Assembly: GCF_900625025.1 (NCBI RefSeq) | Contig: NZ_LR130576.1 | Span: forward strand, 62,001-126,000 | Source: Lachnoclostridium sp. Marseille-P6806 | GTDB taxonomy: Bacteria; Bacillota; Clostridia; Lachnospirales; Lachnospiraceae | DNA length: 64,000 bases | Direction: 5' to 3' | Position numbers and translations under genes: made by a program | The notes under the pieces: generated by a model | Database searches by the model: none | The model's input: the letters and a program-made list of their open reading frames with translations, nothing else | What the model was told of the DNA's origin: nothing | Shown here: in pieces, positions 1-64,000 of the stretch | How the letters are laid out: the number at the start of each line of letters is the position of its first letter | Numbering within the stretch: the stretch's first letter is position 1

Positions 1-766
1 GATACTCGATGTTTCCCTCCGGCCCGCGGATCGGGGAATAATCAAGTCCCCGCACACAAAATCCCGCTGCTTCCGCATATTCCGCGACGCGCCGGATCAC
101 CCCTTCGTGAACGGCCGGATCGCGGACGACGCCCTTTTTCCCGACCCTGTCGCGGCCCGCCTCAAACTGCGGCTTGATGAGGCATACCATCTCTCCCTCC
201 ATAGGGAGAATATCCCGCGCTGCCGGTAAAATTTTTGAAAGAGAGATAAAGGACACGTCGCAGGAGGCAAATTCCGGAAGCGCTGCCGGATCCTCTCCGC
301 CGGCCTTTTCATCGGCTTCCTCAAGCTCCCTACGGGTAAGATAGCGGAAATTCGTCTTTTCCATACACACAACCCGGGGGTCGTTCCTCAGCTTCCAGTC
401 GAGCTGCCCGTAGCCCACGTCGATCGCATAGACCCGCGCGGCGCCGTTTATCAGCATACAATCCGTAAAGCCTCCGGTGGATGCGCCGATGTCCATGCAG
501 GTTTTCCCTCTGAGGGAAATGGGAAATACCGCGAGCGCCTTTTCCAGCTTGAGCCCGCCCCGGCTCACATACCGCAGCGCCTGCCCCCGGATCTCAATCG
601 CCGTATGCTCCGGGTCCGGGTCAAAGCCGGTTCCCGCCTTGTCCTCCCTCTGCCCGTTCACATATACGATGCCGGCCATGATACAGGCCTTTGCTTTTTC
701 CCGGGTCGGCGCGAGGCCGCGCTCCATCAGAAGAATATCCAGACGAGTTTTCAAATTGATCTCCAC
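1..766 (-). CDS. tlyA: TlyA family rRNA (cytidine-2'-O)-methyltransferase, 3' end outside window
   Basis: TlyA-type S4-domain plus FtsJ-like methyltransferase, expected to 2'-O-methylate rRNA cytidines. About 255 residues are visible and the C-terminus lies beyond base 1. An S4 RNA-binding segment (RLDILLMERGLAPTREKAK) opens the protein. The SAM-binding segment follows (MDIGASTGGFTDC), then DVGYGQLDWKLRNDPRV. I place the start at GTG 766, inside the last codons of dxs, a 16-base overlap that implies translational coupling. dxs followed by tlyA is a usual clostridial order. Family members are often named hemolysin, but the sequence argues for a methyltransferase. Confidence 0.9.
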   Translation of the reverse strand, partial: MEINLKTRLDILLMERGLAPTREKAKACIMAGIVYVNGQREDKAGTGFDPDPEHTAIEIRGQALRYVSRGGLKLEKALAVFPISLRGKTCMDIGASTGGFTDCMLINGAARVYAIDVGYGQLDWKLRNDPRVVCMEKTNFRYLTRRELEEADEKAGGEDPAALPEFASCDVSFISLSKILPAARDILPMEGEMVCLIKPQFEAGRDRVGKKGVVRDPAVHEGVIRRVAEYAEAAGFCVRGLDYSPIRGPEGNIEY

Positions 767-2613
767 GCGGATGCCACGCGCTCCGCCGCCGATTCGGCAT
801 CGATGCCGCATTCTTTCCGAAGCTGCGGGACTCCTCCGTGCCGGACAAAGCTGTCCTCAATTCCGATGTTGCAGACGGAAACGCCTGCGTTCCCCGATGT
901 AAAATACTGATCCACCGCCTCGCCGTAGCCACCGCGCAGCTCATTCTCCTCTATCGTGACAATCAGACGGTGCGTCCGGCACAGGGCATCCAGCAGCTCT
1001 GTATCAAGCGGCTTCACAAAGCGGGCGTTCACCAGCGAGCAGGAAAGGCCGCGCGCCCGGAGCAGCTCGCGGACCCGAACCGCCTCCCCGACCATATGTC
1101 CCACCGCAAGAAGAGCGATATCCTTTTCCTCATACAGAAGCTCCGACCGTCCGTATTCCACCGGCTGACGGAAGCTCTCAAGGCCGTCGTAGGCCTCGCC
1201 TCTCGGATAGCGCAGGGCGACCGGCCCGTCACAGACTACCGCAAATTTCATCATGTCCGAAAGCTCCCACTTGTTTTTGGGCGCCATGACCGTCATATTC
1301 GGCGCAGAGCTCAGGAATGAAAGGTCAAAGATCCCCTGATGGGTCTCGCCGTCCGCCCCTACAAGTCCCGCCCGGTCCACACAGAAAATCACATGGAGCT
1401 TCTGTATGCAGACGTCATGGATAATCTGATCATAGGCCCTCTGCAGAAACGATGAGTAAATACAGACGACCGGGATCATTCCCCCCGCCGCAAGCCCCGC
1501 CGCAAAGGTCACAGCATGCTGCTCCGCGATGCCGACGTCAAAAAAGCGCTCGGGGTAGAGCATGCGGAAGCGCTTCAGCCCCACGCCGTCCCCCATGGCC
1601 GCCGTGATCGCCACGATCTTCGGATTGCGCTGCCCCTGCTTGACCATGACCGTCGAGAACACATCTGTCCAGTCCGCCCTTGTCTTCTGGCTCTTCGGAA
1701 GTCCTGTCCGGATATCAAAGGGACCGGTCCCGTGAAATCTGGCCGGATGATTCTCCGCCGGCTCATAGCCCTTTCCCTTGCGCGTCACCACATGGATCAG
1801 CACGCACTTGTTGATACGCCGGGCATCCTGCAGCACGCGGAGCATGGAGTTCACGTCGTGGCCGTCCACCGGCCCCAGATAGGTGATGCCGAGATCCTCG
1901 AAATACATACCGGGAATCATGAGCTGCTTGATGGAATTCTTCGCCCTCCGGATTACGCTCACCGCCTTGGGCTGACGGTCGTTGATCGAATAGTAGACCT
2001 TGTCCCGCAGATGGATATAGCTGTCGGAGGTCCGTATATCATTGAGATAGCTCGAGAGCCCGCCCACATTCCGGTTGATCGACATCTCATTGTCGTTGAG
2101 AACAATGACCATGTTCGTGGTCAGCTTGGCCGCGTTGTTGAGAGCCTCGTAGGCCATCCCGCCCGTCAGCGCCCCGTCGCCGATCACTGCGACGACCGTA
2201 TTCTTTCCTCCCTGCAGATCGCGCGCCCTCACAAGTCCCAGCGCCGCCGAAATCGACGTCGAGCTGTGCCCCGTGTCAAAGCAGTCGCAGTCGCTCTCGC
2301 AGCGCTTCGGAAATCCGCTCATCCCGCCGTACTGCCTCAGCGTGTCAAAACCGGCTTTGCGCCCTGTGAGGATCTTGTGCGTGTACGACTGGTGCCCCAC
2401 GTCCCACACGATCTTATCCTCCGGAAGATTCAGCGCCAGATGAAGCGCCATCGTCAGCTCGACTGCCCCGAGATTGCTCCCCAGATGACCGCCGGTGACC
2501 GAGAGCTTCGCCACGAGAAATTCGCGGATCTCCTGCGCCAGACGGTCGTAATACTCCACCGGAATTTTCTTGATGTCATTGGTCTGTTGAATTGAATCCA
2601 GTAAAATACCCAT
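751..2613 (-). CDS. dxs: 1-deoxy-D-xylulose-5-phosphate synthase
   Basis: Thiamine-diphosphate enzyme that condenses pyruvate with glyceraldehyde-3-phosphate, the entry step of the MEP isoprenoid pathway. About 620 residues, the normal family length. Visible landmarks are the SVTGGHLGSNLGAVELT start, the ThDP motif region GDGALTGGMAYEALNNA, the transketolase pyrimidine-binding region with EQHAVTFAAGLA, and DRAGLVGADGETHQG. I prefer ATG 2613 over ATG 2622: a GGCGGA lies 9 bases before 2613 but abuts 2622. It lies downstream of ispA, so two isoprenoid genes are adjacent, and it overlaps tlyA. Confidence 0.97.
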   Translation of the reverse strand: MGILLDSIQQTNDIKKIPVEYYDRLAQEIREFLVAKLSVTGGHLGSNLGAVELTMALHLALNLPEDKIVWDVGHQSYTHKILTGRKAGFDTLRQYGGMSGFPKRCESDCDCFDTGHSSTSISAALGLVRARDLQGGKNTVVAVIGDGALTGGMAYEALNNAAKLTTNMVIVLNDNEMSINRNVGGLSSYLNDIRTSDSYIHLRDKVYYSINDRQPKAVSVIRRAKNSIKQLMIPGMYFEDLGITYLGPVDGHDVNSMLRVLQDARRINKCVLIHVVTRKGKGYEPAENHPARFHGTGPFDIRTGLPKSQKTRADWTDVFSTVMVKQGQRNPKIVAITAAMGDGVGLKRFRMLYPERFFDVGIAEQHAVTFAAGLAAGGMIPVVCIYSSFLQRAYDQIIHDVCIQKLHVIFCVDRAGLVGADGETHQGIFDLSFLSSAPNMTVMAPKNKWELSDMMKFAVVCDGPVALRYPRGEAYDGLESFRQPVEYGRSELLYEEKDIALLAVGHMVGEAVRVRELLRARGLSCSLVNARFVKPLDTELLDALCRTHRLIVTIEENELRGGYGEAVDQYFTSGNAGVSVCNIGIEDSFVRHGGVPQLRKECGIDAESAAERVASAWRSI

Positions 2614-2679
2614 AATTTGCATTCCGCCTGCAAAGCTCCCGCAGACGCCTCATTTCCCTGTCTTCCATGTCCCCGCCGG

Positions 2680-3576
2680 TCAGTGCGTCCGGCCGGCCAG
2701 AGAGACAATCAATTCCCGCAGAAACGGGTTCCTTGCCGAAAGCGCATCAAAACGCCGAAGCGCTTCCTCCGTCATGCGCTCTGCGTCCTCTTTCGCTTTT
2801 TCCATGCCGAAAATGGATACATAGGTCGCTTTCGCCTCCTCGGCGTCCTTTCCGAGCGTCTTGCCGAGCTCCTCCGGGTCTCCCTCCACATCCAGAATAT
2901 CATCCCGGATCTGAAACGCAATCCCGATATCGTCGGCAATCTCCCCGAGGCCCCGAATATCGATCTCCGGCGCACCCGCAAGAATCGCTCCGATCTGGAA
3001 GCCGCTGCGTATCATCGCGGCTGTCTTATTGCGGTGAATATAGAGGAGAGTGTCTCCGTCGATCCGCTTTTTCTCAGAATCCAGATCGCAGCACTGGCCG
3101 CCCACCATGCCGAAGATCCCGGCTCCCGCCGCAAGGAGCTGCAGCGCCCTCACAACGCGCTCCGTCTCCTCCGCGCTCTGCGCCTCCGCAAAGCTCTTCA
3201 TCGCCGTCTCGTAGGCATAATTCAGAAGTCCGTCGCCCGCAAGCACCGCCATGCCCTGCCCGTACACCGCATGGGTCGTTTTTTTCCCCCGGCGGTACTC
3301 GTCGTTGTCCATCTCCGGAAGATCGTCATGAACAAGAGAATAGCTGTGTATCATCTCCAGCGCCGCCATAAAGGGCTCCGCCAGAGCCGGACGGCTTCCG
3401 TACATGGCGCTTGTCTCAGCCGTCAGCATGGGCCGCAGGCGCTTCCCGCCCGCGCGGACGCTGTAATTCATCGCCTCGATGACCGTGCGGGGGTACCCTT
3501 TTTCCTCGGGAAGAAAGCGCTCCAGCACCCGATTGCAGTATTCCGTTCTTCCCCTCAGCTCTTCGTCAAATCCCAT
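2680..3576 (-). CDS. ispA: (2E,6E)-farnesyl diphosphate synthase / short-chain polyprenyl synthetase
   Basis: Trans-prenyltransferase of about 298 residues that builds geranyl/farnesyl diphosphate from IPP and DMAPP. The first aspartate-rich motif is DDLPEMDND and the second is DDILDVEGD. GGKRLRP is the substrate-phosphate-binding segment. ATG 3576 follows GGGAGGCGGT and is preferred over the GTG at 3609 that overlaps the xseB stop. The xseA-xseB-ispA-dxs order is the standard Firmicute arrangement. Confidence 0.95.
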   Translation of the reverse strand: MGFDEELRGRTEYCNRVLERFLPEEKGYPRTVIEAMNYSVRAGGKRLRPMLTAETSAMYGSRPALAEPFMAALEMIHSYSLVHDDLPEMDNDEYRRGKKTTHAVYGQGMAVLAGDGLLNYAYETAMKSFAEAQSAEETERVVRALQLLAAGAGIFGMVGGQCCDLDSEKKRIDGDTLLYIHRNKTAAMIRSGFQIGAILAGAPEIDIRGLGEIADDIGIAFQIRDDILDVEGDPEELGKTLGKDAEEAKATYVSIFGMEKAKEDAERMTEEALRRFDALSARNPFLRELIVSLAGRTH

Positions 3577-3605
3577 ACCGCCTCCCTGCTTTCCGAATGT
3601 TCCCG

Positions 3606-3866
3606 TCACTCTGCGGACGACTCCTGCTCCTCGCCGCGCAGTGCAAAATCCTCCAGCGAACCGTCCGCGGCGAGCTTCTGCACTTTCTTTTCCACTGCGT
3701 CGATCCGCTCGCTGCAGGAGCGTGTAAGGCGCATGCCCCTTTCATACAGAGCAAAAGCCTCCTCGAGGGGAAGCTGCGGATCCTGCATGTGCTCCAGCAG
3801 TCCCTGCAGCTCCTCGAGAGACTGCTCTATGGTGTTTTCCTGCATTTCTTCCGGCTTTTTTTTCAT
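3606..3866 (-). CDS. xseB: Exodeoxyribonuclease VII small subunit
   Basis: Small, mostly helical 86-residue subunit that binds XseA to form exonuclease VII, a single-strand DNA exonuclease. The signature stretch SLEELQGLLEHMQDPQLPLEEAFALYERGMRL matches the family along its whole length (about residues 14-50). ATG 3866 follows AAGGATCAGTT. It lies 9 bases downstream of xseA. Confidence 0.95.
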   Translation of the reverse strand: MKKKPEEMQENTIEQSLEELQGLLEHMQDPQLPLEEAFALYERGMRLTRSCSERIDAVEKKVQKLAADGSLEDFALRGEEQESSAE

Positions 3867-3875
3867 AACTGATCC

Positions 3876-5165
3876 TTACTCCTCCGCGCTCACGCGGTCC
3901 ACCGTCGCCTCCACGCGCCCGTCCTGCATCCGTATCGTCAGAGCATCCCCCGGCGAAAGCTCCGCCGCATGCTGCACGGCGAGCCCCGACCGACCGGTCA
4001 CATAGCCGTAGCCGCCGGAGAGGCGCTTCAGAGGAGAGACGCCCTCGAGCTCCGCCGCCGAGAGTGCAAGCCGGTGCCAGAGAAGCTCAATTCTCTTCTG
4101 CATCTGCTCCGTAAGCGTTCCGGGAGACAAGGCCTCCGCCGACCGGTGCGCCGCAGCAAGCCGGGCCGTCATTCCGCTTTGCAGCGCCTCCTCCATATGC
4201 AGCAGCTCCATGCGCTGTCTGCGGATCCGGCTCTCCGGAGAGAGATGGCGCAGCGCCCGCCCGCAGCCCGCCGCTTCCGCCCGGAGACGGTCGAGGCGGG
4301 AACAGATCCCGCGATACAGCCCGTCATGAAAAGCGCTCAGCGTCTCGGCAAAGCGCCGGTATTCAAACACCGCCTTTTCCGCCGCCTCCGAGGGCGTCGC
4401 CGCCCGCAGATCGGCCACCCAGTCGGTGATCACGGTGTCCGTCTGATGTCCGACCGCGGAAATGATCGGAACCTTGCAGTCAAACACCGCCTCCGCAACC
4501 GCCCGCTCGTTGAACGCCCAGAGATCCTCAATGGAGCCGCCGCCGCGGCCCACGATAATCGTCTCCGGGCGGATCTCCTCCGGCAGCGCGCACAGCGCCC
4601 GGATGCCGTTTATGATGCTGCCCGGCGCTTCGTCCCCCTGCACGATGGCCGGATAGAGTATGATGCGCAGAAAGGGATTCCTGCGCAGCGCGATAGAACA
4701 GATATCCTGCACGGCGGCGCCGGTCTCGGCCGTCACCACCCCGAGCGTCCGGATGTAGACCGGAATCGGCCTCTTATAGCAGGGGTCGAACATGCCCTGC
4801 TCCTCCAGCTCCGCGCGCAGCTTCTCATAGCGCTCCGCCAGAACGCCGATCCCGTCGGCAATAATGCGGCTCGCATAGAGCTGGTACTTCCCGCTCTTTT
4901 CAAATACATCCACCGCACCGGCGACAATGACGCCGTCGCCCTCCCGCATGCGGAAAGTGAGACCGCCGCTGCGGGCCGTTCCTGCCCACATCACGCAGGA
5001 CAGGGTTCCGCCGGCATCTTTCAGGGTAAAATAAATATGTCCGGAAGAATGGTATGTGCAGTTGCTGACCTCGCCTCTCACGAGAATCGACTGCAGCATA
5101 TAATCCTGCCGGAACATATTTCTGATATATGCGTTTATCTGGGATACGGAATACGGCGTTCTCAT
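3876..5165 (-). CDS. xseA: Exodeoxyribonuclease VII large subunit
   Basis: Catalytic subunit (429 residues) of exonuclease VII, which degrades single-stranded DNA to oligonucleotides in repair. The N-terminal OB-fold nucleic-acid-binding domain (about residues 1-100) contains LVRGEVSNCTYHSSGHIYF. The catalytic core includes GRGGGSIEDLWAFNE and SAVGHQTDTVITDWVADLRAATPSEAAE. A helical region and the C-terminal RLSGGYGYV follow. The ATG overlaps the nusB stop (ATGA), suggesting coupled translation. Confidence 0.97.
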   Translation of the reverse strand: MRTPYSVSQINAYIRNMFRQDYMLQSILVRGEVSNCTYHSSGHIYFTLKDAGGTLSCVMWAGTARSGGLTFRMREGDGVIVAGAVDVFEKSGKYQLYASRIIADGIGVLAERYEKLRAELEEQGMFDPCYKRPIPVYIRTLGVVTAETGAAVQDICSIALRRNPFLRIILYPAIVQGDEAPGSIINGIRALCALPEEIRPETIIVGRGGGSIEDLWAFNERAVAEAVFDCKVPIISAVGHQTDTVITDWVADLRAATPSEAAEKAVFEYRRFAETLSAFHDGLYRGICSRLDRLRAEAAGCGRALRHLSPESRIRRQRMELLHMEEALQSGMTARLAAAHRSAEALSPGTLTEQMQKRIELLWHRLALSAAELEGVSPLKRLSGGYGYVTGRSGLAVQHAAELSPGDALTIRMQDGRVEATVDRVSAEE

Positions 5166-5677
5166 TTCTTTGCTTTCACAATGTAGACGTTTGCCCGTTC
5201 CCTGTCCCTTGCCTCAGTCTGCTCCCTGCGGGCGAGACGTTTCGCCGCGGCGCTCCGCTCGGCCCGCGCCCTGCCCTCCTCGGTAAAGCGCGAGAGCACG
5301 GCGTTGACAAAGGACGGCGCACCCTCCTGTCCGAACTTCTTGCACAGCTCAACCGCCTCGTTGATGGCCACGCCCTCCGGAACAGCACTGTCATAGCGAA
5401 GCTCGTAGACCGCAAGACGCAGAATCGTCAACTCCACCTTGCCGATGCGGCTAAGATCCCAGCCCTCGGCAGCCTCCGCCAGCGCGCCGTCAATCCCGGG
5501 CAGAAGCTCTGTGATCCTCGCAAACTTCGCTTCGATCTCCTCCCGGTCCTTTTCCGTAAAGGTCACGTCGTCGTTCTGAAAAAAAAGCTTTTTCTGCTCC
5601 GCCATCGCCTCTTCGGAGTTAAACTCCACACGGAACAGCAGCTTGAACGTCTGCTCCCGTAAACTTCTTCTGTACAT
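5162..5677 (-). CDS. nusB: Transcription antitermination factor NusB
   Basis: RNA-binding helical protein that acts with NusE (S10), NusA and NusG at boxA sites, mainly in rRNA operons. I use ATG 5677, preceded by AGAGGATTTC, because the family starts with RRSLREQTFKLLFRVEF; in-frame codons upstream look non-coding. The C-terminal core ELCKKFGQEGAPSFVNAVLSRF is typical. After it comes an unusual basic tail of about 40 residues (RARAERSAAAKRLARREQ...), making it 171 residues instead of the usual 135-145. Confidence 0.95.
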   Translation of the reverse strand: MYRRSLREQTFKLLFRVEFNSEEAMAEQKKLFFQNDDVTFTEKDREEIEAKFARITELLPGIDGALAEAAEGWDLSRIGKVELTILRLAVYELRYDSAVPEGVAINEAVELCKKFGQEGAPSFVNAVLSRFTEEGRARAERSAAAKRLARREQTEARDRERANVYIVKAKK

Positions 5678-5696
5678 AAATGCTGAAATCCTCTGC

Positions 5697-6350
5697 TTAT
5701 TTCTCCGACGGCTCCGTGCTTCCGCCGGGGACGGTGATTCCCGCAATGCGGACATTGACGTCCGTGACTGTAAGACCGGTCATGTTTTCAATCGCCTGCT
5801 TGACGCGGCTCTGTACCTTGGAGCTGGTCGCCGGAATATTATAGCCGTAGCCCATGACAATGGAGAGGTCTGCCCGGACGCAGCCGTCCTCCACCTCTAC
5901 CTTTACCCCGCGCAGCGGATTTCTGTACCCGACTCTGCCGAGCCATTCTCCCGGTGCGGTTCCCGCCATATCCGTCACGCCGTCGATCTCGCGAGCCGCA
6001 TAGGATGCGATCATGGCGACCACATCATCCGCAATCCGGATCACGCCGACGCCATCCCCGCCGCTCTCCCGCTTTGCGGCAGACTGCTCCTCCGGGCTCT
6101 TCCTGCGGAGCCTTGCCCCCGCATCATCCAGCTTCTCCCGAAGATCGCTGGCCGTATTCAGAATGCTCTCCCGGAGCTTTGCCGCCTTGCCGGGGCGCTG
6201 CTCCTCTCCCGCCTTTTCCTTTTCGGGCTGTTCCATGCCGATCACTTCGTCCCGCACCGCATCCTCCGGCTCCGCCGAAGTCTGAACTGCCGCATCTCTG
6301 GTCGCCTCCGCGGCAGCCTGCACCTCATTGTAGATTCTGTCATCTTCCAT
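5697..6350 (-). CDS. Asp23/Gls24 family envelope stress protein
   Basis: About 217 residues. The C-terminal half is an Asp23/Gls24 domain: GVIRIADDVVAMIASYAAREIDGV, then VEVEDGCVRADLSIVMGYGYNIP, then VQSRVKQAIENMTGLTVTDVNV. Family members are abundant membrane-associated or alkaline-shock proteins. In clostridia one copy commonly sits directly upstream of nusB, as here. The N-terminal 100 residues are acidic and low-complexity (EKEKAGEEQRPGK), longer than in typical members and probably disordered. ATG 6350 has AGAGGTGGAACG before it. Confidence 0.85.
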   Translation of the reverse strand: MEDDRIYNEVQAAAEATRDAAVQTSAEPEDAVRDEVIGMEQPEKEKAGEEQRPGKAAKLRESILNTASDLREKLDDAGARLRRKSPEEQSAAKRESGGDGVGVIRIADDVVAMIASYAAREIDGVTDMAGTAPGEWLGRVGYRNPLRGVKVEVEDGCVRADLSIVMGYGYNIPATSSKVQSRVKQAIENMTGLTVTDVNVRIAGITVPGGSTEPSEK

Positions 6351-6424
6351 CGTTCCACCTCTCGCTGCGTCTGCCCCCTGTGCGGGACACAGATTTCCTG
6401 CCCGCCGCACAGTTTATTATGTAA

Positions 6425-6452
6425 ATTGTATCATCGAAAGCATGATTTGCAT
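6425..6452 (-). promoter_or_regulatory. Predicted sigma-A promoter for the Asp23/nusB operon
   Basis: Read on the minus strand, ATGCAA (6452-6447), 16 bases, then TACAAT (6430-6425), about 75 bases before the Asp23 start codon in the gap after prfC. The -10 is good and the -35 moderate. Confidence 0.45.
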
Positions 6453-6457
6453 AGAAA

Positions 6458-8047
6458 TTAGTTTTTGCGGAAGTCGGAGAGCTCCAGTCCGCGGTTCCTC
6501 TCGAGCACCATACCCACCGACCACTCGTTGACAAAGAGCAGCAGAGGGTTCCCTTTCAGATCCTCGATCCGCTTCATATCCGAGGTTCCGACTATGCTCT
6601 TCACATCGCCGTCCCACTTCGAGACCCAGCGGATATGCTCATAGGGAAGCTGCTCCAGAATGATCTCCACATTGTACTCCGAGCGCAGACGGAACTGAAG
6701 AACGTCAAACTGCAGAACACCGACAACGCCGCAGATGATCTCCTCCATCCCCATGCCGATCTCGCGGAATATCTGAATGGCCCCCTCCTGCGCGATCTGA
6801 TTGATCCCTTTCACAAACTTCTCGCGCTTCATGGTGTCGACCTGCCTGACCCGGGCGAAATGCTCCGGCGCAAAGGTCGGGATCCCCTCGTAGCGGAACC
6901 TGTCCTTTGGCATGGCCAACGTGTCGCCGATGCTGTAAATCCCCGGATCGATCACGCCGATGATGTCCCCGGCATAGGCCTCCTCCAGAATCTTCCGGTC
7001 GTCCGCCATGAGCTGCTGGGGCTGAGACAGCCGTCCGACCCTCCCGCTCTGCACGTGCGCCACATTCATGCCGGCCTCATACTTCCCCGAGCAGATGCGC
7101 ATGAACGCGATGCGGTCCCGGTGCGCCTTGTTCATATTCGCCTGAATTTTGAAGATAAATGCGGAAAAGCCACGCTCACAGGGGTCGATCGCTCCGATGT
7201 CGGAAATGCGCGCCTCCGGCTCCCGGGCCATCCTCAGAAATTCGTGCATAAAAATCTCCACGCCGAAATTCTGCAGCGCCGAGCCGAAAAAGACCGGCGT
7301 CAGCTCTCCGGCGCGCACCTTGTCCGCATCAAAGCTCTCGCCCGCGCCGAGGAGAAGCTCCAGCTCCCCGTCGAGCGTTTCCTTTGCCCCAGCCCCGACC
7401 GCCGCGGCAATCGCCCCGCCGTCCCCGTAGGCAATCCTCTCCTCATGCCCCTCCTTGGTTCCTTTCAGCGTCTCCGAATAGGTGAGCACCTCATTCCGCT
7501 TCCTGTCATAGATCCCCCGGAAATTTTTTCCGGAGCCGATCGGCCAGTTCATGGGGCAGGTGGCCACACCCAGATTTTTCTCAATATCATCGAGAAGATC
7601 AAAGGTATCCAGCGCATCCCTGTCCATCTTGTTGATAAACGTAAAAATCGGAATATGCCGCATTGCGCAGACTCTGAACAGCTTCCTTGTCTGTGGCTCA
7701 ACACCCTTGCTGCCGTCGATGACCATGACGGCCGAATCCGCCGCCATCAGCGTCCGGTAGGTATCCTCCGAGAAATCCTGATGCCCCGGCGTATCAAGAA
7801 GATTCGCCACATAGCCGTCGTATTCAAACTGCAAAGCCGAGCTTGTGACGGAAATTCCACGCTGCTTCTCGATCTCCATCCAGTCGGAAACCGCATGGCG
7901 TGCCGTAGCCTTTCCCTTGACGGAGCCGGCGGTGTTGATCGTTCCGCTGTAAAGGAGAAACTTTTCCGTGAGCGTCGTCTTTCCGGCGTCCGGATGCGAT
8001 ATGATAGCAAAGGTGCGCCGTCTTCTGATTTCATCTTGTACTGTCAT
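6458..8047 (-). CDS. prfC: Peptide chain release factor 3
   Basis: Translational GTPase (529 residues) that recycles RF1/RF2 from the ribosome. G1 is HPDAGKTTLTEK, G3 is DTPGHQDFSEDTYR and G4 is NKMDRD. The RF3 C-terminal domain includes GVVGVLQFDVLQFRLRSEYN. It appears to be a single-gene unit behind a leader with a strong stem-loop. Confidence 0.97.
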   Translation of the reverse strand: MTVQDEIRRRRTFAIISHPDAGKTTLTEKFLLYSGTINTAGSVKGKATARHAVSDWMEIEKQRGISVTSSALQFEYDGYVANLLDTPGHQDFSEDTYRTLMAADSAVMVIDGSKGVEPQTRKLFRVCAMRHIPIFTFINKMDRDALDTFDLLDDIEKNLGVATCPMNWPIGSGKNFRGIYDRKRNEVLTYSETLKGTKEGHEERIAYGDGGAIAAAVGAGAKETLDGELELLLGAGESFDADKVRAGELTPVFFGSALQNFGVEIFMHEFLRMAREPEARISDIGAIDPCERGFSAFIFKIQANMNKAHRDRIAFMRICSGKYEAGMNVAHVQSGRVGRLSQPQQLMADDRKILEEAYAGDIIGVIDPGIYSIGDTLAMPKDRFRYEGIPTFAPEHFARVRQVDTMKREKFVKGINQIAQEGAIQIFREIGMGMEEIICGVVGVLQFDVLQFRLRSEYNVEIILEQLPYEHIRWVSKWDGDVKSIVGTSDMKRIEDLKGNPLLLFVNEWSVGMVLERNRGLELSDFRKN

Positions 8048-8097
8048 TGCCTGTCACTGCCTTTCTGTCCGGATTTGGTGCACGGCCGCAGAGCTAT

Positions 8098-8122
8098 CCT
8101 CCCCGACAACAAATCGGGGAGG
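8098..8122 (-). promoter_or_regulatory. Stem-loop in the prfC 5' leader
   Basis: Perfect 9-bp inverted repeat CCTCCCCGA / TCGGGGAGG with a 7-base loop, 50-75 bases upstream of the prfC ATG. No U-tract follows on the prfC strand, so it looks like a leader structure and not a terminator. One arm contains a GGGGAGG that resembles a ribosome-binding site and would be sequestered. Confidence 0.5.
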
Positions 8123-8141
8123 AATGGGCCGCATGGTCTTT

Positions 8142-8198
8142 AAACGCAAAGATACCCGGCAGAAACAGAGCGGATTTCCGTCCGCCCTGCCGCCGGGT
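8142..8198 (-). terminator. Possible intrinsic terminator downstream of pnp
   Basis: On the minus strand an outer stem CCCGGC.GCAG / CTGCCGGG encloses an inner GCGGA / TCCGC hairpin and is followed by a T-rich but interrupted tract (TATCTTTGCGTTT). It is positioned about 50 bases after the pnp stop. The weak U-tract keeps confidence low. Confidence 0.4.
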
Positions 8199-8244
8199 TG
8201 CTGCTGCGCACTGCCGCGGCGCGGTCAGCGTGCAGCCAGTATCG

Positions 8245-10329
8245 TCACTGTGCGTCTTTGATCGAGAAAGAAAGCCGTCCCATCCGGTCCTTGCCGAGGC
8301 ACTTGACCGTGACTTTCTGTCCGAGCGAAAGGACATCCTCCACATGCGCGATACGGTGATCCGCAATCTTGGAAATATGAACCATACCCTCCTTGCCGGG
8401 CGCAAACTCAACGAACGCGCCGAATTCCTTCATCGAGACGACGACGCCGTCCAGAATCTGTCCCTCCTCAAAGTCCATGGTGATGATCTCGACCATCTCC
8501 CGCGCTCTCTCGAGAGCCTCCTTATCGGTTCCGCAGATCGAAACCTCGCCGTCGTCGTCAATATCAATCTGGACGCCCGTGCGCTTGATGATCTCGTTGA
8601 TCGTCTTGCCCTGCTTGCCGACCACGTCTCCGATCTTCTCCGGATCGATCTGGGTGAAGATGATCTTGGGCGCGTACTCGGAGACCTCCTTGCGAGGCTC
8701 CGCAATGGCAGGGGTCATGACCGTAGCCATGATATACTCGCGCGCATCCTTGCAGCGCTGGAGCGCACCCTCCACGATTTCACGCGTCAGGCCATGAATC
8801 TTAATGTCCATCTGGATCGCCGTGATGCCGTCATGCGTTCCGGTCACCTTGAAGTCCATGTCGCCGAAGAAATCCTCGAGTCCCTGAATATCCGTGAGAA
8901 GCACGAAATCCTCGTCCCTCTCTCCCGTCACCAAACCGCAGCTTATGCCCGCGACCTGCTTGCGGATCGGAACGCCGGCTGCCATCAGCGCCATGCAGCT
9001 CGCGCAGGTCGATGCCATCGAGGTGGAGCCGTTCGATTCCATCGTCTCGGACACCGCGCGGATCGCGTAGGGGAACTCCTCAATCGAGGGAAGCACCGGC
9101 ATCAGCGCTCTCTCCGCCAGCGCGCCGTGGCCGATCTCCCGCCGTCCGGGGCCGCGGCTGACTCTCGTCTCACCGACCGAATATGCCGGGAAATTGTACT
9201 GATGAAGATATCTCTTGGAGGTCACGTAGGGATCCAGTCCCTCGACCCGCTGCGCATCGCTTAAGGGAGCCAGTGTGACAATATCGCAGATCTGGGTCTG
9301 GCCGCGGGTAAACATGGCGGAGCCATGCACTCTCGGAATCAGATCGACCTCCGCCGCCAGAGGACGAATCTGCGTGATCTCGCGGCCGTCCGGTCTCTTA
9401 TGATCCTTGAGAATCATTTTGCGGATCGTCTTTTTCTCGTACTGATAAACTGCCTCATCGAGCTGCGCGAGATATGCCTCGTTGTCCGCAAAGGCTTCTC
9501 TCATCTGCTCGGTGATCTCCACGATTCTCTTCTCTCGCGTCTGTTTGTCGTCCGTGAAGCAGGCCGTCTCCATCTCCTCCGGGGAGACGATCTTCCGCAT
9601 GGCCTCGAACATCTCCTCCGGAACCGCCACCGAAGTATACTCCTGCTTCGGCTTGCCGGCCTCCGCCACGATCTGGTTGATAAAAGCGATGAGCTGCTTG
9701 TTCAGGGCGTCCGCACGGTAAATATAGTCAAGCATATCCCGCTCCGGGATCTCGTTGGCGCCCGCCTCGATCATAATGACCTTGTCGGCGGTCGAAGCCA
9801 CCGTCAGCATCAGATCGCCCTTGTTCCACTGCTCCTGACCGGGGTTGAAGATCACCTCGCCGTCCACAAGTCCGACCTGCGTCGCCGCGCAGGGCCCGGC
9901 AAACGGAATATCCGAAATCGAGGTCGCGACCGACGCGCCGATCATGGCGACAAGCTCCGGCCGGCACTGCGGATCCACGCTCATGACAAGGCACTCCAGC
10001 GTGACGTCATTGCGCATGTCCTTGGGGAACAGCGGCCGCATGGGGCGGTCGATGACGCGGCTGGTCAGCATGGCGTTTTCCGAGGGCTTTCCCTCTCTCT
10101 TGTTGAAGCCGCCCGGGAATTTGCCGACGGCATAGTACTTCTCGGAATATTCCACGCTGAGCGGGAAGAAATCGATCCCGTCGCGGGGCGCTTTGGATTC
10201 GGTCGCCGTGCAGAGCACGGTGGTATCGCCGTAGTGCATCAGCACGCAGCCGTTCGCCTGCTTCCCCACCCGTCCGACGTCGATCGACAGCTGCCTGCCT
10301 GCCAGTTCCATGGAATACGTTTTGTACAT
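8245..10329 (-). CDS. pnp: Polyribonucleotide nucleotidyltransferase (PNPase)
   Basis: Phosphorolytic 3'-5' exoribonuclease of about 694 residues. It has two RNase PH domains (FPGGFNKREGKPSENAML in the first; GPGRREIGHGALAERAL and STSMASTCASCMALMAAG in the second). A KH domain (VGKQGKTINEIIKRTGVQIDI) and a C-terminal S1 domain (GVVVSMKEFGAFVEFAPGKEGMVHIS) follow. ATG 10329 follows AAGGAGAGAGAG; the upstream in-frame extension is not conserved. It lies directly downstream of rpsO, separated by a hairpin terminator, as in most bacteria. Confidence 0.98.
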   Translation of the reverse strand: MYKTYSMELAGRQLSIDVGRVGKQANGCVLMHYGDTTVLCTATESKAPRDGIDFFPLSVEYSEKYYAVGKFPGGFNKREGKPSENAMLTSRVIDRPMRPLFPKDMRNDVTLECLVMSVDPQCRPELVAMIGASVATSISDIPFAGPCAATQVGLVDGEVIFNPGQEQWNKGDLMLTVASTADKVIMIEAGANEIPERDMLDYIYRADALNKQLIAFINQIVAEAGKPKQEYTSVAVPEEMFEAMRKIVSPEEMETACFTDDKQTREKRIVEITEQMREAFADNEAYLAQLDEAVYQYEKKTIRKMILKDHKRPDGREITQIRPLAAEVDLIPRVHGSAMFTRGQTQICDIVTLAPLSDAQRVEGLDPYVTSKRYLHQYNFPAYSVGETRVSRGPGRREIGHGALAERALMPVLPSIEEFPYAIRAVSETMESNGSTSMASTCASCMALMAAGVPIRKQVAGISCGLVTGERDEDFVLLTDIQGLEDFFGDMDFKVTGTHDGITAIQMDIKIHGLTREIVEGALQRCKDAREYIMATVMTPAIAEPRKEVSEYAPKIIFTQIDPEKIGDVVGKQGKTINEIIKRTGVQIDIDDDGEVSICGTDKEALERAREMVEIITMDFEEGQILDGVVVSMKEFGAFVEFAPGKEGMVHISKIADHRIAHVEDVLSLGQKVTVKCLGKDRMGRLSFSIKDAQ

Positions 10330-10383
10330 CTCTCTCTCCTTCTTCTCTTCTGAACTTCCGGTACACGTCTGCAAGAAAAAACC

Positions 10384-10423
10384 AAAAAGACAACCATCAA
10401 CCGGAAACCGGTCAATGGCCGTC
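10384..10423 (-). terminator. Intrinsic terminator between rpsO and pnp
   Basis: On the minus strand GACGGCCATTGACCGG, loop TTT, CCGGTTGATGGTTGTC, then TTTTT. All 16 positions pair when G-U wobbles are allowed. It follows the rpsO stop by about 17 bases. It may attenuate read-through into pnp, or serve as a processing site in the rpsO-pnp mRNA. Confidence 0.8.
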
Positions 10424-10439
10424 TCTCTGCATACAGGAT

Positions 10440-10706
10440 TTACTTTCTGAGCCCGAGCTCCGCAATCAGCGTACGGTATCTGTCGATATCTTTTTTCTTG
10501 AGATAATCAAGAAGACCTCTTCTCTTACCGACCATCTTCAGAAGTCCGCGGTTGGAATGGAAATCCTTGGGATTCTTCTGCATGTGCTCGGTGAGCTCCT
10601 GAATTCTCTCGGTCAGAACGGCGACCTGAACCTCCGGCGAACCGGTGTCCTGCTCGCTGCGTGCATACTTTTTGATCAGCTCTGTCTTCTTCTCTGCGGT
10701 AATCAT
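10440..10706 (-). CDS. rpsO: 30S ribosomal protein S15
   Basis: 88-residue small-subunit protein that binds 16S rRNA and helps form the central domain. Family landmarks include [19 protein letters not shown], then [24 protein letters not shown]. The start ATG 10706 follows GAAAGGAGCAGAC. Preceded by a strong promoter and a leader of about 120 bases. Confidence 0.98.
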
Positions 10707-10863
10707 GTCTGCTCCTTTCGCCGGTTCTTTGCCGGCCTGTCTCTTTGCTGTCTCCGGATACCGGGATGCGGTCGGAGTTGTCCGTCACCCAGGCATCGGT
10801 CTCCCGCCGTGTCCTGTACAGACACAGCGTAATGATAATAGCACGATTTCTCCGGCATTGCAA
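10707..10863 (-). promoter_or_regulatory. Promoter and structured leader of rpsO
   Basis: TTGCAA (10863-10858), 17 bases, TATTAT (10840-10835) is a near-consensus sigma-A promoter. The leader contains several stems on the minus strand, among them GTGTC...GACAC and, just before the ribosome-binding site, GCCGGC AAAGAA CCGGC. S15 commonly autoregulates through its own leader. Whether this leader does so is inference from position and folding only. Confidence 0.65.
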
Positions 10864-10969
10864 AGATTTTCTTTTCTCATCAAAATATACTTCCCTTATG
10901 TTAAAATAAATACATCAGCTTTACATCCACAATTTCACGGCATGCCCAAAGCATGAGAAGGAGTACGGA

Positions 10970-11344
10970 ATGAAATTCTACAAGTGCAGCAAATGCGGCA
11001 AGGTCATCGAGATGGTGATGGAGACCGGTGTTCCCACCATATGCTGCGGCGAGGCGATGAGCGAGCTCATCCCCGGAACCACAGATGCCGCTCTTGAGAA
11101 GCACGTGCCGGTTGTTGCCGTCGACGGAAACCGGATCACCGTCAATGTCGGCGAGGTCACGCATCCGATGCTGGATGAGCACTTCATCGCCTTTATCGCG
11201 CTGGAAACCGAAAAGGGCGTGCAGCGCGTCGATCTGAAGCCGGGTCAGGCGCCCGAGGCGGTCTTTGCCGTCGCCGACGGAGACAAGGCTGTCGCCGCCT
11301 ATGAATACTGCAATCTTCACGGCCTCTGGAAAAAAGATATCTGA
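10970..11344 (+). CDS. dfx: Desulfoferrodoxin (2Fe superoxide reductase)
   Basis: Reduces superoxide to hydrogen peroxide in anaerobes without forming oxygen. 124 residues. The N-terminal desulforedoxin-type centre I has four cysteines (Cys6, Cys9, Cys25, Cys26). The catalytic centre II ligands are all present: His45 in EKHVPVV, His65 and His71 in THPMLDEH, Cys114 and His117 in CNLH. It starts at ATG 10970 after GAGAAGGAG. It is one of only two plus-strand genes in the window, divergent from rpsO and ended by the hairpin at 11435. Confidence 0.96.
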   Translation: MKFYKCSKCGKVIEMVMETGVPTICCGEAMSELIPGTTDAALEKHVPVVAVDGNRITVNVGEVTHPMLDEHFIAFIALETEKGVQRVDLKPGQAPEAVFAVADGDKAVAAYEYCNLHGLWKKDI

Positions 11345-11434
11345 AGCGCTGCCGTGCCGTAAGTGAAGCCGTTTCATAGACAGATCATTTTTACAAGAAG
11401 ATCATTTCTCGGCAGTATTCGCCGAAATGAAAAA

Positions 11435-11468
11435 GCGGCGTCGGAGGGAAGTCCCCCGGCGCCGTTTT
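11435..11468. terminator. Bidirectional intrinsic terminator between dfx and ribF
   Basis: A GC-rich inverted repeat (GCGGCGTCGGAGGG / TCCCCCGGCGCCG) with TTTT on the plus side and, on the minus side, TTTTT after GCCGC. It serves both convergent genes. Confidence 0.85.
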
Positions 11469-11482
11469 CCATTTCTGCCGTC

Positions 11483-12496
11483 TCAGTGCCCCGCATGGAA
11501 TTTTTCCCCCGCTTCGATATCCGCGTCCATCGTCTCACGCAGCGCTTCGAGAGAGGCAAAATGCCGCTCCGGCCGGCGGAACCCGAGGAGCCGGCATTCC
11601 GCTGTTCTCCCGTAAACATCCCCGTCAAAGTCATAGAGATAGGTCTCCACGGTGACAGGCGGCCGCTCGCCCGGACGCTTTCCCTCCCGGATCGTGGGCT
11701 TGATGCCGATGTTCGTCATGCCGTAATAGCGTCGCTCACCGGCCGGGGCTCCGTCCTCCGGCCGCATCCCTGCCCCTGCCGGCTCCGGTTCGTTCTCCGT
11801 CCCGGCGTCCCGGAAGACCACCTCGGAATAGTAGACGCCGAACGGAGGCAGGAGTTTCCCCTCCTCCGGAACCTGATTCAGCGTGGGAATACCGATCGTT
11901 CGCCCGATCTGGTTTCCGCGGACAATCTCTCCCAGCACGGAGTACGGTCCGCCGAGAAACTTTGCCGCCTCCTCCATGCGTCCCTCCTGAATCAGCTCGC
12001 GGATATAGGTCGAGCTGACGGCTACTCCCTCGATCCTCAGCTTATCCACCTGCTGCGTGAGATAGCTGTACCGGTCGGACAGCCGATCAAGCAGCGCAAA
12101 ATTCCCCCGCCCGCCCGCGCCGAACGAGATGTCGTTCCCCGCCACAAGATAGCGCACGTTCATCTGCTCTACGAGATAGCGGCGGATATACTCCTCCGGC
12201 TCCGTGGCCGCCGTCCCGGCATTCAGCGGAAACTCGATCAGATAATCGACGCCGAGCGCGGCAAAGCATCTTCGCTTCTCCTCTCTCGTCGAGAGCTCAT
12301 GCACCGTCCGGCCTCTGCCGAAAAAGACCGCCGGAGACGGCACAAAGGTGAAGACCGCCGCGGCCAGTCCGAGCTCTTTTGCCTGCAGAAGTACGCGCAG
12401 GAGCTTCTGATGCCCGAGATGAATGCCGTCAAATTTGCCGATCGCCGCCGCAGTCGGCTCCGCAATATGAAATTCCGCAGAATTTATAATTTTCAT
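11483..12496 (-). CDS. ribF: Bifunctional riboflavin kinase / FMN adenylyltransferase
   Basis: Makes FMN and FAD from riboflavin. 337 residues. The N-terminal FAD synthetase domain has GKFDGIHLGHQKLL. The middle contains AGNDISFGAGGRGNF and VSSTYIRELIQEGRMEEA. The C-terminal flavokinase domain starts at GRTIGIPTLNQ, a variant of the usual PTAN motif, followed by LLPPFGVYYSEV. I use ATG 12496. The 84 in-frame bases upstream belong to an interspersed repeat, which leaves a degenerate ribosome-binding site (GGTGG). Last gene of the rimP operon. Confidence 0.95.
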   Translation of the reverse strand: MKIINSAEFHIAEPTAAAIGKFDGIHLGHQKLLRVLLQAKELGLAAAVFTFVPSPAVFFGRGRTVHELSTREEKRRCFAALGVDYLIEFPLNAGTAATEPEEYIRRYLVEQMNVRYLVAGNDISFGAGGRGNFALLDRLSDRYSYLTQQVDKLRIEGVAVSSTYIRELIQEGRMEEAAKFLGGPYSVLGEIVRGNQIGRTIGIPTLNQVPEEGKLLPPFGVYYSEVVFRDAGTENEPEPAGAGMRPEDGAPAGERRYYGMTNIGIKPTIREGKRPGERPPVTVETYLYDFDGDVYGRTAECRLLGFRRPERHFASLEALRETMDADIEAGEKFHAGH

Positions 12497-12501
12497 AGTA
12501 C

Positions 12502-12626
12502 CACCATACCGAAGCATCTTTATGCAAGGCACGCACTTCAAAACCGCCTGCGCGGATTTTGCGGCTACGATCAAAAGCAATTTGAGCTTCTGCGCAAATT
12601 GCTATGTAAAAAATCCGCGCATCAGT
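12502..12626 (-). repeat. Interspersed structured repeat, copy 1 (upstream of ribF)
   Basis: Divergent, partial member of the four-copy repeat family. It fills the whole gap between truB and ribF, and the truB stop codon lies within it. Stem II is intact (GCAATTTG ... CAAATTGC). The stem III half is truncated. The terminal boundary reads GCTTCGGTATGGTGG where other copies have GCTTCGGCATGGAGG. Confidence 0.75.
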
Positions 12627-13590
12627 CCGGCAGAAACATTTTCTCGGGGCGCAGACGCTGTCCGTCAAAGGAATACAGCCCCGCGAAGCGGCCATCCGAA
12701 AAATACATCCGGACGCGGACATCTTCTTCTCCCTGTGCCGACGCCCGGAGAGCGCGGAGCGCCGCTCCGTCCCCGTCCGTCTGTCCGGGCTCCATGACGT
12801 TGCCGTTCCGCAGGCGGAAATCGTGCTCCGGAAGAACATGCAGCGGAGGCGCAGACGCAAAAAAGCTGTCCGGAGGAAGAATGTGCTCGCAGAGTCTCCC
12901 CTCCTCCTGCAGCTCTCTGATCCCATCCAAGGTCAGCGCATCCTCCAGAAAGAAGCCTCCGACCCGTGTGCGGAGGAGATGCTCCATCGCGCCGCCGACA
13001 CCGAGCTTCGTCCCGATATCGTCGCACAGCGTCCGGATATAGGTTCCCTTGGAACACTGCACCCGCAGCGTAACGCAGGGGAGCTCGACGTTCTCAACGA
13101 GAAGCGCATGAATCCGCACCCGCCGCGGCGCGCGGGGCACCGTCTTCCCCTCGCGGGCGAGCTCGTAGAGCCTTCTGCCGTTCTGCTTAAGCGCCGAATA
13201 CATCGGGGGGATCTGGTCATATTCCCCCACAAACGAGCGGCATACTGCCGCGAGGCGCTCCGGCGTAACGCTCTCCCGGATCCGCTCCCCGGAGCATTCC
13301 GAGAGAATCACCGCCCCCGCGGAGAGATCCTGCGTATCCGTCGCAATGCCGAGGCGGAGCAGGGCCACATATTCCTTGTCGCGCTCCGCGATGAGATCCA
13401 CAAGCCGCGTCCCGTTCCCGAGGCATACCGGAAGAACGCCCTCCGCATCCGGATCCAGCGTTCCGCCGTGGCCGATTTTCCGCATATGCAGGATGCCGCG
13501 AAGCTTCGCCACCACATCGTTCGAGGTGTAGCCCGCCTCCTTGCGCACGGTCAGCATCCCGTTGTAATTCGACTGTATTCTATCTGCCAT
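12622..13590 (-). CDS. truB: tRNA pseudouridine(55) synthase
   Basis: Converts U55 of tRNA to pseudouridine. 322 residues. The catalytic Asp46 lies in HGGTLDPDAEGVLPVCLG. Other landmarks are YNGMLTVRKEAGYTSNDVVAKL, SNDVV, CSKGTYIRTLCDDIG and the KQNGRRLYELAREG segment. The ATG (13590) lies within the end of nrnA (overlap with its TAG), so translation is likely coupled. An alternative start is ATG 13557. Confidence 0.95.
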   Translation of the reverse strand: MADRIQSNYNGMLTVRKEAGYTSNDVVAKLRGILHMRKIGHGGTLDPDAEGVLPVCLGNGTRLVDLIAERDKEYVALLRLGIATDTQDLSAGAVILSECSGERIRESVTPERLAAVCRSFVGEYDQIPPMYSALKQNGRRLYELAREGKTVPRAPRRVRIHALLVENVELPCVTLRVQCSKGTYIRTLCDDIGTKLGVGGAMEHLLRTRVGGFFLEDALTLDGIRELQEEGRLCEHILPPDSFFASAPPLHVLPEHDFRLRNGNVMEPGQTDGDGAALRALRASAQGEEDVRVRMYFSDGRFAGLYSFDGQRLRPEKMFLPD

Positions 13591-14581
13591 GTATTCTGTC
13601 CAGCTGAATGTCAATGCTGTCGGAAATGTTATTGATGATGTCGTGATACGGCGCGTTGATCGTGCAGCCGGCCGCCCGGTCATGCCCGCCGCCCCCGTAG
13701 AATGCCGCGATATTCGCCACGTTCACACAGCCGTCCGAGCGGAGACTTACCTTGTAGGTCAGCGGCGCGATCTCATAGAGAAAGATAGCGACATGAACGC
13801 CGGATGTCAGCATAAGCTGGCTGACAATTCCGTCCATATCCTTGGATTCCGCGTGATAAAAGGACATAGTCCGGCGGTCGATCACGCTAACGATGCAGGT
13901 GCCGCCGCGTATCAGCATACTCTCAAGCAGAGCACGGCCAAGAATCTGATGCTGAATATAGCTCTTCTTATAGAAAATCCCGTCGATCAGCTCCCCCGGC
14001 TCCACCTCTCGGAGAAAACGCAGGAGATGCCCGCCGACGCGCATGGTATGCTCGGAGGTATTGGCATAACGGAATACGCCGGTATCGGTGATCAGGCCGA
14101 TATACAGCGCTCTGGCAATTGGCTCGTCAAGCAGCGTCTCCGCCGGTTTCCCATCCGGCAGCGTCTCTTTCATGATCAGGTCATAGACGAGCTCACAGGT
14201 GCTGCTGGCGTCCGGATAGATATAGTTCGTCATTGCGCAGCCGGTATTGCTCTCATGATGGTCGATGTTGATGGTCCGCACCGCATTGCGGAAGAACGGA
14301 CGGACATCTCCGAGGCGGTCGTCCGCCGTATCCACCGCAATGAACACATCGTAGCGGCTCACATCGGCACGGGGCTCAAAGCATATCCGGTCCGTCGCCG
14401 GCATATACTCCCGCAGGGATTCCTTAAAATCCTCCGCGAAAATGTCAACACGGGCTCCCGGCAGCGCTTTTTCGATAAACAGTCCAAGCCCTACCGCCGA
14501 GCCCACGGCGTCTCCGTCCGGGTTCACATGACCGGAAATGCCGACCGTCTTCGCATTCCTGATTTCTTCTAAGATTCTCAA
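13580..14581 (-). CDS. nrnA: Bifunctional oligoribonuclease / PAP phosphatase NrnA (DHH family)
   Basis: Degrades short RNA oligonucleotides (nanoRNA) and can dephosphorylate pAp. 333 residues. DHH-domain metal-binding motifs are HVNPDGDAVGSA, AVDTADD and NIDHHESN. The DHHA1 domain closes with GGGGHDRAAGC. The start overlaps the end of rbfA by 4 bases. Its place between rbfA and truB is standard in Firmicutes. Confidence 0.93.
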   Translation of the reverse strand: MRILEEIRNAKTVGISGHVNPDGDAVGSAVGLGLFIEKALPGARVDIFAEDFKESLREYMPATDRICFEPRADVSRYDVFIAVDTADDRLGDVRPFFRNAVRTINIDHHESNTGCAMTNYIYPDASSTCELVYDLIMKETLPDGKPAETLLDEPIARALYIGLITDTGVFRYANTSEHTMRVGGHLLRFLREVEPGELIDGIFYKKSYIQHQILGRALLESMLIRGGTCIVSVIDRRTMSFYHAESKDMDGIVSQLMLTSGVHVAIFLYEIAPLTYKVSLRSDGCVNVANIAAFYGGGGHDRAAGCTINAPYHDIINNISDSIDIQLDRIHGR

Positions 14582-15030
14582 GACTCCGTCTCCGTTTCCC
14601 CGTCTCCTGCCGCGGGCGCTGTCTCCGTTCCCTCCGCGGGTTCCGTCTGCTCATCCCGCGCTTCCTCCGCCGCCCGGTCGGCCGCGATTACATCGTCGAT
14701 CCTCTGGGACATCTCCACACCGTAGGCGATGGAGTCGTCGAGAATAAAATGCAGCTCCGGCGTATTGCGCAGATTGACGCTGCGGGCCAGAGCGGAGCGG
14801 ATGTAGCCCTTTGCGCTTTCCAGTCCGCGGACAGTGCTTCTGCCCGATTCCGGGTCTCCGTATACGCTGATCCAGACCTTGCAGGTCTTGAGGTCCGGAG
14901 CCACCTCCACCTGCGTCACGCTGGTCATGGGACTGATGCGGGGATCCTTGATTTCCCTGCTGATGAGCGAAGCGAGCGCACGCTGAACCTCATCGTTGAT
15001 CCGCCGGTTTTTCACACTGTTCTTTCTCAT
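14578..15030 (-). CDS. rbfA: 30S ribosome-binding factor A
   Basis: Assembly factor for the 30S subunit that binds near helix 1 of 16S rRNA. 150 residues. Landmarks: RINDEVQRALASLISREIKDPR, SVTQVEVAPDLKTCKVWISVYG and RNTPELHFILDDSIAYGVEMSQRID. An alanine/glutamate-rich tail of about 30 residues extends the C-terminus. Confidence 0.96.
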   Translation of the reverse strand: MRKNSVKNRRINDEVQRALASLISREIKDPRISPMTSVTQVEVAPDLKTCKVWISVYGDPESGRSTVRGLESAKGYIRSALARSVNLRNTPELHFILDDSIAYGVEMSQRIDDVIAADRAAEEARDEQTEPAEGTETAPAAGDGETETES

Positions 15031-15097
15031 ATTCGCCTCATTAAACGCTGTGCCGGAAAGCCTGACTCGCTTCCCGGCACAGAGCGTCCGTCTTTAC

Positions 15098-18000
15098 TTA
15101 TTTATTCTCCGCAGAAGCCTTTTCTGCCTCTGCCTTGGCCTTTGCCCTGCGCTCCGCCTTGATCTGCGCCGCCCTCTCGCCGATCACCTGCACCATCTCG
15201 TAGGCCTCTACCCGATCATCGACCTGAATCTCGTCAAAGCCGTCGAAGACCAGACCGCACTCATAGCCGCCCTTGACCTCCTTGACGTCGTCCTTGAATC
15301 GCTTGAGCGATTTCAGATCGCCGTCGAAAATCTGATCCCTTCCGCGGGTGATGCGCACCTTGCAGCCGCGGCGGATCACGCCGTCCACCACCGTAGAACC
15401 GGCGATGTTTCCGACTTGGGAAGCCTTGAAGATCTGACGGATCTCGGCATGGCCGATCACCTGCTCCTCATAGACCGGAGCCTCCATGCCCCGCATCGCG
15501 GCTTCCACCTCGTTGATCGCCTCGTAAATGACCTTATAGAGCCGGACGTCGACGCCCTCGTGCTCCGCAAGGCTCTTGGCCATGGGATCCGGTCTGACAT
15601 TGAAGCCGATGATGACCGCATTGGACGCCGCCGCCAGAGAGATATCCGACTCATTGATCGCGCCCACGCCGCCGTGGATGCACTTGACCACCACCTCATC
15701 GTTGGAGAGCTTCATGAGGCTTGTTTTCAGCGCCTCGACGGAGCCCTGCACATCCGCCTTGATGATGACGTCGAACTCTTTCAGATTGCCCTCTTTCATC
15801 TGCGTGAACAGATCGTCGAGGCTCATCTTCATCTTGGTCTCTTCCAGCAGGTTTTCCTTGTGCTGGTTGCGGTAGGTTGTCGCATACTGCTTTGCGGTTC
15901 TGTCATCGTCGTGAGCAAGAATCACCTCGCCTGCGCTCGGAGCCTCGGAAAGCCCGAGAACCTCCACGGGCATCGACGGGCCGGCAGCCCGAATGCTCCG
16001 GCCGCGGTCGTCGACCATGGCGCGCACCTTGCCGGATGCCGCACCGGCGGAAATGAAGTCGCCCACGCAGAGCGTTCCTTTCTGCACGAGAACATTCGCC
16101 ACCGGGCCGCGCCCCTTGTCAAGCCGCGCCTCCAGAACAAGACCGCGCGCCTTTCTGTCCGGGTTCGCCTTGAGCTCAAGGATATCCGAGGTCAGAAGAA
16201 TCGTTTCCAGAAGATCGGTCACTCCCTGCCCGGATCTTGCAGAGACCGGAACGAACTCCGTGGTTCCGCCCCAGTCGGTCGCAACCAGCTCATACTCCGT
16301 CAGCTCCTGCTTCACCCGGTTGACGTCCGCCTCCGGCTTGTCGATCTTGTTGACGGCCACGATAATCTCAATGCCCGCCGCCTTGGCGTGATTGATCGCC
16401 TCGACGGTCTGCGGCATAACGCCGTCGTCCGCCGCCACAACGAGAATCGCGATATCCGTGGATTTTGCTCCGCGCATACGCATCGCTGTGAAAGCCTCGT
16501 GCCCGGGCGTATCAAGGAACGTGATCTTCTTTCCGTCGATCTCCACCTGATAGGCTCCGATGGCCTGCGTGATGCCGCCGGCCTCCTTATCCGCCACGCT
16601 GAGCGCTTTCATCTTCCTCTCGCGCTCACGCTTGTCCTCGTCGGTAATACCCATGGAGTAGGCTCTGATATAATCGAGCAGCGTCGTCTTGCCGTGGTCG
16701 ACATGTCCCATGACGCAGACGACCGGCGCACGGTCCTCCATCGTCTCCGGGCTGTCCTCCTCCTCGCGCAGGAGCTCCTCGATCACATCGACCTGCTCCT
16801 CTTTCTCACACAGAATGTCGTAGTCGATGACGAGCTTCTCCACCTCCTCATAGCTGAGCTCGGTGTTGGGCGTGGTGATCTGTCCCTTGAGGAACAGGTT
16901 CTTGATGATATCGGCGTCGCGCATGCGCATCTTTTCCGCGAGATCGTGGACGGTGATCTTATCGGGTACGGAGATGGTCTTGATCTGCTCCTCCTGCACC
17001 TCTTCGATCTTGCGCTCCGGCTTTATGAAGCGGCCGGGCTTTTTGCTCTGCGCGCTGTTTCCGTCGTTGTAAAGGTATTCCCTGCGGCTGCGCTTATCGC
17101 GCTCCTGCCCCTGCTTGCGCCGGTTCTCGTCGCGATGCTTCTCGGCGTCCTTGACAAAGCTGTCTCCGCCTGCCGCCGGAGCAGGTCTCCCTCCCGGCGC
17201 TCTTCTCGAGCGGTCGAACGATCCTCCCGGGCCTCCGGCGCCGGGACGTCCGCTCCCGTAGCCGCCCTGTCCGCCGCGGTTTCCGCCGTAGCCCTGACCG
17301 GGTCTTGCTCCCGGGCCGCCGGTGCGTCCGCTTCCGTAACCGCCCTGTCCGCCGCGGTTTCCGCCGTAGCCACCCTGTCCGCCGCGATTATTGTTATTTC
17401 CATAACCGCCCGTGCGGGGAGCCGGCGTACTGATGATAAAGCTGCCGTCGCTCCGGCGCGGAGGCCAGCTCCGGGGAGCCTCTCCCTGCGTACGGCCCGC
17501 GACGCCCGAGCGGCTCTGTCCGTCTGCATTCTGGCCCCTTCTTGCCGGATTTCTCCGTTCCGGCGCAGGAGAGCGTCTCTCCTCCGCGCGAGGCGAGGTC
17601 TCCGCCGGCGCGGCAGAGGTTCCGCGGGAGGGCGTCTGCCCCTCGCCGGTCTGCGCCTGCGATACGGGCGTCTGTGCCGTCGTCTCCTGCGCCGCAGGCG
17701 TCTGCTGCTGTTCCGCGGCCTGTACCGTGTTCTCCTGCCGCTTCATCTCCTGTGCGGCGCTCTCCTCTGCACCCGCGGTGTGCTCCCGTCTCGGCTGTTC
17801 CGGCTTGTGATAATCGATCTCCATCTGGGACGGAACCGTCTTCGGCTTGATGATCCGATGTACCGGCTGCACAAAGGAATTCCGGCTTCCGCCCGCACTG
17901 CCGCGGCCGCCGTTCATGGGCGCGCCCTGACGTCCGCCGGATCTCCGCTGGCCTCCCTGACCGGAGCCCATCCCCTGCGCCGGCCCGCGACGCACGCCGC

Positions 18001-18385
18001 TGCTGTTATTGGTGACAATAATGATCTTCTTTTTTTTCTTGACCGGGACAGGAGCCGCTCCGGCATCCGGAACCGTCTGCTTCGCAGCGGCCGCCGCGGG
18101 CCGTGCCGCTGCATCTCCCGCCGCAGTTTTCCCCTCCGCAGGCGCAGACTTCTGCTCCTGTGTCTCCGGTTTTGCCGCCGGCGCCGACTCCTCCGGAAGC
18201 TCTTCTTTTACCGGGGCCGTCTGCTTCGCAGAGCCGAATTTCTTCGCTACCATGGCAACGGCATCGTCGTCGACACTGCTGCTCGCGGTCTTGACCTCCA
18301 CTCCGTTCTCCTTAAGGAAATTCAGAATGTCTTTCCGCTCCGCATGATACTGACTTGCCAATTCACTGATTTTCGTTTTCGCCAT
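15098..18385 (-). CDS. infB: Translation initiation factor IF-2
   Basis: GTPase that places initiator tRNA on the 30S subunit. 1095 residues, long for the family. The N-terminal IF2N domain starts [13 protein letters not shown] low-complexity region of about 400 residues follows. It includes a Gly/Arg/Gln/Tyr-rich tract near residues 322-388 with repeats such as [11 protein letters not shown]. The G domain has G1 [16 protein letters not shown]2 [11 protein letters not shown]3 [12 protein letters not shown] and G4 NKID. Domains II-IV follow. ATG 18385 follows AGAGAGGTTGCA and overlaps the upstream ylxQ gene by 23 bases. Confidence 0.97.
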
Positions 18386-18770
18386 TGCAACCTCTCTTAT
18401 TCTTTCTCTGCTCTGCAGAGCCCTCTTCGGGCGTCTCTCTGTCCCTGCCGCGGGCTTCCTCTCCGCCGCAGGCATCCAGCATATGGATCAGCCGATTCGC
18501 AAAACCGCCGTCCAGAACCGCGAGAACCGTGCGGTCTTTCTTTCCGACCGACCGTCCCAGCGCATCTCTTGTTCCGTAGCTGCGCAGCGGCACATGATAA
18601 AACGCACAGGCGTCCCGGAAGCCCTTGGCCGTATTCTTCTGCGCGTCCTCCGCGACGATCACGAGAGCGGCCCTGCCTGCTTTCACGGCTTCATCCGCCG
18701 CAAAATTCCCGGCCGCAATCCGGCCCGCCTTTTCCGCAATTCCCAGAAATCCCAGCACCCTATCCTGCAT
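18363..18770 (-). CDS. ylxQ: L7Ae/L30e-type ribosomal protein, YlxQ family
   Basis: About 135 residues in the L7Ae/L30e/S12e/Gadd45 fold; a putative kink-turn RNA-binding protein. Core: GFLGIAEKAGRIAAGNFAADEAVKAGRAALVIVAEDAQKNTAKGF, then the S...GKKDRTVLAVLD segment. I use ATG 18770, which follows GGAGGCGCCGG and overlaps the rnpM stop. The C-terminal 30 residues are charged and extend past the fold. Genes between nusA and infB in Firmicutes are regularly rnpM and this family. Confidence 0.9.
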   Translation of the reverse strand: MQDRVLGFLGIAEKAGRIAAGNFAADEAVKAGRAALVIVAEDAQKNTAKGFRDACAFYHVPLRSYGTRDALGRSVGKKDRTVLAVLDGGFANRLIHMLDACGGEEARGRDRETPEEGSAEQRKNKRGCNGENENQ

Positions 18771-19080
18771 CCGGCGCCTCCGTTCCGCGGCTTCGTCCGC
18801 TGTCCGCGCGGGGCAGTATGGCTTCAAAGCTGCCTTTGAGCCGCTCGGCCGCCTCCGGCGGAACCTCCGTCTCAAAAGCGCGGCCAAGCGCCTTTCTGCG
18901 GATTGCCCGGTCAAGGCATTCCGGATCCGAACAGAGGTATGCGCCTCTCCCCGGGGCTCTCCCCGTTCCATCCGGAACGATCTCTCCCTCCGGTGTACGA
19001 ACAATGCGGACAAGCTCTTTCTTCGGTCGGTTACGGCCGCAGCCGATGCAGCTTCGCATCGGGATTTTCTTCTGCTGCAT
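18760..19080 (-). CDS. rnpM: RNase P modulator RnpM (YlxR family)
   Basis: 106-residue YlxR-family nucleic-acid-binding protein; members bind the RNase P RNA and modulate its activity. Landmarks: PMRSCIGCGRNRPKKELVRIVR, then GRGAYLCSDPECLDRAIRRKALGRAF. The start ATG 19080 follows GGAGGATTAGT, which is the terminal segment of interspersed repeat copy 2. The in-frame codons further upstream are repeat DNA, not protein. Confidence 0.93.
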   Translation of the reverse strand: MQQKKIPMRSCIGCGRNRPKKELVRIVRTPEGEIVPDGTGRAPGRGAYLCSDPECLDRAIRRKALGRAFETEVPPEAAERLKGSFEAILPRADSGRSRGTEAPDAG

Positions 19081-19083
19081 ACT

Positions 19084-19227
19084 AATCCTCCATGCCGGAG
19101 CGTCTCTCAGCGAGGCACGCGCCGCAAAATCCGCGCATGCGGTTTTGAGGCTGCGATCAGGGGCAATTTGGGCTTCGGCACAAATTGCGTGTGCAAAAAT
19201 CAGCGCATCAGCGTGATTTTTCACACG
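19084..19227 (-). repeat. Interspersed structured repeat, copy 2 (upstream of rnpM)
   Basis: Full-length member between nusA and rnpM. It has three stems (GCCGCAAAATCCGC / GCGGTTTTGAGGC; GCAATTTG / CAAATTGC; CAAAAATCA / TGATTTTTCACAC) and ends with CATGGAGGATT immediately before the rnpM ATG. A 43-base segment of its rnpM-proximal end is duplicated on the nusA side at 19228-19270. Confidence 0.85.
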
Positions 19228-19270
19228 AATCCCCCATGCCGGAGCGTCTCTCAGCGAGGCACGCGCCGCA
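19228..19270 (-). repeat. Direct duplicate of the repeat boundary, nusA side
   Basis: Differs from 19084-19126 at one base (C for T in the GGAGG motif, giving GGGGG on the minus strand). It lies right after the nusA stop, so copy 2 is flanked by near-perfect 43-bp direct repeats. Confidence 0.85.
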
Positions 19271-19294
19271 GGCACCTTGCACCGGAGCAGACGA

Positions 19295-20569
19295 TTATTC
19301 CTCGGTTTCCGCCCCGTCCTCCTCATAGACCTCAATCGGATTCCCGTACTCATCGACCGGGTTGCCGTTCTCATCGACGTACATGATCTCTTCGGGCGGA
19401 AGAGGGTTACCGTTGATGTCGACCGGATTGCCGAACTCATCGATAAACTCGACTTCCTCGTCTCCGTCGCCTCCGTCCAGATAATCCTCATAGCGGAAGC
19501 CGGGCGCGTTTTTCGCCTGTGTCTCGCTCTTAATGTCAATTTTATAGTTGGTCAGCTTTGCCGCCAGACGGGCATTCTGCCCCTCGCGGCCGATGGCCAG
19601 CGAGAGCTGATAATCTGGCACGACAACCTTGGCGGTACGGGCCTCTGGATCCGCAAAGACCGCGGATATCTTGGCCGGGCTCAGCGCGTTCTGAATAAAG
19701 TTCCCGGGATTTTCATCCCAGTTGATGATGTCAATTTTTTCTCCGCCGAGCTCCTCGACGATGCTGCTGACACGGGTTCCGTTCACGCCGACGCAGGCTC
19801 CGACCGGATCCACGTTCGGGTTATTGCTCCAGACCGCGATCTTGGTGCGGCTCCCCGCCTCGCGGGCAATGCTGCGGATCTCGACGATGCCGTCCCGGAT
19901 CTCCGCCACCTCCTGCTCAAACAGGCGCTTAACCAGCTCCGGATGGGTGCGGCTGACAAGAATGCGCGGCGCACCGGAGCCTCTTCCCTCTCTCTGCCCG
20001 GCTCGGACCTCCACGATATAGACCTTGATGCGGTCCGTGGGCTTGAGATGCTCGCCGGGAACCTGTTCGTTCTCGGGGAGCAGACCGTCCGCCCGGCCCA
20101 GATTGATGCTGAAATTGCTTCCGGTTCTGCGCTGCACGACGCCCGTGACCACGTCCTTCTGCATCGCCGCGTACTGATTGTACACCGCGCTGCGCTCTTC
20201 CTCACGGATCTTCTGCGTAATTACATTTTTGGCATTGGTCGTCGAAATGCGTCCCAGATTCATGCTGTTGATCGGAACACGGACGGAATCCCCGACAGCG
20301 GCGGCCGGATTCAGCTTCAGCGCTTCCTCAAGTGAAATTTCAGTCTGGCCGTCCATGACGTCCTCCTCTGTCTCCACCACGGTCTTCTCGGCCCAGACAG
20401 AGTAGGAATAGTTATCGCGGTCGATGTCCACAATGATGTTGTCCGTGCGGCCGAACTGATTGCGGCACGCGGACAGCAGTGCATTTTCGATGGTATCAAA
20501 GAGAATATCCCTGCTGATGCTCTTCTCCCTGACCAGCGCTTCAATGGATTCCTTTAATTCGTTCGACAT
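19295..20569 (-). CDS. nusA: Transcription termination/antitermination factor NusA
   Basis: RNA polymerase-associated factor. 424 residues. The N-terminal polymerase-binding domain starts MSNELKESIEALVREKSIS. S1 domain near residues 135-200 (DVVTGVVQRR). KH domains include VNGTRVSSIVEELGGEKIDIINW and LAIGREGQNARLAAKLTNYKIDI. The C-terminal 70 residues are very acidic with imperfect repeats of the type DENGNPVDEYGNPIEV (about residues 380-415). Such tails occur in clostridial NusA but vary. Confidence 0.97.
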   Translation of the reverse strand: MSNELKESIEALVREKSISRDILFDTIENALLSACRNQFGRTDNIIVDIDRDNYSYSVWAEKTVVETEEDVMDGQTEISLEEALKLNPAAAVGDSVRVPINSMNLGRISTTNAKNVITQKIREEERSAVYNQYAAMQKDVVTGVVQRRTGSNFSINLGRADGLLPENEQVPGEHLKPTDRIKVYIVEVRAGQREGRGSGAPRILVSRTHPELVKRLFEQEVAEIRDGIVEIRSIAREAGSRTKIAVWSNNPNVDPVGACVGVNGTRVSSIVEELGGEKIDIINWDENPGNFIQNALSPAKISAVFADPEARTAKVVVPDYQLSLAIGREGQNARLAAKLTNYKIDIKSETQAKNAPGFRYEDYLDGGDGDEEVEFIDEFGNPVDINGNPLPPEEIMYVDENGNPVDEYGNPIEVYEEDGAETEE

Positions 20570-20649
20570 GTTTTCTTTCTACCTCCGGGCATCCGCCCAT
20601 TTCATTGTGCCGCCGCATCCCGCTGCCCTGTGCCGGCGGTCTGCGGGGT

Positions 20650-21204
20650 TCAGAGCTCGAGCTTCAGACGAAGCACCGCAATATCGCTGCGAAGAAAGCG
20701 AAAATCCTTTCGCTCCGCCGCGGCTGCCTCTGACCGGCGTGATGATTTCTGCCCTTTCCTGTGCACGGGCCCCTCCGACGACGGCATTTCGATCGTCACA
20801 GACTCCGCATCCCAGTCTTTCAGAACCCCCTCAAACTCTTTCCTTTTGTCACGATAGCCCTCCAGAGTCTGCGGAACGTAGAACTTCCCCTCTACCTCCT
20901 CGCCAAGCGACCATTCCAGATGCCGGTCCTTTGTGAGACTCCGCCCCAGCCCCGGGCTCGACACCTCAAGGATGTATCCGTCAGGAATGGGATCCCGCTC
21001 ATCCAGAGCATCGGACATCGCCCAGTTCACATTCTCACAGTCACTCAGCGTCACGCCGCCGTCCTTGTCGATATAGCAGCGCAGATAGTATTCCGCGCCC
21101 TCCTTTACATAATCGACGTCATAAACACGGCAGCCGAACCGTTCCGCGACAGGCACAAGGAGCTCCTCGGCGATCTGCGCATATGATTTTGCTTTTCCGG
21201 ACAT
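20650..21204 (-). CDS. rimP: Ribosome maturation factor RimP
   Basis: 30S assembly factor. 184 residues, first gene of the rimP-ribF operon. Landmarks: YDVDYVKEGAEYYLRCYIDKDGGVTLSDCE, YILEVSSPGLGRSLTKDRHLEWSLGEEVEG. A basic C-terminal tail of about 30 residues extends the protein. ATG 21204 follows GCGGAGGAAACG. Confidence 0.96.
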   Translation of the reverse strand: MSGKAKSYAQIAEELLVPVAERFGCRVYDVDYVKEGAEYYLRCYIDKDGGVTLSDCENVNWAMSDALDERDPIPDGYILEVSSPGLGRSLTKDRHLEWSLGEEVEGKFYVPQTLEGYRDKRKEFEGVLKDWDAESVTIEMPSSEGPVHRKGQKSSRRSEAAAAERKDFRFLRSDIAVLRLKLEL

Positions 21205-21222
21205 CGTTTCCTCCGCTCTGAG

Positions 21223-21260
21223 GGCATAAAGAAAGTGGACTTCATCAGTCCACTTCTGCC
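21223..21260 (-). promoter_or_regulatory. Leader hairpin upstream of rimP
   Basis: Nested inverted repeat on the minus strand: outer GGCA / TGCC, inner GAAGTGGAC / GTCCACTTTC with a 7-base loop, followed by TTTA inside the outer stem. It lies in the 5' leader about 20 bases after the predicted transcription start. The layout suggests an attenuator or autoregulatory element of the operon. Confidence 0.6.
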
Positions 21261-21280
21261 GTTTGCTTGAAACCTATTGT

Positions 21281-21309
21281 ATAGTATCACCGTTTTCGGA
21301 CATTTGCAA
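21281..21309 (-). promoter_or_regulatory. Sigma-A promoter of the rimP-nusA-infB operon
   Basis: TTGCAA (21309-21304), 17-base spacer, TACTAT (21286-21281) on the minus strand. Initiation would be near 21274, giving a leader of about 70 bases. Confidence 0.7.
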
Positions 21310-21365
21310 CTCTTTTATGCTTTTCGACGGAAGTGAGAAAGTGACAGGCTGCATCGGGGAAAGAG

Positions 21366-21426
21366 CATTGGCTTTTTCCGGCAGAATGTCCGCCGCCGGG
21401 TCGACATCCGCAGAAGAAGCCAATGC
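21366..21426 (-). terminator. Long imperfect hairpin downstream of the sugar-binding lipoprotein gene
   Basis: Arms of about 25 bases (GCATTGGCTT.TTC.GG.. and their complement) around a 12-base loop. It starts about 60 bases after the lipoprotein stop. Only a weak TCTTTC follows, so it may be a 3' stabilising structure as well as a terminator. A 65-codon open frame across it has no ribosome-binding site. Confidence 0.55.
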
Positions 21427-21486
21427 CATACAGACCTGTCCCCTGATCCTATCCTGTTCTATCCGGTCCATCCGTCAGCAGAGCGG

Positions 21487-22623
21487 TCAATAGACCTCCG
21501 CCCATTCGGCAATATTGTCCGGATCGAATCGGAAAGGAGGTCCCAGAATGATTTCCGTGCCTGTTCCATCCGACATATCGGTCACCGTGTAGGGGCTGTT
21601 CTCCATGTCGCCGGCCTCGAAGCTGTCTCCGGCTTTGCCTGTGATGGTTCCGTCCACAAGAGCAATGGAAGTATAGGCGGCAAGCTTTCCGAGATCAATC
21701 GGATTCCACAGGAACATATAGGGGCAGCTGTGCGCGCCATCGCTGCCGATATATTCCGCCATCTCTGAGGGAAGGCCGAGTCCCGTCAGCTTCACGGAAG
21801 ACTTCTGATCCTGCAGCACCTTTGCCGCAGCAGAAATGCCGACCGTCGTAGGCGCACAGATCACTTTCAGCTCCGGATAATTCTGCAGGAGCGCCTGTGT
21901 CTGATCGGTAGACTTCTGCGGCTCGTCATCGCCGTAGGCAACCTCCACCAGCTCCAGCCCGGAATATTTGTCATCGTTTTCCGCGATGGTCTTCATGGCG
22001 TCAATCCATGCATTCTGATTCGTAGCCTGTGAGGTGGCGGAAAGAATCGCATACTGACCTTTTCCGCCGGTCAGATCATACACCGCGTCAATCAGCGCCT
22101 GACCGACCTCCTGTATGCCGGCCTGATTGCAGAAGGTTCTTCGGGCGGCGGCATTGACATCCGAATCCAGCGTCAGCACCTGTATCCCGGCATCCTTTGC
22201 TTCGGTCAGGGCGGCCGTCAGCGCATTCGCATCATTCGCCGCAACGGCGATGGAGTCGACGCCCTGGGAAATCAGAGACTGAATGACCGAAATCTGCGCA
22301 TCTGCCGTCGCCGCTTCCGGATTCTGCACAATGCAGGTGCCGCCAGCAGCCTCAATGACACCCTGAAAGCCACTGGACATCCTCTCCATGTAAGGGTTGC
22401 CGGCTGCCTTGGTGACAATCGCGTAGGTGTGTCCCGCCGCACCGCTTCCGGAGGTTTCCGCCGCGCCGTCGGTTGCCGCAGTATCTGCAGATTCCGCGGG
22501 CTCTGCCGCCGCAGCCGCGCCGGACGATGCGGGGCTGCTTTCCGGAGTGCTGCTGCCGCATCCTGCAAGGAGCGCGGCAATCATGCCTGCACTTACAAGA
22601 ACACTGATAAGCTTTTTCTTCAT
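21487..22623 (-). CDS. Sugar ABC transporter substrate-binding lipoprotein, RhaS/LsrB type
   Basis: Periplasmic-binding-protein family 4 lipoprotein, 378 residues. The signal peptide MKKKLISVLVSAGMIAALLAGCG has lipobox LLAGC, cleaved before Cys22. A Ser/Ala-rich linker follows, then the ligand-binding lobes (QSLISQGVDSIAVAANDANALTAAL; TLDSDVNAAARRTF; AYGDDEPQKSTDQTQALLQ). The sequence most resembles rhamnose (RhaS) and AI-2 (LsrB) binding proteins. With the mutarotase at 29907 I infer L-rhamnose or a related deoxyhexose as ligand. The start ATG 22623 follows AAAGGAGGATCAAT. Last gene of the transporter operon. Confidence 0.85.
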   Translation of the reverse strand: MKKKLISVLVSAGMIAALLAGCGSSTPESSPASSGAAAAAEPAESADTAATDGAAETSGSGAAGHTYAIVTKAAGNPYMERMSSGFQGVIEAAGGTCIVQNPEAATADAQISVIQSLISQGVDSIAVAANDANALTAALTEAKDAGIQVLTLDSDVNAAARRTFCNQAGIQEVGQALIDAVYDLTGGKGQYAILSATSQATNQNAWIDAMKTIAENDDKYSGLELVEVAYGDDEPQKSTDQTQALLQNYPELKVICAPTTVGISAAAKVLQDQKSSVKLTGLGLPSEMAEYIGSDGAHSCPYMFLWNPIDLGKLAAYTSIALVDGTITGKAGDSFEAGDMENSPYTVTDMSDGTGTEIILGPPFRFDPDNIAEWAEVY

Positions 22624-22722
22624 ATTGATCCTCCTTTTACTCTGATTCACGGAGCTCCCTGTGAGCCCCGGAACAAGCACCTGACTGGAAGGCGATTCCC
22701 CGGCAGATACCGCGGCCGCCGC

Positions 22723-23724
22723 TCAGCGCTTCTGCTTTTTCGCGCGGAGCCCGTTTGAAATCGTCGGAAGCAGCACGGAGATAATCAGCATTGCACCGAT
22801 GATGACCAGAATCAGCTGCGTATTGATATTGCGCTGACCGAGCGCAATCCGGATGCAGACAATGACAAACGCAGCGATAAAGGCGCCGGTCAGATTCCCC
22901 TTGCCGCCCGTGGTTGCGATGCCGCCGAACACACACATGGCGATGACCTCCATCTCAAATCCACTGCCGGTGGTCGTATTGGCGCCATACAGAGATGCCA
23001 GAAGAAATATTCCGCACACACCGGCGAGCCCCCCCAGCAGGGAATAGCAGATAAAACGATCTTTCTGAACCTCAATTCCCGCATAATAAGCCGCGGTTTT
23101 ATTGGCGCCGACGGCATACAGTTCCCGGCCGAAAACGGTTCTGTTCAGCAAAACGGAAAAAATAACCGCTGTCAGCACCACAAAGAAAAGGGACAGCGGG
23201 AACGGTCCGAGCTTTTTGCCCATCTGCATCAGCCCGGCGACATCCTCCATGGAAACGGACCCGCCGCTTTTCAGCGTGACCTCCGCAATGCCGCGGAAGA
23301 TAATCTGCGTTCCGAGTGTAATGATCATGGTCGGCAGCTCCTGAAGCTTTATGGCAAGGAAACCATTCACCATGCCGCAGAGAAGCCCAATGCCCAGACA
23401 GACCAGAACAACGACGGGGAACGGCGCCCCCGCATTGCCCGCAAAGCAGGCCATTGTGGCCGAGAGGCAGACAATGGAACCCACGGAGATATCAATATCG
23501 CCAAGGATCAGAATGCAGGCCATGCCGAACAGCATGAAGATTTCCGCCAGATACTTCGGCATTTCCCTCAGAACATTCGTAAAATTATAGTTGGGAGAAA
23601 TGCTTACGCCAAAAATCTGCACCGCAAGGAATATCAATACCAGCGCGCCCTCCCAGGAGAGGATTCTGGAGCGGAGTCCGTCTTTCGGCGCGGCGGATAT
23701 TGCTCTTCCGGATTTTCCAGCCAT
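22723..23724 (-). CDS. Sugar ABC transporter permease (RbsC/RhaP type)
   Basis: Membrane permease of about 333 residues in the BPD_transp_2 family. Multiple hydrophobic helices span the length. The characteristic segment is GDIDISVGSIVCLSATMACF, with AVGANKTAAYYAGI as the cytoplasmic loop and GGIATTGGKGNLTGAFIAA near the C-terminus. ATG 23724 follows GAAGGGAGATCTGAT. Pairs with the second permease 1 base upstream; together they form the heterodimeric channel. Its substrate is inferred from the operon. Confidence 0.87.
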   Translation of the reverse strand: MAGKSGRAISAAPKDGLRSRILSWEGALVLIFLAVQIFGVSISPNYNFTNVLREMPKYLAEIFMLFGMACILILGDIDISVGSIVCLSATMACFAGNAGAPFPVVVLVCLGIGLLCGMVNGFLAIKLQELPTMIITLGTQIIFRGIAEVTLKSGGSVSMEDVAGLMQMGKKLGPFPLSLFFVVLTAVIFSVLLNRTVFGRELYAVGANKTAAYYAGIEVQKDRFICYSLLGGLAGVCGIFLLASLYGANTTTGSGFEMEVIAMCVFGGIATTGGKGNLTGAFIAAFVIVCIRIALGQRNINTQLILVIIGAMLIISVLLPTISNGLRAKKQKR

Positions 23725-23725
23725 A

Positions 23726-24706
23726 TCAGATCTCCCTTCTTCCCAGATTCTGCCGATTGATGGCGCGCTGTGTGAATACATTCAGACTGACGACCGCCAG
23801 AATGATGATGCCCTTTACGAGATTCTGTGTGATGGCATCAATCCCGACCAGCGGCAGCGCCTTGGCGATGATGGCAATGATCATCGCGCCCAGAAAGGTG
23901 CCGGCGACGCTTCCCCTTCCGCCGTTCATGGAAATGCCTCCGATGACGCAGGCTGCGATGACATCCATCTCCTTGCCGTACTGCATATTCGGCTGGGCCG
24001 ACGCATAAATGGAAACGGAAAGGGCGCCGGAGATGCCGGCCAGCAGACCCATGACGGCATAAGCGGCCGCAATGGTTCTTGCCACATTGATGCCGGAGAT
24101 CCGGGCCGCCTCCTTATTGGAGCCGACCGCATAGAAACGGCGGCCGAACCGGGTCCACCGCATGACAATGAAGAACAGAATGTAAGCCGCCAGAAGAATC
24201 AGATAAGGCCCTGCGGCCCCGTCCTTTCCGAAATCGGAAAATCCGGACACATCTTTTCCTGATGCCCATGCATTGTTGGAGATCACATAGGCCATGCCGC
24301 GCCAGATATACATGAAACCCATGGTACAGATGATCGGCGCAACCTTTCCCTTTGCGATCACAATTCCGTTCAGCATCCCGCAGCAAAGGCCGATCGCGGC
24401 GCCGATAACAAACAATAGCAGGGTATTGTGCAGAACATCGTATTTCTGCAGGAGACCGACGGTCATGCCTGCAAAAGCGAGGATCGATGTGATGGAAATG
24501 TCAATGCCCCCTGTCAGCATGACGCAGAGCATTCCCAGTGCCATCAGAAGCGTCAGCGCATTGTTCAGGAATATCTGCCGGACGTTGTTGAATGACAGAA
24601 ACGACGGACTGAGAATCTCAATAACCGCCAGCAGCACGATCAGGACAAGAACCAGGCTGGCATCCCGGGAATCCGTTATTTTCTTCCAGAATGATTTTTT
24701 ATTCAT
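23726..24706 (-). CDS. Sugar ABC transporter permease (RbsC/RhaQ type)
   Basis: 326-residue BPD_transp_2 permease. Landmarks: TGGIDISITSILAFAGMTVGL, RFYAVGSNKEAARISGI and GGISMNGGRGSVAGTFLGA. ATG 24706 follows GGAAGGAGGAGCGGGG and overlaps the ATPase stop (ATGA). It is a paralogue of the neighbouring permease. Confidence 0.87.
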   Translation of the reverse strand: MNKKSFWKKITDSRDASLVLVLIVLLAVIEILSPSFLSFNNVRQIFLNNALTLLMALGMLCVMLTGGIDISITSILAFAGMTVGLLQKYDVLHNTLLLFVIGAAIGLCCGMLNGIVIAKGKVAPIICTMGFMYIWRGMAYVISNNAWASGKDVSGFSDFGKDGAAGPYLILLAAYILFFIVMRWTRFGRRFYAVGSNKEAARISGINVARTIAAAYAVMGLLAGISGALSVSIYASAQPNMQYGKEMDVIAACVIGGISMNGGRGSVAGTFLGAMIIAIIAKALPLVGIDAITQNLVKGIIILAVVSLNVFTQRAINRQNLGRREI

Positions 24707-26223
24707 CCCCGCTCCTCCTTCCAGCCCGCAGACTTTTCCATTGCCAGACTGAGGATTTCCTCCTGCGTCACTTCCCCGCGGCTCAGACAACCGGTCACAC
24801 GGCCCTTGCACATCACATAGATCCGGTCGCACATGCCGAGGGTTTCCGGCATTTCCGAGGAAATCATCAAAATGCCGTATCCCCGGCCTGCCAGTTCTCC
24901 CATGATCATATAAATCTCGGCCTTTGCGCCGACATCGACACCCTTGGTCGGCTCGTCCATGACGATGACCTTCATGTTCTTCTGCGCCAGCGCCTTGGCG
25001 ACAACAACCTTCTGCTGATTGCCGCCGGAAAGAAAACTGACGGGATCAAAGATCGAAACCGCCTTGGTGTCCACCTCCTCCAGATGCTTTTTCGCGATCT
25101 CCCGCTCTTTCTTTTCATCGTTGAAGACGCCGCCCTTTGCAAGTTCCCGCCGAATGGGGAGCGTAACATTGCGTCCCAGTCCCCAGGAAAGGATCAGGCC
25201 CTGTTTCTGACGGTCCTCCGGCAGAAGAATCAACCCGGCCTTCATGGCATCGGCAGGTCTGCGGATGGTCAGCTCCCTGCCTTCAAGATAAACCCTGCCG
25301 GAATCCGCTCTTGTTATGCCGCAGGCAGCCTCCATGACTTCCGTACGGCCCGCCCCGACCAGCCCCGTCAGCCCCACAATCTCACCGGCGCGCACATGCA
25401 GGGATACATCCTCGAAGTAGCCCGTGCGGGAAAGCTTTTCCAGACGGAGCAGCTCCTTGCCGGGCTTCACTTCCGGCTTCGGATACATATCCGTAATTTC
25501 ACGTCCGACCATCGCCTTGATGAGGTCGCTCTCCGGGATCTTATCCACTTCATAGGTCCCGATATAGCGGGAATCGCGGAAGACCGTCACCCGGTTGGCC
25601 AGCCGGTACATGTCCTCCATGCGGTGTGATATGAAAATTACCGAAATGCCGCTCTCCCGGAGCTGATCCACAATATGATAGAGTTCCTCTGATTCGGTCC
25701 TTGACAGCGCGGCGGTAGGCTCGTCCAGAATGATGATCCGCGCGTTCATGGACAGAGCCTTGGCAATTTCAACCATCTGCTGCTGAGCGACCGAAAGCGC
25801 TCCCATCTCTTCTGTCACACGAAAACCGGCATGGAGCCCTGCGAGAAGCTCCTCCGCCCTTTTGTTCATTTCATCCCACTGAATGATGCCGCCCCGGCTG
25901 AGCTGATGACCGATGAAAATATTCTCCGTCACGGAAAGCTCCGGATAAGACGTCGGATGCTGATACACTGCGGCAATCCCCGCATCCCGGGCGTCTCCCG
26001 GACCCCTGAAATGAACCTCTCTGCCGTCCAGGTACATTTTCCCCTCTTCGGCGGCATGGACACCGGTGATCACTTTGATGAAGGTGGATTTGCCGGCGCC
26101 GTTTTCTCCCATCAGAGCATGAACCTCCCCGCGGCGCAGCTCAAAATGGACTCTGTCCAGTGCTCTGACCCCGGGAAAAATCTTGGTGATGCCCTCCAGC
26201 TTCAGAATAATGTCCTCTGTCAC
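24703..26223 (-). CDS. Sugar ABC transporter ATP-binding protein, duplicated (RbsA/RhaT type)
   Basis: 506 residues with two ABC domains. The first has Walker A GENGAGKSTFIK, signature LSVAQQQMVEIAKAL and Walker B IIILDEPTAAL. The second has the degenerate P-loop region GLVGAGRTEVMEA, signature LSGGNQQKVVVAKAL and Walker B VIVMDEPTKGVD. Start is GTG 26223 after GGGGGAGGACAGGC. It energises the two permeases downstream. Confidence 0.93.
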   Translation of the reverse strand: MTEDIILKLEGITKIFPGVRALDRVHFELRRGEVHALMGENGAGKSTFIKVITGVHAAEEGKMYLDGREVHFRGPGDARDAGIAAVYQHPTSYPELSVTENIFIGHQLSRGGIIQWDEMNKRAEELLAGLHAGFRVTEEMGALSVAQQQMVEIAKALSMNARIIILDEPTAALSRTESEELYHIVDQLRESGISVIFISHRMEDMYRLANRVTVFRDSRYIGTYEVDKIPESDLIKAMVGREITDMYPKPEVKPGKELLRLEKLSRTGYFEDVSLHVRAGEIVGLTGLVGAGRTEVMEAACGITRADSGRVYLEGRELTIRRPADAMKAGLILLPEDRQKQGLILSWGLGRNVTLPIRRELAKGGVFNDEKKEREIAKKHLEEVDTKAVSIFDPVSFLSGGNQQKVVVAKALAQKNMKVIVMDEPTKGVDVGAKAEIYMIMGELAGRGYGILMISSEMPETLGMCDRIYVMCKGRVTGCLSRGEVTQEEILSLAMEKSAGWKEERG

Positions 26224-26253
26224 GCCTGTCCTCCCCCTTGCCGGCGCTGCCGC

Positions 26254-26289
26254 AAAAAAAAGGAACAGGAAGGGGCGGAGCCCCGTTCC
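26254..26289 (-). terminator. Intrinsic terminator between histidine kinase and ABC ATPase genes
   Basis: On the minus strand GGAACGGGGC TCC GCCCC..GTTCC followed by eight T. It lies 130 bases after the kinase stop and about 30 bases before the ABC ATPase GTG. A candidate -10 (TATACT at 26337-26332) lies upstream of it, so it may act as an attenuator of the transporter operon. Confidence 0.8.
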
Positions 26290-26331
26290 TCCTGCGGCAG
26301 TTCGTGACCGTTGTTAATTTCAACCATAAAA

Positions 26332-26337
26332 AGTATA
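26332..26337 (-). promoter_or_regulatory. Candidate -10 element for the sugar ABC operon
   Basis: TATACT on the minus strand in the AT-rich gap after the kinase gene. A clear -35 is not visible (TTTCCC is the nearest at a short spacing), as expected for an activator-dependent promoter. Confidence 0.4.
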
Positions 26338-26420
26338 GATTTGCAGAAAACAGGGAAACAGAGGAAAATCATTGGAAAAAGGGTAAAATTCTTCGAAATG
26401 ATGAGCGCCGGGCCGCCGCT

Positions 26421-28304
26421 TCAGTACATTTTGGGCACACGCACCTCAACCTCCGTTCCTTCCCCGGGAACGGAGCGGAAAGAAAGTCCGCGGGACGGGC
26501 CGTACAGCAGCTGCAGGCGCAGATGTGTGTTGCAGATGGCGATATTGGTTCCGGAGCCGGCCTGCGGCGGCCCGCCGTCGAGAATCTGATTCAGTCTCTC
26601 TTCCGGAATCCCCACGCCGTTATCGGAAACCGTAATGACCAGATCTGTCATATGCGTGCCCGGGTCTGTCTCTTCCCAGGCCATAAGCACAACATCTCCC
26701 TCCTTGGACTCCTTTTCGTTGATGCCGTGCAAAATTGCGTTTTCCACGATGGGCTGCAGCACCAGGCTGGGAAGCGTGCAGTCCATAAGTGCGTCCGGCA
26801 CGTCGATGTAAAAACGGATCCGGTCGCCGAACCGCATGTTCTGCAGAGCGACGTAGGCTTCCAGCTGCTGCAGCTCGTCGGCAAGGGTAGTCATGAACTT
26901 ACCGCCGGCGAGCGCCAGTTTATAGAAGCGGGAAAGAGACTGAATTGCCCTTGACGCCTCCTCCGACCGGCCGGAAACATTGAGCCAGTTGATCATATCC
27001 AGCATGTTGTAAAGAAAATGAGGATTAATCTGCGCCTGCAGGGCTCTTGCTTCCGAGAGCTGGAGCCTGTCTTTCGTCTCCTCCTGCTCTTTCAGAAGAC
27101 GGACGTTTTCCATTGCCGCCATATTATACGCTTCCATCAGACGCCCGATCTCATCACTGCTCTTCTCATTTTCCGGGAGCTTTTTCAGCTGTCCGTCCTG
27201 ACGCACGCCTATATGCTGCGTCGCATAGGACAGGCGCTTTGTCATGGAATCGGAAAGTATCAGATGAAATGCCAGCACCGTCAGAATCACCGCCAGATAG
27301 ATTTCAATTATCCTGGTAAAGAGCCGCTGTTCCTTCCGGAAAATACTGTCCGCCGGAATGCAGCACACCAGCCGCCAGTCCGTGCCGGTAATGTCGCGGT
27401 ACGCCATATACACCTCGGAACCCAGAACTGAAATCTGCCGGAAATCCGTGCGGGAATCCACTGCCTCCGGTATGCCCGCATAGTCCATATGATACAGGCC
27501 GGCAAGGCCCTCATCCGAGGCAAGGACCAGATTGTCACGGCTGTTGACAAGATAGTAAACGCTGCCGTTGCCATGCCGGTTTTCCTGCAGAATCTGCCCG
27601 ATCCTGCTGCTGTCAAAATAGACTGCGATGTACATATTGGCATATTTCAGCGCATTTGCGGCGCCGTCCGCGTCTGCACCGGCAGGCTCCGCATCCGAAA
27701 CGCCGAAAGCCATGATCTTCTGCACATAGGCCAGATCTCCCAGTGTGTCTTTTTCCCTGTTGGTCAGATAAAAGGAGGGGCAGAAAAGGGAGGAACGTCC
27801 GGGCTGGCCCGCGAAAATACCGTACCAGTAGCTGGATCGGATCAAAGATACCGGTGCGAAAACATCGGTAAAGGAATAGTGGTCACAGACCGCCTGCAGG
27901 TCGTCATTGACATAAATACGGATGGCAGTCGCATTGGACTGCCTTTCCAGAGCCTGTACCGTCTGAAAAAAATCCCTGGCAAAGATGGCGGTCTGGGTTC
28001 GTCCCAGAAACTCCTCCACCTCCTCCGTACTGCTGACGCGGGATAAAAACGGCATGGTCGCCACCGTGCTCATGACCGTGCGGATGGTTTCCGTCGTTCC
28101 CTCGAGGGTGTTCGCCGTCTGTGTGATAATCATGCGCTCCGACTGAACCGCGTTGACCGTCATCGCCCTGCGTACCTGAATCAGAATGACGACAGAAACA
28201 ATGGCCGTCACAGCCAGGGCAAGCAGATTGACAACCAAAAACTTGCTGCGTATGGAAAGTTCCCTGGACAGCCTGTGCCAGAGCCACGGGAAGAAGCGCA
28301 TCAT
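26421..28304 (-). CDS. Sensor histidine kinase, YesM/LytS-like (HisKA_7TM/His_kinase family)
   Basis: 627-residue membrane sensor. TM1 is near residues 22-45 (FLVVNLLALAVTAIVSVVILI). A large extracellular Cache-like domain extends to about residue 330. TM2 is near 335-355, followed by a HAMP-like linker. The phospho-acceptor His is in QINPHFLYNMLDMINWL. The HATPase domain has N-box IVENAILHGI and G-box VSDNGVGIPEERL. Paired with the AraC-type regulator 37 bases upstream. Such pairs control adjacent carbohydrate transporters, so I infer it senses the sugar imported by this locus. Confidence 0.9.
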   Translation of the reverse strand: MMRFFPWLWHRLSRELSIRSKFLVVNLLALAVTAIVSVVILIQVRRAMTVNAVQSERMIITQTANTLEGTTETIRTVMSTVATMPFLSRVSSTEEVEEFLGRTQTAIFARDFFQTVQALERQSNATAIRIYVNDDLQAVCDHYSFTDVFAPVSLIRSSYWYGIFAGQPGRSSLFCPSFYLTNREKDTLGDLAYVQKIMAFGVSDAEPAGADADGAANALKYANMYIAVYFDSSRIGQILQENRHGNGSVYYLVNSRDNLVLASDEGLAGLYHMDYAGIPEAVDSRTDFRQISVLGSEVYMAYRDITGTDWRLVCCIPADSIFRKEQRLFTRIIEIYLAVILTVLAFHLILSDSMTKRLSYATQHIGVRQDGQLKKLPENEKSSDEIGRLMEAYNMAAMENVRLLKEQEETKDRLQLSEARALQAQINPHFLYNMLDMINWLNVSGRSEEASRAIQSLSRFYKLALAGGKFMTTLADELQQLEAYVALQNMRFGDRIRFYIDVPDALMDCTLPSLVLQPIVENAILHGINEKESKEGDVVLMAWEETDPGTHMTDLVITVSDNGVGIPEERLNQILDGGPPQAGSGTNIAICNTHLRLQLLYGPSRGLSFRSVPGEGTEVEVRVPKMY

Positions 28305-28341
28305 GCATCCTTAAAACCGGTCAGACCATACCGGCTGCCGC

Positions 28342-29910
28342 TCAGGATTCCCGGAATTCCGAGGGAGAGCAGCCATATTTTTTCCGGAAAAGCTTGCTGA
28401 AATAATTACTGTCGGAAAATCCCGTTACCGAAGAAATGTCGGCAATTCTGTTCCGGGGGTCCGCAAGAAGCTCTTTCGCTCTCTCAAGCCGACATTCGGT
28501 GATGTGCTGATTCAGCGTTTTGCCCGTCTCATTGCGAAACAGCGTACAGATATAGGAGGAAGACAGGTGGACGTATTCACTGATCGCTTTGATGGAGAGC
28601 GCGGGATCACTGTAGCACTCCGCGACATAGCTGCGGATCAGAGCGACCACGGGGGAGCACTCCGCATTTTTGCGCAGCGCCTGAAAATAGCGGTCCGTCT
28701 TCCGGTGCATCAGATCACGGAGACCGTATACGGAAACGCAAGCGGAAACCTGATTCCAGTTTGCCTTTCTGTCGTCCCGCTCACTTCCGGCACCGGCGAG
28801 GGCGGTTCGCTGATCCAGAAAGGTCAGCATCAGAATGCAGATATCCTTCAGTTGTCCGGGCAGAACGGTGCTGCCTCCCTTTCCCGTCGCCTTTTCCAGC
28901 AGCTGATCCAGATATGCGTCCACAGCCTCCTGCTTCTGCTCCAGCACAAGCTCCTGAAAATGCTCCACCAGTCTTTGTCCGGAAAGATCGGAAAAAAAAG
29001 CTCTGCCGTCCGTCTCCCGGTAGGGCAGGCAGGAATTCTCCGGGATAAAAAACGCCCTTTGCAGCCGGATAATGGCCGAATTATAGGAAGCATACAACTG
29101 CTCCGGACGGTCGACCTGTCTGCCCATGACAATATGGAAGCGAAGACCGGAGGAGCACAGAATCCCGGTCAGCCGGCTCCCCAAAAGCGCAAGCTGATGG
29201 TCTGACATCTCCCGTCTGCTGAAAAAAAGATACAGAAAGAGAGACGGATCCTTTATGGCATAGAGCCGCTCCAGACGCATGCTCCTGCAGAGCTGCTCCA
29301 CACTGCCATCAAGCTTTTCCACAGCCCTGCCCGCTTCCTCCTGGCTGTGCTCTGTTCCGTAACATGGAAACAGCACACACAGACAGCCGTGCAGCTGTGA
29401 AGCCGGTATGCGGAAGCCGATCTCTTCAAGCTCATCCGCAGGCGTTCTGCCGATTTTATCCGCTTTTGTCAGCCGGACAGCAAGCGCGGCCTTCCTGCTG
29501 CGAAGCTCATCACTCAGATGCTGCCGCTCGCGTTTCTGCGCCCGAACCCGCTGGGCCGCCTCCTTCAGCGTCTCCCGCACCTCATCCAGCACAATCGGCT
29601 TCTCAACGTAGGAGACGGCTCTGAGCCTGATCGCCGCTTTCAGGTATTCTTTGTCAGAATAGCCGCTCATAAAGACAATGGCGATATCCGGGTACATTTC
29701 CTGCAACCGTTCCGCCATCTGAATGCCGTCCATCCGGGGCATCCGCACGTCGGTCAGCACGACATCCGGCGCAAAATCCGCACAGACCTCCAGTCCGTGC
29801 CGCCCGTCGTCCGCCGTGCGAACCTCATAAAAGCCCAGCGCCCCGTAATCCATACCGCTTTGAATGCCTTCGCGGGTCAGCTTCTCATCATCCGCAATCA
29901 GAAGATTCAT
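28342..29910 (-). CDS. Response regulator with AraC-type DNA-binding domain, YesN-like
   Basis: 522 residues. The REC domain has phospho-acceptor Asp54 (LTDVRMPRMDG), the acidic pair DD near residues 7-8 and Lys in VEKPI. A middle region of about 270 residues is less conserved. Two AraC HTH motifs close the protein (SIKAISEYVHLSSSYICTLFRNETGKTLNQHI; IADISSVTGFSDSNYFSKLFRKKYGCSPSEFR). ATG 29910 overlaps the mutarotase stop (ATGA), so the regulator is coupled to the mutarotase gene. Confidence 0.92.
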   Translation of the reverse strand: MNLLIADDEKLTREGIQSGMDYGALGFYEVRTADDGRHGLEVCADFAPDVVLTDVRMPRMDGIQMAERLQEMYPDIAIVFMSGYSDKEYLKAAIRLRAVSYVEKPIVLDEVRETLKEAAQRVRAQKRERQHLSDELRSRKAALAVRLTKADKIGRTPADELEEIGFRIPASQLHGCLCVLFPCYGTEHSQEEAGRAVEKLDGSVEQLCRSMRLERLYAIKDPSLFLYLFFSRREMSDHQLALLGSRLTGILCSSGLRFHIVMGRQVDRPEQLYASYNSAIIRLQRAFFIPENSCLPYRETDGRAFFSDLSGQRLVEHFQELVLEQKQEAVDAYLDQLLEKATGKGGSTVLPGQLKDICILMLTFLDQRTALAGAGSERDDRKANWNQVSACVSVYGLRDLMHRKTDRYFQALRKNAECSPVVALIRSYVAECYSDPALSIKAISEYVHLSSSYICTLFRNETGKTLNQHITECRLERAKELLADPRNRIADISSVTGFSDSNYFSKLFRKKYGCSPSEFRES

Positions 29911-30641
29911 GCCTGCGCCTGCACACCGCTCCCCGCGGCGCCGCTGTGAAAACCGATCCTCGTCACACGGGCATGACGCTCCCCGGTGATCCAGTCCACA
30001 TCGTCCGTGATCCAGCTCATGATATCGAGCATGCCGGTTTCCCATGCAAGAACCTCGGCGCGGCTGTCGGCCGTTTCTTCTTTCTCCATGGAGGTATCGA
30101 TCTCGTCATAGCCGAAGATATAGTCCTCCGCATTCCATATGGAGAAATTACTGTCGGGGCCGGGATCCGGCCTGCCTCCCCTCGCCGCTGCCAGCCCGTC
30201 ATGGCGGCGCTTGTATTCCTCCCGCATACCCGGCTTCAGCTTCGTCACAAAGACCCTGTGCCGGATCAGCTCCTTGCTTTCCCGGACGATGCCGAAATCC
30301 TCATACATAAGCCGCATCCGGGAATCCGGTGCGCAGATCCAGCGGAAGCAGGAATTTTTCTGATCAAAAAGTTCCTTCAGACGTTTTCCGCCCCACGCAA
30401 AAGCGCTGTTCTCCCTCTCGCTCCCTGCTCCGCAGGGGCCCGGCGGCCGCTTCTTCCGGGACGTATCCTCATATATTTCATAATAACCAAAGACCAGACC
30501 CGCTGCGCTCCAGATGCTGAAATTACCTGCTCCCATTTCATCCAGCGTCCCGGTCACCGCTTCCCAGAGTTCCCCGAGTCCGGTGCGGAAGGAGGAAAAG
30601 CACCCGGGCCGAAGCTGCAGTGCGAAAGTATATCGTTCCAT
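29907..30641 (-). CDS. rhaM: Two-domain L-rhamnose mutarotase-like protein
   Basis: 244 residues made of two tandem L-rhamnose mutarotase (RhaM/YiiL) domains, about 1-105 and 127-235. Both contain the NFSIW...FGY.EI core. In the second domain the catalytic pair is kept: Tyr143 and His147 in EEYKRRH. In the first domain the equivalent positions are Phe18 and Leu22, so that half is probably catalytically inactive. The enzyme interconverts anomers of L-rhamnose. It heads the minus-strand regulator/kinase operon. The ribosome-binding site is AAAGG. Single-domain members are about 104 residues. Confidence 0.8.
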   Translation of the reverse strand: MERYTFALQLRPGCFSSFRTGLGELWEAVTGTLDEMGAGNFSIWSAAGLVFGYYEIYEDTSRKKRPPGPCGAGSERENSAFAWGGKRLKELFDQKNSCFRWICAPDSRMRLMYEDFGIVRESKELIRHRVFVTKLKPGMREEYKRRHDGLAAARGGRPDPGPDSNFSIWNAEDYIFGYDEIDTSMEKEETADSRAEVLAWETGMLDIMSWITDDVDWITGERHARVTRIGFHSGAAGSGVQAQA

Positions 30642-30679
30642 GCTCTGCCTTTCTTAAATCATACATTCTGTCCCTGTTC

Positions 30680-30755
30680 ACCTCCAATATATCACAGCGA
30701 GGTCCCATTTTCTTCCTTTTTCTGCGCGCTCCTGTTTCCTGTGATATACTTTACA
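30680..30755. promoter_or_regulatory. Divergent promoters between the mutarotase and degV genes
   Basis: The plus strand has CTGTGATATACT (TATACT 30745-30750) and the minus strand CTGTGATATATT (TATATT 30691-30686). The same TGTGATATA sequence faces outwards on both strands, forming an inverted repeat with about 45 bases between. These are extended -10-like elements; a shared operator is possible. Confidence 0.5.
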
Positions 30756-30884
30756 AAGGCTTTGCCGGCCGCCTGTGTCCCGAAACGACGCTCATCACAA
30801 GGCGGCTGACGGCGGTCTCTCCGACAGCGCAGGCTCTGCCGGAACTGTATCAGGTACCGAAAAACCTCCGAAAGGATCTCATGT

Positions 30885-31916
30885 ATGAATTTCTCCAAAA
30901 CGGCTGTCCTCTGCGATTCCGGCTGCGATGTTCCGCGGCAGCTCAGAGAACAATACGATATCCGCGTTGTCGACCTCATCGTCAACTACAGCGACCGCTC
31001 CTACCGGGACACCGAGCTCGAGGAGCTTGACCCGCTCTATGTCTACCGTCACTTTCACGACGAGATTCCCACGACCTCCGCGCTCAACACGCAGGAGGTC
31101 CTTGACGTGATCGCACAGGCCGTCGCCGACGGCTACGAGAACGTCATCGGCATCGGAATCTCCTCCGCCATGAGCGGCACATTCAACTGCATCCGCCTCG
31201 CACTCGAGGAGGCCGCCGACGAATACGACGGCATGAAGGTCTTCGCCTTTGACACCAGAAACATCTCAATCGGCAGCGGCTTCTTTGCAATCTGGGCCGC
31301 CGACCGGCTCGCCGCCGGCGGCAGCTTCGAGGAGGTTTCCGGTTCCCTGGAAAAGAAGCGGGACGATGTACACCTCGCGTTCTATATGGACACTCTCGAA
31401 TACCTCCGGAAAGGCGGACGCATCACGCCCGCCGTCGCGATCATGGGCAAAATTCTGAACATCAAGCCCATCATCTCCGTCAACCGGAGCGGCGTATACT
31501 ACACCGTCGGCAAGATACGAGGCTCCGCCCGGGCTGTCAGAACGCTCGTCGACCACATTCTTTCATTTCATCCGGACCCGGAGAAAACATGGTTCGCTCT
31601 GGAAAACGGGGACGGCCCGGAATTTGCCGCGCAGGCAAAGGCGATGATTCTGGAACGCCTCCCGGGAGCAAAATTCCTTATTGAAAAGCAGATCGTCCCC
31701 ACCATGGCCATCCACACCGGCCCCGGGCTTCTCGGCATCGCCACGCTCTGCCTTGACTCCGCCGGCGGCGCTCCCCGCAGCGCCTCCCCGGTCTCTCCCT
31801 TGGAAGAAATTCACGAGAAGATCTCCGGAACCGTGAGCAGCCTCGAAAAGACCTTTGAGGAGCAAAAAAACCGGCTGGAGGAGAAGTTGGAAGAAAAAAT
31901 TCACCGCGGCCGCTGA
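30885..31916 (+). CDS. DegV family fatty-acid-binding protein
   Basis: 343 residues. DegV/FakB-type proteins bind long-chain fatty acids and can present them to a FakA kinase. Landmarks: CDSGCDVPRQL at the start, FHDEIPTTSALNTQEVLD, GISSAMSGTFNCI, DTRNISIGSGF and LEYLRKGGRITPAVA. The C-terminus carries an extra charged coiled-coil-like tail (about residues 305-343) beyond the usual 280-residue length. ATG 30885 follows GAAAGGATCTCATGT. Its stop TGA directly abuts the clpB stop. Confidence 0.88.
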   Translation: MNFSKTAVLCDSGCDVPRQLREQYDIRVVDLIVNYSDRSYRDTELEELDPLYVYRHFHDEIPTTSALNTQEVLDVIAQAVADGYENVIGIGISSAMSGTFNCIRLALEEAADEYDGMKVFAFDTRNISIGSGFFAIWAADRLAAGGSFEEVSGSLEKKRDDVHLAFYMDTLEYLRKGGRITPAVAIMGKILNIKPIISVNRSGVYYTVGKIRGSARAVRTLVDHILSFHPDPEKTWFALENGDGPEFAAQAKAMILERLPGAKFLIEKQIVPTMAIHTGPGLLGIATLCLDSAGGAPRSASPVSPLEEIHEKISGTVSSLEKTFEEQKNRLEEKLEEKIHRGR

Positions 31917-34586
31917 TCACCGCACGGACCGCACGGCCGGAATAAGGCCGTCCGGCCCGCAGCCGATCTCAATCACCGCTCCCGCGGGCACCTCGTCCGC
32001 AAGGATCAGCTTCGCCGTCATCGTCTCCACATGCTTCTGAATAAAGCGCTTCAGCGGCCGGGCCCCGAACGACGGGTCATAGGCCTCTTTCGCAATGTAT
32101 TCCGCCGCCTCCGCCGTAAGCTCCACCCGGAGCTCGCGGTCTGCAAGACGCCGGTTCAGATCCTCCATGATAAGCCCGATAATTCCCGCAATATTGGCAC
32201 GGGAGAGCGGCTTGAAAAGAATGATCTCATCAAGGCGGTTCAGAAACTCCGGGCGGAAATGTCCCCGGAGCTGCGCCTCGATCGCCTCCTCGCAGGCCTC
32301 CGAAATCGAGTAGTCCTGCGGCGCGCCGTTTTCTGTTCCGCCGTCTCCGGCCGCGCGGCCGCCCTGCGCCTCCTGCTGCTCCAGATCTGCCAGAATATCC
32401 TGCGCCCCGAGATTCGAGGTCATGATAATGATGGTGTTCTTGAAATCCACCGTCCGCCCCTGCGAATCGGTGATCCTCCCGTCATCCAGCACCTGCAGCA
32501 GAATATTGAACACATCCGGATGCGCCTTTTCCACCTCGTCGAACAGAACCACCGAATACGGCTTTCTCCGCACTGCCTCGGTCAGCTGTCCGCCCTCCTC
32601 GTAGCCCACGTAGCCCGGGGCCGCGCCGATCAGACGGGAAACCGAGTACTTCTCCATATATTCGCTCATGTCGATGCGGACCATATTGCGTTCCTCATCG
32701 AACAGCGCCTGCGCCAGCGCCTTGGCCAGCTCCGTCTTGCCGACGCCGGTGGGCCCGAGGAACAGGAAAGAGCCGATGGGCTTCGTCGGGTCCTTGATCC
32801 CGGCCTTGCTGCGCATGATCGCCTCCGCGACCCTCTGCACCGCGTCGTCCTGACCGATCACTCTCCGGTGCAGCTCCCGATCCAGATGCAGCGTCTTGCT
32901 GCGCTCGCTCTCCGTCAGCTTCTGAACGGGGATTCCGGTCCAGCGGGAAATGATCGCGGCGATCTCCTCCTCCGTCACTTTTTCATGGACGAGAGACAGC
33001 GCCTTTTCCCGTATTCTCGCCGTCTCCTCCTCAAGCCTCTTCTGCAGCTCCGGGAGCTTCCCGTACTGAAGTTCTGCCGCCTTATTGAGGTCGCCGCTCC
33101 TCTGGGCGCTCTCCAGCTCGGCCCGGGTGCGCTCCAGCTCTTTCCGGAGCTCGGACTGCCGCCCGACCTCGGCCTTTTCATTCTCCCACTGCGCCGTTTT
33201 GGCCGCCGACTCGGCCTGAAGCTCCGCCAGCTCTTTCTGCAGATCGGCGAGGCGTTCCTTTGAGATCCGGTCGTCCTCCTTCTGCAGGGAAATTTCTTCC
33301 ATTTTGAGCAGATTGATCCGGTGCTCCAGCTCGTCGATCTCGGTGGGCTTTGAATCCATCTGCGTCTTGATCATGGCGCAGGCCTCATCCACAAGGTCAA
33401 TCGCCTTGTCCGGCAGAAAACGGTCCGTGATGTAGCGGTTCGAGAGCACCGCCGCCGAAACCAGCGCATTATCCTGTATGGAAACCTTATGATAATTCTC
33501 AAAGCGGTCTTTCAGTCCGCGGAGAATGGAAATGGTGTCCTCCACGGTCGGCTCATCCACCATGACCGGCTGGAAACGGCGGGCCAGCGCCGTGTCCTTT
33601 TCGATATACTCCCGGTATTCATTCAGCGTCGTCGCACCGATGCAGTGCAGCTCGCCCCTCGCCAGCATGGGCTTGAGCATATTTCCGGCATCCAGCGCGC
33701 CGTCCGTCTTGCCCGCGCCGACGATCGTGTGAAGCTCGTCAATAAAGAGAAGTATCTCTCCCTCGCTGCTCTTCACATCCTCGAGCACCGCTTTCAGACG
33801 CTCCTCAAACTCGCCGCGGTACTTGGCGCCTGCTACAAGAGAGCCCATATTCAGGGAAAATATCTTCTTGTTTTTCAGATTCTCCGGCACGTCCCCCGCC
33901 ACAATGCGCTGCGCAAGCCCCTCGACGACCGCCGTCTTGCCGACGCCCGGCTCACCGATCAGAACCGGATTATTTTTTGTTTTGCGCGAAAGAATGCGGA
34001 CGATATTGCGGATCTCCTCGTCGCGTCCGATCACCGGATCGAGCTCGCCCTTTTCTCCTGCCCGTCTTGCCGCCGAGACAAGCTCCGTCCCGTACTTTTC
34101 CAGCGTGTCATAGGTCGCCTCGGGGTTGTCGCTGTCAACGCTCCGGCTGCCGCGGACAGAGGCCAGCGCCGAAAGAAAGCCGTCGCGACTGATATGATAT
34201 TCCTCAAACAGCGCGCGCACACTGCGGCTTCCGCTCCGGAGCAGTGAAAGGAACAGATGCTCTACGGAGACATAGGCGTCTTTCAGGGCTTTCGCCTCTT
34301 CCTCCGCGCCGATCAGTGCCTTGTTGCAGTCGCCGCTCACATAGAGTTGCGCGCCGCTTCCCTGCACTTTCGGCAGCCCCTCCACAAGCCTTTTGGCACG
34401 CCCGGTAAATTCCACGGGATCGATTCCCATTTTTTCAATCAAACCCGCGATCAGCGAGTCCTCAAGTGTCAGAAGCGAGTACAGGAGATGCTCCTGCTCA
34501 ATCTGCTGATTTCCGTATTCATAGGCAAGCTGCTCACAGCGGTTCACCGCCTCAACCGATTTTTGCGTAAATTTCTGAATGTTCAT
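31917..34586 (-). CDS. clpB: ATP-dependent disaggregase ClpB
   Basis: Hexameric AAA+ chaperone that resolubilises protein aggregates with DnaK. 889 residues. The N-domain starts [18 protein letters not shown]-1 has [18 protein letters not shown]. The coiled-coil M domain is near 405-525 ([19 protein letters not shown] onward). AAA-2 has [43 protein letters not shown] and [16 protein letters not shown] prefer ATG 34586 over ATG 34592, because GGAGG abuts the latter. That GGAGG is the end of interspersed repeat copy 3. Confidence 0.97.
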
Positions 34587-34589
34587 CGT

Positions 34590-34731
34590 CATCCTCCATG
34601 CTGAAGCACCTTGTGCGAGGCACGCATCGTAAAATCCGCGCAGGCGGTTTTACGATTGCGATCAGGGGCGATTTGGGCTTCGATGCAAATCGCCGTGCGA
34701 AAAATCACCGCATCAGCGTGATTTTTCGCAC
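34590..34731 (-). repeat. Interspersed structured repeat, copy 3 (clpB leader)
   Basis: Most symmetric copy. Stem I is ATCGTAAAA.CCGC / GCGGTTTTACGAT; stem II is GGCGATTTG / CAAATCGCC; stem III is a perfect 14-bp stem GTGCGAAAAATCAC / GTGATTTTTCGCAC. The clpB-proximal end supplies GGAGG. A second boundary-like sequence (GCGCTTCGGCATGGAGGAT on the minus strand) flanks it at 34733-34755. Confidence 0.85.
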
Positions 34732-34805
34732 TATCCTCCATGCCGAAGCGCTCTCTCCGCGGCGCATACGCCCTCACAACTCCACGGCATTCATTTTCTT
34801 TTATT

Positions 34806-34844
34806 GTTCTATATGAACTATAACACGCATTCTCCTTTCGTCAA
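34806..34844 (-). promoter_or_regulatory. clpB promoter with hyphenated palindrome
   Basis: TTGACG (34844-34839), 16 bases, TATAGT (34822-34817). A palindrome GTTC-ATATA-GAAC (34818-34806) overlaps the start point region and could be an operator. GAGTGCT, half of a CIRCE site, precedes the -35, but no second half is present. Confidence 0.65.
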
Positions 34845-34871
34845 GCACTCATTTCTTAAAAAAACGTAAAA

Positions 34872-34907
34872 CCGCCGGAGCAGCTCTCCCGAGAAATGCT
34901 CCGGCGG
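34872..34907 (-). terminator. Intrinsic terminator after the DUF308 gene
   Basis: CCGCCGGAGCA / TGCTCCGGCGG stem, followed on the minus strand by TTTTACGTTTTTTT. It ends the tig-clpP-clpX-engB-DUF308 series before the clpB promoter. Confidence 0.85.
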
Positions 34908-34952
34908 CCGGAAAGCTCTTATTCACTGCCTCAAGCCGTGTACTTTAATCCA

Positions 34953-35627
34953 TCAGTCCATTGTTTCCGGTTCTTCGGCCGCACCAGCGGCCACATCTGC
35001 CGCCGGTTCTGCCGGCGAAACCGGCGAAGCCGTCTGCACGGCCGTTCTCTGCCGGTACCCTTTCACGGCGCACCGGAGCCCGTAGAGCACCGCCGCCTCC
35101 GTCACGCCGTTCAGAATGAGTATCACCCCGATCAGCTTCACAAGAATTTTTGCCAGCATATCCGGACGGATGATCAGCACCACGCCGAACGCAATCAGAA
35201 CCGCGCCGATCAGCAGCGTAGCCCACCAGCGTGGGAAGCCTGCCCGCGCCATTCCGAACGACTCAAAAATATCATTGACGCCGCTCACGCAGATAATAAT
35301 ACCGATCGCCACAGAAAACAGCGCCGTCGGATCCTGCGGGTTCCGGTACACCCAGATTCCCAGCACGATGAGCGCCGCGCCGCCGACAAGGGAAGCCGCA
35401 CCGGTAAGAGAGCCGTCCCGCCTCACGAGAAACGCCGCCACCGCCGCCGCGCCCGAAAGCGCGAGCAAGGCGCCGAAAACGCGGAATGCGACGGCAATCG
35501 CGGTCCCGCTCCACGCAAAGAGCACCGCGCCGCACACAATGCTCACCGCCGCCGCAAGAAGCCGGTTAAAGCGAACCTGCTTCAAACGATTCTGCAGTCT
35601 GTCTCCCGCGTTCTTCTCTCCGCTCAT
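34953..35627 (-). CDS. DUF308 (HdeD-like) integral membrane protein
   Basis: 224 residues with about six hydrophobic helices arranged in pairs, as in the DUF308/HdeD family. Examples are LLAAAVSIVCGAVLFAW, VFGALLALSGAAAVAAFLV and LLIGAVLIAFGVVLIIRPD. Function is unknown in Gram-positives. The C-terminal tail is Ala/Pro/Glu-rich. It overlaps the end of engB by 4 bases, so the two are probably cotranscribed. Confidence 0.8.
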   Translation of the reverse strand: MSGEKNAGDRLQNRLKQVRFNRLLAAAVSIVCGAVLFAWSGTAIAVAFRVFGALLALSGAAAVAAFLVRRDGSLTGAASLVGGAALIVLGIWVYRNPQDPTALFSVAIGIIICVSGVNDIFESFGMARAGFPRWWATLLIGAVLIAFGVVLIIRPDMLAKILVKLIGVILILNGVTEAAVLYGLRCAVKGYRQRTAVQTASPVSPAEPAADVAAGAAEEPETMD

Positions 35628-36235
35628 GTCAGCAGTCCCTCCATGACCTCCAGAATTTCATCCCGGCCGCTCTTCGAGAGTCCCGACCAGACCAGCACCC
35701 GCATATCGCCGGTGCCCGACGCCCGGATCCGACTCTTCGCCTCCAGTATATCACGCAGCCTCTTCGTCTGCCCAGCAATCTGACTGCGGTTTAGCTTATC
35801 CGCTTTCGTCGCAATGATGATCGGCGCAAAGCCCGCCTGCAGGATCCAGTCGTACATCATGACATCGTGACCCGAGGGCTCATGACGGATATCCAGAAGA
35901 AGAAATACCGCCCGCAGAGCGCCGCTCCGGTTCAGATATCTCTCAATCATCCGTCCCCACTGCTCCCTTGCCGCCGACCCCGCCGTCGCATAGCCGTAGC
36001 CCGGCAGATCGACCAGATAGAACTCCTCATTGACGTTATAGAAGTTGATCGTCTGCGTCTTGCCGGGCTTTGCGCTGGTACGTGCATAGGAGCGGCGGTT
36101 CGTCAGTCCGTTGATGAGCGTGGATTTTCCGACATTGCTCTTCCCCGCAAAGGCAAACTCCGGGAGCCGGTTCTCCGGCAGCGTGCTCGTGACGCCGCAT
36201 ACCGTTTCCAGATTGACTGATTTTATTGTGAGCAT
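35624..36235 (-). CDS. engB: Ribosome biogenesis GTPase EngB (YsxC/YihA)
   Basis: GTPase required for 50S assembly. 203 residues. G1 is GKSNVGKSTLINGLTNR, G2 is the TSAKPGKTQTINFY segment, G3 is DLPGYGYA and G4 is TKADK. I use ATG 36235 after GAAAGAGGGACGG; the 50 in-frame codons upstream overlap the clpX stop and are not conserved. Confidence 0.95.
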   Translation of the reverse strand: MLTIKSVNLETVCGVTSTLPENRLPEFAFAGKSNVGKSTLINGLTNRRSYARTSAKPGKTQTINFYNVNEEFYLVDLPGYGYATAGSAAREQWGRMIERYLNRSGALRAVFLLLDIRHEPSGHDVMMYDWILQAGFAPIIIATKADKLNRSQIAGQTKRLRDILEAKSRIRASGTGDMRVLVWSGLSKSGRDEILEVMEGLLT

Positions 36236-36279
36236 CCGTCCCTCTTTCTCTGTACCCGGCCCCGTCCGCGCTGCTCTCT

Positions 36280-37590
36280 TCACTGCGCCATCAGCTCTTC
36301 GGGACGCCGGCGCAGCGCATCCTCGCCTCGGTGCACAATCAGCGGTCTGCCCGTTCCGTCCACTGCCTCTTTCGTGATGATGCACTCCTCGATCGTCTCG
36401 TCCGAGGGAATCGCATACATGACGTCCATCATCACCTTTTCCATGATGGAACGCAGCCCGCGAGCGCCTGTCCGCCGTTCCACGGCGAGCTCCGCAATGG
36501 CGGCGATCGCATCCGGCTGGAAGCTCAGACGGCAGCCGTCAAAGGAAAACAGCTTCTGATACTGCTTCACCAGCGCGTTTTTCGGCTCTGTGAGGATGCG
36601 AACCAACGCATCCTGATCCAGCCCGTCCAGCGAGATCGTCACCGGAACACGTCCGATAAATTCTGGAATCAGTCCGAACTTCACGAGATCCTGCGGCATC
36701 ACCTCTTTCAGCGTGGCGCCGATATCCTTGACATCTTTCTGCGCAACGTCTGCATGAAAGCCCATGGAACGGTGATCCAGACGCGCGTTGATGATCTTTT
36801 CGATCCCGTCGAATGCGCCGCCGCAGATGAACAGGATGTTCTCCGTATTGATCTGAATCAGCTCCTGATGCGGATGCTTGCGGCCGCCCTGCGGGGGAAC
36901 CGACGCCTCGGTGCCCTCCACGATTTTGAGAAGCGCCTGCTGGACGCCCTCGCCGGAAACGTCGCGCGTGATGGAGACATTCTCGCCTTTCTTCGCGATC
37001 TTGTCGATCTCGTCGATGTAAACGATACCGATCTCCGCGCGGGCCACGTCGTAATCCGCCGACTGAATCAGCTTCAGAAGAATGTTCTCAACATCCTCTC
37101 CGACATATCCCGCCTCCGTAAGCGTCGTGGCATCCGCGATGGCAAACGGCACATTCAGGATCCGCGCCAGCGTCTGCGCCAGATAGGTTTTTCCCGATCC
37201 GGTCGGACCGAGCAGCAGAATATTGCTCTTCTGCAGCTCAATGTCATCCTTGCGCCGGGCTCCCGGTGCCTTGATTCTCTTATAATGATTGTATACCGCG
37301 ACAGAAAGAACCTTTTTGGCCTCCTCCTGCCCCACAACATATTCATCGAGGAAGCCCTTGATCTCCGCCGGCTTCAGGAGATTGATGTCCGCCGCAGGAT
37401 CGCGGGTTTCCAGCTCTGCGCCCGCGGCGCTCTCCTCCTCGTCGATAATGTCATTGCAGATTCCGACGCATTCATCGCAGATAAAGATTCCATCCGGACC
37501 TGCGATCAGCTTGCGGACCTGATTCTCGGTTCTTCCGCAAAAGGAGCATCTCCTCAGCGATCCGGGTTCCATTTTCGTAGGATCTGACAT
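36280..37590 (-). CDS. clpX: ATP-dependent protease ATP-binding subunit ClpX
   Basis: AAA+ unfoldase that feeds substrates to ClpP. 436 residues. N-terminal zinc-binding domain with four cysteines (CSFCGR ... CDECVGIC). Walker A is [17 protein letters not shown], Walker B is [12 protein letters not shown]. The ClpP-binding IGF-type loop appears as the [12 protein letters not shown] segment region. It lies 9 bases downstream of clpP. Confidence 0.97.
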
Positions 37591-37599
37591 AACTCAACC

Positions 37600-38199
37600 T
37601 CAGCCTGTGATTTCTTTTCTCGTTGTGTAAATCTGATCGATCAGACCGTATTCCTTTGCCTCTTCCGCCGTCATCCAGTTGTCGCGGTCGGTGTCGCGGA
37701 CCAGCTCCTCATAGCTGCGGCCGGTGTTCTCGGCAAGGATGCGGTTCATCCGCTCCTTGGTGCGCGCCATATGCTGCGCCTGAATCGCGATATCCGAGGC
37801 CTGCCCCTGCGTACCGCCGAGGGGCTGATGGATCAGAACTTCGGAATTGGGCAGTGCAAAGCGTTTGCCCCGCGTGCCGCCGGCCAGCAGGAACGCGCCC
37901 ATGCTCGCCGCCATGCCGACACAGATCGTGGAGACGTCGCACTTGACGAAATTCATCGTGTCGTAGATCGCCATGCCGGCCGAAATGGAGCCGCCGGGGC
38001 TGTTGATATAAAACTGAATGTCTTTCTCCGGATCCTCTCCCTCAAGAAAGAGCAGCTGCGCGACGACCAGCTCCGCCGTCTGATCGTTCACCTCGTCACC
38101 GAGGAACACGATCCTCTCTTTCAGAAGTCTGGAAAAAATATCATAGGAACGCTCGCCGTTCCCGGTCTGTTCAACAACATAAGGAATATATCCCGCCAT
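37600..38199 (-). CDS. clpP: ATP-dependent Clp protease proteolytic subunit
   Basis: Serine protease, 199 residues. The catalytic Ser99 (GMAASMGAF), His124 (LIHQPLGG) and the Asp in the RDTDRDNW segment are all present. [20 protein letters not shown] is the oxyanion and substrate-binding region. ATG 38199 follows GGAGGGTGACAGATAC. The leader carries two direct repeats just before the ribosome-binding site. Confidence 0.97.
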
Positions 38200-38212
38200 G
38201 TATCTGTCACCC

Positions 38213-38250
38213 TCCATTCATCTGTGAATGTATTCATCTGTGAATGAACA
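38213..38250 (-). repeat. Two direct repeats in the clpP leader
   Basis: On the minus strand CATTCACAGATGAAT occurs twice, separated by one base, and runs straight into GGAGGG. Each unit is itself an ATTCA / TGAAT inverted repeat, so it could act as an operator or as two small RNA hairpins near the ribosome-binding site. Confidence 0.7.
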
Positions 38251-38384
38251 TTAAGGGCGCCGCAGCGGCCATATCTGTCTGGCAGCGCCGCAGTCGCCCT
38301 GTATCATACTGTAATCCATGCTGATGCCGTGTATCCGTCCGCGCGCAAAACCGGTCTCCCGCAGAGACGGAGCGCCACAGACAA

Positions 38385-39689
38385 TCAGTCCTTTTTCTCT
38401 TCCTCGACCTCTTTTGCGCTGCCTGCAACAAACTCAACCGCTTTCTGCACGGCAATGTCTTTCAGCATCTGCTCTTTCTGGCTTTCCACCAGCTCTCTGA
38501 CCTTGTCCGCATCCATCTTGTACTGCTCCGCCATCTTGCGGATCTCTTCGCTGTAATCGTCCTCCGTCGCCTCGATGCCCTCGGTCTTCACGATCTGCTC
38601 GAGCACCAGTCTTGTCCGGATGCGCTTCTCTGCCTCGGGGCGAAGCGTTTCCGCCATCTTGGCTCGGTCCGTTCCCGTATACTGGAAATACTGCTCCATC
38701 GTGAGTCCCTGCTGCATGAAGCGCTGACCCCATTCCTCGATCATCTGATCGACCTGCGTATCCAGCATGGGCGCCGGGATCTCAATCTTCGCATCCGCAG
38801 CGATGCGGTCGATCGCCTCGTTCTCTTTCGCATTCTTCGCGTTCTCAAGCTTTCTGGCCTCGAGCTGCGTGCGAAGCTCCGCTTTCCAGTCCTCGACGGT
38901 AGAGCCGTTCTCGCACTTCTCATCCGCAAACTCGTCGTTCAGCTCCGGAAGAACCTTTTCACGGATCGAATGAACAGTGCATTTGAAAACCGCCGGCTTG
39001 CCGGCCAGCTCTTTTGCCTGATACTCCTCGGGGAACGTCACGTTCACTTCTTTTTCGGCGCCGATCTCCGCGCCGATCAGCTGATCCTCAAAGCCGGGGA
39101 TAAACGAGCCGGAGCCGATGGTCAGCGCATAGTCCTCACCCTTGCCGCCGTCAAACGCGACGCCGTCCACGAAGCCCTCGAAATCCAGCTTCACCTCGTC
39201 GCCGGCCTTTACGGCGCGGTCTGTCACCTCGGCGAAGCTCGCGCTTCTCTCGAGCTCCTTATTGATCTCGTCCATGACCTCTTCCTCGGTCACCTCAACG
39301 TTCTGCTTCTTTACTTCAATGCCCTTGTAGCTGCCAAGCTCCACCGGAGGCTTGACCGCAACCTCTGCCGTATAGATGAATTCCTTGCCGTGTCCGAGCT
39401 GCGTCACGCCGATCTTCGGCATGGAGGTGATCTCCTCGCCGCTCGCCGCCGCCTCGGCCGGATACGTGGAATTGATGACGTCGTTCGCCGCATCCTCATA
39501 GAAAATGCCTTCGCCGTACATCTTCTCAATCATTTTACGGGGAGCCTTGCCCTTGCGGAAGCCGGGAACAGATATGCTGTTTCTCTGTCTGCCATATACC
39601 TTATCGACTGCTTTCTCGAACGCCTCTGCGGGCTCGGTGACAGTCAGTCTGACCATGCTGCCTTCCAGCTTCTCAACCGTAACGCTCAT
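38385..39689 (-). CDS. tig: Trigger factor (ribosome-bound chaperone, PPIase)
   Basis: 434 residues. The N-terminal ribosome-binding domain has VPGFRKGKAPRKMIEKMYG. The FKBP-type PPIase domain has GDEVKLDFEGFVDG and GSGSFIPGFEDQLIGAE. The helical C-terminal arm domain follows. ATG 39689 follows GTGAGGAGAAATAAA. First gene of the tig-clpP-clpX-engB group; a promoter lies about 95 bases upstream. Confidence 0.97.
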   Translation of the reverse strand: MSVTVEKLEGSMVRLTVTEPAEAFEKAVDKVYGRQRNSISVPGFRKGKAPRKMIEKMYGEGIFYEDAANDVINSTYPAEAAASGEEITSMPKIGVTQLGHGKEFIYTAEVAVKPPVELGSYKGIEVKKQNVEVTEEEVMDEINKELERSASFAEVTDRAVKAGDEVKLDFEGFVDGVAFDGGKGEDYALTIGSGSFIPGFEDQLIGAEIGAEKEVNVTFPEEYQAKELAGKPAVFKCTVHSIREKVLPELNDEFADEKCENGSTVEDWKAELRTQLEARKLENAKNAKENEAIDRIAADAKIEIPAPMLDTQVDQMIEEWGQRFMQQGLTMEQYFQYTGTDRAKMAETLRPEAEKRIRTRLVLEQIVKTEGIEATEDDYSEEIRKMAEQYKMDADKVRELVESQKEQMLKDIAVQKAVEFVAGSAKEVEEEKKD

Positions 39690-39780
39690 TTTATTTCTCC
39701 TCACTTCATCATTTTTTATTCATCGGTTTGCGGCTTCTGTCCGATTTCCCGCAAAACAGACCTGAACACAAGTACAGATG

Positions 39781-39789
39781 ATTATAGCA
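39781..39789 (-). promoter_or_regulatory. Extended -10 promoter of tig
   Basis: TGCTATAAT on the minus strand (39789-39781), a consensus extended -10. No good -35 is visible, which is tolerated with the TGN extension. Confidence 0.65.
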
Positions 39790-39886
39790 TACCGCTTTCA
39801 GAAAGCACTACTGAATTTCATAAAAAAAGAATAAAAAGATGGGCTTCGGGAGACGCAGAAACGGCGGAAATTCATGCAATAAGAGC

Positions 39887-40801
39887 TTACGGTCTATCTT
39901 TCATTCCTTTCCCCGTCCCGCGCATTCCTTCCCGTATCAAGAACGCAGCGCTCACTCCGGCCGCGGCAAGAAAAACGGCGGAGCCTCCGGGGCCTGCAAT
40001 TCCCTCCGGGGCGCTTTGCAACACGCCGAGACCTCCAAGAGTAAAAATCACCGTATTTGTGAGTCCGTGCAGAAAAACGGGTATTCTGAGCTCCTCCGAG
40101 CTCTCATAAAGCAGAGACAGGACAAGTCCCATTGCAAAGCCGTACAGACCCTGCCGCAAATTCCCGTGCCACACGCCAAATAGCGCGGCCGATACCAGCG
40201 CCGCCGCGGAAACGCCGCCCGCGCGGCGGAGCCGCCCATAAACAACGCCCCGGAATATCAGCTCCTCTGCCAGAGGACAGACCAAACCGTAGCACAGAAA
40301 GGCGACCGGCCACACCGTTCGGAATACCAGCCCCTCCGCTTCTTTCCCTGTTCCCGCTTCGACGGGACCGCTCTGCATCAGGAGAATATTCAGCGCAAGG
40401 CCGAGACTGACGCACAGCGCCGCCGAGAACAGCTTCTCCCTCATCCGCCACGGGCTCCGCGGCCGGAGAGACACCTCCGGAAATCCCCTCAGAAACGACT
40501 CCCCGGCGCCGCGGCGCGCGGCAAGCTCTTCCGCAAGCCGCGCGGCGCCAAGCCCGGCTCCCGCCGCAAGCATCAGAACAAGCGCCTGCCATTCCCCGGG
40601 ATATTCCGCGGGAAAATGAGCCGCCCATCCGCCGCCGGATGAGAACCGCTGCGAAAGCTCCGTCAGAAGAAGCTGCACGGCATCGCTCACCAGCACGAAC
40701 AAAAGAAAAGGGAGGAAAACCGCACGCAGCAGGGCCGCCGGACGGCGGCTCCCTTTTTCATTTCTGCACTGCTCAGATCCTCGCTTCCGTTCCCGCCGCA
40801 T
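39887..40801 (-). CDS. CPBP family intramembrane glutamic endopeptidase
   Basis: 304-residue membrane protein with about seven hydrophobic helices. The conserved CPBP (Abi) motifs are present: AEELIFRGVVYGRLRR (motif 1, catalytic Glu pair), FGVWHGN (motif 2) and LHGLTNTVIF (motif 3). Family roles include prenyl-protein processing, bacteriocin immunity and regulated proteolysis; no specific substrate can be assigned. ATG 40801 has GGGGGAGGGG before it and overlaps the HAD gene by 29 bases. Confidence 0.85.
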   Translation of the reverse strand: MRRERKRGSEQCRNEKGSRRPAALLRAVFLPFLLFVLVSDAVQLLLTELSQRFSSGGGWAAHFPAEYPGEWQALVLMLAAGAGLGAARLAEELAARRGAGESFLRGFPEVSLRPRSPWRMREKLFSAALCVSLGLALNILLMQSGPVEAGTGKEAEGLVFRTVWPVAFLCYGLVCPLAEELIFRGVVYGRLRRAGGVSAAALVSAALFGVWHGNLRQGLYGFAMGLVLSLLYESSEELRIPVFLHGLTNTVIFTLGGLGVLQSAPEGIAGPGGSAVFLAAAGVSAAFLIREGMRGTGKGMKDRP

Positions 40802-41495
40802 CCGGCCCCTCCCCCAGAATCAGCCTGCGCAGCGCCTCCGCGTCCTCCGCGATGTATTCCGCTCCGGCTTCTTCAAGCTCCTCCCGCGAGCCGTAACCAT
40901 AGAGCACACCCACGGGGAAGAGGCCGTTCGCCGCGGCTCCCAGCATGTCAAAGCTCCGGTCCCCGATCATCGCGGCCCGCGAAAGCACCTCCGGCCTCCC
41001 CGTTTTTTCCTCAAGGCTGCGAAGCGCAAGACGTACGATTTCCTCCTTGTCGCTGAACCGGACCTTTCCGTCACGCTCCCTCTCAATCGGAGAGCCGCAG
41101 ATCACATCGAAATACGCTGCGATATCAAAATAAGAAAGGACGGTTCGTACATGCTCCTCCGGCTTGCTCGAGGCCACGGCGAGCCGGACGCCGCGCTCCC
41201 AGCAGGCCATAAGAAGCTCTTTCACTCCGGGATAGAGCGCATTTTCATAGATTCCGGTCACCGCATAGCGCTCGCGGAAAAATTCCACCGCCCGCCCGAT
41301 TTCCTCCGGGGAAAGGCAGCAGTAGCGGGCAAAGCTCGCGCTGAGCGGCGGCCCCACGAAGTCCCGGAGCTCCGCTTCGCCCGGTATCGCCGCGCCAAGC
41401 TTCCAGAGCGCATACTCCACGGACCGGACGATTCCCGGCGCGGACTCCGTCAAGGTTCCGTCCAGATCAAACAAACAGCAGTCAAAACGGTTCAT
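40773..41495 (-). CDS. HAD family hydrolase, phosphoglycolate phosphatase-like
   Basis: 240 residues, HAD subfamily IA. Motif I is FDLDGTLTES (nucleophile Asp), motif II VASSKP, motif III Lys in the KEEIVR region, and motif IV IGDRSFDM. Closest in pattern to Gph/PpaX phosphatases, but the substrate cannot be read from sequence. ATG 41495 follows GGAGGAGAGGAACAGAAT. Confidence 0.88.
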   Translation of the reverse strand: MNRFDCCLFDLDGTLTESAPGIVRSVEYALWKLGAAIPGEAELRDFVGPPLSASFARYCCLSPEEIGRAVEFFRERYAVTGIYENALYPGVKELLMACWERGVRLAVASSKPEEHVRTVLSYFDIAAYFDVICGSPIERERDGKVRFSDKEEIVRLALRSLEEKTGRPEVLSRAAMIGDRSFDMLGAAANGLFPVGVLYGYGSREELEEAGAEYIAEDAEALRRLILGEGPDAAGTEARI

Positions 41496-41542
41496 ATTCT
41501 GTTCCTCTCCTCCCTCCGCATCCGCCCGGTATTGCCGCGCCG

Positions 41543-44500
41543 TCACGGAACCTCCGCCTCGCACTCCAGTGCAAACGACCAGATCAGCTTCTGCGCCGTC
41601 TCCATCTCCAGCATCGCGGACAGCGCCTCCGCATAATAATCAAGCTGAATCCGATAGCGTTCGGTCAGCTCCTCCGCCCGGCGCACATGATCTGTCTTGT
41701 AATCCACAATAATCAGCCGCCCGTCCTCGACAAAAAAGGCGTCGATGATTCCCTGAATCAGCATGGTTTCCTGTTCCGGAAACTGCGGATCAATCCGGCT
41801 TGCGGGAAGTCCCATGACAAAGGGCTGCTCCCGGCAGAGGACGCCGGCCCGCTCCGCCGCCGCCATACGCGCGCAGAGCGGAGAATGAAGAAACGGCAGA
41901 ATGACCTCCGGGGTGAGAAGCTCCGCCTCCTCCGGCGTAAAGCTCCCGTCCGCCTCCAGTGAGGCTCTCCAGCGGAGAAAATCCTCTTTTGTCACCGATC
42001 CGAGCTCGGCAAACACCCGGTAATCAAGCCGCTCCATCCCGCGGTGAATCACCGTTCCTCTGGCCGCTCCCCCCCCGCCGTCTCCGGCCGTCCGGTCCGT
42101 CGGAAACAGGAACCGGCCCTCCTGCGCTTTTGCCGCACTCTCCTCATTGCTCCACAGGCGCTTCCCTGCGGCTCTCTTGAGCTCCGTGACGGTGGTCTTT
42201 GTATAAAGCCCGTGCAGCTCCTCATGGGCGTACCGGCGGGAGAAGCGCTCCGTCAGCCGCCGCGCCAGCTCCGGATCCGGGAGTCCTGCTGCGCCCCGCA
42301 AGACAGCCATCCGCTCTGCGGCGTCCAGCTCCCGCTGTCCGAGGAACAGCCTGTCCTGTTCCCCTGCCGCCGCAATCTCAAGCTCCTCCCCGTCGATACG
42401 CACAATCCGCAGCGGAACCGGCCCGCCGGTCTGCCGGGCCGCCTCGGCCGCATAGAGGAGGAAATCATAATAGCTTCTCGCGGAAAGAAGAAGCGACACC
42501 GGAAGCGGCGGCGTATCCCCGCTGCCGTCCTCTCTGTCCTGCCGCTCCTCTCCGGCCTGCTGCCCCTCCCGCACCGCCGCCGCGATGCGGAGCTCCCGCC
42601 TTGCCTCCTCCGTCTCATAATTTTTGCAGGAGCCGGTGATGATCAGCTTCTCTTTCGCACGGGTCAGCGCCACATACAGGACGCGCAGCTCCTCTCCGAG
42701 GCTGTCCGTGACGATATGATCCGCGATCACCTCCTTGCGGAACGTCGAGGAAGAAATACGCCGCTTCGTGTCGCACCAGTCGATGCCGATGCCCCACCGG
42801 CTGTCGCACAGCAGCGCCCCGGAGGCATCCCGGGTATTGATTTTCCGTGAGGTTCCCGCAAGGAAGCAGATCGGAAATTCCAGCCCCTTGCTCTTATGCA
42901 CGGTCATCAGACGGACGACGTCTGCATTCTCATCGAGAATGTTCGCCTCGCCCATATCCACCTCGCGCTGGTGCATCTGATCGAGATAGCGCAGAAAATG
43001 GAACAGCCCGGAATAGGAGGTCTTCTCAAAATCGGCGGCAAGCGACATGAAAAGGCTCAGGTTCGCCGCCCTCTGCGCGCCTCCCGGGAGCGCTCTCACA
43101 TAATCCTCGTAGCCCGTTCCCGAAATCAGCTCCTCCAGAAGCTCATGCACCGAGAGGAAGCGGAGCTTCTCCCTCAGTGCGCCAAGCTGCATCAGAAACC
43201 GCCTGCACTTCTCCGAGAGCGCCGGATCCCGTCCGTCCGGAGAACCGTTTCTTCCATCTGTCTCCCCTGCGCTCTTTCCGCCCGTCTCTCCCGCGGATGC
43301 GGCGGCTTTCTCTCCTGCCCTCTCTCCGGCAGACGCATACCATTCCAGCGCGTCAGACAGTCCTCCCTCCCGGCATGCTGCGCGGATCAGGGCACATTCC
43401 TCCTCGTCAAAGCCGCCAAAGAAGCCCCGCATCACGCCATAGAGCGGAATATCCTGCCGCAGATTGTCCAGCGCGCGGAGGAGCTGGATCAGCGTGCGGA
43501 TCTCATCGGCCGCAAAGTATCCGGCGCGTGAAACGATATGGCAGGGGATTCCCTCCGCCTCAAAGACCTCGCGGAACTCATCCTCCCAGCTCGCCGCAGA
43601 CCGCAGAAGAATCACAATGTCCTTAAAGCGCACGCGGCGGAGCTCCCCCGTCTGCGCGTCCGTCACCGTCTCCTCTTCCGTAAGGCGCCGGATGCGCTGG
43701 GCGATCATGAGAGCCTCCCTGCGCTTTGCGTTCATGCCGGTCAGCACGTCCCCGCTCTCCGCCTCGTCATCCTCTTCCCCCTCTTCACCGTTCTCACTCC
43801 CCGTGGAATCTGTTTTCTGATCCAGAATCCAGAACTCCGTCTCGAACATTTCCCCGCTGTGCGGCTGCGGCCTGCCGTCCTCCGTGTCCTCCGGCTCCCC
43901 GGGGTAATACGAGGCCCCGTGCCTTAACAGCGCATACTCGTCATAACGTATTCCGCCGATCTCCGGGCGCATGATCCGTTCGAACACACTGTTGACCGTG
44001 TCGAGCACCGCGAGCCGCGAGCGAAAATTCCGGTCGAGGTCGATGCGCTCGGTCCGCGGATCATCCGGACGGTACGAGGCATATTTTTCCATAAAAATCT
44101 CAGGACGCGCAAGACGGAATTTGTAGATGCTCTGCTTCACGTCGCCGACCATGAAGCGGTTGTTCTGTCCCTGCTCCTCCCTCGAAATCATGCGGAGCAT
44201 CAGCTCCTGCACATCATTGCTGTCCTGATACTCGTCGATCAGTATCTCATAAAAATACTGCTGGTAGGCCTGCGCCGCCCGGCTCGGATGAACCCCGCCC
44301 TCCCCGTCGCGCACCGTCAGAATCTGCAGCGCAAAGTGCTCGAGGTCATCAAAATCAATGACGTTCCTCTCCCGCTTTGCCTCATGGAACGCGTCCATAA
44401 AGCGCCCCGCAAGACGGAGAAGCTCCCGGAGGGGGCCCGCCGCCTCCGCCATTTCCGCGGCAATCTGTCCGGGATCTGAGCCGAAATACCGCTTTCCCAA

Positions 44501-45496
44501 AGCCTGCATGCTCTTTTTGATGCGGTCGCGCTCTCCCTGCACCGCCCCTTTCCGCTCAGGCTCCACATCCGTATTGTTTCGTCCCACCGCCGGAATACGA
44601 TCCCAGCTTCCCGTGCAGGCTGCGGAAAGAGCCTCCCACAGCCTTTGGTTTTCCTCGGCCGGTGTCCCTTTTCTGCCCTGCAGGTCCGGCCGCCCGCGCT
44701 CCGCAAGAGCCCGGCGCACGCCGCCGAAGAGCTGCTCTTTCTCTGCCCGGAGAAACTCCTCATAGGGATAGGGCCCTCCGGGGGCGAGAGACAGACGGAT
44801 CAGCTCGTCGTACTCCCTGTCGTACTCCTCGAGGAGCGCCGCCTTGCGCAGAAGAAAATCCTCCGTCCATGCCGTGCACAGAAGCTCCTCCGCATCCTTG
44901 CAGTCATAATCCCTCTCCCGCTCCCGCAGCCATTCTGCGGGCCACGGGTGACTCTCGGCCTGACGGCAGAGCGCAAGGATTCTCTCTCCTAATGCCCGGT
45001 CGCTCATGTCCGGACAGAAATATTCCACACAGCGGTGAAAGGCCTCGCTTCCCTCCGCGTACATCTCCTCCAGCAGCGCTTCGAGCGTATCATTCCGCAG
45101 AAGCTCCGTCTCCATTTCATCCATCTGCCGGAAGCCGGGATCCAGACCGATATCTCCGAAATTATTGCGCAAAAGGAACGTACAGAAGCTGTCGATCGTC
45201 GTGATCTGGGCGTGATGCAGGAGCGTTTCCTGTCTCTGCAGATGGCGGTTCTCCGGGTCTTTTTCGAGCCGCTCCGCAATCGCCGCCGCGATCCTCTCCC
45301 GCATCTGCGCCGCCGCCGCGCGGGTAAAGGTCACAACAAGAAGACGGTCGACATCCAGCGGCGTCTCCCCCTCCGTGATCTCGCGGATGATGCGTTCCAC
45401 AAGAACCGCCGTCTTGCCGCTGCCCGCCGCCGCGGAGACCAGAATGTTCCGTCCCCGCGCATCAATGACCTTTTGCTGTGCCTGAGTAAATTTCAC
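41543..45496 (-). CDS. addA: ATP-dependent helicase/nuclease subunit A
   Basis: UvrD-like helicase with C-terminal RecB-type nuclease. AddAB processes double-strand breaks for RecA loading. About 1317 residues. Walker A is VSAAAGSGKTAVLVERII; VDRLLVVTFTRAAAAQMRERI is motif Ia. Motif II is EILIDEYQDSN, and VRLMTVHKSKGLEFP is motif V. The nuclease core has GTVIHRGMERLDY and LIIVDYKTDHV. I choose GTG 45496 (VKFTQAQQKVIDARG) after AAAGGGGAAATAAGC. The in-frame codons back to 45571 are a tandem repeat. Confidence 0.95.
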   Translation of the reverse strand: MKFTQAQQKVIDARGRNILVSAAAGSGKTAVLVERIIREITEGETPLDVDRLLVVTFTRAAAAQMRERIAAAIAERLEKDPENRHLQRQETLLHHAQITTIDSFCTFLLRNNFGDIGLDPGFRQMDEMETELLRNDTLEALLEEMYAEGSEAFHRCVEYFCPDMSDRALGERILALCRQAESHPWPAEWLRERERDYDCKDAEELLCTAWTEDFLLRKAALLEEYDREYDELIRLSLAPGGPYPYEEFLRAEKEQLFGGVRRALAERGRPDLQGRKGTPAEENQRLWEALSAACTGSWDRIPAVGRNNTDVEPERKGAVQGERDRIKKSMQALGKRYFGSDPGQIAAEMAEAAGPLRELLRLAGRFMDAFHEAKRERNVIDFDDLEHFALQILTVRDGEGGVHPSRAAQAYQQYFYEILIDEYQDSNDVQELMLRMISREEQGQNNRFMVGDVKQSIYKFRLARPEIFMEKYASYRPDDPRTERIDLDRNFRSRLAVLDTVNSVFERIMRPEIGGIRYDEYALLRHGASYYPGEPEDTEDGRPQPHSGEMFETEFWILDQKTDSTGSENGEEGEEDDEAESGDVLTGMNAKRREALMIAQRIRRLTEEETVTDAQTGELRRVRFKDIVILLRSAASWEDEFREVFEAEGIPCHIVSRAGYFAADEIRTLIQLLRALDNLRQDIPLYGVMRGFFGGFDEEECALIRAACREGGLSDALEWYASAGERAGEKAAASAGETGGKSAGETDGRNGSPDGRDPALSEKCRRFLMQLGALREKLRFLSVHELLEELISGTGYEDYVRALPGGAQRAANLSLFMSLAADFEKTSYSGLFHFLRYLDQMHQREVDMGEANILDENADVVRLMTVHKSKGLEFPICFLAGTSRKINTRDASGALLCDSRWGIGIDWCDTKRRISSSTFRKEVIADHIVTDSLGEELRVLYVALTRAKEKLIITGSCKNYETEEARRELRIAAAVREGQQAGEERQDREDGSGDTPPLPVSLLLSARSYYDFLLYAAEAARQTGGPVPLRIVRIDGEELEIAAAGEQDRLFLGQRELDAAERMAVLRGAAGLPDPELARRLTERFSRRYAHEELHGLYTKTTVTELKRAAGKRLWSNEESAAKAQEGRFLFPTDRTAGDGGGGAARGTVIHRGMERLDYRVFAELGSVTKEDFLRWRASLEADGSFTPEEAELLTPEVILPFLHSPLCARMAAAERAGVLCREQPFVMGLPASRIDPQFPEQETMLIQGIIDAFFVEDGRLIIVDYKTDHVRRAEELTERYRIQLDYYAEALSAMLEMETAQKLIWSFALECEAEVP

Positions 45497-45499
45497 GCT

Positions 45500-45600
45500 T
45501 ATTTCCCCTTTATGTGCTTCACTTCCCAATGCTTCGTTTTCTGATGCTTCGTTTCCTGACGCTTCCTGCACAAGAACCTCATCTCCTGACGCGCCGCGGT
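45500..45600 (-). repeat. Short degenerate tandem repeats between addB and addA
   Basis: On the minus strand the units GACGAAGCAT, GGAAACGAAGCATCAG, AAAACGAAGCATTGGG and GTGAAGCACAT follow one another, starting in the last addB codons. They could be read in frame as an N-terminal extension of AddA (repeated EASGNEASENEA), but lack a good ribosome-binding site. Confidence 0.6.
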
Positions 45601-48600
45601 CTAATGCTTCGTCTCATAGCCCGGCGTGCGCGGATCGAAGCCGCAGGCGTCCCGGTAGGGACACCATGTGCAGGCATTCTCCGTGCCGTTCCGGTACGGC
45701 TTCAGCTCGATATCGCCGTCCAGAATATTCCGTCCCATTTCCCGCATCACGGCCCGCGCAGCCTCCGCGAGGTTCTCGAAGCCCGCCTCATCAAAAAGCC
45801 GGGAGGACGTGCGCGCCGCGCCGTTTTTCAGATAGCTGACCGGGAGAAGCTCCGACGCCCCCGCCTCCCGGTTCGTCTCCAGCCGGTCGAGAACTCCCGG
45901 ATCGGCGTTCAGCATGCCGGTCGGCCGCAGCGCACGGTTTCGCAGATGCTCCGCCGTCTCCGCATCCTCCCGGCGGGAAATGCCGATCAGAGGGTCCTGC
46001 ATCCGGTAATAGAGCATGGCCGCCGGAATCACGCGGCGCGCTGGATGCCGTTCTTTCTCCCACGCAAGCGCCGCCAGCATGTAGACAAGAAGCTGGAGCT
46101 GCCGCCCCTCCCGGATCTTCGCGGGATTCAGCTCGCGGCTTCCCGATTTGTAGTCGATGATTCCGACATAGGAAGTCTCCCTGTCGAGGCAGATGTCGAG
46201 CCGGTCGATTCGGCCGCGCAGAATCAGGCGTTCTCCCGACTCTCCGTTCTCCCCATCGAGCGGAAGCTCCATACCGCGGGCGCTGCCGCTCCGCCCCTCC
46301 CCGAACGAAAGCTCAAAGGCCGCCGGTTCAAAGCGTCCGCCCCGAAGCTGCCTCTGCAGGCTCATGACGGTCCGCTCCAGTACCCGCTGCATCCGCATGA
46401 GAAGATAGCGGTTCCGCGCGGATGAAAGCAGAATCTGTCCGTCGTAGCGTTCCGCCTCCTCCCGCAGAATCCCGTCAAGAAGCGCCGACGCATCCTGCGC
46501 CGAGAAGTCGCGCCAGCTCAGCCTCCTCTCTGCAAGCGCAGCGGCAAAACGATCCAGACAGTCGTGCAGCACCGTGCCGGAATCCGTCGGCCGGAACACA
46601 TATTCCTCTCTCTCCCGGAGCCGGAGACCGTACTGCAGAAAATGCCGGCCGTAGCAGTCCGCACAGCGTTCCAGCCGGCTCACACTTCCCATAAGCTCGG
46701 AGCCGTAAAGCCTTCCCGCGGCACTTCGGGAAAGAGGCTTCGGGCGATAACGCCTGAACGCCGCGTCCCGGAGCCGCTGCACCTCGCCCGCGCCGCGGCT
46801 CGCGCACAGCCCGTATATCGTGTACAGCTGCGCCCTTTCCCAGGACTCTCCCGGACCGCTGTACGCCCCTTCGGCGAAGCGGCGAAGCTCGGCGGAAAGA
46901 AAAACCCGGCTGTCCCGGAAGCCGGTCAGACGCTCCGCCGCCGGCGCGCTCTCCGGGAACGGGATTTTCCCGCCCGGCGCAGCCATAGGAAACAGCTTCT
47001 GCAGCGCGGTCATGAGATAAGACGGCCGGATGCTTTTTCCATCCTGTGACACCGCGCAGCAGGATACGCACAGCAGCTCCTGCGGCTTCGTGAGATTCAG
47101 ATAGAGATAGAGGCGCTGAATATACATCTGCTGCCTCGGCGTCGGCGAAAGCTCCACGCCCGAGCCCTGCAGAAATTCACGGTCGAGATCGGAAATCAGG
47201 CCGCCCTTGGAAGTCCCTTTCGGAATATTCCCGTCATTCGCCCCGAGCACAAAGAGCACCTTCGTCTCCGTGAGCCGCGTCCTTTCCAGATCGCCGACAA
47301 GAACCGTGTCAGTCTGCTGCGGCAGCGTCCCCAGACGAATCTCCTCAAACCCGGTTTCCAGCAGCGCCATATAATCCTTTGCAGAAAGTATCTCACCCCC
47401 GAGAAGCTCACGAATCTGGGAAAGGAGGTCCTCCACCGCCGGGAAAATCTGCCGGTATTCGGCCGCGCGCACCGGGTCGCCCGCCGCGGCAAAACGCTCC
47501 GACAGCTCCTCCATCCGGGGGCCGCTCTCCCTCGACGCCAGAAATTCTTCCAGCTGCTCCGTCCGCTCCCCCGCCGTGCGCGCCTTTCCCTCCAGCGGCA
47601 AAAGCTCGAGCAGGACTCTCTGCCGGAGCTCCTCGCAGACCGGATTTTCAAAGCGGCTCTCCCAGCGCTTCCTGCTGCGGACGCCATGCTTCAGGCAGTA
47701 ATTTTCCAGCAAATCCGTTTCATCCGCCGTAAGCCCCGTGAGGCCGCCCCGCAGATAATGAAACACCGCCTCATAGGACCAGCTTTCCGCCCGGACCCGC
47801 AGCGCACCCCGCACCGTCTCAATGAGGGGGTTATGGCGTATCTCTCTTGTTGTATCAAAATAGCACGGGATCCCGTACAGCAGCGCCTGCCTCCGGACAG
47901 GCGCCTCATAGGCGGCAAGATCACCGCAGACCACCGCAAAATCGCGGTAGCAGAGTCCCCGCTCCGCGATAAGCCGCTTCATCGCGATGCACATCTGCTG
48001 CGCCTCATTCTCCGGCGTCGAGGCCTCGAACAGACGAAACGCCGGGGCGACGAGCTCCGCGTCTCCCTGAAACGCCCTCGCCGGATAGCGAAAGAGAGAG
48101 CGCTCGAGATGCGCCAGCGCAGGATTCCCGGCAAAGCGGACAGGCAGGGACGGTTCCGCCCCGTCCGCCGCTTCCCCGGCACTCCCCAGAAAGACATCCT
48201 CTCCGTGCATGAGCCCCCGTTCCCCCGCAAGAGCGCCGAGATCGCGCACGGTCTTTCGCGTAAGATAAAACAGCTCCTGCCCGGAGCCTGCCGTACCGGA
48301 CTGCACAGCCTGCGCCGGGAGCGGCCCGCCGTCGGGAGAAAACGTCAGGCTGATCCAGACCTCCGGCGCATACTGCATGAGCTGAAGCATCACACGGTAC
48401 TGCACGGGGGTGAAGCCCGTAAAGCCGTCAAAAATGAACACAGAATCCGCCGCGAGACGGGAGGACGGAATCGCCTCCGCCACAAGATCCAGCGTCTCTT
48501 CAGACGTGATGAAGCGCTCTCTTTCATATTCCAGAAAACGGCGGTAAATCGTCTGAAGATCCCGGAGACGGGCCTCCAGCGCGCCGTGTTCCTTTGCATA

Positions 48601-49074
48601 CGCGATCAGCGCATCGAGACCGTCCGGTGAAATTCTGTACTGCATGAACTCCGAAACGGCGGATTTTACCTCGGCGATATAGCCCTCGCGCCCGAGACTC
48701 GCGCCGAGCACCGGCAGCTCGTCGCCGAGCTTCCCTGCAAGGCGGCGGAGAATCAGGCTTTTCCCGATGTCTCCGATCACCGCCCGCTTCTCTGCGCCCG
48801 CCTCTTCAAAAATGCGGTGCGTAAGGCGGCCGAAGCTCAGGACATCCACATTCAGGATCCCTCCTGCCGGATGCGCTTTCACCAGCGCTTTCTGCGTCTC
48901 GAGCGTAAACTGCTCCGGCACAATGAAAATGAAATTTCCCGCCTCCGCACCGTTCCTCTCCATCCCGGGACGAAAACGAGCCCGCAGAGCCTCCTGCGCC
49001 CTGCGTATCATCTCCTTATGCAGATATGTGCTTTTCCCCGCGCCCGAGGCGCCGAATACGAAGTGATAGCTCAT
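45601..49074 (-). CDS. addB: ATP-dependent nuclease subunit B
   Basis: Partner of AddA; 1157 residues. N-terminal Walker A is FGASGAGKSTYLHKEM. The C-terminal nuclease domain has VGIIDYKSGSRELNP. Four cysteines suitable for the [4Fe-4S] cluster are present: one in RLERCADCYGRHFLQYG and three in ACTWCPYRDACGFDP. It lies directly upstream of addA. Confidence 0.95.
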   Translation of the reverse strand: MSYHFVFGASGAGKSTYLHKEMIRRAQEALRARFRPGMERNGAEAGNFIFIVPEQFTLETQKALVKAHPAGGILNVDVLSFGRLTHRIFEEAGAEKRAVIGDIGKSLILRRLAGKLGDELPVLGASLGREGYIAEVKSAVSEFMQYRISPDGLDALIAYAKEHGALEARLRDLQTIYRRFLEYERERFITSEETLDLVAEAIPSSRLAADSVFIFDGFTGFTPVQYRVMLQLMQYAPEVWISLTFSPDGGPLPAQAVQSGTAGSGQELFYLTRKTVRDLGALAGERGLMHGEDVFLGSAGEAADGAEPSLPVRFAGNPALAHLERSLFRYPARAFQGDAELVAPAFRLFEASTPENEAQQMCIAMKRLIAERGLCYRDFAVVCGDLAAYEAPVRRQALLYGIPCYFDTTREIRHNPLIETVRGALRVRAESWSYEAVFHYLRGGLTGLTADETDLLENYCLKHGVRSRKRWESRFENPVCEELRQRVLLELLPLEGKARTAGERTEQLEEFLASRESGPRMEELSERFAAAGDPVRAAEYRQIFPAVEDLLSQIRELLGGEILSAKDYMALLETGFEEIRLGTLPQQTDTVLVGDLERTRLTETKVLFVLGANDGNIPKGTSKGGLISDLDREFLQGSGVELSPTPRQQMYIQRLYLYLNLTKPQELLCVSCCAVSQDGKSIRPSYLMTALQKLFPMAAPGGKIPFPESAPAAERLTGFRDSRVFLSAELRRFAEGAYSGPGESWERAQLYTIYGLCASRGAGEVQRLRDAAFRRYRPKPLSRSAAGRLYGSELMGSVSRLERCADCYGRHFLQYGLRLREREEYVFRPTDSGTVLHDCLDRFAAALAERRLSWRDFSAQDASALLDGILREEAERYDGQILLSSARNRYLLMRMQRVLERTVMSLQRQLRGGRFEPAAFELSFGEGRSGSARGMELPLDGENGESGERLILRGRIDRLDICLDRETSYVGIIDYKSGSRELNPAKIREGRQLQLLVYMLAALAWEKERHPARRVIPAAMLYYRMQDPLIGISRREDAETAEHLRNRALRPTGMLNADPGVLDRLETNREAGASELLPVSYLKNGAARTSSRLFDEAGFENLAEAARAVMREMGRNILDGDIELKPYRNGTENACTWCPYRDACGFDPRTPGYETKH

Positions 49075-49149
49075 GTCCCGATCGCTCCCTGATCTGTTTT
49101 TTCTTCTGTACGCAACTCTTATATGTGCAGCTTTTCTATGCGCAAAAAA

Positions 49150-50019
49150 TCACCGGGACGAAATAGGAAGAGGAATATCCCGCAGCGCCGGATAAATGAG
49201 GTCCGGCCGTTCCGGAGAGGCCGCGGCGTCCTCTGCCCGCGCCTCGCCGCTCAGCACAAGAATGGAGGTGAGGCCGCCCCGTATGCCCGCCGTCACGTCC
49301 GTATAGAGACGGTCCCCCACCATGGCTACCGCGCGGCGGTGCACATCCGCAAGCTCCGGCCGCACCGCCCCGATACGGCGAAGCAGATAGTCGGAAATAT
49401 CCCGGTTCGGCTTGCCGATGATATGGTCGGGATCGCGGAACGCCGACGCGCGGATGAACGCCTGAATCGCACCGATATCGGGCATAAAGCCGTCCTCCGT
49501 CGGACAGTTGAAATCCGGATGGGTCGCAAGGTACGGAAGACCTGCGCGCACGAAATCGCAGACTTTCCGCAGCTTTTCATAGGTCAGCGTCGTATCAAAG
49601 CCGGTGACGACAAGCTCCGGGTTCTCCTCGTCAAGCGAGATCCCCGCCTGTATGAATTCCTCCCGCAGCCGCTCGTTTCCAAGGAGGAACACCCGTTTCC
49701 CCGAATAGTGCTCCCCGATGTACCAGATCGTCGCCTGTCCCGAGGTGATGATTCTGTCCTCCGGGACGGAAAGTCCCATGCGATCCAGCTTGTTTACATA
49801 ATCTGCCGGCGATTTGGATGAATTGTTTGTCAGAAAGAAGCAGCTCCTCCCGCTCCTCTCCGCCGCAAGGAGCCACTCCCTTGCCCCCTCGATCCAGCGC
49901 TCTCCCAGATAGACGGTGCCGTCCATGTCGAGAGCAAAGGCCCGGATCCCGGCAAGCCTCCCCTCTGCGTCCTCGCCGATCTGAGGCAGCGCATTGTTTT
50001 CCGCACTCCTGTCCTGCAT
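49150..50019 (-). CDS. HAD-IIA family sugar-phosphate phosphatase (NagD/AraL type)
   Basis: 289 residues. Motif I is LDMDGTVYLGERWIEGA, motif II FFLTNNSSKSP, the C2 cap begins after RIITSGQATIWYI, motif III GKPNRDI and motif IV MVGDRLYTDVTAGIRGG. Family members dephosphorylate sugar phosphates or glycerol phosphate; the substrate is not decidable here. ATG 50019 follows GGAGAAGCG. Confidence 0.88.
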   Translation of the reverse strand: MQDRSAENNALPQIGEDAEGRLAGIRAFALDMDGTVYLGERWIEGAREWLLAAERSGRSCFFLTNNSSKSPADYVNKLDRMGLSVPEDRIITSGQATIWYIGEHYSGKRVFLLGNERLREEFIQAGISLDEENPELVVTGFDTTLTYEKLRKVCDFVRAGLPYLATHPDFNCPTEDGFMPDIGAIQAFIRASAFRDPDHIIGKPNRDISDYLLRRIGAVRPELADVHRRAVAMVGDRLYTDVTAGIRGGLTSILVLSGEARAEDAAASPERPDLIYPALRDIPLPISSR

Positions 50020-50087
50020 CGCTTCTCCTATCCGCTTCTCTTATCCGCCTCTTCTATCTGTCTCTTCTATCTGCCTCTTCCGCCCGG

Positions 50088-50597
50088 TCAGCCGAGAATT
50101 TTACCCATATAGTATTCGTCGACAAGGCGGCCGTCTACCCTCATGGATTGAGAGCGTACTCCCTCCACGCGAAAGCCCTGCTTTTCATACAGACTCTTCG
50201 CCCCGGTATTCGCACATTCTACCGTGAGCTCCAGACGAATGATATCATTTGTTTTTGCCCAGCGCTCCAGCTCCTGAAAAAAGGCGGTTCCGATTCCCTG
50301 CCTGCGATATGCCCTGCGTATGCCGATCACAATGTACGCCGTATGCCTGATACGGTTAAGCCTCCCGCGTTCTGCCCGGATATATCCTGCGATTTCTCCG
50401 TTTTCATTCTCTGCAGCCATTAAGAAATCACTTCCGGAAACCGCCTCCGCAATGCTTGCGCTCAGGCGGCTGAGGTCCCTCGTTCTTTTCTGTCGTTCAC
50501 CGGGTTCGTACAGCATATAGTTCGTCTCTTCATCGAGACGGCACATCATCTGATACAGGTTTTCCGCATCCTTTTCCAAAATGGATCTGATGATCAT
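50088..50597 (-). CDS. GNAT family N-acetyltransferase
   Basis: 169 residues. The acetyl-CoA pyrophosphate loop is IGIRRAYRRQGIGTAFFQEL (Q/RxxGxG/A), and TVECANTGAKSLYEKQGFRVEG is the usual C-terminal motif. ATG 50597 follows TATGGAGGAATGAA. First of four consecutive GNAT genes counted from the left. The acyl acceptor is unknown. Confidence 0.88.
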   Translation of the reverse strand: MIIRSILEKDAENLYQMMCRLDEETNYMLYEPGERQKRTRDLSRLSASIAEAVSGSDFLMAAENENGEIAGYIRAERGRLNRIRHTAYIVIGIRRAYRRQGIGTAFFQELERWAKTNDIIRLELTVECANTGAKSLYEKQGFRVEGVRSQSMRVDGRLVDEYYMGKILG

Positions 50598-50632
50598 TTC
50601 ATTCCTCCATACCAACGCACAGATTTGCCGGA

Positions 50633-51148
50633 TTATAACAGCAATTCATATATTCCTCCGTCAAAGACGATATCCTTTCCGTCGGCATCCTTATAGAACG
50701 ACAGCTTTTCCGTTCCCGTCTGGTGAAACCCAAGCGAATGCAGAAGATGAACCGAGGGTGTATTTTTCAATGCCGTTCCTGCCGTGATCCTTAATGATCC
50801 TTTGTTTTTCAAATAAGCCAACGCTCCTGATATGCTCTCTTTCGCATATCCTTTTCCATGATAATCCGAATGAAAGCAGTACCCGATCTCATAACCACAT
50901 TCCATCCGATTCAATGCAATATATCCGATAACGGTTTTGTGCAGACATACCGCCAGAAAAATGTGTTCATCTCCGCAGGCGAAAGAGGCCCACATCGTGA
51001 TCCTTTTGGCTACCGCCTGATCCTCTAAATCATTTGATTTGTCAAACTGTGCGTATATGGATTTTGCCTCATCCGCCCATATGGTCTGTATGGCTTTCCA
51101 ATCATCCGAACAAACCCGTCTGATCATAAGCCGCTCTGTATGAATCAT
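50633..51148 (-). CDS. GNAT family N-acetyltransferase (RimJ/RimL-like)
   Basis: 171 residues. MIHTERLMIRRVCSDDW is a typical RimJ/RimL-like start, and CFHSDYHGKGYAKESISGAL is the CoA-binding segment. NTPSVHLLHSLGF is the C-terminal motif. ATG 51148 follows GAGGATAAGCAA. Its AT content is higher than that of the core genes to the left. Confidence 0.87.
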   Translation of the reverse strand: MIHTERLMIRRVCSDDWKAIQTIWADEAKSIYAQFDKSNDLEDQAVAKRITMWASFACGDEHIFLAVCLHKTVIGYIALNRMECGYEIGYCFHSDYHGKGYAKESISGALAYLKNKGSLRITAGTALKNTPSVHLLHSLGFHQTGTEKLSFYKDADGKDIVFDGGIYELLL

Positions 51149-51179
51149 TTGCTTATCCTCATATCAGGATTTGATTTCC

Positions 51180-51740
51180 TCATTTCCTGATCCGCATAAA
51201 AAAGTGATGTTCATCTTCCCCCGCCAGACGGGCCCCGTTGTTCAACATGACCCGCTGTGACGCAATATTGTCCTTATTCACACGCAGGTATATTTCATCT
51301 TCCGGAATAATGGCCCTTGCAAGCTGTACCGTAAGCCGCAGTCCTGCCGTCCCGTAGCCTTTCCCGCGGGCGTCTTTCCGGATGCTGTAACCGATATGCC
51401 CTGCACCGCTGCGGAGCGCTTCCGTCAGGCGGTGCCGGATCCGAAATTCTCCGATCAGACGATCTTCATCCCACAGATAGTAATATGTTTCGGGAACAAA
51501 CCAATCCGGCATATTGACCGGATGCTCATGAGAGATCAGCTCCGGGAGCGTTTTTTCCATATATTCCCCAAAGGAAACGCCATGATACGGGTTCGTCAGG
51601 CCGTTTTCATCCGCCGGCAGAGCCGTTGTGTATTCCCATTGTGGGGCCGCATCCCGTCTGTTGAGTTTCCGCAATTCGAGTTTTCGTGATTCGAGCTTTT
51701 GTGATTCGAGCTGTTGCATTTCCGTTTTTTGCAGCCGCAT
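51180..51740 (-). CDS. GNAT family N-acetyltransferase with repeat-coded N-terminus
   Basis: 186 residues. The CoA-binding motif is SIRKDARGKGYGTAGLRL, followed by VNKDNIASQRVMLNNGARL. The first 28 residues are an imperfect 5-residue repeat (QLESQ KLESR KLELR KLNRR) encoded by 15-bp DNA repeats at about 51655-51720. ATG 51740 follows GGAGGATTAAA, the end of interspersed repeat copy 4. Confidence 0.85.
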   Translation of the reverse strand: MRLQKTEMQQLESQKLESRKLELRKLNRRDAAPQWEYTTALPADENGLTNPYHGVSFGEYMEKTLPELISHEHPVNMPDWFVPETYYYLWDEDRLIGEFRIRHRLTEALRSGAGHIGYSIRKDARGKGYGTAGLRLTVQLARAIIPEDEIYLRVNKDNIASQRVMLNNGARLAGEDEHHFFMRIRK

Positions 51741-51743
51741 TTT

Positions 51744-51888
51744 AATCCTCCATGCCGAAGCGGTCCTCAGCGAGGCACGCGCCGTAAAATCCGCGCAGGC
51801 GGTTTTACGGCCGCGATCAGGGGCTATTTGGGCTTCGGCACAAATAGCTGTGTAAAAATCAGCGCATCAGCGTGATTTTTCACACGAA
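51744..51888 (-). repeat. Interspersed structured repeat, copy 4 (upstream of GNAT gene)
   Basis: Full-length copy. Stem I is GCCGTAAAA.CCGC / GCGGTTTTACGGC, stem II GGCTATTTG / CAAATAGCT, stem III GTGTAAAAATCA / TGATTTTTCACAC. It ends in GCTTCGGCATGGAGGATT just before the GNAT ATG. Confidence 0.85.
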
Positions 51889-51923
51889 ACTCCCTTACAA
51901 GCCTCATCGGATCCGATACCTTT

Positions 51924-52318
51924 TCATCCCGATAAAACAGATTCTTCCCTCGCGGGCCGTCTTCTCATCAGCAGCAGGCGTTCTATCGTTCCGCTCTCAT
52001 ACTTCTTTTCCCCGGTGACATAAAAGCCATGCGTCTCATAGAAGCGGATGGCCCTGACGTTTTTTTCGAGAGCCCACAGAAAATCAGAATGATATTTCTT
52101 CTTGGCAAACTCGATCAGCGCCGCGCCGATCCCCTGATTCTGAAAAAAATGATCTACATACAATTCTGCAATCTCTGTCCCCTCCAGATGAATCAGCCCC
52201 TTGACTATGCCGTCATCAAAGACATGGATTTTTTTCAGGAGACAAAGGTCTGCATATTCTTCGGCAACGGCTAAAACCTGCAGCACGCTATCTGATCATT
52301 TTCATCCTCATGCCGCGG
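51924..52318 (-). pseudogene. N-terminally disrupted GNAT acetyltransferase
   Basis: A 120-codon open frame from GTG 52286 retains the GNAT C-terminal half: ELYVDHFFQNQGIGAALIEFAKKKY and NVRAIRFYETHGFYVTGEK. The N-terminal strand/helix of the fold is missing. Just upstream, a good ribosome-binding site and start (GAGGATGAAA ATG ATC AGA) code for MIR, a usual GNAT opening, but run into TAG in another frame. An internal deletion with frameshift is the simplest reading. The short frame may still be translated from GTG. Confidence 0.7.
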
Positions 52319-52342
52319 AACAGCGTGCCATTGATGCACAGC

Positions 52343-54616
52343 TCATACATCAGCTGCGGCCTCCGGCCTCTCTCCGAACTGACCCCAGCTCAGTACCCGC
52401 CGCTTCATCGCATCCACGTCGAGCACGCCGTAAGCGAAGCCCTTGCGAACAAGCTCCGCCGGCACATATTCGTCATATTTCTCAAAAACGGGCAGCTCCC
52501 CCGGATAGACCAGCGCAAGCGGTTCAAATTCCTTTTCTGCTTCTTCGCAGACGATTTCATAGAACTCCGCTTCATCCGCCTGCATGGTGAACTGCATGTA
52601 ATACGGGCGGGAGGCCTGCAGCCCTTTGAGGCCGAGCCGTTTTCCGCAGCGCAGCTTTAAGAAGCGTTCCATGGCAAGAAAGGCGTAGGTCCCGATCCAC
52701 GGAAACAGCGCCCACATCCTGCCCCCTAAGTGAACAAGGGGCCGCTGCGGCATCTGCGACCTGCGGAATGTCTCCCGCGCGTCAGCCAGACGGCAGACCG
52801 CATGCGGCATCAGATAAGGATAGCTCTTGTCCTCGCTGAGCACACGGTACATTCTCTCCAGAATATGTGTGTGAATATCCCCTGCGACATCGCCGAAGTA
52901 GGCGGGGATATTTCCCCTCACAAGCGTGCAGAGCACCTCGCGTCGCTGGTGATCCACATCCTCCACGACCCAGACCCGTCCCGCAATCGCAATCTTGTCT
53001 CCCGCAGGGGGCGGCTTCACGATGGTGCCCAGCTGCTCCGCGCCGGCACGCACAATGTATTCTATGTTCTCCTGAAAGACGGCATAGAACTTATAATTGT
53101 TCACGATCCGCTCTCCGGCCATGCCGACGATCAGCCCCCCGTTCTCCGTGCGGCTGACATGGTCGATTCCGATGAGATGCTTAAGCAGTATCCGGTAATC
53201 CTCCTGCGTAATCCGGTGAAAGCAGCTCAGCGTCAGCACGCGGGATGCCAGCTCCCCGGGCGTCATCTCTCCATGAGAGGCCAGTGTGCTCATGGTCTGG
53301 TGATAGAGGAGGCTGTATGGCAGACGGCCCGGCCGGGGCGGCTCCACAAAGCGTTCCTCGATATAAAGCTGTACCAGCGCAATGCCCTGAACCAGATACC
53401 ACGGAATGCTGTCCGGCAGCATGGCGCGGGCCTCCTGATGCTCCTCGCGCATGACGAACCACATTTCCGAGGGGCCGTTCCGCCGGCCGGTGCGGCCCAT
53501 GCGCTGCAGAAAGCCGGAAACCGTAAAGGGAGCGTCGATCTGGAACGCTCTCTCCAGTCGCCCGACGTCGATGCCCAACTCCAGAGTAGCCGTGGCGCAG
53601 ACGGACATCAAAGAATCATCGTCCTTCATCTCCTCCTCCGCGCTCTCCCGGTAGGGCGCGGAAAGATTGCCGTGGTGAATGAGGAAGCGGTCAGGCTCGT
53701 GATTGACCTCACAATATTGGCGGAGCTGCTGGCAGACGGCTTCGCACTCCTCCCGCGAATTGGTAAAAACGAGACACTTTTTTCCCTTTGTGTGTTCAAA
53801 AATATATCCGATCCCCGGATCAGCGGAGGCGGGCGCCGTATCGGTGGGCTGCTCCATCGGCGGCGTGCCGGCAGGAGCCGCTTTTCCCTCGCCGGCCTGC
53901 GGTGCGGCATTGTAAAAATGCTCCATACTGAGCCGCCAGACCTCTTTGCCGCCGTCAAATTCGGGAATGACCGTGCCCCTGCCGCTGCCGGCGGCAAGAA
54001 ATCTGCCCGCCAGCTCGGGGTTTCCGATGGTGGCGGAAAGGCCGATCCGCCGCGGAGCACAGCCCGCCAGCCTGCACAGCCGCTCGATCAGGCAGAATGT
54101 CTGCAGCCCCCGGTCCGCCCGCAGCAGGGAATGGATCTCGTCGATGACGATAAAGCGCAGATCACCAAAGAGAGACGGTATCTCCATATGCTTGTTGAGC
54201 AGCAGCGATTCCAGCGACTCCGGCGTAATCTGTAAGATGCCGGAGGGCTTTTTGAGAAGCCTGCGCTTTTCCGACTGCGCGGCATCCCCATGCCAGCGGG
54301 TGACGGCGATGCCCTCCTCCCCGCACAGCTCGTTCAGGCGCCCGAACTGGTCATTGATGAGCGCTTTGAGGGGAGCGATATACAGCACGCCCACCGTTTC
54401 TGACGGTTCTTCGTTCAGCAGCGTAAGGATGGGGAAGAATGCCGCCTCGGTTTTCCCGGAGGCGGTAGAGGCCGTCAGCAATACATTCTGATCCGTGCCG
54501 AAGATGGCGTCGCCCGCCGCGTTCTGCACGGCGCGGAGGCGCTGCCAGCCGGAACGGTATATATAGTCCTGTATGAAAGGCGCATAGCGCTCAAATACGT
54601 TCATATGAATCCCCAT
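52343..54616 (-). CDS. Lhr-like DEAD/DEAH superfamily 2 helicase (BrxHI-like)
   Basis: 757 residues. Motif I is TASTASGKTEAAFF (about 48-60), motif II VIDEIHSLL, motif III LSATIGNPELAGRF and motif VI LQRMGRTGRRNGPSEMWFVM. The order and spacing are those of Lhr-type helicases, with a C-terminal domain of about 300 residues of unassigned function. Third gene of the TerB-protein / DUF2791-ATPase / helicase operon, 34 bases after the ATPase stop. Start ATG 54616 has CAGGAG 9-10 bases before it; ATG 54604 is an alternative. BREX systems carry a related helicase, BrxHI. The substrate here is inferred to be nucleic acid. Confidence 0.85.
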   Translation of the reverse strand: MGIHMNVFERYAPFIQDYIYRSGWQRLRAVQNAAGDAIFGTDQNVLLTASTASGKTEAAFFPILTLLNEEPSETVGVLYIAPLKALINDQFGRLNELCGEEGIAVTRWHGDAAQSEKRRLLKKPSGILQITPESLESLLLNKHMEIPSLFGDLRFIVIDEIHSLLRADRGLQTFCLIERLCRLAGCAPRRIGLSATIGNPELAGRFLAAGSGRGTVIPEFDGGKEVWRLSMEHFYNAAPQAGEGKAAPAGTPPMEQPTDTAPASADPGIGYIFEHTKGKKCLVFTNSREECEAVCQQLRQYCEVNHEPDRFLIHHGNLSAPYRESAEEEMKDDDSLMSVCATATLELGIDVGRLERAFQIDAPFTVSGFLQRMGRTGRRNGPSEMWFVMREEHQEARAMLPDSIPWYLVQGIALVQLYIEERFVEPPRPGRLPYSLLYHQTMSTLASHGEMTPGELASRVLTLSCFHRITQEDYRILLKHLIGIDHVSRTENGGLIVGMAGERIVNNYKFYAVFQENIEYIVRAGAEQLGTIVKPPPAGDKIAIAGRVWVVEDVDHQRREVLCTLVRGNIPAYFGDVAGDIHTHILERMYRVLSEDKSYPYLMPHAVCRLADARETFRRSQMPQRPLVHLGGRMWALFPWIGTYAFLAMERFLKLRCGKRLGLKGLQASRPYYMQFTMQADEAEFYEIVCEEAEKEFEPLALVYPGELPVFEKYDEYVPAELVRKGFAYGVLDVDAMKRRVLSWGQFGERPEAAADV

Positions 54617-54650
54617 GCCGAAAACTCCTGTATCGCCGAAAGCCCGGGAC

Positions 54651-55979
54651 TTATACGGTAAACTCCATAAAGCCGGACTCTGTCTCGTCGGAGACAGCCT
54701 CCGATTTCGCGTAGCTGAATTCCTCCGCTCCCAAAAGGGCGGTAATGCTCATATCCGGGTGCTGATACAGAAGATCCAGCAGCTCGATGAAGTCACGGAT
54801 GACCTCACGCGGCGTGATGTTCTGATCCGCGCCGATGCGCTCATACTCGAGCTTGATGAAGCTCACCAAATCATTCGCGGCAACACAGCAGGAGTAGTCG
54901 TAAAGACCGGCGTGCATATCCGACAGCTTCTCACAGAGCACCAGCATTTCCTCGGCGGTCAGCGGCTCCAGACGGATCACCGGCGCCAGCAGATCTCTCG
55001 TTCCGGGTCTCGAGAAGCGACCCTCCGCAAGGCGGGACCGCAGCGCTTCATAGCTGTAAATCCCCCGCCTTTTATCCTCCATGGCCTGCGGTGTCGCACC
55101 CATGAGGATCCCGAGATATTTTGCCCTGCCCTGCAGCGTATCGTTATACATGGTCAGCAGCTTTTCATAGTTATACTGCCGAGTAATGGAATTCGGGATT
55201 TTGTAGATGTTCACCAGCTCGTCGATCATGATGAACATCCCCGTGTAGCCTGCCAGACGGAAGAAAGCGGCAAAAAGCTTTATATAATCATACCAGTCAT
55301 CGTCCGTAATGATGATGCTGACGCCGAGTGCTTCCTTTGCCTCGCTTTTCAGCGTATATTCGCCCCGGAACCACCGCACGACCTTTGCCTTGGTCTCATC
55401 GTCTCCGTCCACATAAGCCCGGTAGTAGGAAGAGAGCAGCTTCGCAAATTCAAACCCGTGCACCAGTTCGCTGACAGAGGCCGTCACGGCGTATATCCTT
55501 TGATCCGTGGCAGAGGCAAGCGCGGGATCCTCAGGCGAAAGCTCCGTCTCCTGCATGACCTCCGACTGCACGGCATTGATCCAGCGATCCAGCACCAGCG
55601 TCAATGCCCCGCCCTCCGGCTTTGTTTTGGTAGAGAGATTGGCGATCAGCTCCCGATAGGTGGCAAGTCCCTGCCCCCTTGTGCCCTGCAGGCGACGTTC
55701 CGGAGAAAGATCGGCATCCGCGACGATAAAGCCCCGATCCATCACATAGTTGCGGATGGTCTGCAGCAAAAAGCTCTTGCCGCTGCCGTACCTCCCGACA
55801 AGAAAACGGAAAGAAGCGCCTCCCTCCGATATGATATCCACATCATGCAAAAGCGCTTCGATCTCGTTTTTGCGTCCTACTGTGATATAGGGCAGGCCGA
55901 TGCGGGGCACCACGCCGCCTTTTAACGAATTCAATACCGTCTGCGAGATTCGCCTTGGTACTTTCCTGTGTTCATCCAT
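54651..55979 (-). CDS. DUF2791 (BrxD-like) P-loop ATP-binding protein
   Basis: 442 residues. Walker A is VGRYGSGKSF (about 61-70), preceded by the conserved GLPYITVGRKNEIEAL. Walker B is GMFIMIDELVNIYKIPN. PATAMEDKRRGIYSYEALR-like sequence (seen as ATPQAMEDKRRGIYSY) matches the DUF2791/BrxD family. ATG 55979 follows GGAGGCTCCAATC and overlaps the upstream TerB-protein stop by 8 bases, so the two are coupled. BrxD is the ATPase of some BREX systems. No other BREX genes (PglX, PglZ, BrxC) are in the window. Confidence 0.85.
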   Translation of the reverse strand: MDEHRKVPRRISQTVLNSLKGGVVPRIGLPYITVGRKNEIEALLHDVDIISEGGASFRFLVGRYGSGKSFLLQTIRNYVMDRGFIVADADLSPERRLQGTRGQGLATYRELIANLSTKTKPEGGALTLVLDRWINAVQSEVMQETELSPEDPALASATDQRIYAVTASVSELVHGFEFAKLLSSYYRAYVDGDDETKAKVVRWFRGEYTLKSEAKEALGVSIIITDDDWYDYIKLFAAFFRLAGYTGMFIMIDELVNIYKIPNSITRQYNYEKLLTMYNDTLQGRAKYLGILMGATPQAMEDKRRGIYSYEALRSRLAEGRFSRPGTRDLLAPVIRLEPLTAEEMLVLCEKLSDMHAGLYDYSCCVAANDLVSFIKLEYERIGADQNITPREVIRDFIELLDLLYQHPDMSITALLGAEEFSYAKSEAVSDETESGFMEFTV

Positions 55980-57852
55980 GATTGGAGCCTCCAAGCAATT
56001 GTTCCAGTTCCTCGATATACTCCTCCACGAGCATCAGCCGGTCCCCCTCACAGACCAGCACCGTGTCGCCGATCTCGTCAAACAGCGCTTCGTTAATAAG
56101 ATCCGCCGTGACAGACGGCATCAGGCGGCTGGCATACAAAATATCCGAAACGTCCTTGCCGCGCAGAAGATTTTGGAGAATCCTGATCTCTGCCGGGTTC
56201 AGCGAAAGGGCCGCCGGCCCCCGCTGTGCCGCTGCCCCGGACATCTCATCCGCTTCTTTCTTTTCTTCCTGCTGTTCTTCTCTCTTTTCTTCTTCCCTTT
56301 CTTCCTCCGTAAGAAGACTGTTCCGCGTTTCTGCCGCGTCGGTCCGAATTTGCTCCAGCCCGGAAAGGTCGAGCCGGAGCTTGGGGCGAGCGGCTTCGAG
56401 AATGGCCCTTTTGTCCGCTTCCATCACCGCGTCGATATACGGTATGGCCCATTCATCCGCCGGATCCTCTTTCAGATAGCGACCGGTTTTCAGATAGCGG
56501 CGAAGCCTTGCGTCCGTCTCGTGCAGAAGCCCCTGAAACCGGAGACGGTCAAAGGAGAGTTTTTCATAGGCCGTAATATTCCAGACGCTGTTCCTGCACC
56601 GGTAGCTGCGGCAGTCATCCAGCACATAATCTCTGTCGGCCTGTACTGACGGCTCATAATAGACGGCATTGGAGAGCGGATACCACCGGCGCGTCTTCTG
56701 CTCCCCGAAGCAGAGCGTAAACAGATCCCCGTGCCGCGCGGACAGCTCTTTGTCCCTGCCGCGGCCGGCAAGCGCGTTCCGCCAGACCTCGCTGAACAAT
56801 CGCTTCCCCCGTTCCGGATTAAGCGCAATGACGGGAGAATCCTTTATCCTTTTCCGGTCAAACAGACACAGCGCGGAGAATACTTCTTCATCGCCATAAC
56901 GTTCGGGTTCCCGAAGCACAGCCAGCGCACTGTCCCTTTCGATCAGTCCGGAATCGGCGGCCTGACGCGCGGCCTCTGCGGGAAGCTCCCTGAGCACCGC
57001 ATACTCCAGCATCCAGCGGCGCAGATTCTGCCGCATCCGTTTATCTCCGATGCCGGAATCCAGATAGCCGATCTCAAACGCTTTCATCCGGTTAAGGGCA
57101 TCCTCCGGAGAGTCGGCGCCGACTCCGTTCAGCAGCTCATAGAGATAGATGTAGGCCGCTGATGCGGCGATCCGCTCATAATTTCCCCTGCGGATCTGCG
57201 TGCGCCATGCAAAATAGCCTCTGAGCTGCCGCGTGGTCAGATCGCGGTAAGTCGGAAAATAGCAGACAAAATCACCTGTCCACGGCGCTTCATCCTCAAA
57301 TTCCTCCATGAACACAGCCTGCTTATAAAAGTTTCTCGCCCTTGCCTCGACAGATTCGCTGCCGTATTCATACAGGCGCTTCATTGCCCAAAGACGCTCC
57401 GGCAGCTTCTCCTTTGCCGGCCGATAGCGGCTCTCCGAAAACGGCAGCGCCGTATCCTGATACGCCCCTCCCGCGGCCGGCGGACGGGAATCCAAGACGA
57501 TGGTCCAGCCCTGCGGATCACCCGAGGCAATCGCCTTGTCAAACAGCTGAAACACGATGTCGCTTTCCGTGCGATCTTCAAAGGCGATGCTGATCCATTT
57601 ATTCCCGTGCATGCGGATCGGAGCAGAAAGATACGGACGCGCCAGACGAAAAAGACTGTCGCTTCCGCATTTCAGATCGCATCTCTCTATTTCTGTCCCG
57701 GTATCAGTATCCCATTGCCGCATCAGCAGCGCGACCCATTTGCCGGTCTTCGGATGGCAGAGAACGGAAAAGCCGGGGAAATCCGCCCACTTATGCTGTT
57801 CCCGAATCTGATACTTTTCACCGGCATAGGCCGTCAGCTCTGCAAGCTCCAT
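55972..57852 (-). CDS. TerB_N/TerB_C protein with N-terminal MmcQ/YjbR-like domain
   Basis: 626 residues. Residues 1-105 resemble MmcQ/YjbR DNA-binding-like proteins (FPGFSVLCHPKTGKWVALLM, ERCDLKCG, HGNKWISIAFED). Residues about 150-330 match TerB_N (GDFVCYFPTYRDLTTRQLRGYFAWRTQIRRG; YIYLYELLNG). Residues about 540-620 match TerB_C (LNPAEIRILQNLLRGKDVSDIL), preceded by a Glu/Lys-rich linker. First gene of the three-gene operon; GGAGG lies before ATG 57852. The molecular role is unknown. TerB-type domains are linked to stress and defence loci. Confidence 0.78.
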   Translation of the reverse strand: MELAELTAYAGEKYQIREQHKWADFPGFSVLCHPKTGKWVALLMRQWDTDTGTEIERCDLKCGSDSLFRLARPYLSAPIRMHGNKWISIAFEDRTESDIVFQLFDKAIASGDPQGWTIVLDSRPPAAGGAYQDTALPFSESRYRPAKEKLPERLWAMKRLYEYGSESVEARARNFYKQAVFMEEFEDEAPWTGDFVCYFPTYRDLTTRQLRGYFAWRTQIRRGNYERIAASAAYIYLYELLNGVGADSPEDALNRMKAFEIGYLDSGIGDKRMRQNLRRWMLEYAVLRELPAEAARQAADSGLIERDSALAVLREPERYGDEEVFSALCLFDRKRIKDSPVIALNPERGKRLFSEVWRNALAGRGRDKELSARHGDLFTLCFGEQKTRRWYPLSNAVYYEPSVQADRDYVLDDCRSYRCRNSVWNITAYEKLSFDRLRFQGLLHETDARLRRYLKTGRYLKEDPADEWAIPYIDAVMEADKRAILEAARPKLRLDLSGLEQIRTDAAETRNSLLTEEEREEEKREEQQEEKKEADEMSGAAAQRGPAALSLNPAEIRILQNLLRGKDVSDILYASRLMPSVTADLINEALFDEIGDTVLVCEGDRLMLVEEYIEELEQLLGGSNHG

Positions 57853-57891
57853 CCGCGGGTCCTCCTCTCTGTCATGATTTTAAGTATACTT

Positions 57892-57919
57892 ATTGTATTA
57901 TGTCCTGTTATAGAATCAA
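57892..57919 (-). promoter_or_regulatory. Promoter of the TerB/DUF2791/helicase operon
   Basis: TTGATT (57919-57914), 16 bases, TACAAT (57897-57892) on the minus strand, with a GTATAC palindrome right downstream. It gives a leader of about 35 bases, so the three genes form a self-contained unit. Confidence 0.65.
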
Positions 57920-57928
57920 GCGTGTAAT

Positions 57929-58125
57929 TCAGCGTTCTATGATATTCTTCAGATACTTCCCTGTCAGGCTTTCCTGATTCTCCGCGATCTTCCCGGGTGT
58001 TCCGCCTGCGACAATGCGCCCGCCCTGCTGTCCGCCAGCTTTGTGAACACCGAAAGAAGCACCTGCACATCCAGCGGATGGAGTCCGATCGTCGGCTCGT
58101 CAAAAACAAAGACGGCATCCTCCTG
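57929..58125 (-). pseudogene. Remnant of a UvrA-like ABC excinuclease C-terminus
   Basis: One frame reads DAVFVFDEPTIGLHPLDVQ followed by LLSVFTKLADS, the Walker B region of UvrA. The sequence then shifts frame to GGRIVAGGTPGKIAENQESL and TGKYLKNIIER before a stop. The roughly 30 residues that should lie between (the IEH switch region) are deleted. No upstream part of the gene is present. Confidence 0.75.
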
Positions 58126-58192
58126 TGTCAAAGCTTCAGGAACGTCACGAATCTATCATCTCATCTCCGTCAAGATATATCCGCCAGAAAGT

Positions 58193-58282
58193 CAAATGCC
58201 CCTCAGCAAGCTGCGGGGCATGATCTGGCTTGTTTCTGATTTGTATACCCAAGGGGCGGGATATCCCGCCCTCGCGGCATTC
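58193..58282. repeat. 90-bp palindromic repeat, copy A
   Basis: Shares about 80 of 90 bases with 61877-61967, in the same orientation. It contains a GCCCC.CAGC / GCTG.GGGGC hairpin and, 40 bases on, the perfect palindrome GGGCGGGATATCCCGCCC. Confidence 0.85.
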
Positions 58283-58314
58283 CGGCTGATCCAGAGCCCC
58301 GAGAGCCTGCTCCT

Positions 58315-58395
58315 TCACTCCGCGCACCACAACTGTTTTATCATCGCATCCGAATAAACCTCTACCTTGATCGGTTTCCCTTCATATCCCGACCC
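58315..58395 (-). pseudogene. Fragment resembling a GH2 glycosidase
   Basis: A frame reading WNGSGYEGKPIKVEVYSDA followed by a divergent tail and a stop. The pattern G-Y-E-G-K-P-I-x-V-E-V-Y-S is typical of the C-terminal part of GH2 beta-galactosidase/glucuronidase-type enzymes. It is too short for certainty. Confidence 0.45.
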
Positions 58396-58690
58396 GTTCC
58401 AGCTCCGGACCGACCTGCATGTACCCGCCTTCCTTGTCGAGGAACTTCTCATCCTTTTCTCGCTTCATGACGTCGTCATTCTCATACTGGATTGAGGATG
58501 TCCGCACGAAGATCGCGGCTAGGCAGCCAAAATGCAGCCACTGCACGGCCTCCTGCGCGTTGCCGGCCGGTGCGGAGAGTCATATCCGTAGGAGGCCGCC
58601 ATCTGCTTCATGCGGCCGAGCGCGCGGATCTGGTCAGCGATTTCCTCCCGGAGCCGGATCACATCTACGGCGGCCCGGATAAATCATCCA
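58396..58690 (-). pseudogene. Remnant of pyruvate formate-lyase (pflB-like)
   Basis: Three pieces of a formate acetyltransferase are recognisable in order but with frame changes and a large internal deletion: DVIRLREEIADQIRALGRMK followed by QMAASYGYD; then AGNAQEAVQWLHFGCLAAI; then TSSIQYENDDVM. In intact enzymes the last piece lies about 100 residues after the second. The downstream part is unrecognisable. The gene is clearly non-functional. Confidence 0.75.
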
Positions 58691-58694
58691 GGAT

Positions 58695-61600
58695 TTATCT
58701 TTCCTTTTCCAACAGCCGCACGGTTCCATTCAGCCCAGACGGATTCGTCGGTTCCGCGCTCTTCCCCAACATGACTGCATACGGATTCGGGACGGTAGAC
58801 ATCTCTCGCTCGAGCGTTGTGGCGACCTCAATCCTCACCTGATTCATGCCCTCGCGCACGACCGGAGTGAGATCATACTCGTACTCCGGGACGATCTGGA
58901 TCCCCAGGCTCACCCCGTTCACGAAGACCTCCACGGCCTCCGCCGCATCCGAGATTGTGAGGAAATATTCCTTTCCGGGCTCCGCCGTGAACGAGTTCTC
59001 GTACCGTGCGATGCCGGACCAGGTCTTCTCCTCTTTCTCCAGATGGTCGGGAAGCAGCACCTCCTTCGCCTCTCCGAATGCCGGATATTCAAGACTTCCG
59101 GTAAGGCTTCTCATCCAGGCGCCGTCAAAATCAGCCTCGCAGCTTCCTGCCGTCTTCTCCGCAAAATCCGGTGTCAGAGTGCATTCAGGCTGCTGTTCCG
59201 GCTTCTCAGCTCTCTTTGGATCATCCGACTGCCACCAACATTTTGCAGAATATGCAGCATCTGATCCAGACCCCGCTGCAATTCCTGCTATGTCCCTGAT
59301 CCCTGCAGATTCCCCGCGGTCCAGAATGAGAATCCGGCTCTTCTCCGGTTCAATCGTCAACGAGAGAAGTTCTTCCGCAGGATCTCCTGCAGGCTCCGCC
59401 GCATGAACCTCATTGCTCCAGGCATCATACCAGCAGATGCTCCGCCCTTTCCTGCAGGAGCGAAGATCCGCGGTTCCCCGGTACACTTCCCTGCCTTCAT
59501 TGACGAATATCAGAACCGCCGAGCCGTCTACTTCCTCATAGAGGTAAGTCCGAATATATTTGTCTGCCGGTTCGATCGTCACTTCAGGTTGTACTTCTTT
59601 CCGGAGAATAGGAATCAGTTCCTCCAGGGTGCAGACCGATGAAACTTCACGAAGCTCCTGCAGTATTTCTGTATCTGCCAGATCACCGGCTCCATCGGCA
59701 GTTCCTGCTGCATTTCCCTCTCCGTTTTCATTTACATTTCCATGTGCATTTTCTGCTGCAGACTGCACGGAAGCTCCGCTTTCACCTCGCGCAGCCGAAG
59801 GATTATCCCGGGCGCCGCATGTCCGTCCGGACTCCGTGCAGTCAGCCTTCGCACTGCCAGCCTCTTTGCAGACATCCTCCAGCAGGATCTCCGGGTATCT
59901 GCCAATGAAAATCACTTGCACCCCTGCCCGCTGAAGCGCCGGAATGGCTCTCGCGGCTGCCCTGCGGATATATTTTGTCTCCGGGACGATCAGTGCCTGA
60001 TACTGCTGGGTGTTCACGCGGAACCCGTCCCCGCCGATTGTCAGCTGATATTCGTCCGGTGAAGTGAATACGTCAGACGGAATAAAGTCAAAGCCGATCT
60101 GGTTCTCCGTCAGCGGCCTGCTCACCGCGTGACATTCCATCGCGGTGTCATGATCCGCCCAGACCGCCTCCGCGGAGTACAGAACCGCCACAGGCGAGAT
60201 ATGGCGTCCGCCATTCAGGAGCTCCAGCACGCGGTTCGTGTAGCGCATGAGACTGCCGAAGGCGCGGTACTGCGGATTGTGTCCATGCGCATAGAAATGC
60301 GGCGGGCAGTCCGGATCCGGGAATGCCTTCGGAGAAAATGCGTGCGGCACGAAGTGATTGACTCCGCGGACCATGAAATGATCCACCAGATATTTTTCCA
60401 GCTTCACACCCTCGCCCCAGCCGTAGGCGCCGAAGATTTCGCACATGGAATTTCCCTGCTTGCCCGGCTCAATGGCTGCCGCGGAGGAGGCGAGGCGGCC
60501 GAGGCAGAAGTGGTAGAACTCCCCGTCCCTCGTCTGAAACACCCCGCGGTCGTAGGTATCATCCTCGCCCTGCGGGTATACCTGGCCGCCGATGTCATCC
60601 ACGCCGGCCCAGTCCTGCCCCGCGAGGCCGCGGAAGTAGTGCCCCAGCGAGGCCCCGGTCATCTCATGCTGATCGTTGTCCTCAATGAGGTGCCCGATGT
60701 ACTGCACCCCGTGCGCACGGCACCAGTCGCCGATCTGCAGGGAGAAATTCTTCTTCACAAGGCCGGTGAGCGCATCCATGTAGGCGACGCGGACGCGGGC
60801 GGTCTCCGACATTGTGCCGTCGCAATCCTCTTTTGCGCTGCTGTCACGACATTCGAACGACTCTCCACGTGGATTTTCCGCCTCATTGCAGTCTGGCTCC
60901 CCTGCATGGCTGCCCGGATTTTCCCATAGGCGCCAGAGCTTCTTCGTGTAATCCCGGCCGAGCGACTGCTGCAGCAGCGCTCCCATCTCCTCTCCCCAGG
61001 GAAAATCGCAGGCAGGATTGCCGGCATAGTTCACCCGCTCGTACATAAACCCGTTCCCGAGCTCCGGCTCATCCGAGAAAAAACCGGCGATCGTGTTTCC
61101 GAACAGCGGCGCATAATGCTTCCAGTGCGCCTCGTAGACCTCATCGATCAGGATACGCACGGATTTTGCCTGCGTCATGTTGACATAGTGCGTGTGATAG
61201 CCGAGGTTCCGCGAAAGGTAGAGGACGATCAGCTTTCCGTCGGCAGGTGCGGTAAAGGAAAGACCGTCCGCCGGGATCGCATCGTGTCTCTTCGTATCGC
61301 GTTTCTCCGCACCCACCGGCGTGACGCTTCCGTCCCCCGCGGCAAAATACACGTCGAGCACGCGGTCATCTGCGAACGTCCGCGGGTTCTTCTCCTTCAG
61401 ATACTGCTGCATCTGCGTGAGCTCGGGTTTCGGCACCGCGCGGAGCTCCTCCTCCGTCAGGTGCAGCTCCTCACCCGCATGTAGTGGATACGCGCGGCGA
61501 GTGATGCTCTGCCTGCAGTAATCGTCGGAATAGCGGTCCACCGCACCGTTCGCGAAACCCGTGGGGAAATGGCTGTCGTCGAGAATCCAGACTTTCATGT

Positions 61601-61826
61601 CCAGCTGCCGGGCCTCGTCCAGAATGGTGTCGAGATCATGCCACCAACCGGGGCCTGCAAAATCCGGGTGCGGCCTCGACTCGATACAGACGGCGCCGAT
61701 CCCGGCGTCATGAATGACATGCATATACTTCCGGAGCGTCCACTCCGGCTCTCCGTGCTGCCAGAAGAACGGAAGGAGATAATTTCCTCCTTCTTCCCGC
61801 AGAAGTTTCTTCAGTTTCTCACTCAT
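58695..61826 (-). CDS. Large glycoside hydrolase, GH106-like
   Basis: 1043 residues without a signal peptide, so probably intracellular. The N-terminus has the TIM-barrel pattern of GH106-type enzymes (LPFFWQHGEPEW, DAGIGAVCIESRPHPDF, MKVWILDDSHFPTGFANG). Candidate acidic residues lie in GFFSDEPELGNG, HLIEDNDQHEM and CEIFGAYGWGEG. Residues near 655-725 are a low-complexity Asn/Gly/Ala/Glu-rich insert. A galactose-binding jelly-roll-like domain ends the protein (FTAEPGKEYFLTISDAAEAV; VFVNGVSLG). The GH106 assignment, and alpha-L-rhamnosidase activity, are by pattern only. Confidence 0.65.
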   Translation of the reverse strand: MSEKLKKLLREEGGNYLLPFFWQHGEPEWTLRKYMHVIHDAGIGAVCIESRPHPDFAGPGWWHDLDTILDEARQLDMKVWILDDSHFPTGFANGAVDRYSDDYCRQSITRRAYPLHAGEELHLTEEELRAVPKPELTQMQQYLKEKNPRTFADDRVLDVYFAAGDGSVTPVGAEKRDTKRHDAIPADGLSFTAPADGKLIVLYLSRNLGYHTHYVNMTQAKSVRILIDEVYEAHWKHYAPLFGNTIAGFFSDEPELGNGFMYERVNYAGNPACDFPWGEEMGALLQQSLGRDYTKKLWRLWENPGSHAGEPDCNEAENPRGESFECRDSSAKEDCDGTMSETARVRVAYMDALTGLVKKNFSLQIGDWCRAHGVQYIGHLIEDNDQHEMTGASLGHYFRGLAGQDWAGVDDIGGQVYPQGEDDTYDRGVFQTRDGEFYHFCLGRLASSAAAIEPGKQGNSMCEIFGAYGWGEGVKLEKYLVDHFMVRGVNHFVPHAFSPKAFPDPDCPPHFYAHGHNPQYRAFGSLMRYTNRVLELLNGGRHISPVAVLYSAEAVWADHDTAMECHAVSRPLTENQIGFDFIPSDVFTSPDEYQLTIGGDGFRVNTQQYQALIVPETKYIRRAAARAIPALQRAGVQVIFIGRYPEILLEDVCKEAGSAKADCTESGRTCGARDNPSAARGESGASVQSAAENAHGNVNENGEGNAAGTADGAGDLADTEILQELREVSSVCTLEELIPILRKEVQPEVTIEPADKYIRTYLYEEVDGSAVLIFVNEGREVYRGTADLRSCRKGRSICWYDAWSNEVHAAEPAGDPAEELLSLTIEPEKSRILILDRGESAGIRDIAGIAAGSGSDAAYSAKCWWQSDDPKRAEKPEQQPECTLTPDFAEKTAGSCEADFDGAWMRSLTGSLEYPAFGEAKEVLLPDHLEKEEKTWSGIARYENSFTAEPGKEYFLTISDAAEAVEVFVNGVSLGIQIVPEYEYDLTPVVREGMNQVRIEVATTLEREMSTVPNPYAVMLGKSAEPTNPSGLNGTVRLLEKER

Positions 61827-61876
61827 CGGCCTTTTCCCCGCTTTTCTTTCAGCTCTTGTCAGACGCTCTCGTTAGC

Positions 61877-61967
61877 CAAATGCCCCGCAGCAGGCTGCGG
61901 GGCATGATCCATCCTGTTTCTGATTTGTACTCCCCAAGGGGCGAGGTATCCCGCCCCCGCGGCATTC
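61877..61967. repeat. 90-bp palindromic repeat, copy B
   Basis: Second copy of the element at 58193, lying between the GH43 and GH106-like genes. The first hairpin is improved (GCCCCGCAGC / GCTGCGGGGC). The second palindrome carries two changes (GGGCGAGGTATCCCGCCC). Confidence 0.85.
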
Positions 61968-62013
61968 GCCAAATGGACATGCAAGCATATCCACTTGACT
62001 CATTGCCCGCGGG

Positions 62014-62062
62014 AATAAAAATTTCCAGGAAGTCCCATTACAGATATCAGGACTTCCCGGAA
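62014..62062 (-). terminator. Intrinsic terminator after the GH43 gene
   Basis: On the minus strand TTCCGGGAAGTCC / GGACTTCCTGGAA with a 14-base loop, followed by ATTTTTATT. It starts within 10 bases of the GH43 stop and separates it from the GH106-like gene. Confidence 0.85.
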
Positions 62063-62069
62063 AAATAGA

Positions 62070-63950
62070 TCACTTCATCTCTACGACGTCCCCGTGGGTG
62101 ATGCCGCTTTCATTGAAGGCATCCACGCGCACCCAGTACTTTGCGGTGTCCGCGTCAATCGCCCGGATCTCAAGACTCTGCTGTCCGGGGTTCTGCTGCT
62201 CCGCCTTCTGTGTTCTGAAGACGCGCCAGCTGTGATAGAGCTTGTCCGGATCGTGTCCCCAGAGAACTTCGCAGCCGGTGCCCTCACTCTTCCAGCTCAC
62301 CACGGCGTTCCGGCGGTCTTCCCCGCGGACCGCGGTCACATCCGCCGCTTTCGCCGGCGCAGTCCCGTTCCCGAGGCCGAACACCCGAAGCCCGGACACA
62401 CATGCCTTCTGGCCGTAAGGAAGCTCCGCCACGGTCAGACGGACATAGCGCACCCGCACGCCCTGCTCCCGGATGACAATGTCATGTGGCAGATCGGTCT
62501 CCGCGGCCCGCTTGTCCTTCAGAATTTCAAAATGCACGCCGTCCACGCTCGTCTCTAACAGCCAGCGGGTGCGAAGCTTCCGCTTCTCGATATACCTTCT
62601 CATTCCCGGGTCTCCGTGCAGCGCCGCGCCCTCCGGCAGCTCTTTCACCGCGCCGAAATCATCGGCAAAATTCACCTGTACGGCGCGCACGTCCTCCGTC
62701 TCTCCGAGGTCGAGCGTCAGTACCTGCTGTGTGTCGTCCGCAGCCGCCCTCCACCAGTTCTGAACATTCTCATTCACGGCATTTGCGGCACATTTTGACG
62801 TGCTCTCCTCACTCGATGCTGTGACCTTTTTTCCATAGGAGAGGAGCATCCACTCCGGCTCCGCAAAGGAGTCCGCAGCAAGCCGATCCGCATCCATCGG
62901 CCAGTCGCCGTAGCGCTGATTGCAGAAGAGCTCTCCGTCCTTGTCGAATCCCACAGGCCAGATACCGATGCGCCGCTCGAAAGAGTGATTCACCGAGATC
63001 CGCATGGTCGCGGTGTGCCACCAGGCGCCCTCCCGGTCCTGCATCGTCGAGCCGTGGCCGGCTCCGGGCAGAAATCCGCCGGGTTCAAAAGAAAACGGAT
63101 TGTTTGCCGCCGGGTGGAACGGTCCTAACGGAGACTCTCCCTCATACACACCGTCAGAATAGATGTTGTACTCCGTGCCCGGGCAGGCATACTGGAGATA
63201 ATACTTCCCGTCATGCTTTGTCATCCAGGCACCCTCTATATAGGGTGCATCCGACAGGGCCCCTTTCAGCATGTTTCTCTGTGCTTCCGGAAGATGATTC
63301 AGGAAACTCTCCAGAGCCTCCGGCGTGACCTGCTCCGGCTGAATCTTCAGCTGATCCGCAATGCCGCGCAGGATCATGGTGCGGATTCTGTTCTCCCCTG
63401 TCTTCTGCTGATTGTTCTCACCGACCCTCTCATATCCGAGCCTCCTCCGGCCGTCTCCAATCAGCTCCTCCGGCTCGCCGATGCGGCGCATGGTTTTGGG
63501 ATCAAGCTCCACACCCCAGATCGGCGTCACATTGTTGCAGCCCCAGTAGAAATAAAGCCTGCCGTCCTCATTGAGGAACAAATCCGGATCCCAGAAATCA
63601 AACGTCCCCGGAATCTTCTCGAACTCCTCGGTTTCCGGATCCTTCGTCCGGTAGAAATCGCAGATTTCCCCGCGGCGGCTCGCGCAGAAATACATGTAGT
63701 CCCCGACAGCGCGGACATCCGGCGCGTAATCATATACCGGCATGTCATGAAGCGGCACCTGCCTCCAGTTCACCATATCATCACTGACCAGGAACCCACA
63801 GGTCATGCTGGGGAAAATATAGTACTTCCCCTTGAACAGGATCATCGAAGGATCCGCCGCCTCACGGTTCAGTGAGAACCCGCCCTCCGGTTTCTCGTTG
63901 AACTGATAACGGTAGCTCATGTTGACAGGATTACAGAAATATCGGCTCAT
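62070..63950 (-). CDS. Glycoside hydrolase family 43 protein with F5/8 type C and fibronectin III-like domains
   Basis: 626 residues, no signal peptide. Five-bladed propeller GH43 domain over residues 1-370, with the three expected acids: Asp33 (EAADPSM), an Asp in FWDPDLF (121-123) and Glu239 (YIEGAWM). Then a discoidin/F5/8C-like domain (about 375-525; VLTLDLGETEDVRAVQVNF, RWLLETSVDGVHFEIL) and a fibronectin III-like domain (about 530-626). Family activities are beta-xylosidase, alpha-L-arabinofuranosidase and galactosidase; which applies cannot be told. ATG 63950 follows GGGAGGGAGTT. Confidence 0.85.
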   Translation of the reverse strand: MSRYFCNPVNMSYRYQFNEKPEGGFSLNREAADPSMILFKGKYYIFPSMTCGFLVSDDMVNWRQVPLHDMPVYDYAPDVRAVGDYMYFCASRRGEICDFYRTKDPETEEFEKIPGTFDFWDPDLFLNEDGRLYFYWGCNNVTPIWGVELDPKTMRRIGEPEELIGDGRRRLGYERVGENNQQKTGENRIRTMILRGIADQLKIQPEQVTPEALESFLNHLPEAQRNMLKGALSDAPYIEGAWMTKHDGKYYLQYACPGTEYNIYSDGVYEGESPLGPFHPAANNPFSFEPGGFLPGAGHGSTMQDREGAWWHTATMRISVNHSFERRIGIWPVGFDKDGELFCNQRYGDWPMDADRLAADSFAEPEWMLLSYGKKVTASSEESTSKCAANAVNENVQNWWRAAADDTQQVLTLDLGETEDVRAVQVNFADDFGAVKELPEGAALHGDPGMRRYIEKRKLRTRWLLETSVDGVHFEILKDKRAAETDLPHDIVIREQGVRVRYVRLTVAELPYGQKACVSGLRVFGLGNGTAPAKAADVTAVRGEDRRNAVVSWKSEGTGCEVLWGHDPDKLYHSWRVFRTQKAEQQNPGQQSLEIRAIDADTAKYWVRVDAFNESGITHGDVVEMK

Positions 63951-64000
63951 AACTCCCTCCCAGTATCATAAATTTCAGTGCAATTTTACCATCCCGCTGT

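Follow-up and report, generated by a model that had tools for sequence, protein, structure and literature searches.

What kind of sequence can stand directly before the start codons of unrelated genes and supply the ribosome-binding site of each? The question is raised by a segment of about 140 nt before clpB, which recurs three more times within the 64,000 nucleotides analyzed here (the window). A first-pass annotation had proposed two answers: a mobile REP- or MITE-like repeat domesticated as a leader, or a cis-acting RNA controlling translation. Our results make it probable that the repeat is a mobile element, non-autonomous and with an RNA-like structure, that targets the Shine-Dalgarno (SD) region.

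The four copies were confirmed; in the window all have minus-strand orientation, and each ends 2-4 nt before a start codon. The genes named downstream (ribF, rnpM, clpB, and a GNAT gene) were correct, and Pfam agrees. With the boundaries given by the covariance model, copy 1 (12499..12645, minus) has a diverged 5' part and precedes ribF (11486..12496, minus; PF06574, PF01687). Copy 2 (19085..19226, minus) precedes rnpM/ylxR (18763..19080, minus; PF04296), and a tail-only module ending in CATGGGGGATTC lies directly 5' of it (19227..19275, minus; core match 19234-19245). Copy 3, the subject of this study (34591..34731, minus), contains hairpins I-III, the tail, and the SD GGAGGAT, and is followed by clpB, whose product has Clp_N and AAA domains in Pfam. 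The clpB start region (34584..34592, minus; ATGACGATG) holds two in-frame ATGs, the first of which overlaps the end of the element, so the exact start is ambiguous. The tail of another element (..GAGAGAGCGCTTCGGCATGGAGGATA; 34732..34770, minus) directly adjoins copy 3 on its 5' side, as happens with copy 2, and forms its left SD; this tail was recognized by eye only and was not picked up by the tail-pattern search. Copy 4 (51745..51885, minus) precedes the GNAT gene (51183..51740, minus; PF13302). The motif CATGGAGGAT forms the 3' end of three of the four copies and supplies the SD, as had been described, and copy 1 instead ends in TATGGTGGTA. SD-like sequence was also found on the 5' side of the window copies. 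Their common strand only mirrors gene direction, because elsewhere in the host genome either strand can carry copies, each oriented like the gene that follows it. Copy 3 is not a chance pattern, since a BLAST search of the host genome (40 of 148 candidates scored) gave at least 49 matches including itself, the best non-self match having an E of 3e-43, and its fold has a z-score of -5.1.

Taken in the orientation of the gene that follows, the element folds into three hairpins and a pseudoknot. Hairpin I (GTGTGAAAAATCA..TGATTTTTCACAC) has an inner stem and a TGAT-type loop; it is followed by hairpin II (GGCNATTTG..CAAATNGCC), hairpin III (GCCGCAAAA-CCGC..GCGG-A-TTTTGCGGC), and a tail (GCC..GCTTCGGCATGG) that contains the SD. 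The three hairpins were supported by RNAalifold. In the pseudoknot, the loop of hairpin II pairs with the tail ahead of the SD, and the 3' strand of this helix ends 2-3 nt before it. The stem changes listed in the first-pass annotation are present, its stem I being stem III here. Covariation was counted in an alignment of 50 copies chosen by hand from about 215 (host, genus, and GTDB genomes), with the structure read from one copy. Pairing cells made up 91.8%, and two-sided changes occurred in 38 of the 48 pairs (mean of shuffles 22.9, best slid version 23) and in 313 cells (85.3 and 114, respectively), so the compensatory change lies well above both controls. The pseudoknot helix had 96.3% of its cells paired and two-sided changes in five of seven pairs. 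Over 193 copies, the longest perfect match between loop and tail averaged 7.0 nt, against 5.3 nt with swapped partners and 4.4 nt with shuffled letters.

We considered the possibility that this covariation reflects mere hairpin repair (quasi-palindrome correction) and rejected it; such repair would not readily account for the pseudoknot, because its strands come from different hairpins and are not two arms of one. Among 157 copies, hairpin I had 41 G-T (G-U) against 17 A-C mismatches, and all stems of the 50-copy alignment together had 52 G-U against 45 A-C. Since the excess is found in hairpin I and not over all stems, this comparison does not fix which strand is folded.

A covariance model built from 21 copies was used to search the host genome, as the first-pass annotation had suggested, and revealed a dispersed family with copies of about 133-146 nt. 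There were at least 113 matches at E<=0.01, four of them in the window; this is a lower bound, as 150 of 2474 candidates were scored, and in a few cases one copy accounts for two matches. We read 70 of the 113 and left out the remaining 43, all below 51 bits. Matches were present in 40 of the 62 genomes of the genus, host included, and this is a deep genus, in which the RnpM proteins of the relatives are 44-69% identical. In the order, searched with stricter filters and with at most 14 candidates scored per genome, 7 of 216 genomes had matches; they represent 6 of 106 genera, from two families. A hairpin I pattern found at least 110 stretches in GTDB genomes, with titles mostly of Lachnospiraceae, Acetatifactor, and the isolates 10-1, C-53, and D16-51, and the covariance model recognized 85 copies in the 80 GTDB loci supplied to it. 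Ten of these 85, cut off or low-scoring, were dropped before further reading. Lachnospiraceae bacterium 10-1 had six matches, Bacterium C-53 had 13, and Bacterium D16-51 had five. Between species the sequences differ and the fold is common, and none of the copies read spans a coding gene.

The hairpin I pattern had no match in viral contigs, and a plasmid search with one copy as query gave none. One copy used as query matched three unannotated contigs titled 'UNVERIFIED Bacteriophage sp.' (MT837007, MT836788, and MT838414; L361, L362, and L363), all from human faeces and each with one copy before an ATG; they may be bacterial DNA mislabelled as phage. The comparison with Rfam proposed earlier identified no family at threshold. 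The window gave no match at the gathering score, and eleven loci searched at E<=1 gave just a tRNA and, twice in locus L002, AS-pc01 (RF02875), with 31.5 and 29.1 bits (E 0.11 and 0.38) against a cut-off of 79. The first of the two lies on the element; we judged it a chance match, far below the cut-off. No description of such an element was found in the open-licence literature, a scope that does not prove its absence.

To score the position of the copies, we asked whether a start codon lay no more than 16 nt from the 3' model boundary and whether its ORF ran to 60 codons or more. Such a start followed 57 of 70 host copies, 62 of 74 GTDB copies, 25 of 39 copies of the genus sample, and 25 of 30 copies in the genomes G021 and G053. 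The rates at random nearby points were 0.22, 0.21, 0.20, and 0.17, in the same order, and the antisense 5' edge passed in 15, 5, 5, and 5 cases. Once tails had been corrected for internal modules, the host count rose to 60 of 70 (within 18 nt). Random placement and a lack of excess covariation, the marks of an ordinary dispersed repeat, were looked for and neither was found: these 60 of 70 (18 nt) stand against 0.22 at random points (16 nt). Among the ten host copies that fail after this correction, L053 and L094 have no visible start, L040, L021, L055, and L108 have an ATG with a short ORF, and in L085 and L091 the tail is hidden by an internal module; the others are L081 and L099. The last of these lies before a metK-like gene (C4:30908 of the host genome) in which, by eye, no standard start codon seems to stand at the usual position (CTG GAG AGA TAT..).

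Inspection by eye of two further genomes gave the same arrangement. In G113, labelled as another family, all 14 copies (median 94.9% alike) lie between an SD-like left flank and an ATG, and so do all 12 copies read of the 14 matches in G197. The genes downstream are housekeeping genes of unrelated pathways. Ten of them, chosen by us from the 70, were searched against Pfam and matched carbamoyltransferase, phosphoribosyltransferase, ClpB, YlxR, RibF, EF-type GTPase, phosphoglucomutase-type, IMPDH, EPSP synthase, and GNAT families.

The left flank also carries an SD. GGAG or GAGG occurred in the 14 nt to the left of 29 of 70 host copies, many of which have lost their 5' end, and of 50 of 75 GTDB, 18 of 40 genus, and 16 of 30 G021 and G053 copies, compared with 0.06-0.11 at random. 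Measured from the final GG on the left side, the insertion point lies at a median of 4 nt downstream. Direct joining of the two flanks would give a median GG-to-start spacing of 7-7.5 nt, and the actual spacing, with the SD of the element, is 6 nt; tandem, shared, or degraded copies were left out of this analysis and of the floating-register duplication analysis below. These spacings indicate that the element sits inside an ordinary SD/start spacer and places a second SD there. The left-flank SD, the pseudoknot, the nested modules, and the distribution all go beyond what the first-pass annotation had described.

One subfamily differs at both ends. Copies from six genomes (G008, G010, G048, G062, G066, and G073) end in CATGNNNNGGAA, without an SD, and their left flanks, read by eye, also lack an SD and end in AA. 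Only 2 of 12 such copies lie before starts, versus 23 of 27 of the other genus copies. Target side and tail therefore seem to change together, which fits a target that resembles the element's own end and fits equally well selection for SD-bearing tails at starts. In five loci (L126, L127, L128, L131, and L138, from G008, G010, and G073), CATGNNNNGGAA runs on into GAGTGAAA, with which another copy, full or partial, begins.

Mobility was examined by comparing the same sites between genomes. The rnpM search gave 57 matches in 56 genomes, and among the 29 relatives whose locus was read, none has an element abutting the start; in G073, the gap before rnpM holds an element remnant further upstream. 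G021 and G053 have 20 matches each, share five sites plus a sixth that emerged in the flank queries below, and are 92-99.8% identical in the flanks of shared sites. Ten site-specific flank pairs, of 17 prepared, were queried, and eight gave an element-free allele in the other genome. In six of the eight, the alignment shows the element as present in one genome and absent from the other in the gap from SD to start; at C57 and C93 the alleles also differ locally by a few further nt. In one example, the empty allele reads CAGGAGGTGACGATATG and the filled allele reads CAGGGGGTGAA, the element ending in ..AAGGAGGTC, and then GATATG. The other two alleles are deletions that keep the tail and its SD, before rpsO-like and amt-like genes (named by eye). 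Of the remaining two queried sites, one is filled in both genomes and one had no match outside its own genome. An empty site was also found in the pair L190/L240, which is 72% similar. The six empty/filled pairs in two closely related genomes show that the family moves or moved recently; presence and absence in two genomes are compatible with gain or with precise loss between two SD repeats.

Tail-only modules, upstream of copy 2 and elsewhere, and tandem arrays in C227 of G053 and in L194 are consistent with elements that insert repeatedly into tail SDs and decay from the 5' side. In the first of these arrays (G053:C227:3130-3408), near-identical copies stand in tandem with SD joined to 5' end. 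A different kind of nesting was noticed by eye in about 20 of the 70 host copies (among others L054, L058, L070, L074, L092, L106, and L109) and in L135 of G057, where the place of the loop in hairpin I or hairpin III is taken by a structured module (GGGACGGCATGAGACGCGAAGCGGCTCGCATCTCTGCGCGCCGGCGCAGAGAT-like) of about 85-90 nt. This module may itself be a small element lying within the one studied here.

Traces of target-site duplication were sought in the flanks. When the GTDB copies were pooled, the left flank correlated with the right end at a single register (z 5.2-5.4). Within GTDB assemblies the values were 8-23 of 1000 at register 9 and 1-28 of 1000 at register 8, so the pooled signal is weakened, as it shrinks within assemblies and is present at register 8 too. 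G021 and G053 together gave a signal with a floating register (0-1 of 2000 shuffles) and nothing at register 9 in the fixed-register test. A weak signal was found in G197 (11-245 of 2000) and none in the host genome and G113.

Two other explanations of the placement were weighed against a mobile element with a recognized target. A regulatory RNA (a riboswitch-, thermometer-, or protein-binding leader) could have been spread for common translational control, in which case the pseudoknot beside the SD, or a hairpin IV, would switch access to the SD. The strong covariation, including a pseudoknot that ends so close to the SD, the constant position before starts, and the predicted fold of one copy, L002, in which the SD is paired, all speak for such a role, but the genes belong to no common class, the sets of copies are species-specific, as in mobile repeats, and in the 29 relatives read no element abuts the rnpM start. 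SD sequestration as a regulatory switch was examined in 21 host copies and discarded: the predicted probability that the SD is unpaired was 0.36 with the element and 0.35 without it (the pseudoknot being outside the model), with no consistent effect. A mobile passenger with a replacement SD is favored over a regulator because predicted SD accessibility is unchanged, and we regard common regulation as decidedly unlikely. For the same reason, the earlier proposal of a cis-acting RNA controlling translation was not borne out, and that of a repeat domesticated as a leader found no evidence of regulation in its favor. The second explanation is insertion at random, with the SD unrecognized, followed by selection that keeps only sense, SD-supplying copies just before starts. 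It agrees with the survival of tail and SD in the deletions and with the SD-less subfamily, which is found at starts at the background rate. Neutral intergenic landings should then persist, yet all 14 of the closely similar copies of G113 are at an SD/start, and the insertion point is narrow relative to the left SD; we consider this explanation unlikely.

The agent of movement bears on two more. A derivative of IS200/IS605-type elements (PATE- or REP-like), moved by a Y1 transposase, would keep a left target motif, have subterminal hairpins, and leave no duplication; by the known logic of that group, the resemblance of the left motif to the 3' end of the element, the hairpins, the single orientation, and the joinable flanks are all as expected. 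PF01797 (Y1) was present in 44 of the 62 genus genomes, but it was absent from eight carriers of the element (host, G021, G053, G054, G058, G042, G006, and G046), and G051, with 38 PF01797 matches, had no element match. TnpB (PF07282) was likewise absent from the host, G021, G053, G054, G042, and G014, mostly drafts, and the floating-register signal of G021 and G053 disagrees with movement without duplication. Such a derivative is very unlikely in our judgment. About as improbable is a SINE-like retroelement with an RNA intermediate that a trans-acting reverse transcriptase copies; this would account for the RNA-like conserved fold and the sense-only placement in mRNA leaders. RVT_1 (PF00078) was not found in the drafts G021, G053, G054, and G014, and it was found in G051, G056, and G004, which had no element match; the host, G058, and G042 had one match each. 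The sole host match (L355; G000:C4:295370-295996) lies in an open frame of 480 residues, with near-equal frames in G004 and G042. Y1 transposase, RVT_1, and TnpB are not supported as mobilizers, as all three lacked a match in G021 and G053. The genomes of the enzyme search are mostly drafts, 63-97% complete; at 87 and 96% completeness, respectively, a single gene missed in both G021 and G053 is unlikely but possible.

Several known systems resemble the element in part. With MITEs it shares being multi-copy, short, non-autonomous, and mobile, and, like BOX/RUP/SPRITE, ERIC, and Correia elements as well, it is noncoding, folded, near genes, and modular. BOX elements are described as built of modules in PMC3049150, and the element here has nested modules. 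It differs from these types in its fixed sense placement between SD and start, its covarying pseudoknot, and its own SD, and no terminal inverted repeats were seen when the 5' end (GTGTGAAAAATCA or GAGTGAAAAATCA) and the 3' end (..CATGGAGGAT) were read directly from the alignments; the 5' end pairs with the second arm of hairpin I, which lies about 37 nt into the element. REP/REPIN sequences with RAYT (Y1) are hairpin-rich, high in copy number, and without coding capacity, as is the element, which differs in that Y1 enzymes were not found alongside it and in having a three-hairpin and pseudoknot fold of about 140 nt and start-codon placement. The MITE/REP-like reading of the first-pass annotation thus held for the manner of life, with mobility and empty sites, and failed for membership, with no terminal inverted repeats seen and no Y1 found in the host, G021, and G053.

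IS200/IS605-type elements and their PATE derivatives have a target motif at the left flank and subterminal hairpins, make no duplication, and take one orientation to the target. The element is similar in its left-flank motif, its hairpins, its single orientation, and the lack of a clear duplication, but no Y1 or TnpB was found in the genomes with recent site differences, and its target is the SD region. Some site-specific eukaryotic retroelements, such as R2 in rDNA and SINEs, have structured RNA and insert in 'safe havens' where harm is little. The present element differs from them in being bacterial and about 140 nt long, and no reverse transcriptase was found in G021 and G053. Riboswitches and ribosomal-protein leaders also have a covarying RNA fold directly upstream of genes, and PMC8040213 gives 508 candidates within 25 bp of genes. 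Unlike these, the element precedes unrelated housekeeping genes, is present or absent between close genomes, and reached the threshold of no Rfam family.

A mobile element aimed at the SD region would accommodate the observed covarying fold, placement, empty and filled sites, and tail-keeping deletions in the following way. The element would act as a folded single strand whose sense matches that of the gene behind it, and it would insert in that same sense, about 4 nt past the SD and a few nt short of the start codon. Its purine-rich 3' end would provide a replacement SD at normal spacing, so translation could still start, and the old SD would be left behind as an upstream relic. The target would account both for the sense orientation and for the position at start codons. 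Copies would decay from the 5' end toward the 3' end, because the tail with its SD is retained and the remainder can be lost, and later insertions would enter the tail SD of older copies and produce tandem copies. We infer that the surroundings of the SD are a recognized target rather than the sole place where insertions survive; the enzyme would act in trans, and gene expression would be little changed. That all this amounts to a new class, a pseudoknotted RNA-like element of about 140 nt that integrates in sense at the SD region, carries a replacement SD, has spread through Lachnospiraceae and a neighboring family, and is moved by an enzyme still to be found, is a tentative proposal to which we give not quite an even chance.

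If this is true, the bacterial ribosome-binding site would be an integration target and a harmless landing place, like the safe havens of some eukaryotic elements, and the mobilizing enzyme, itself a new one, would have a specificity for the SD. Covarying structured RNAs directly before starts could then be mobile elements and not regulators, a caution for their interpretation. It would also explain the long structured leaders on tens to more than 100 housekeeping genes per genome, which would offer a natural collection of unrelated genes that bear identical 5' leaders.
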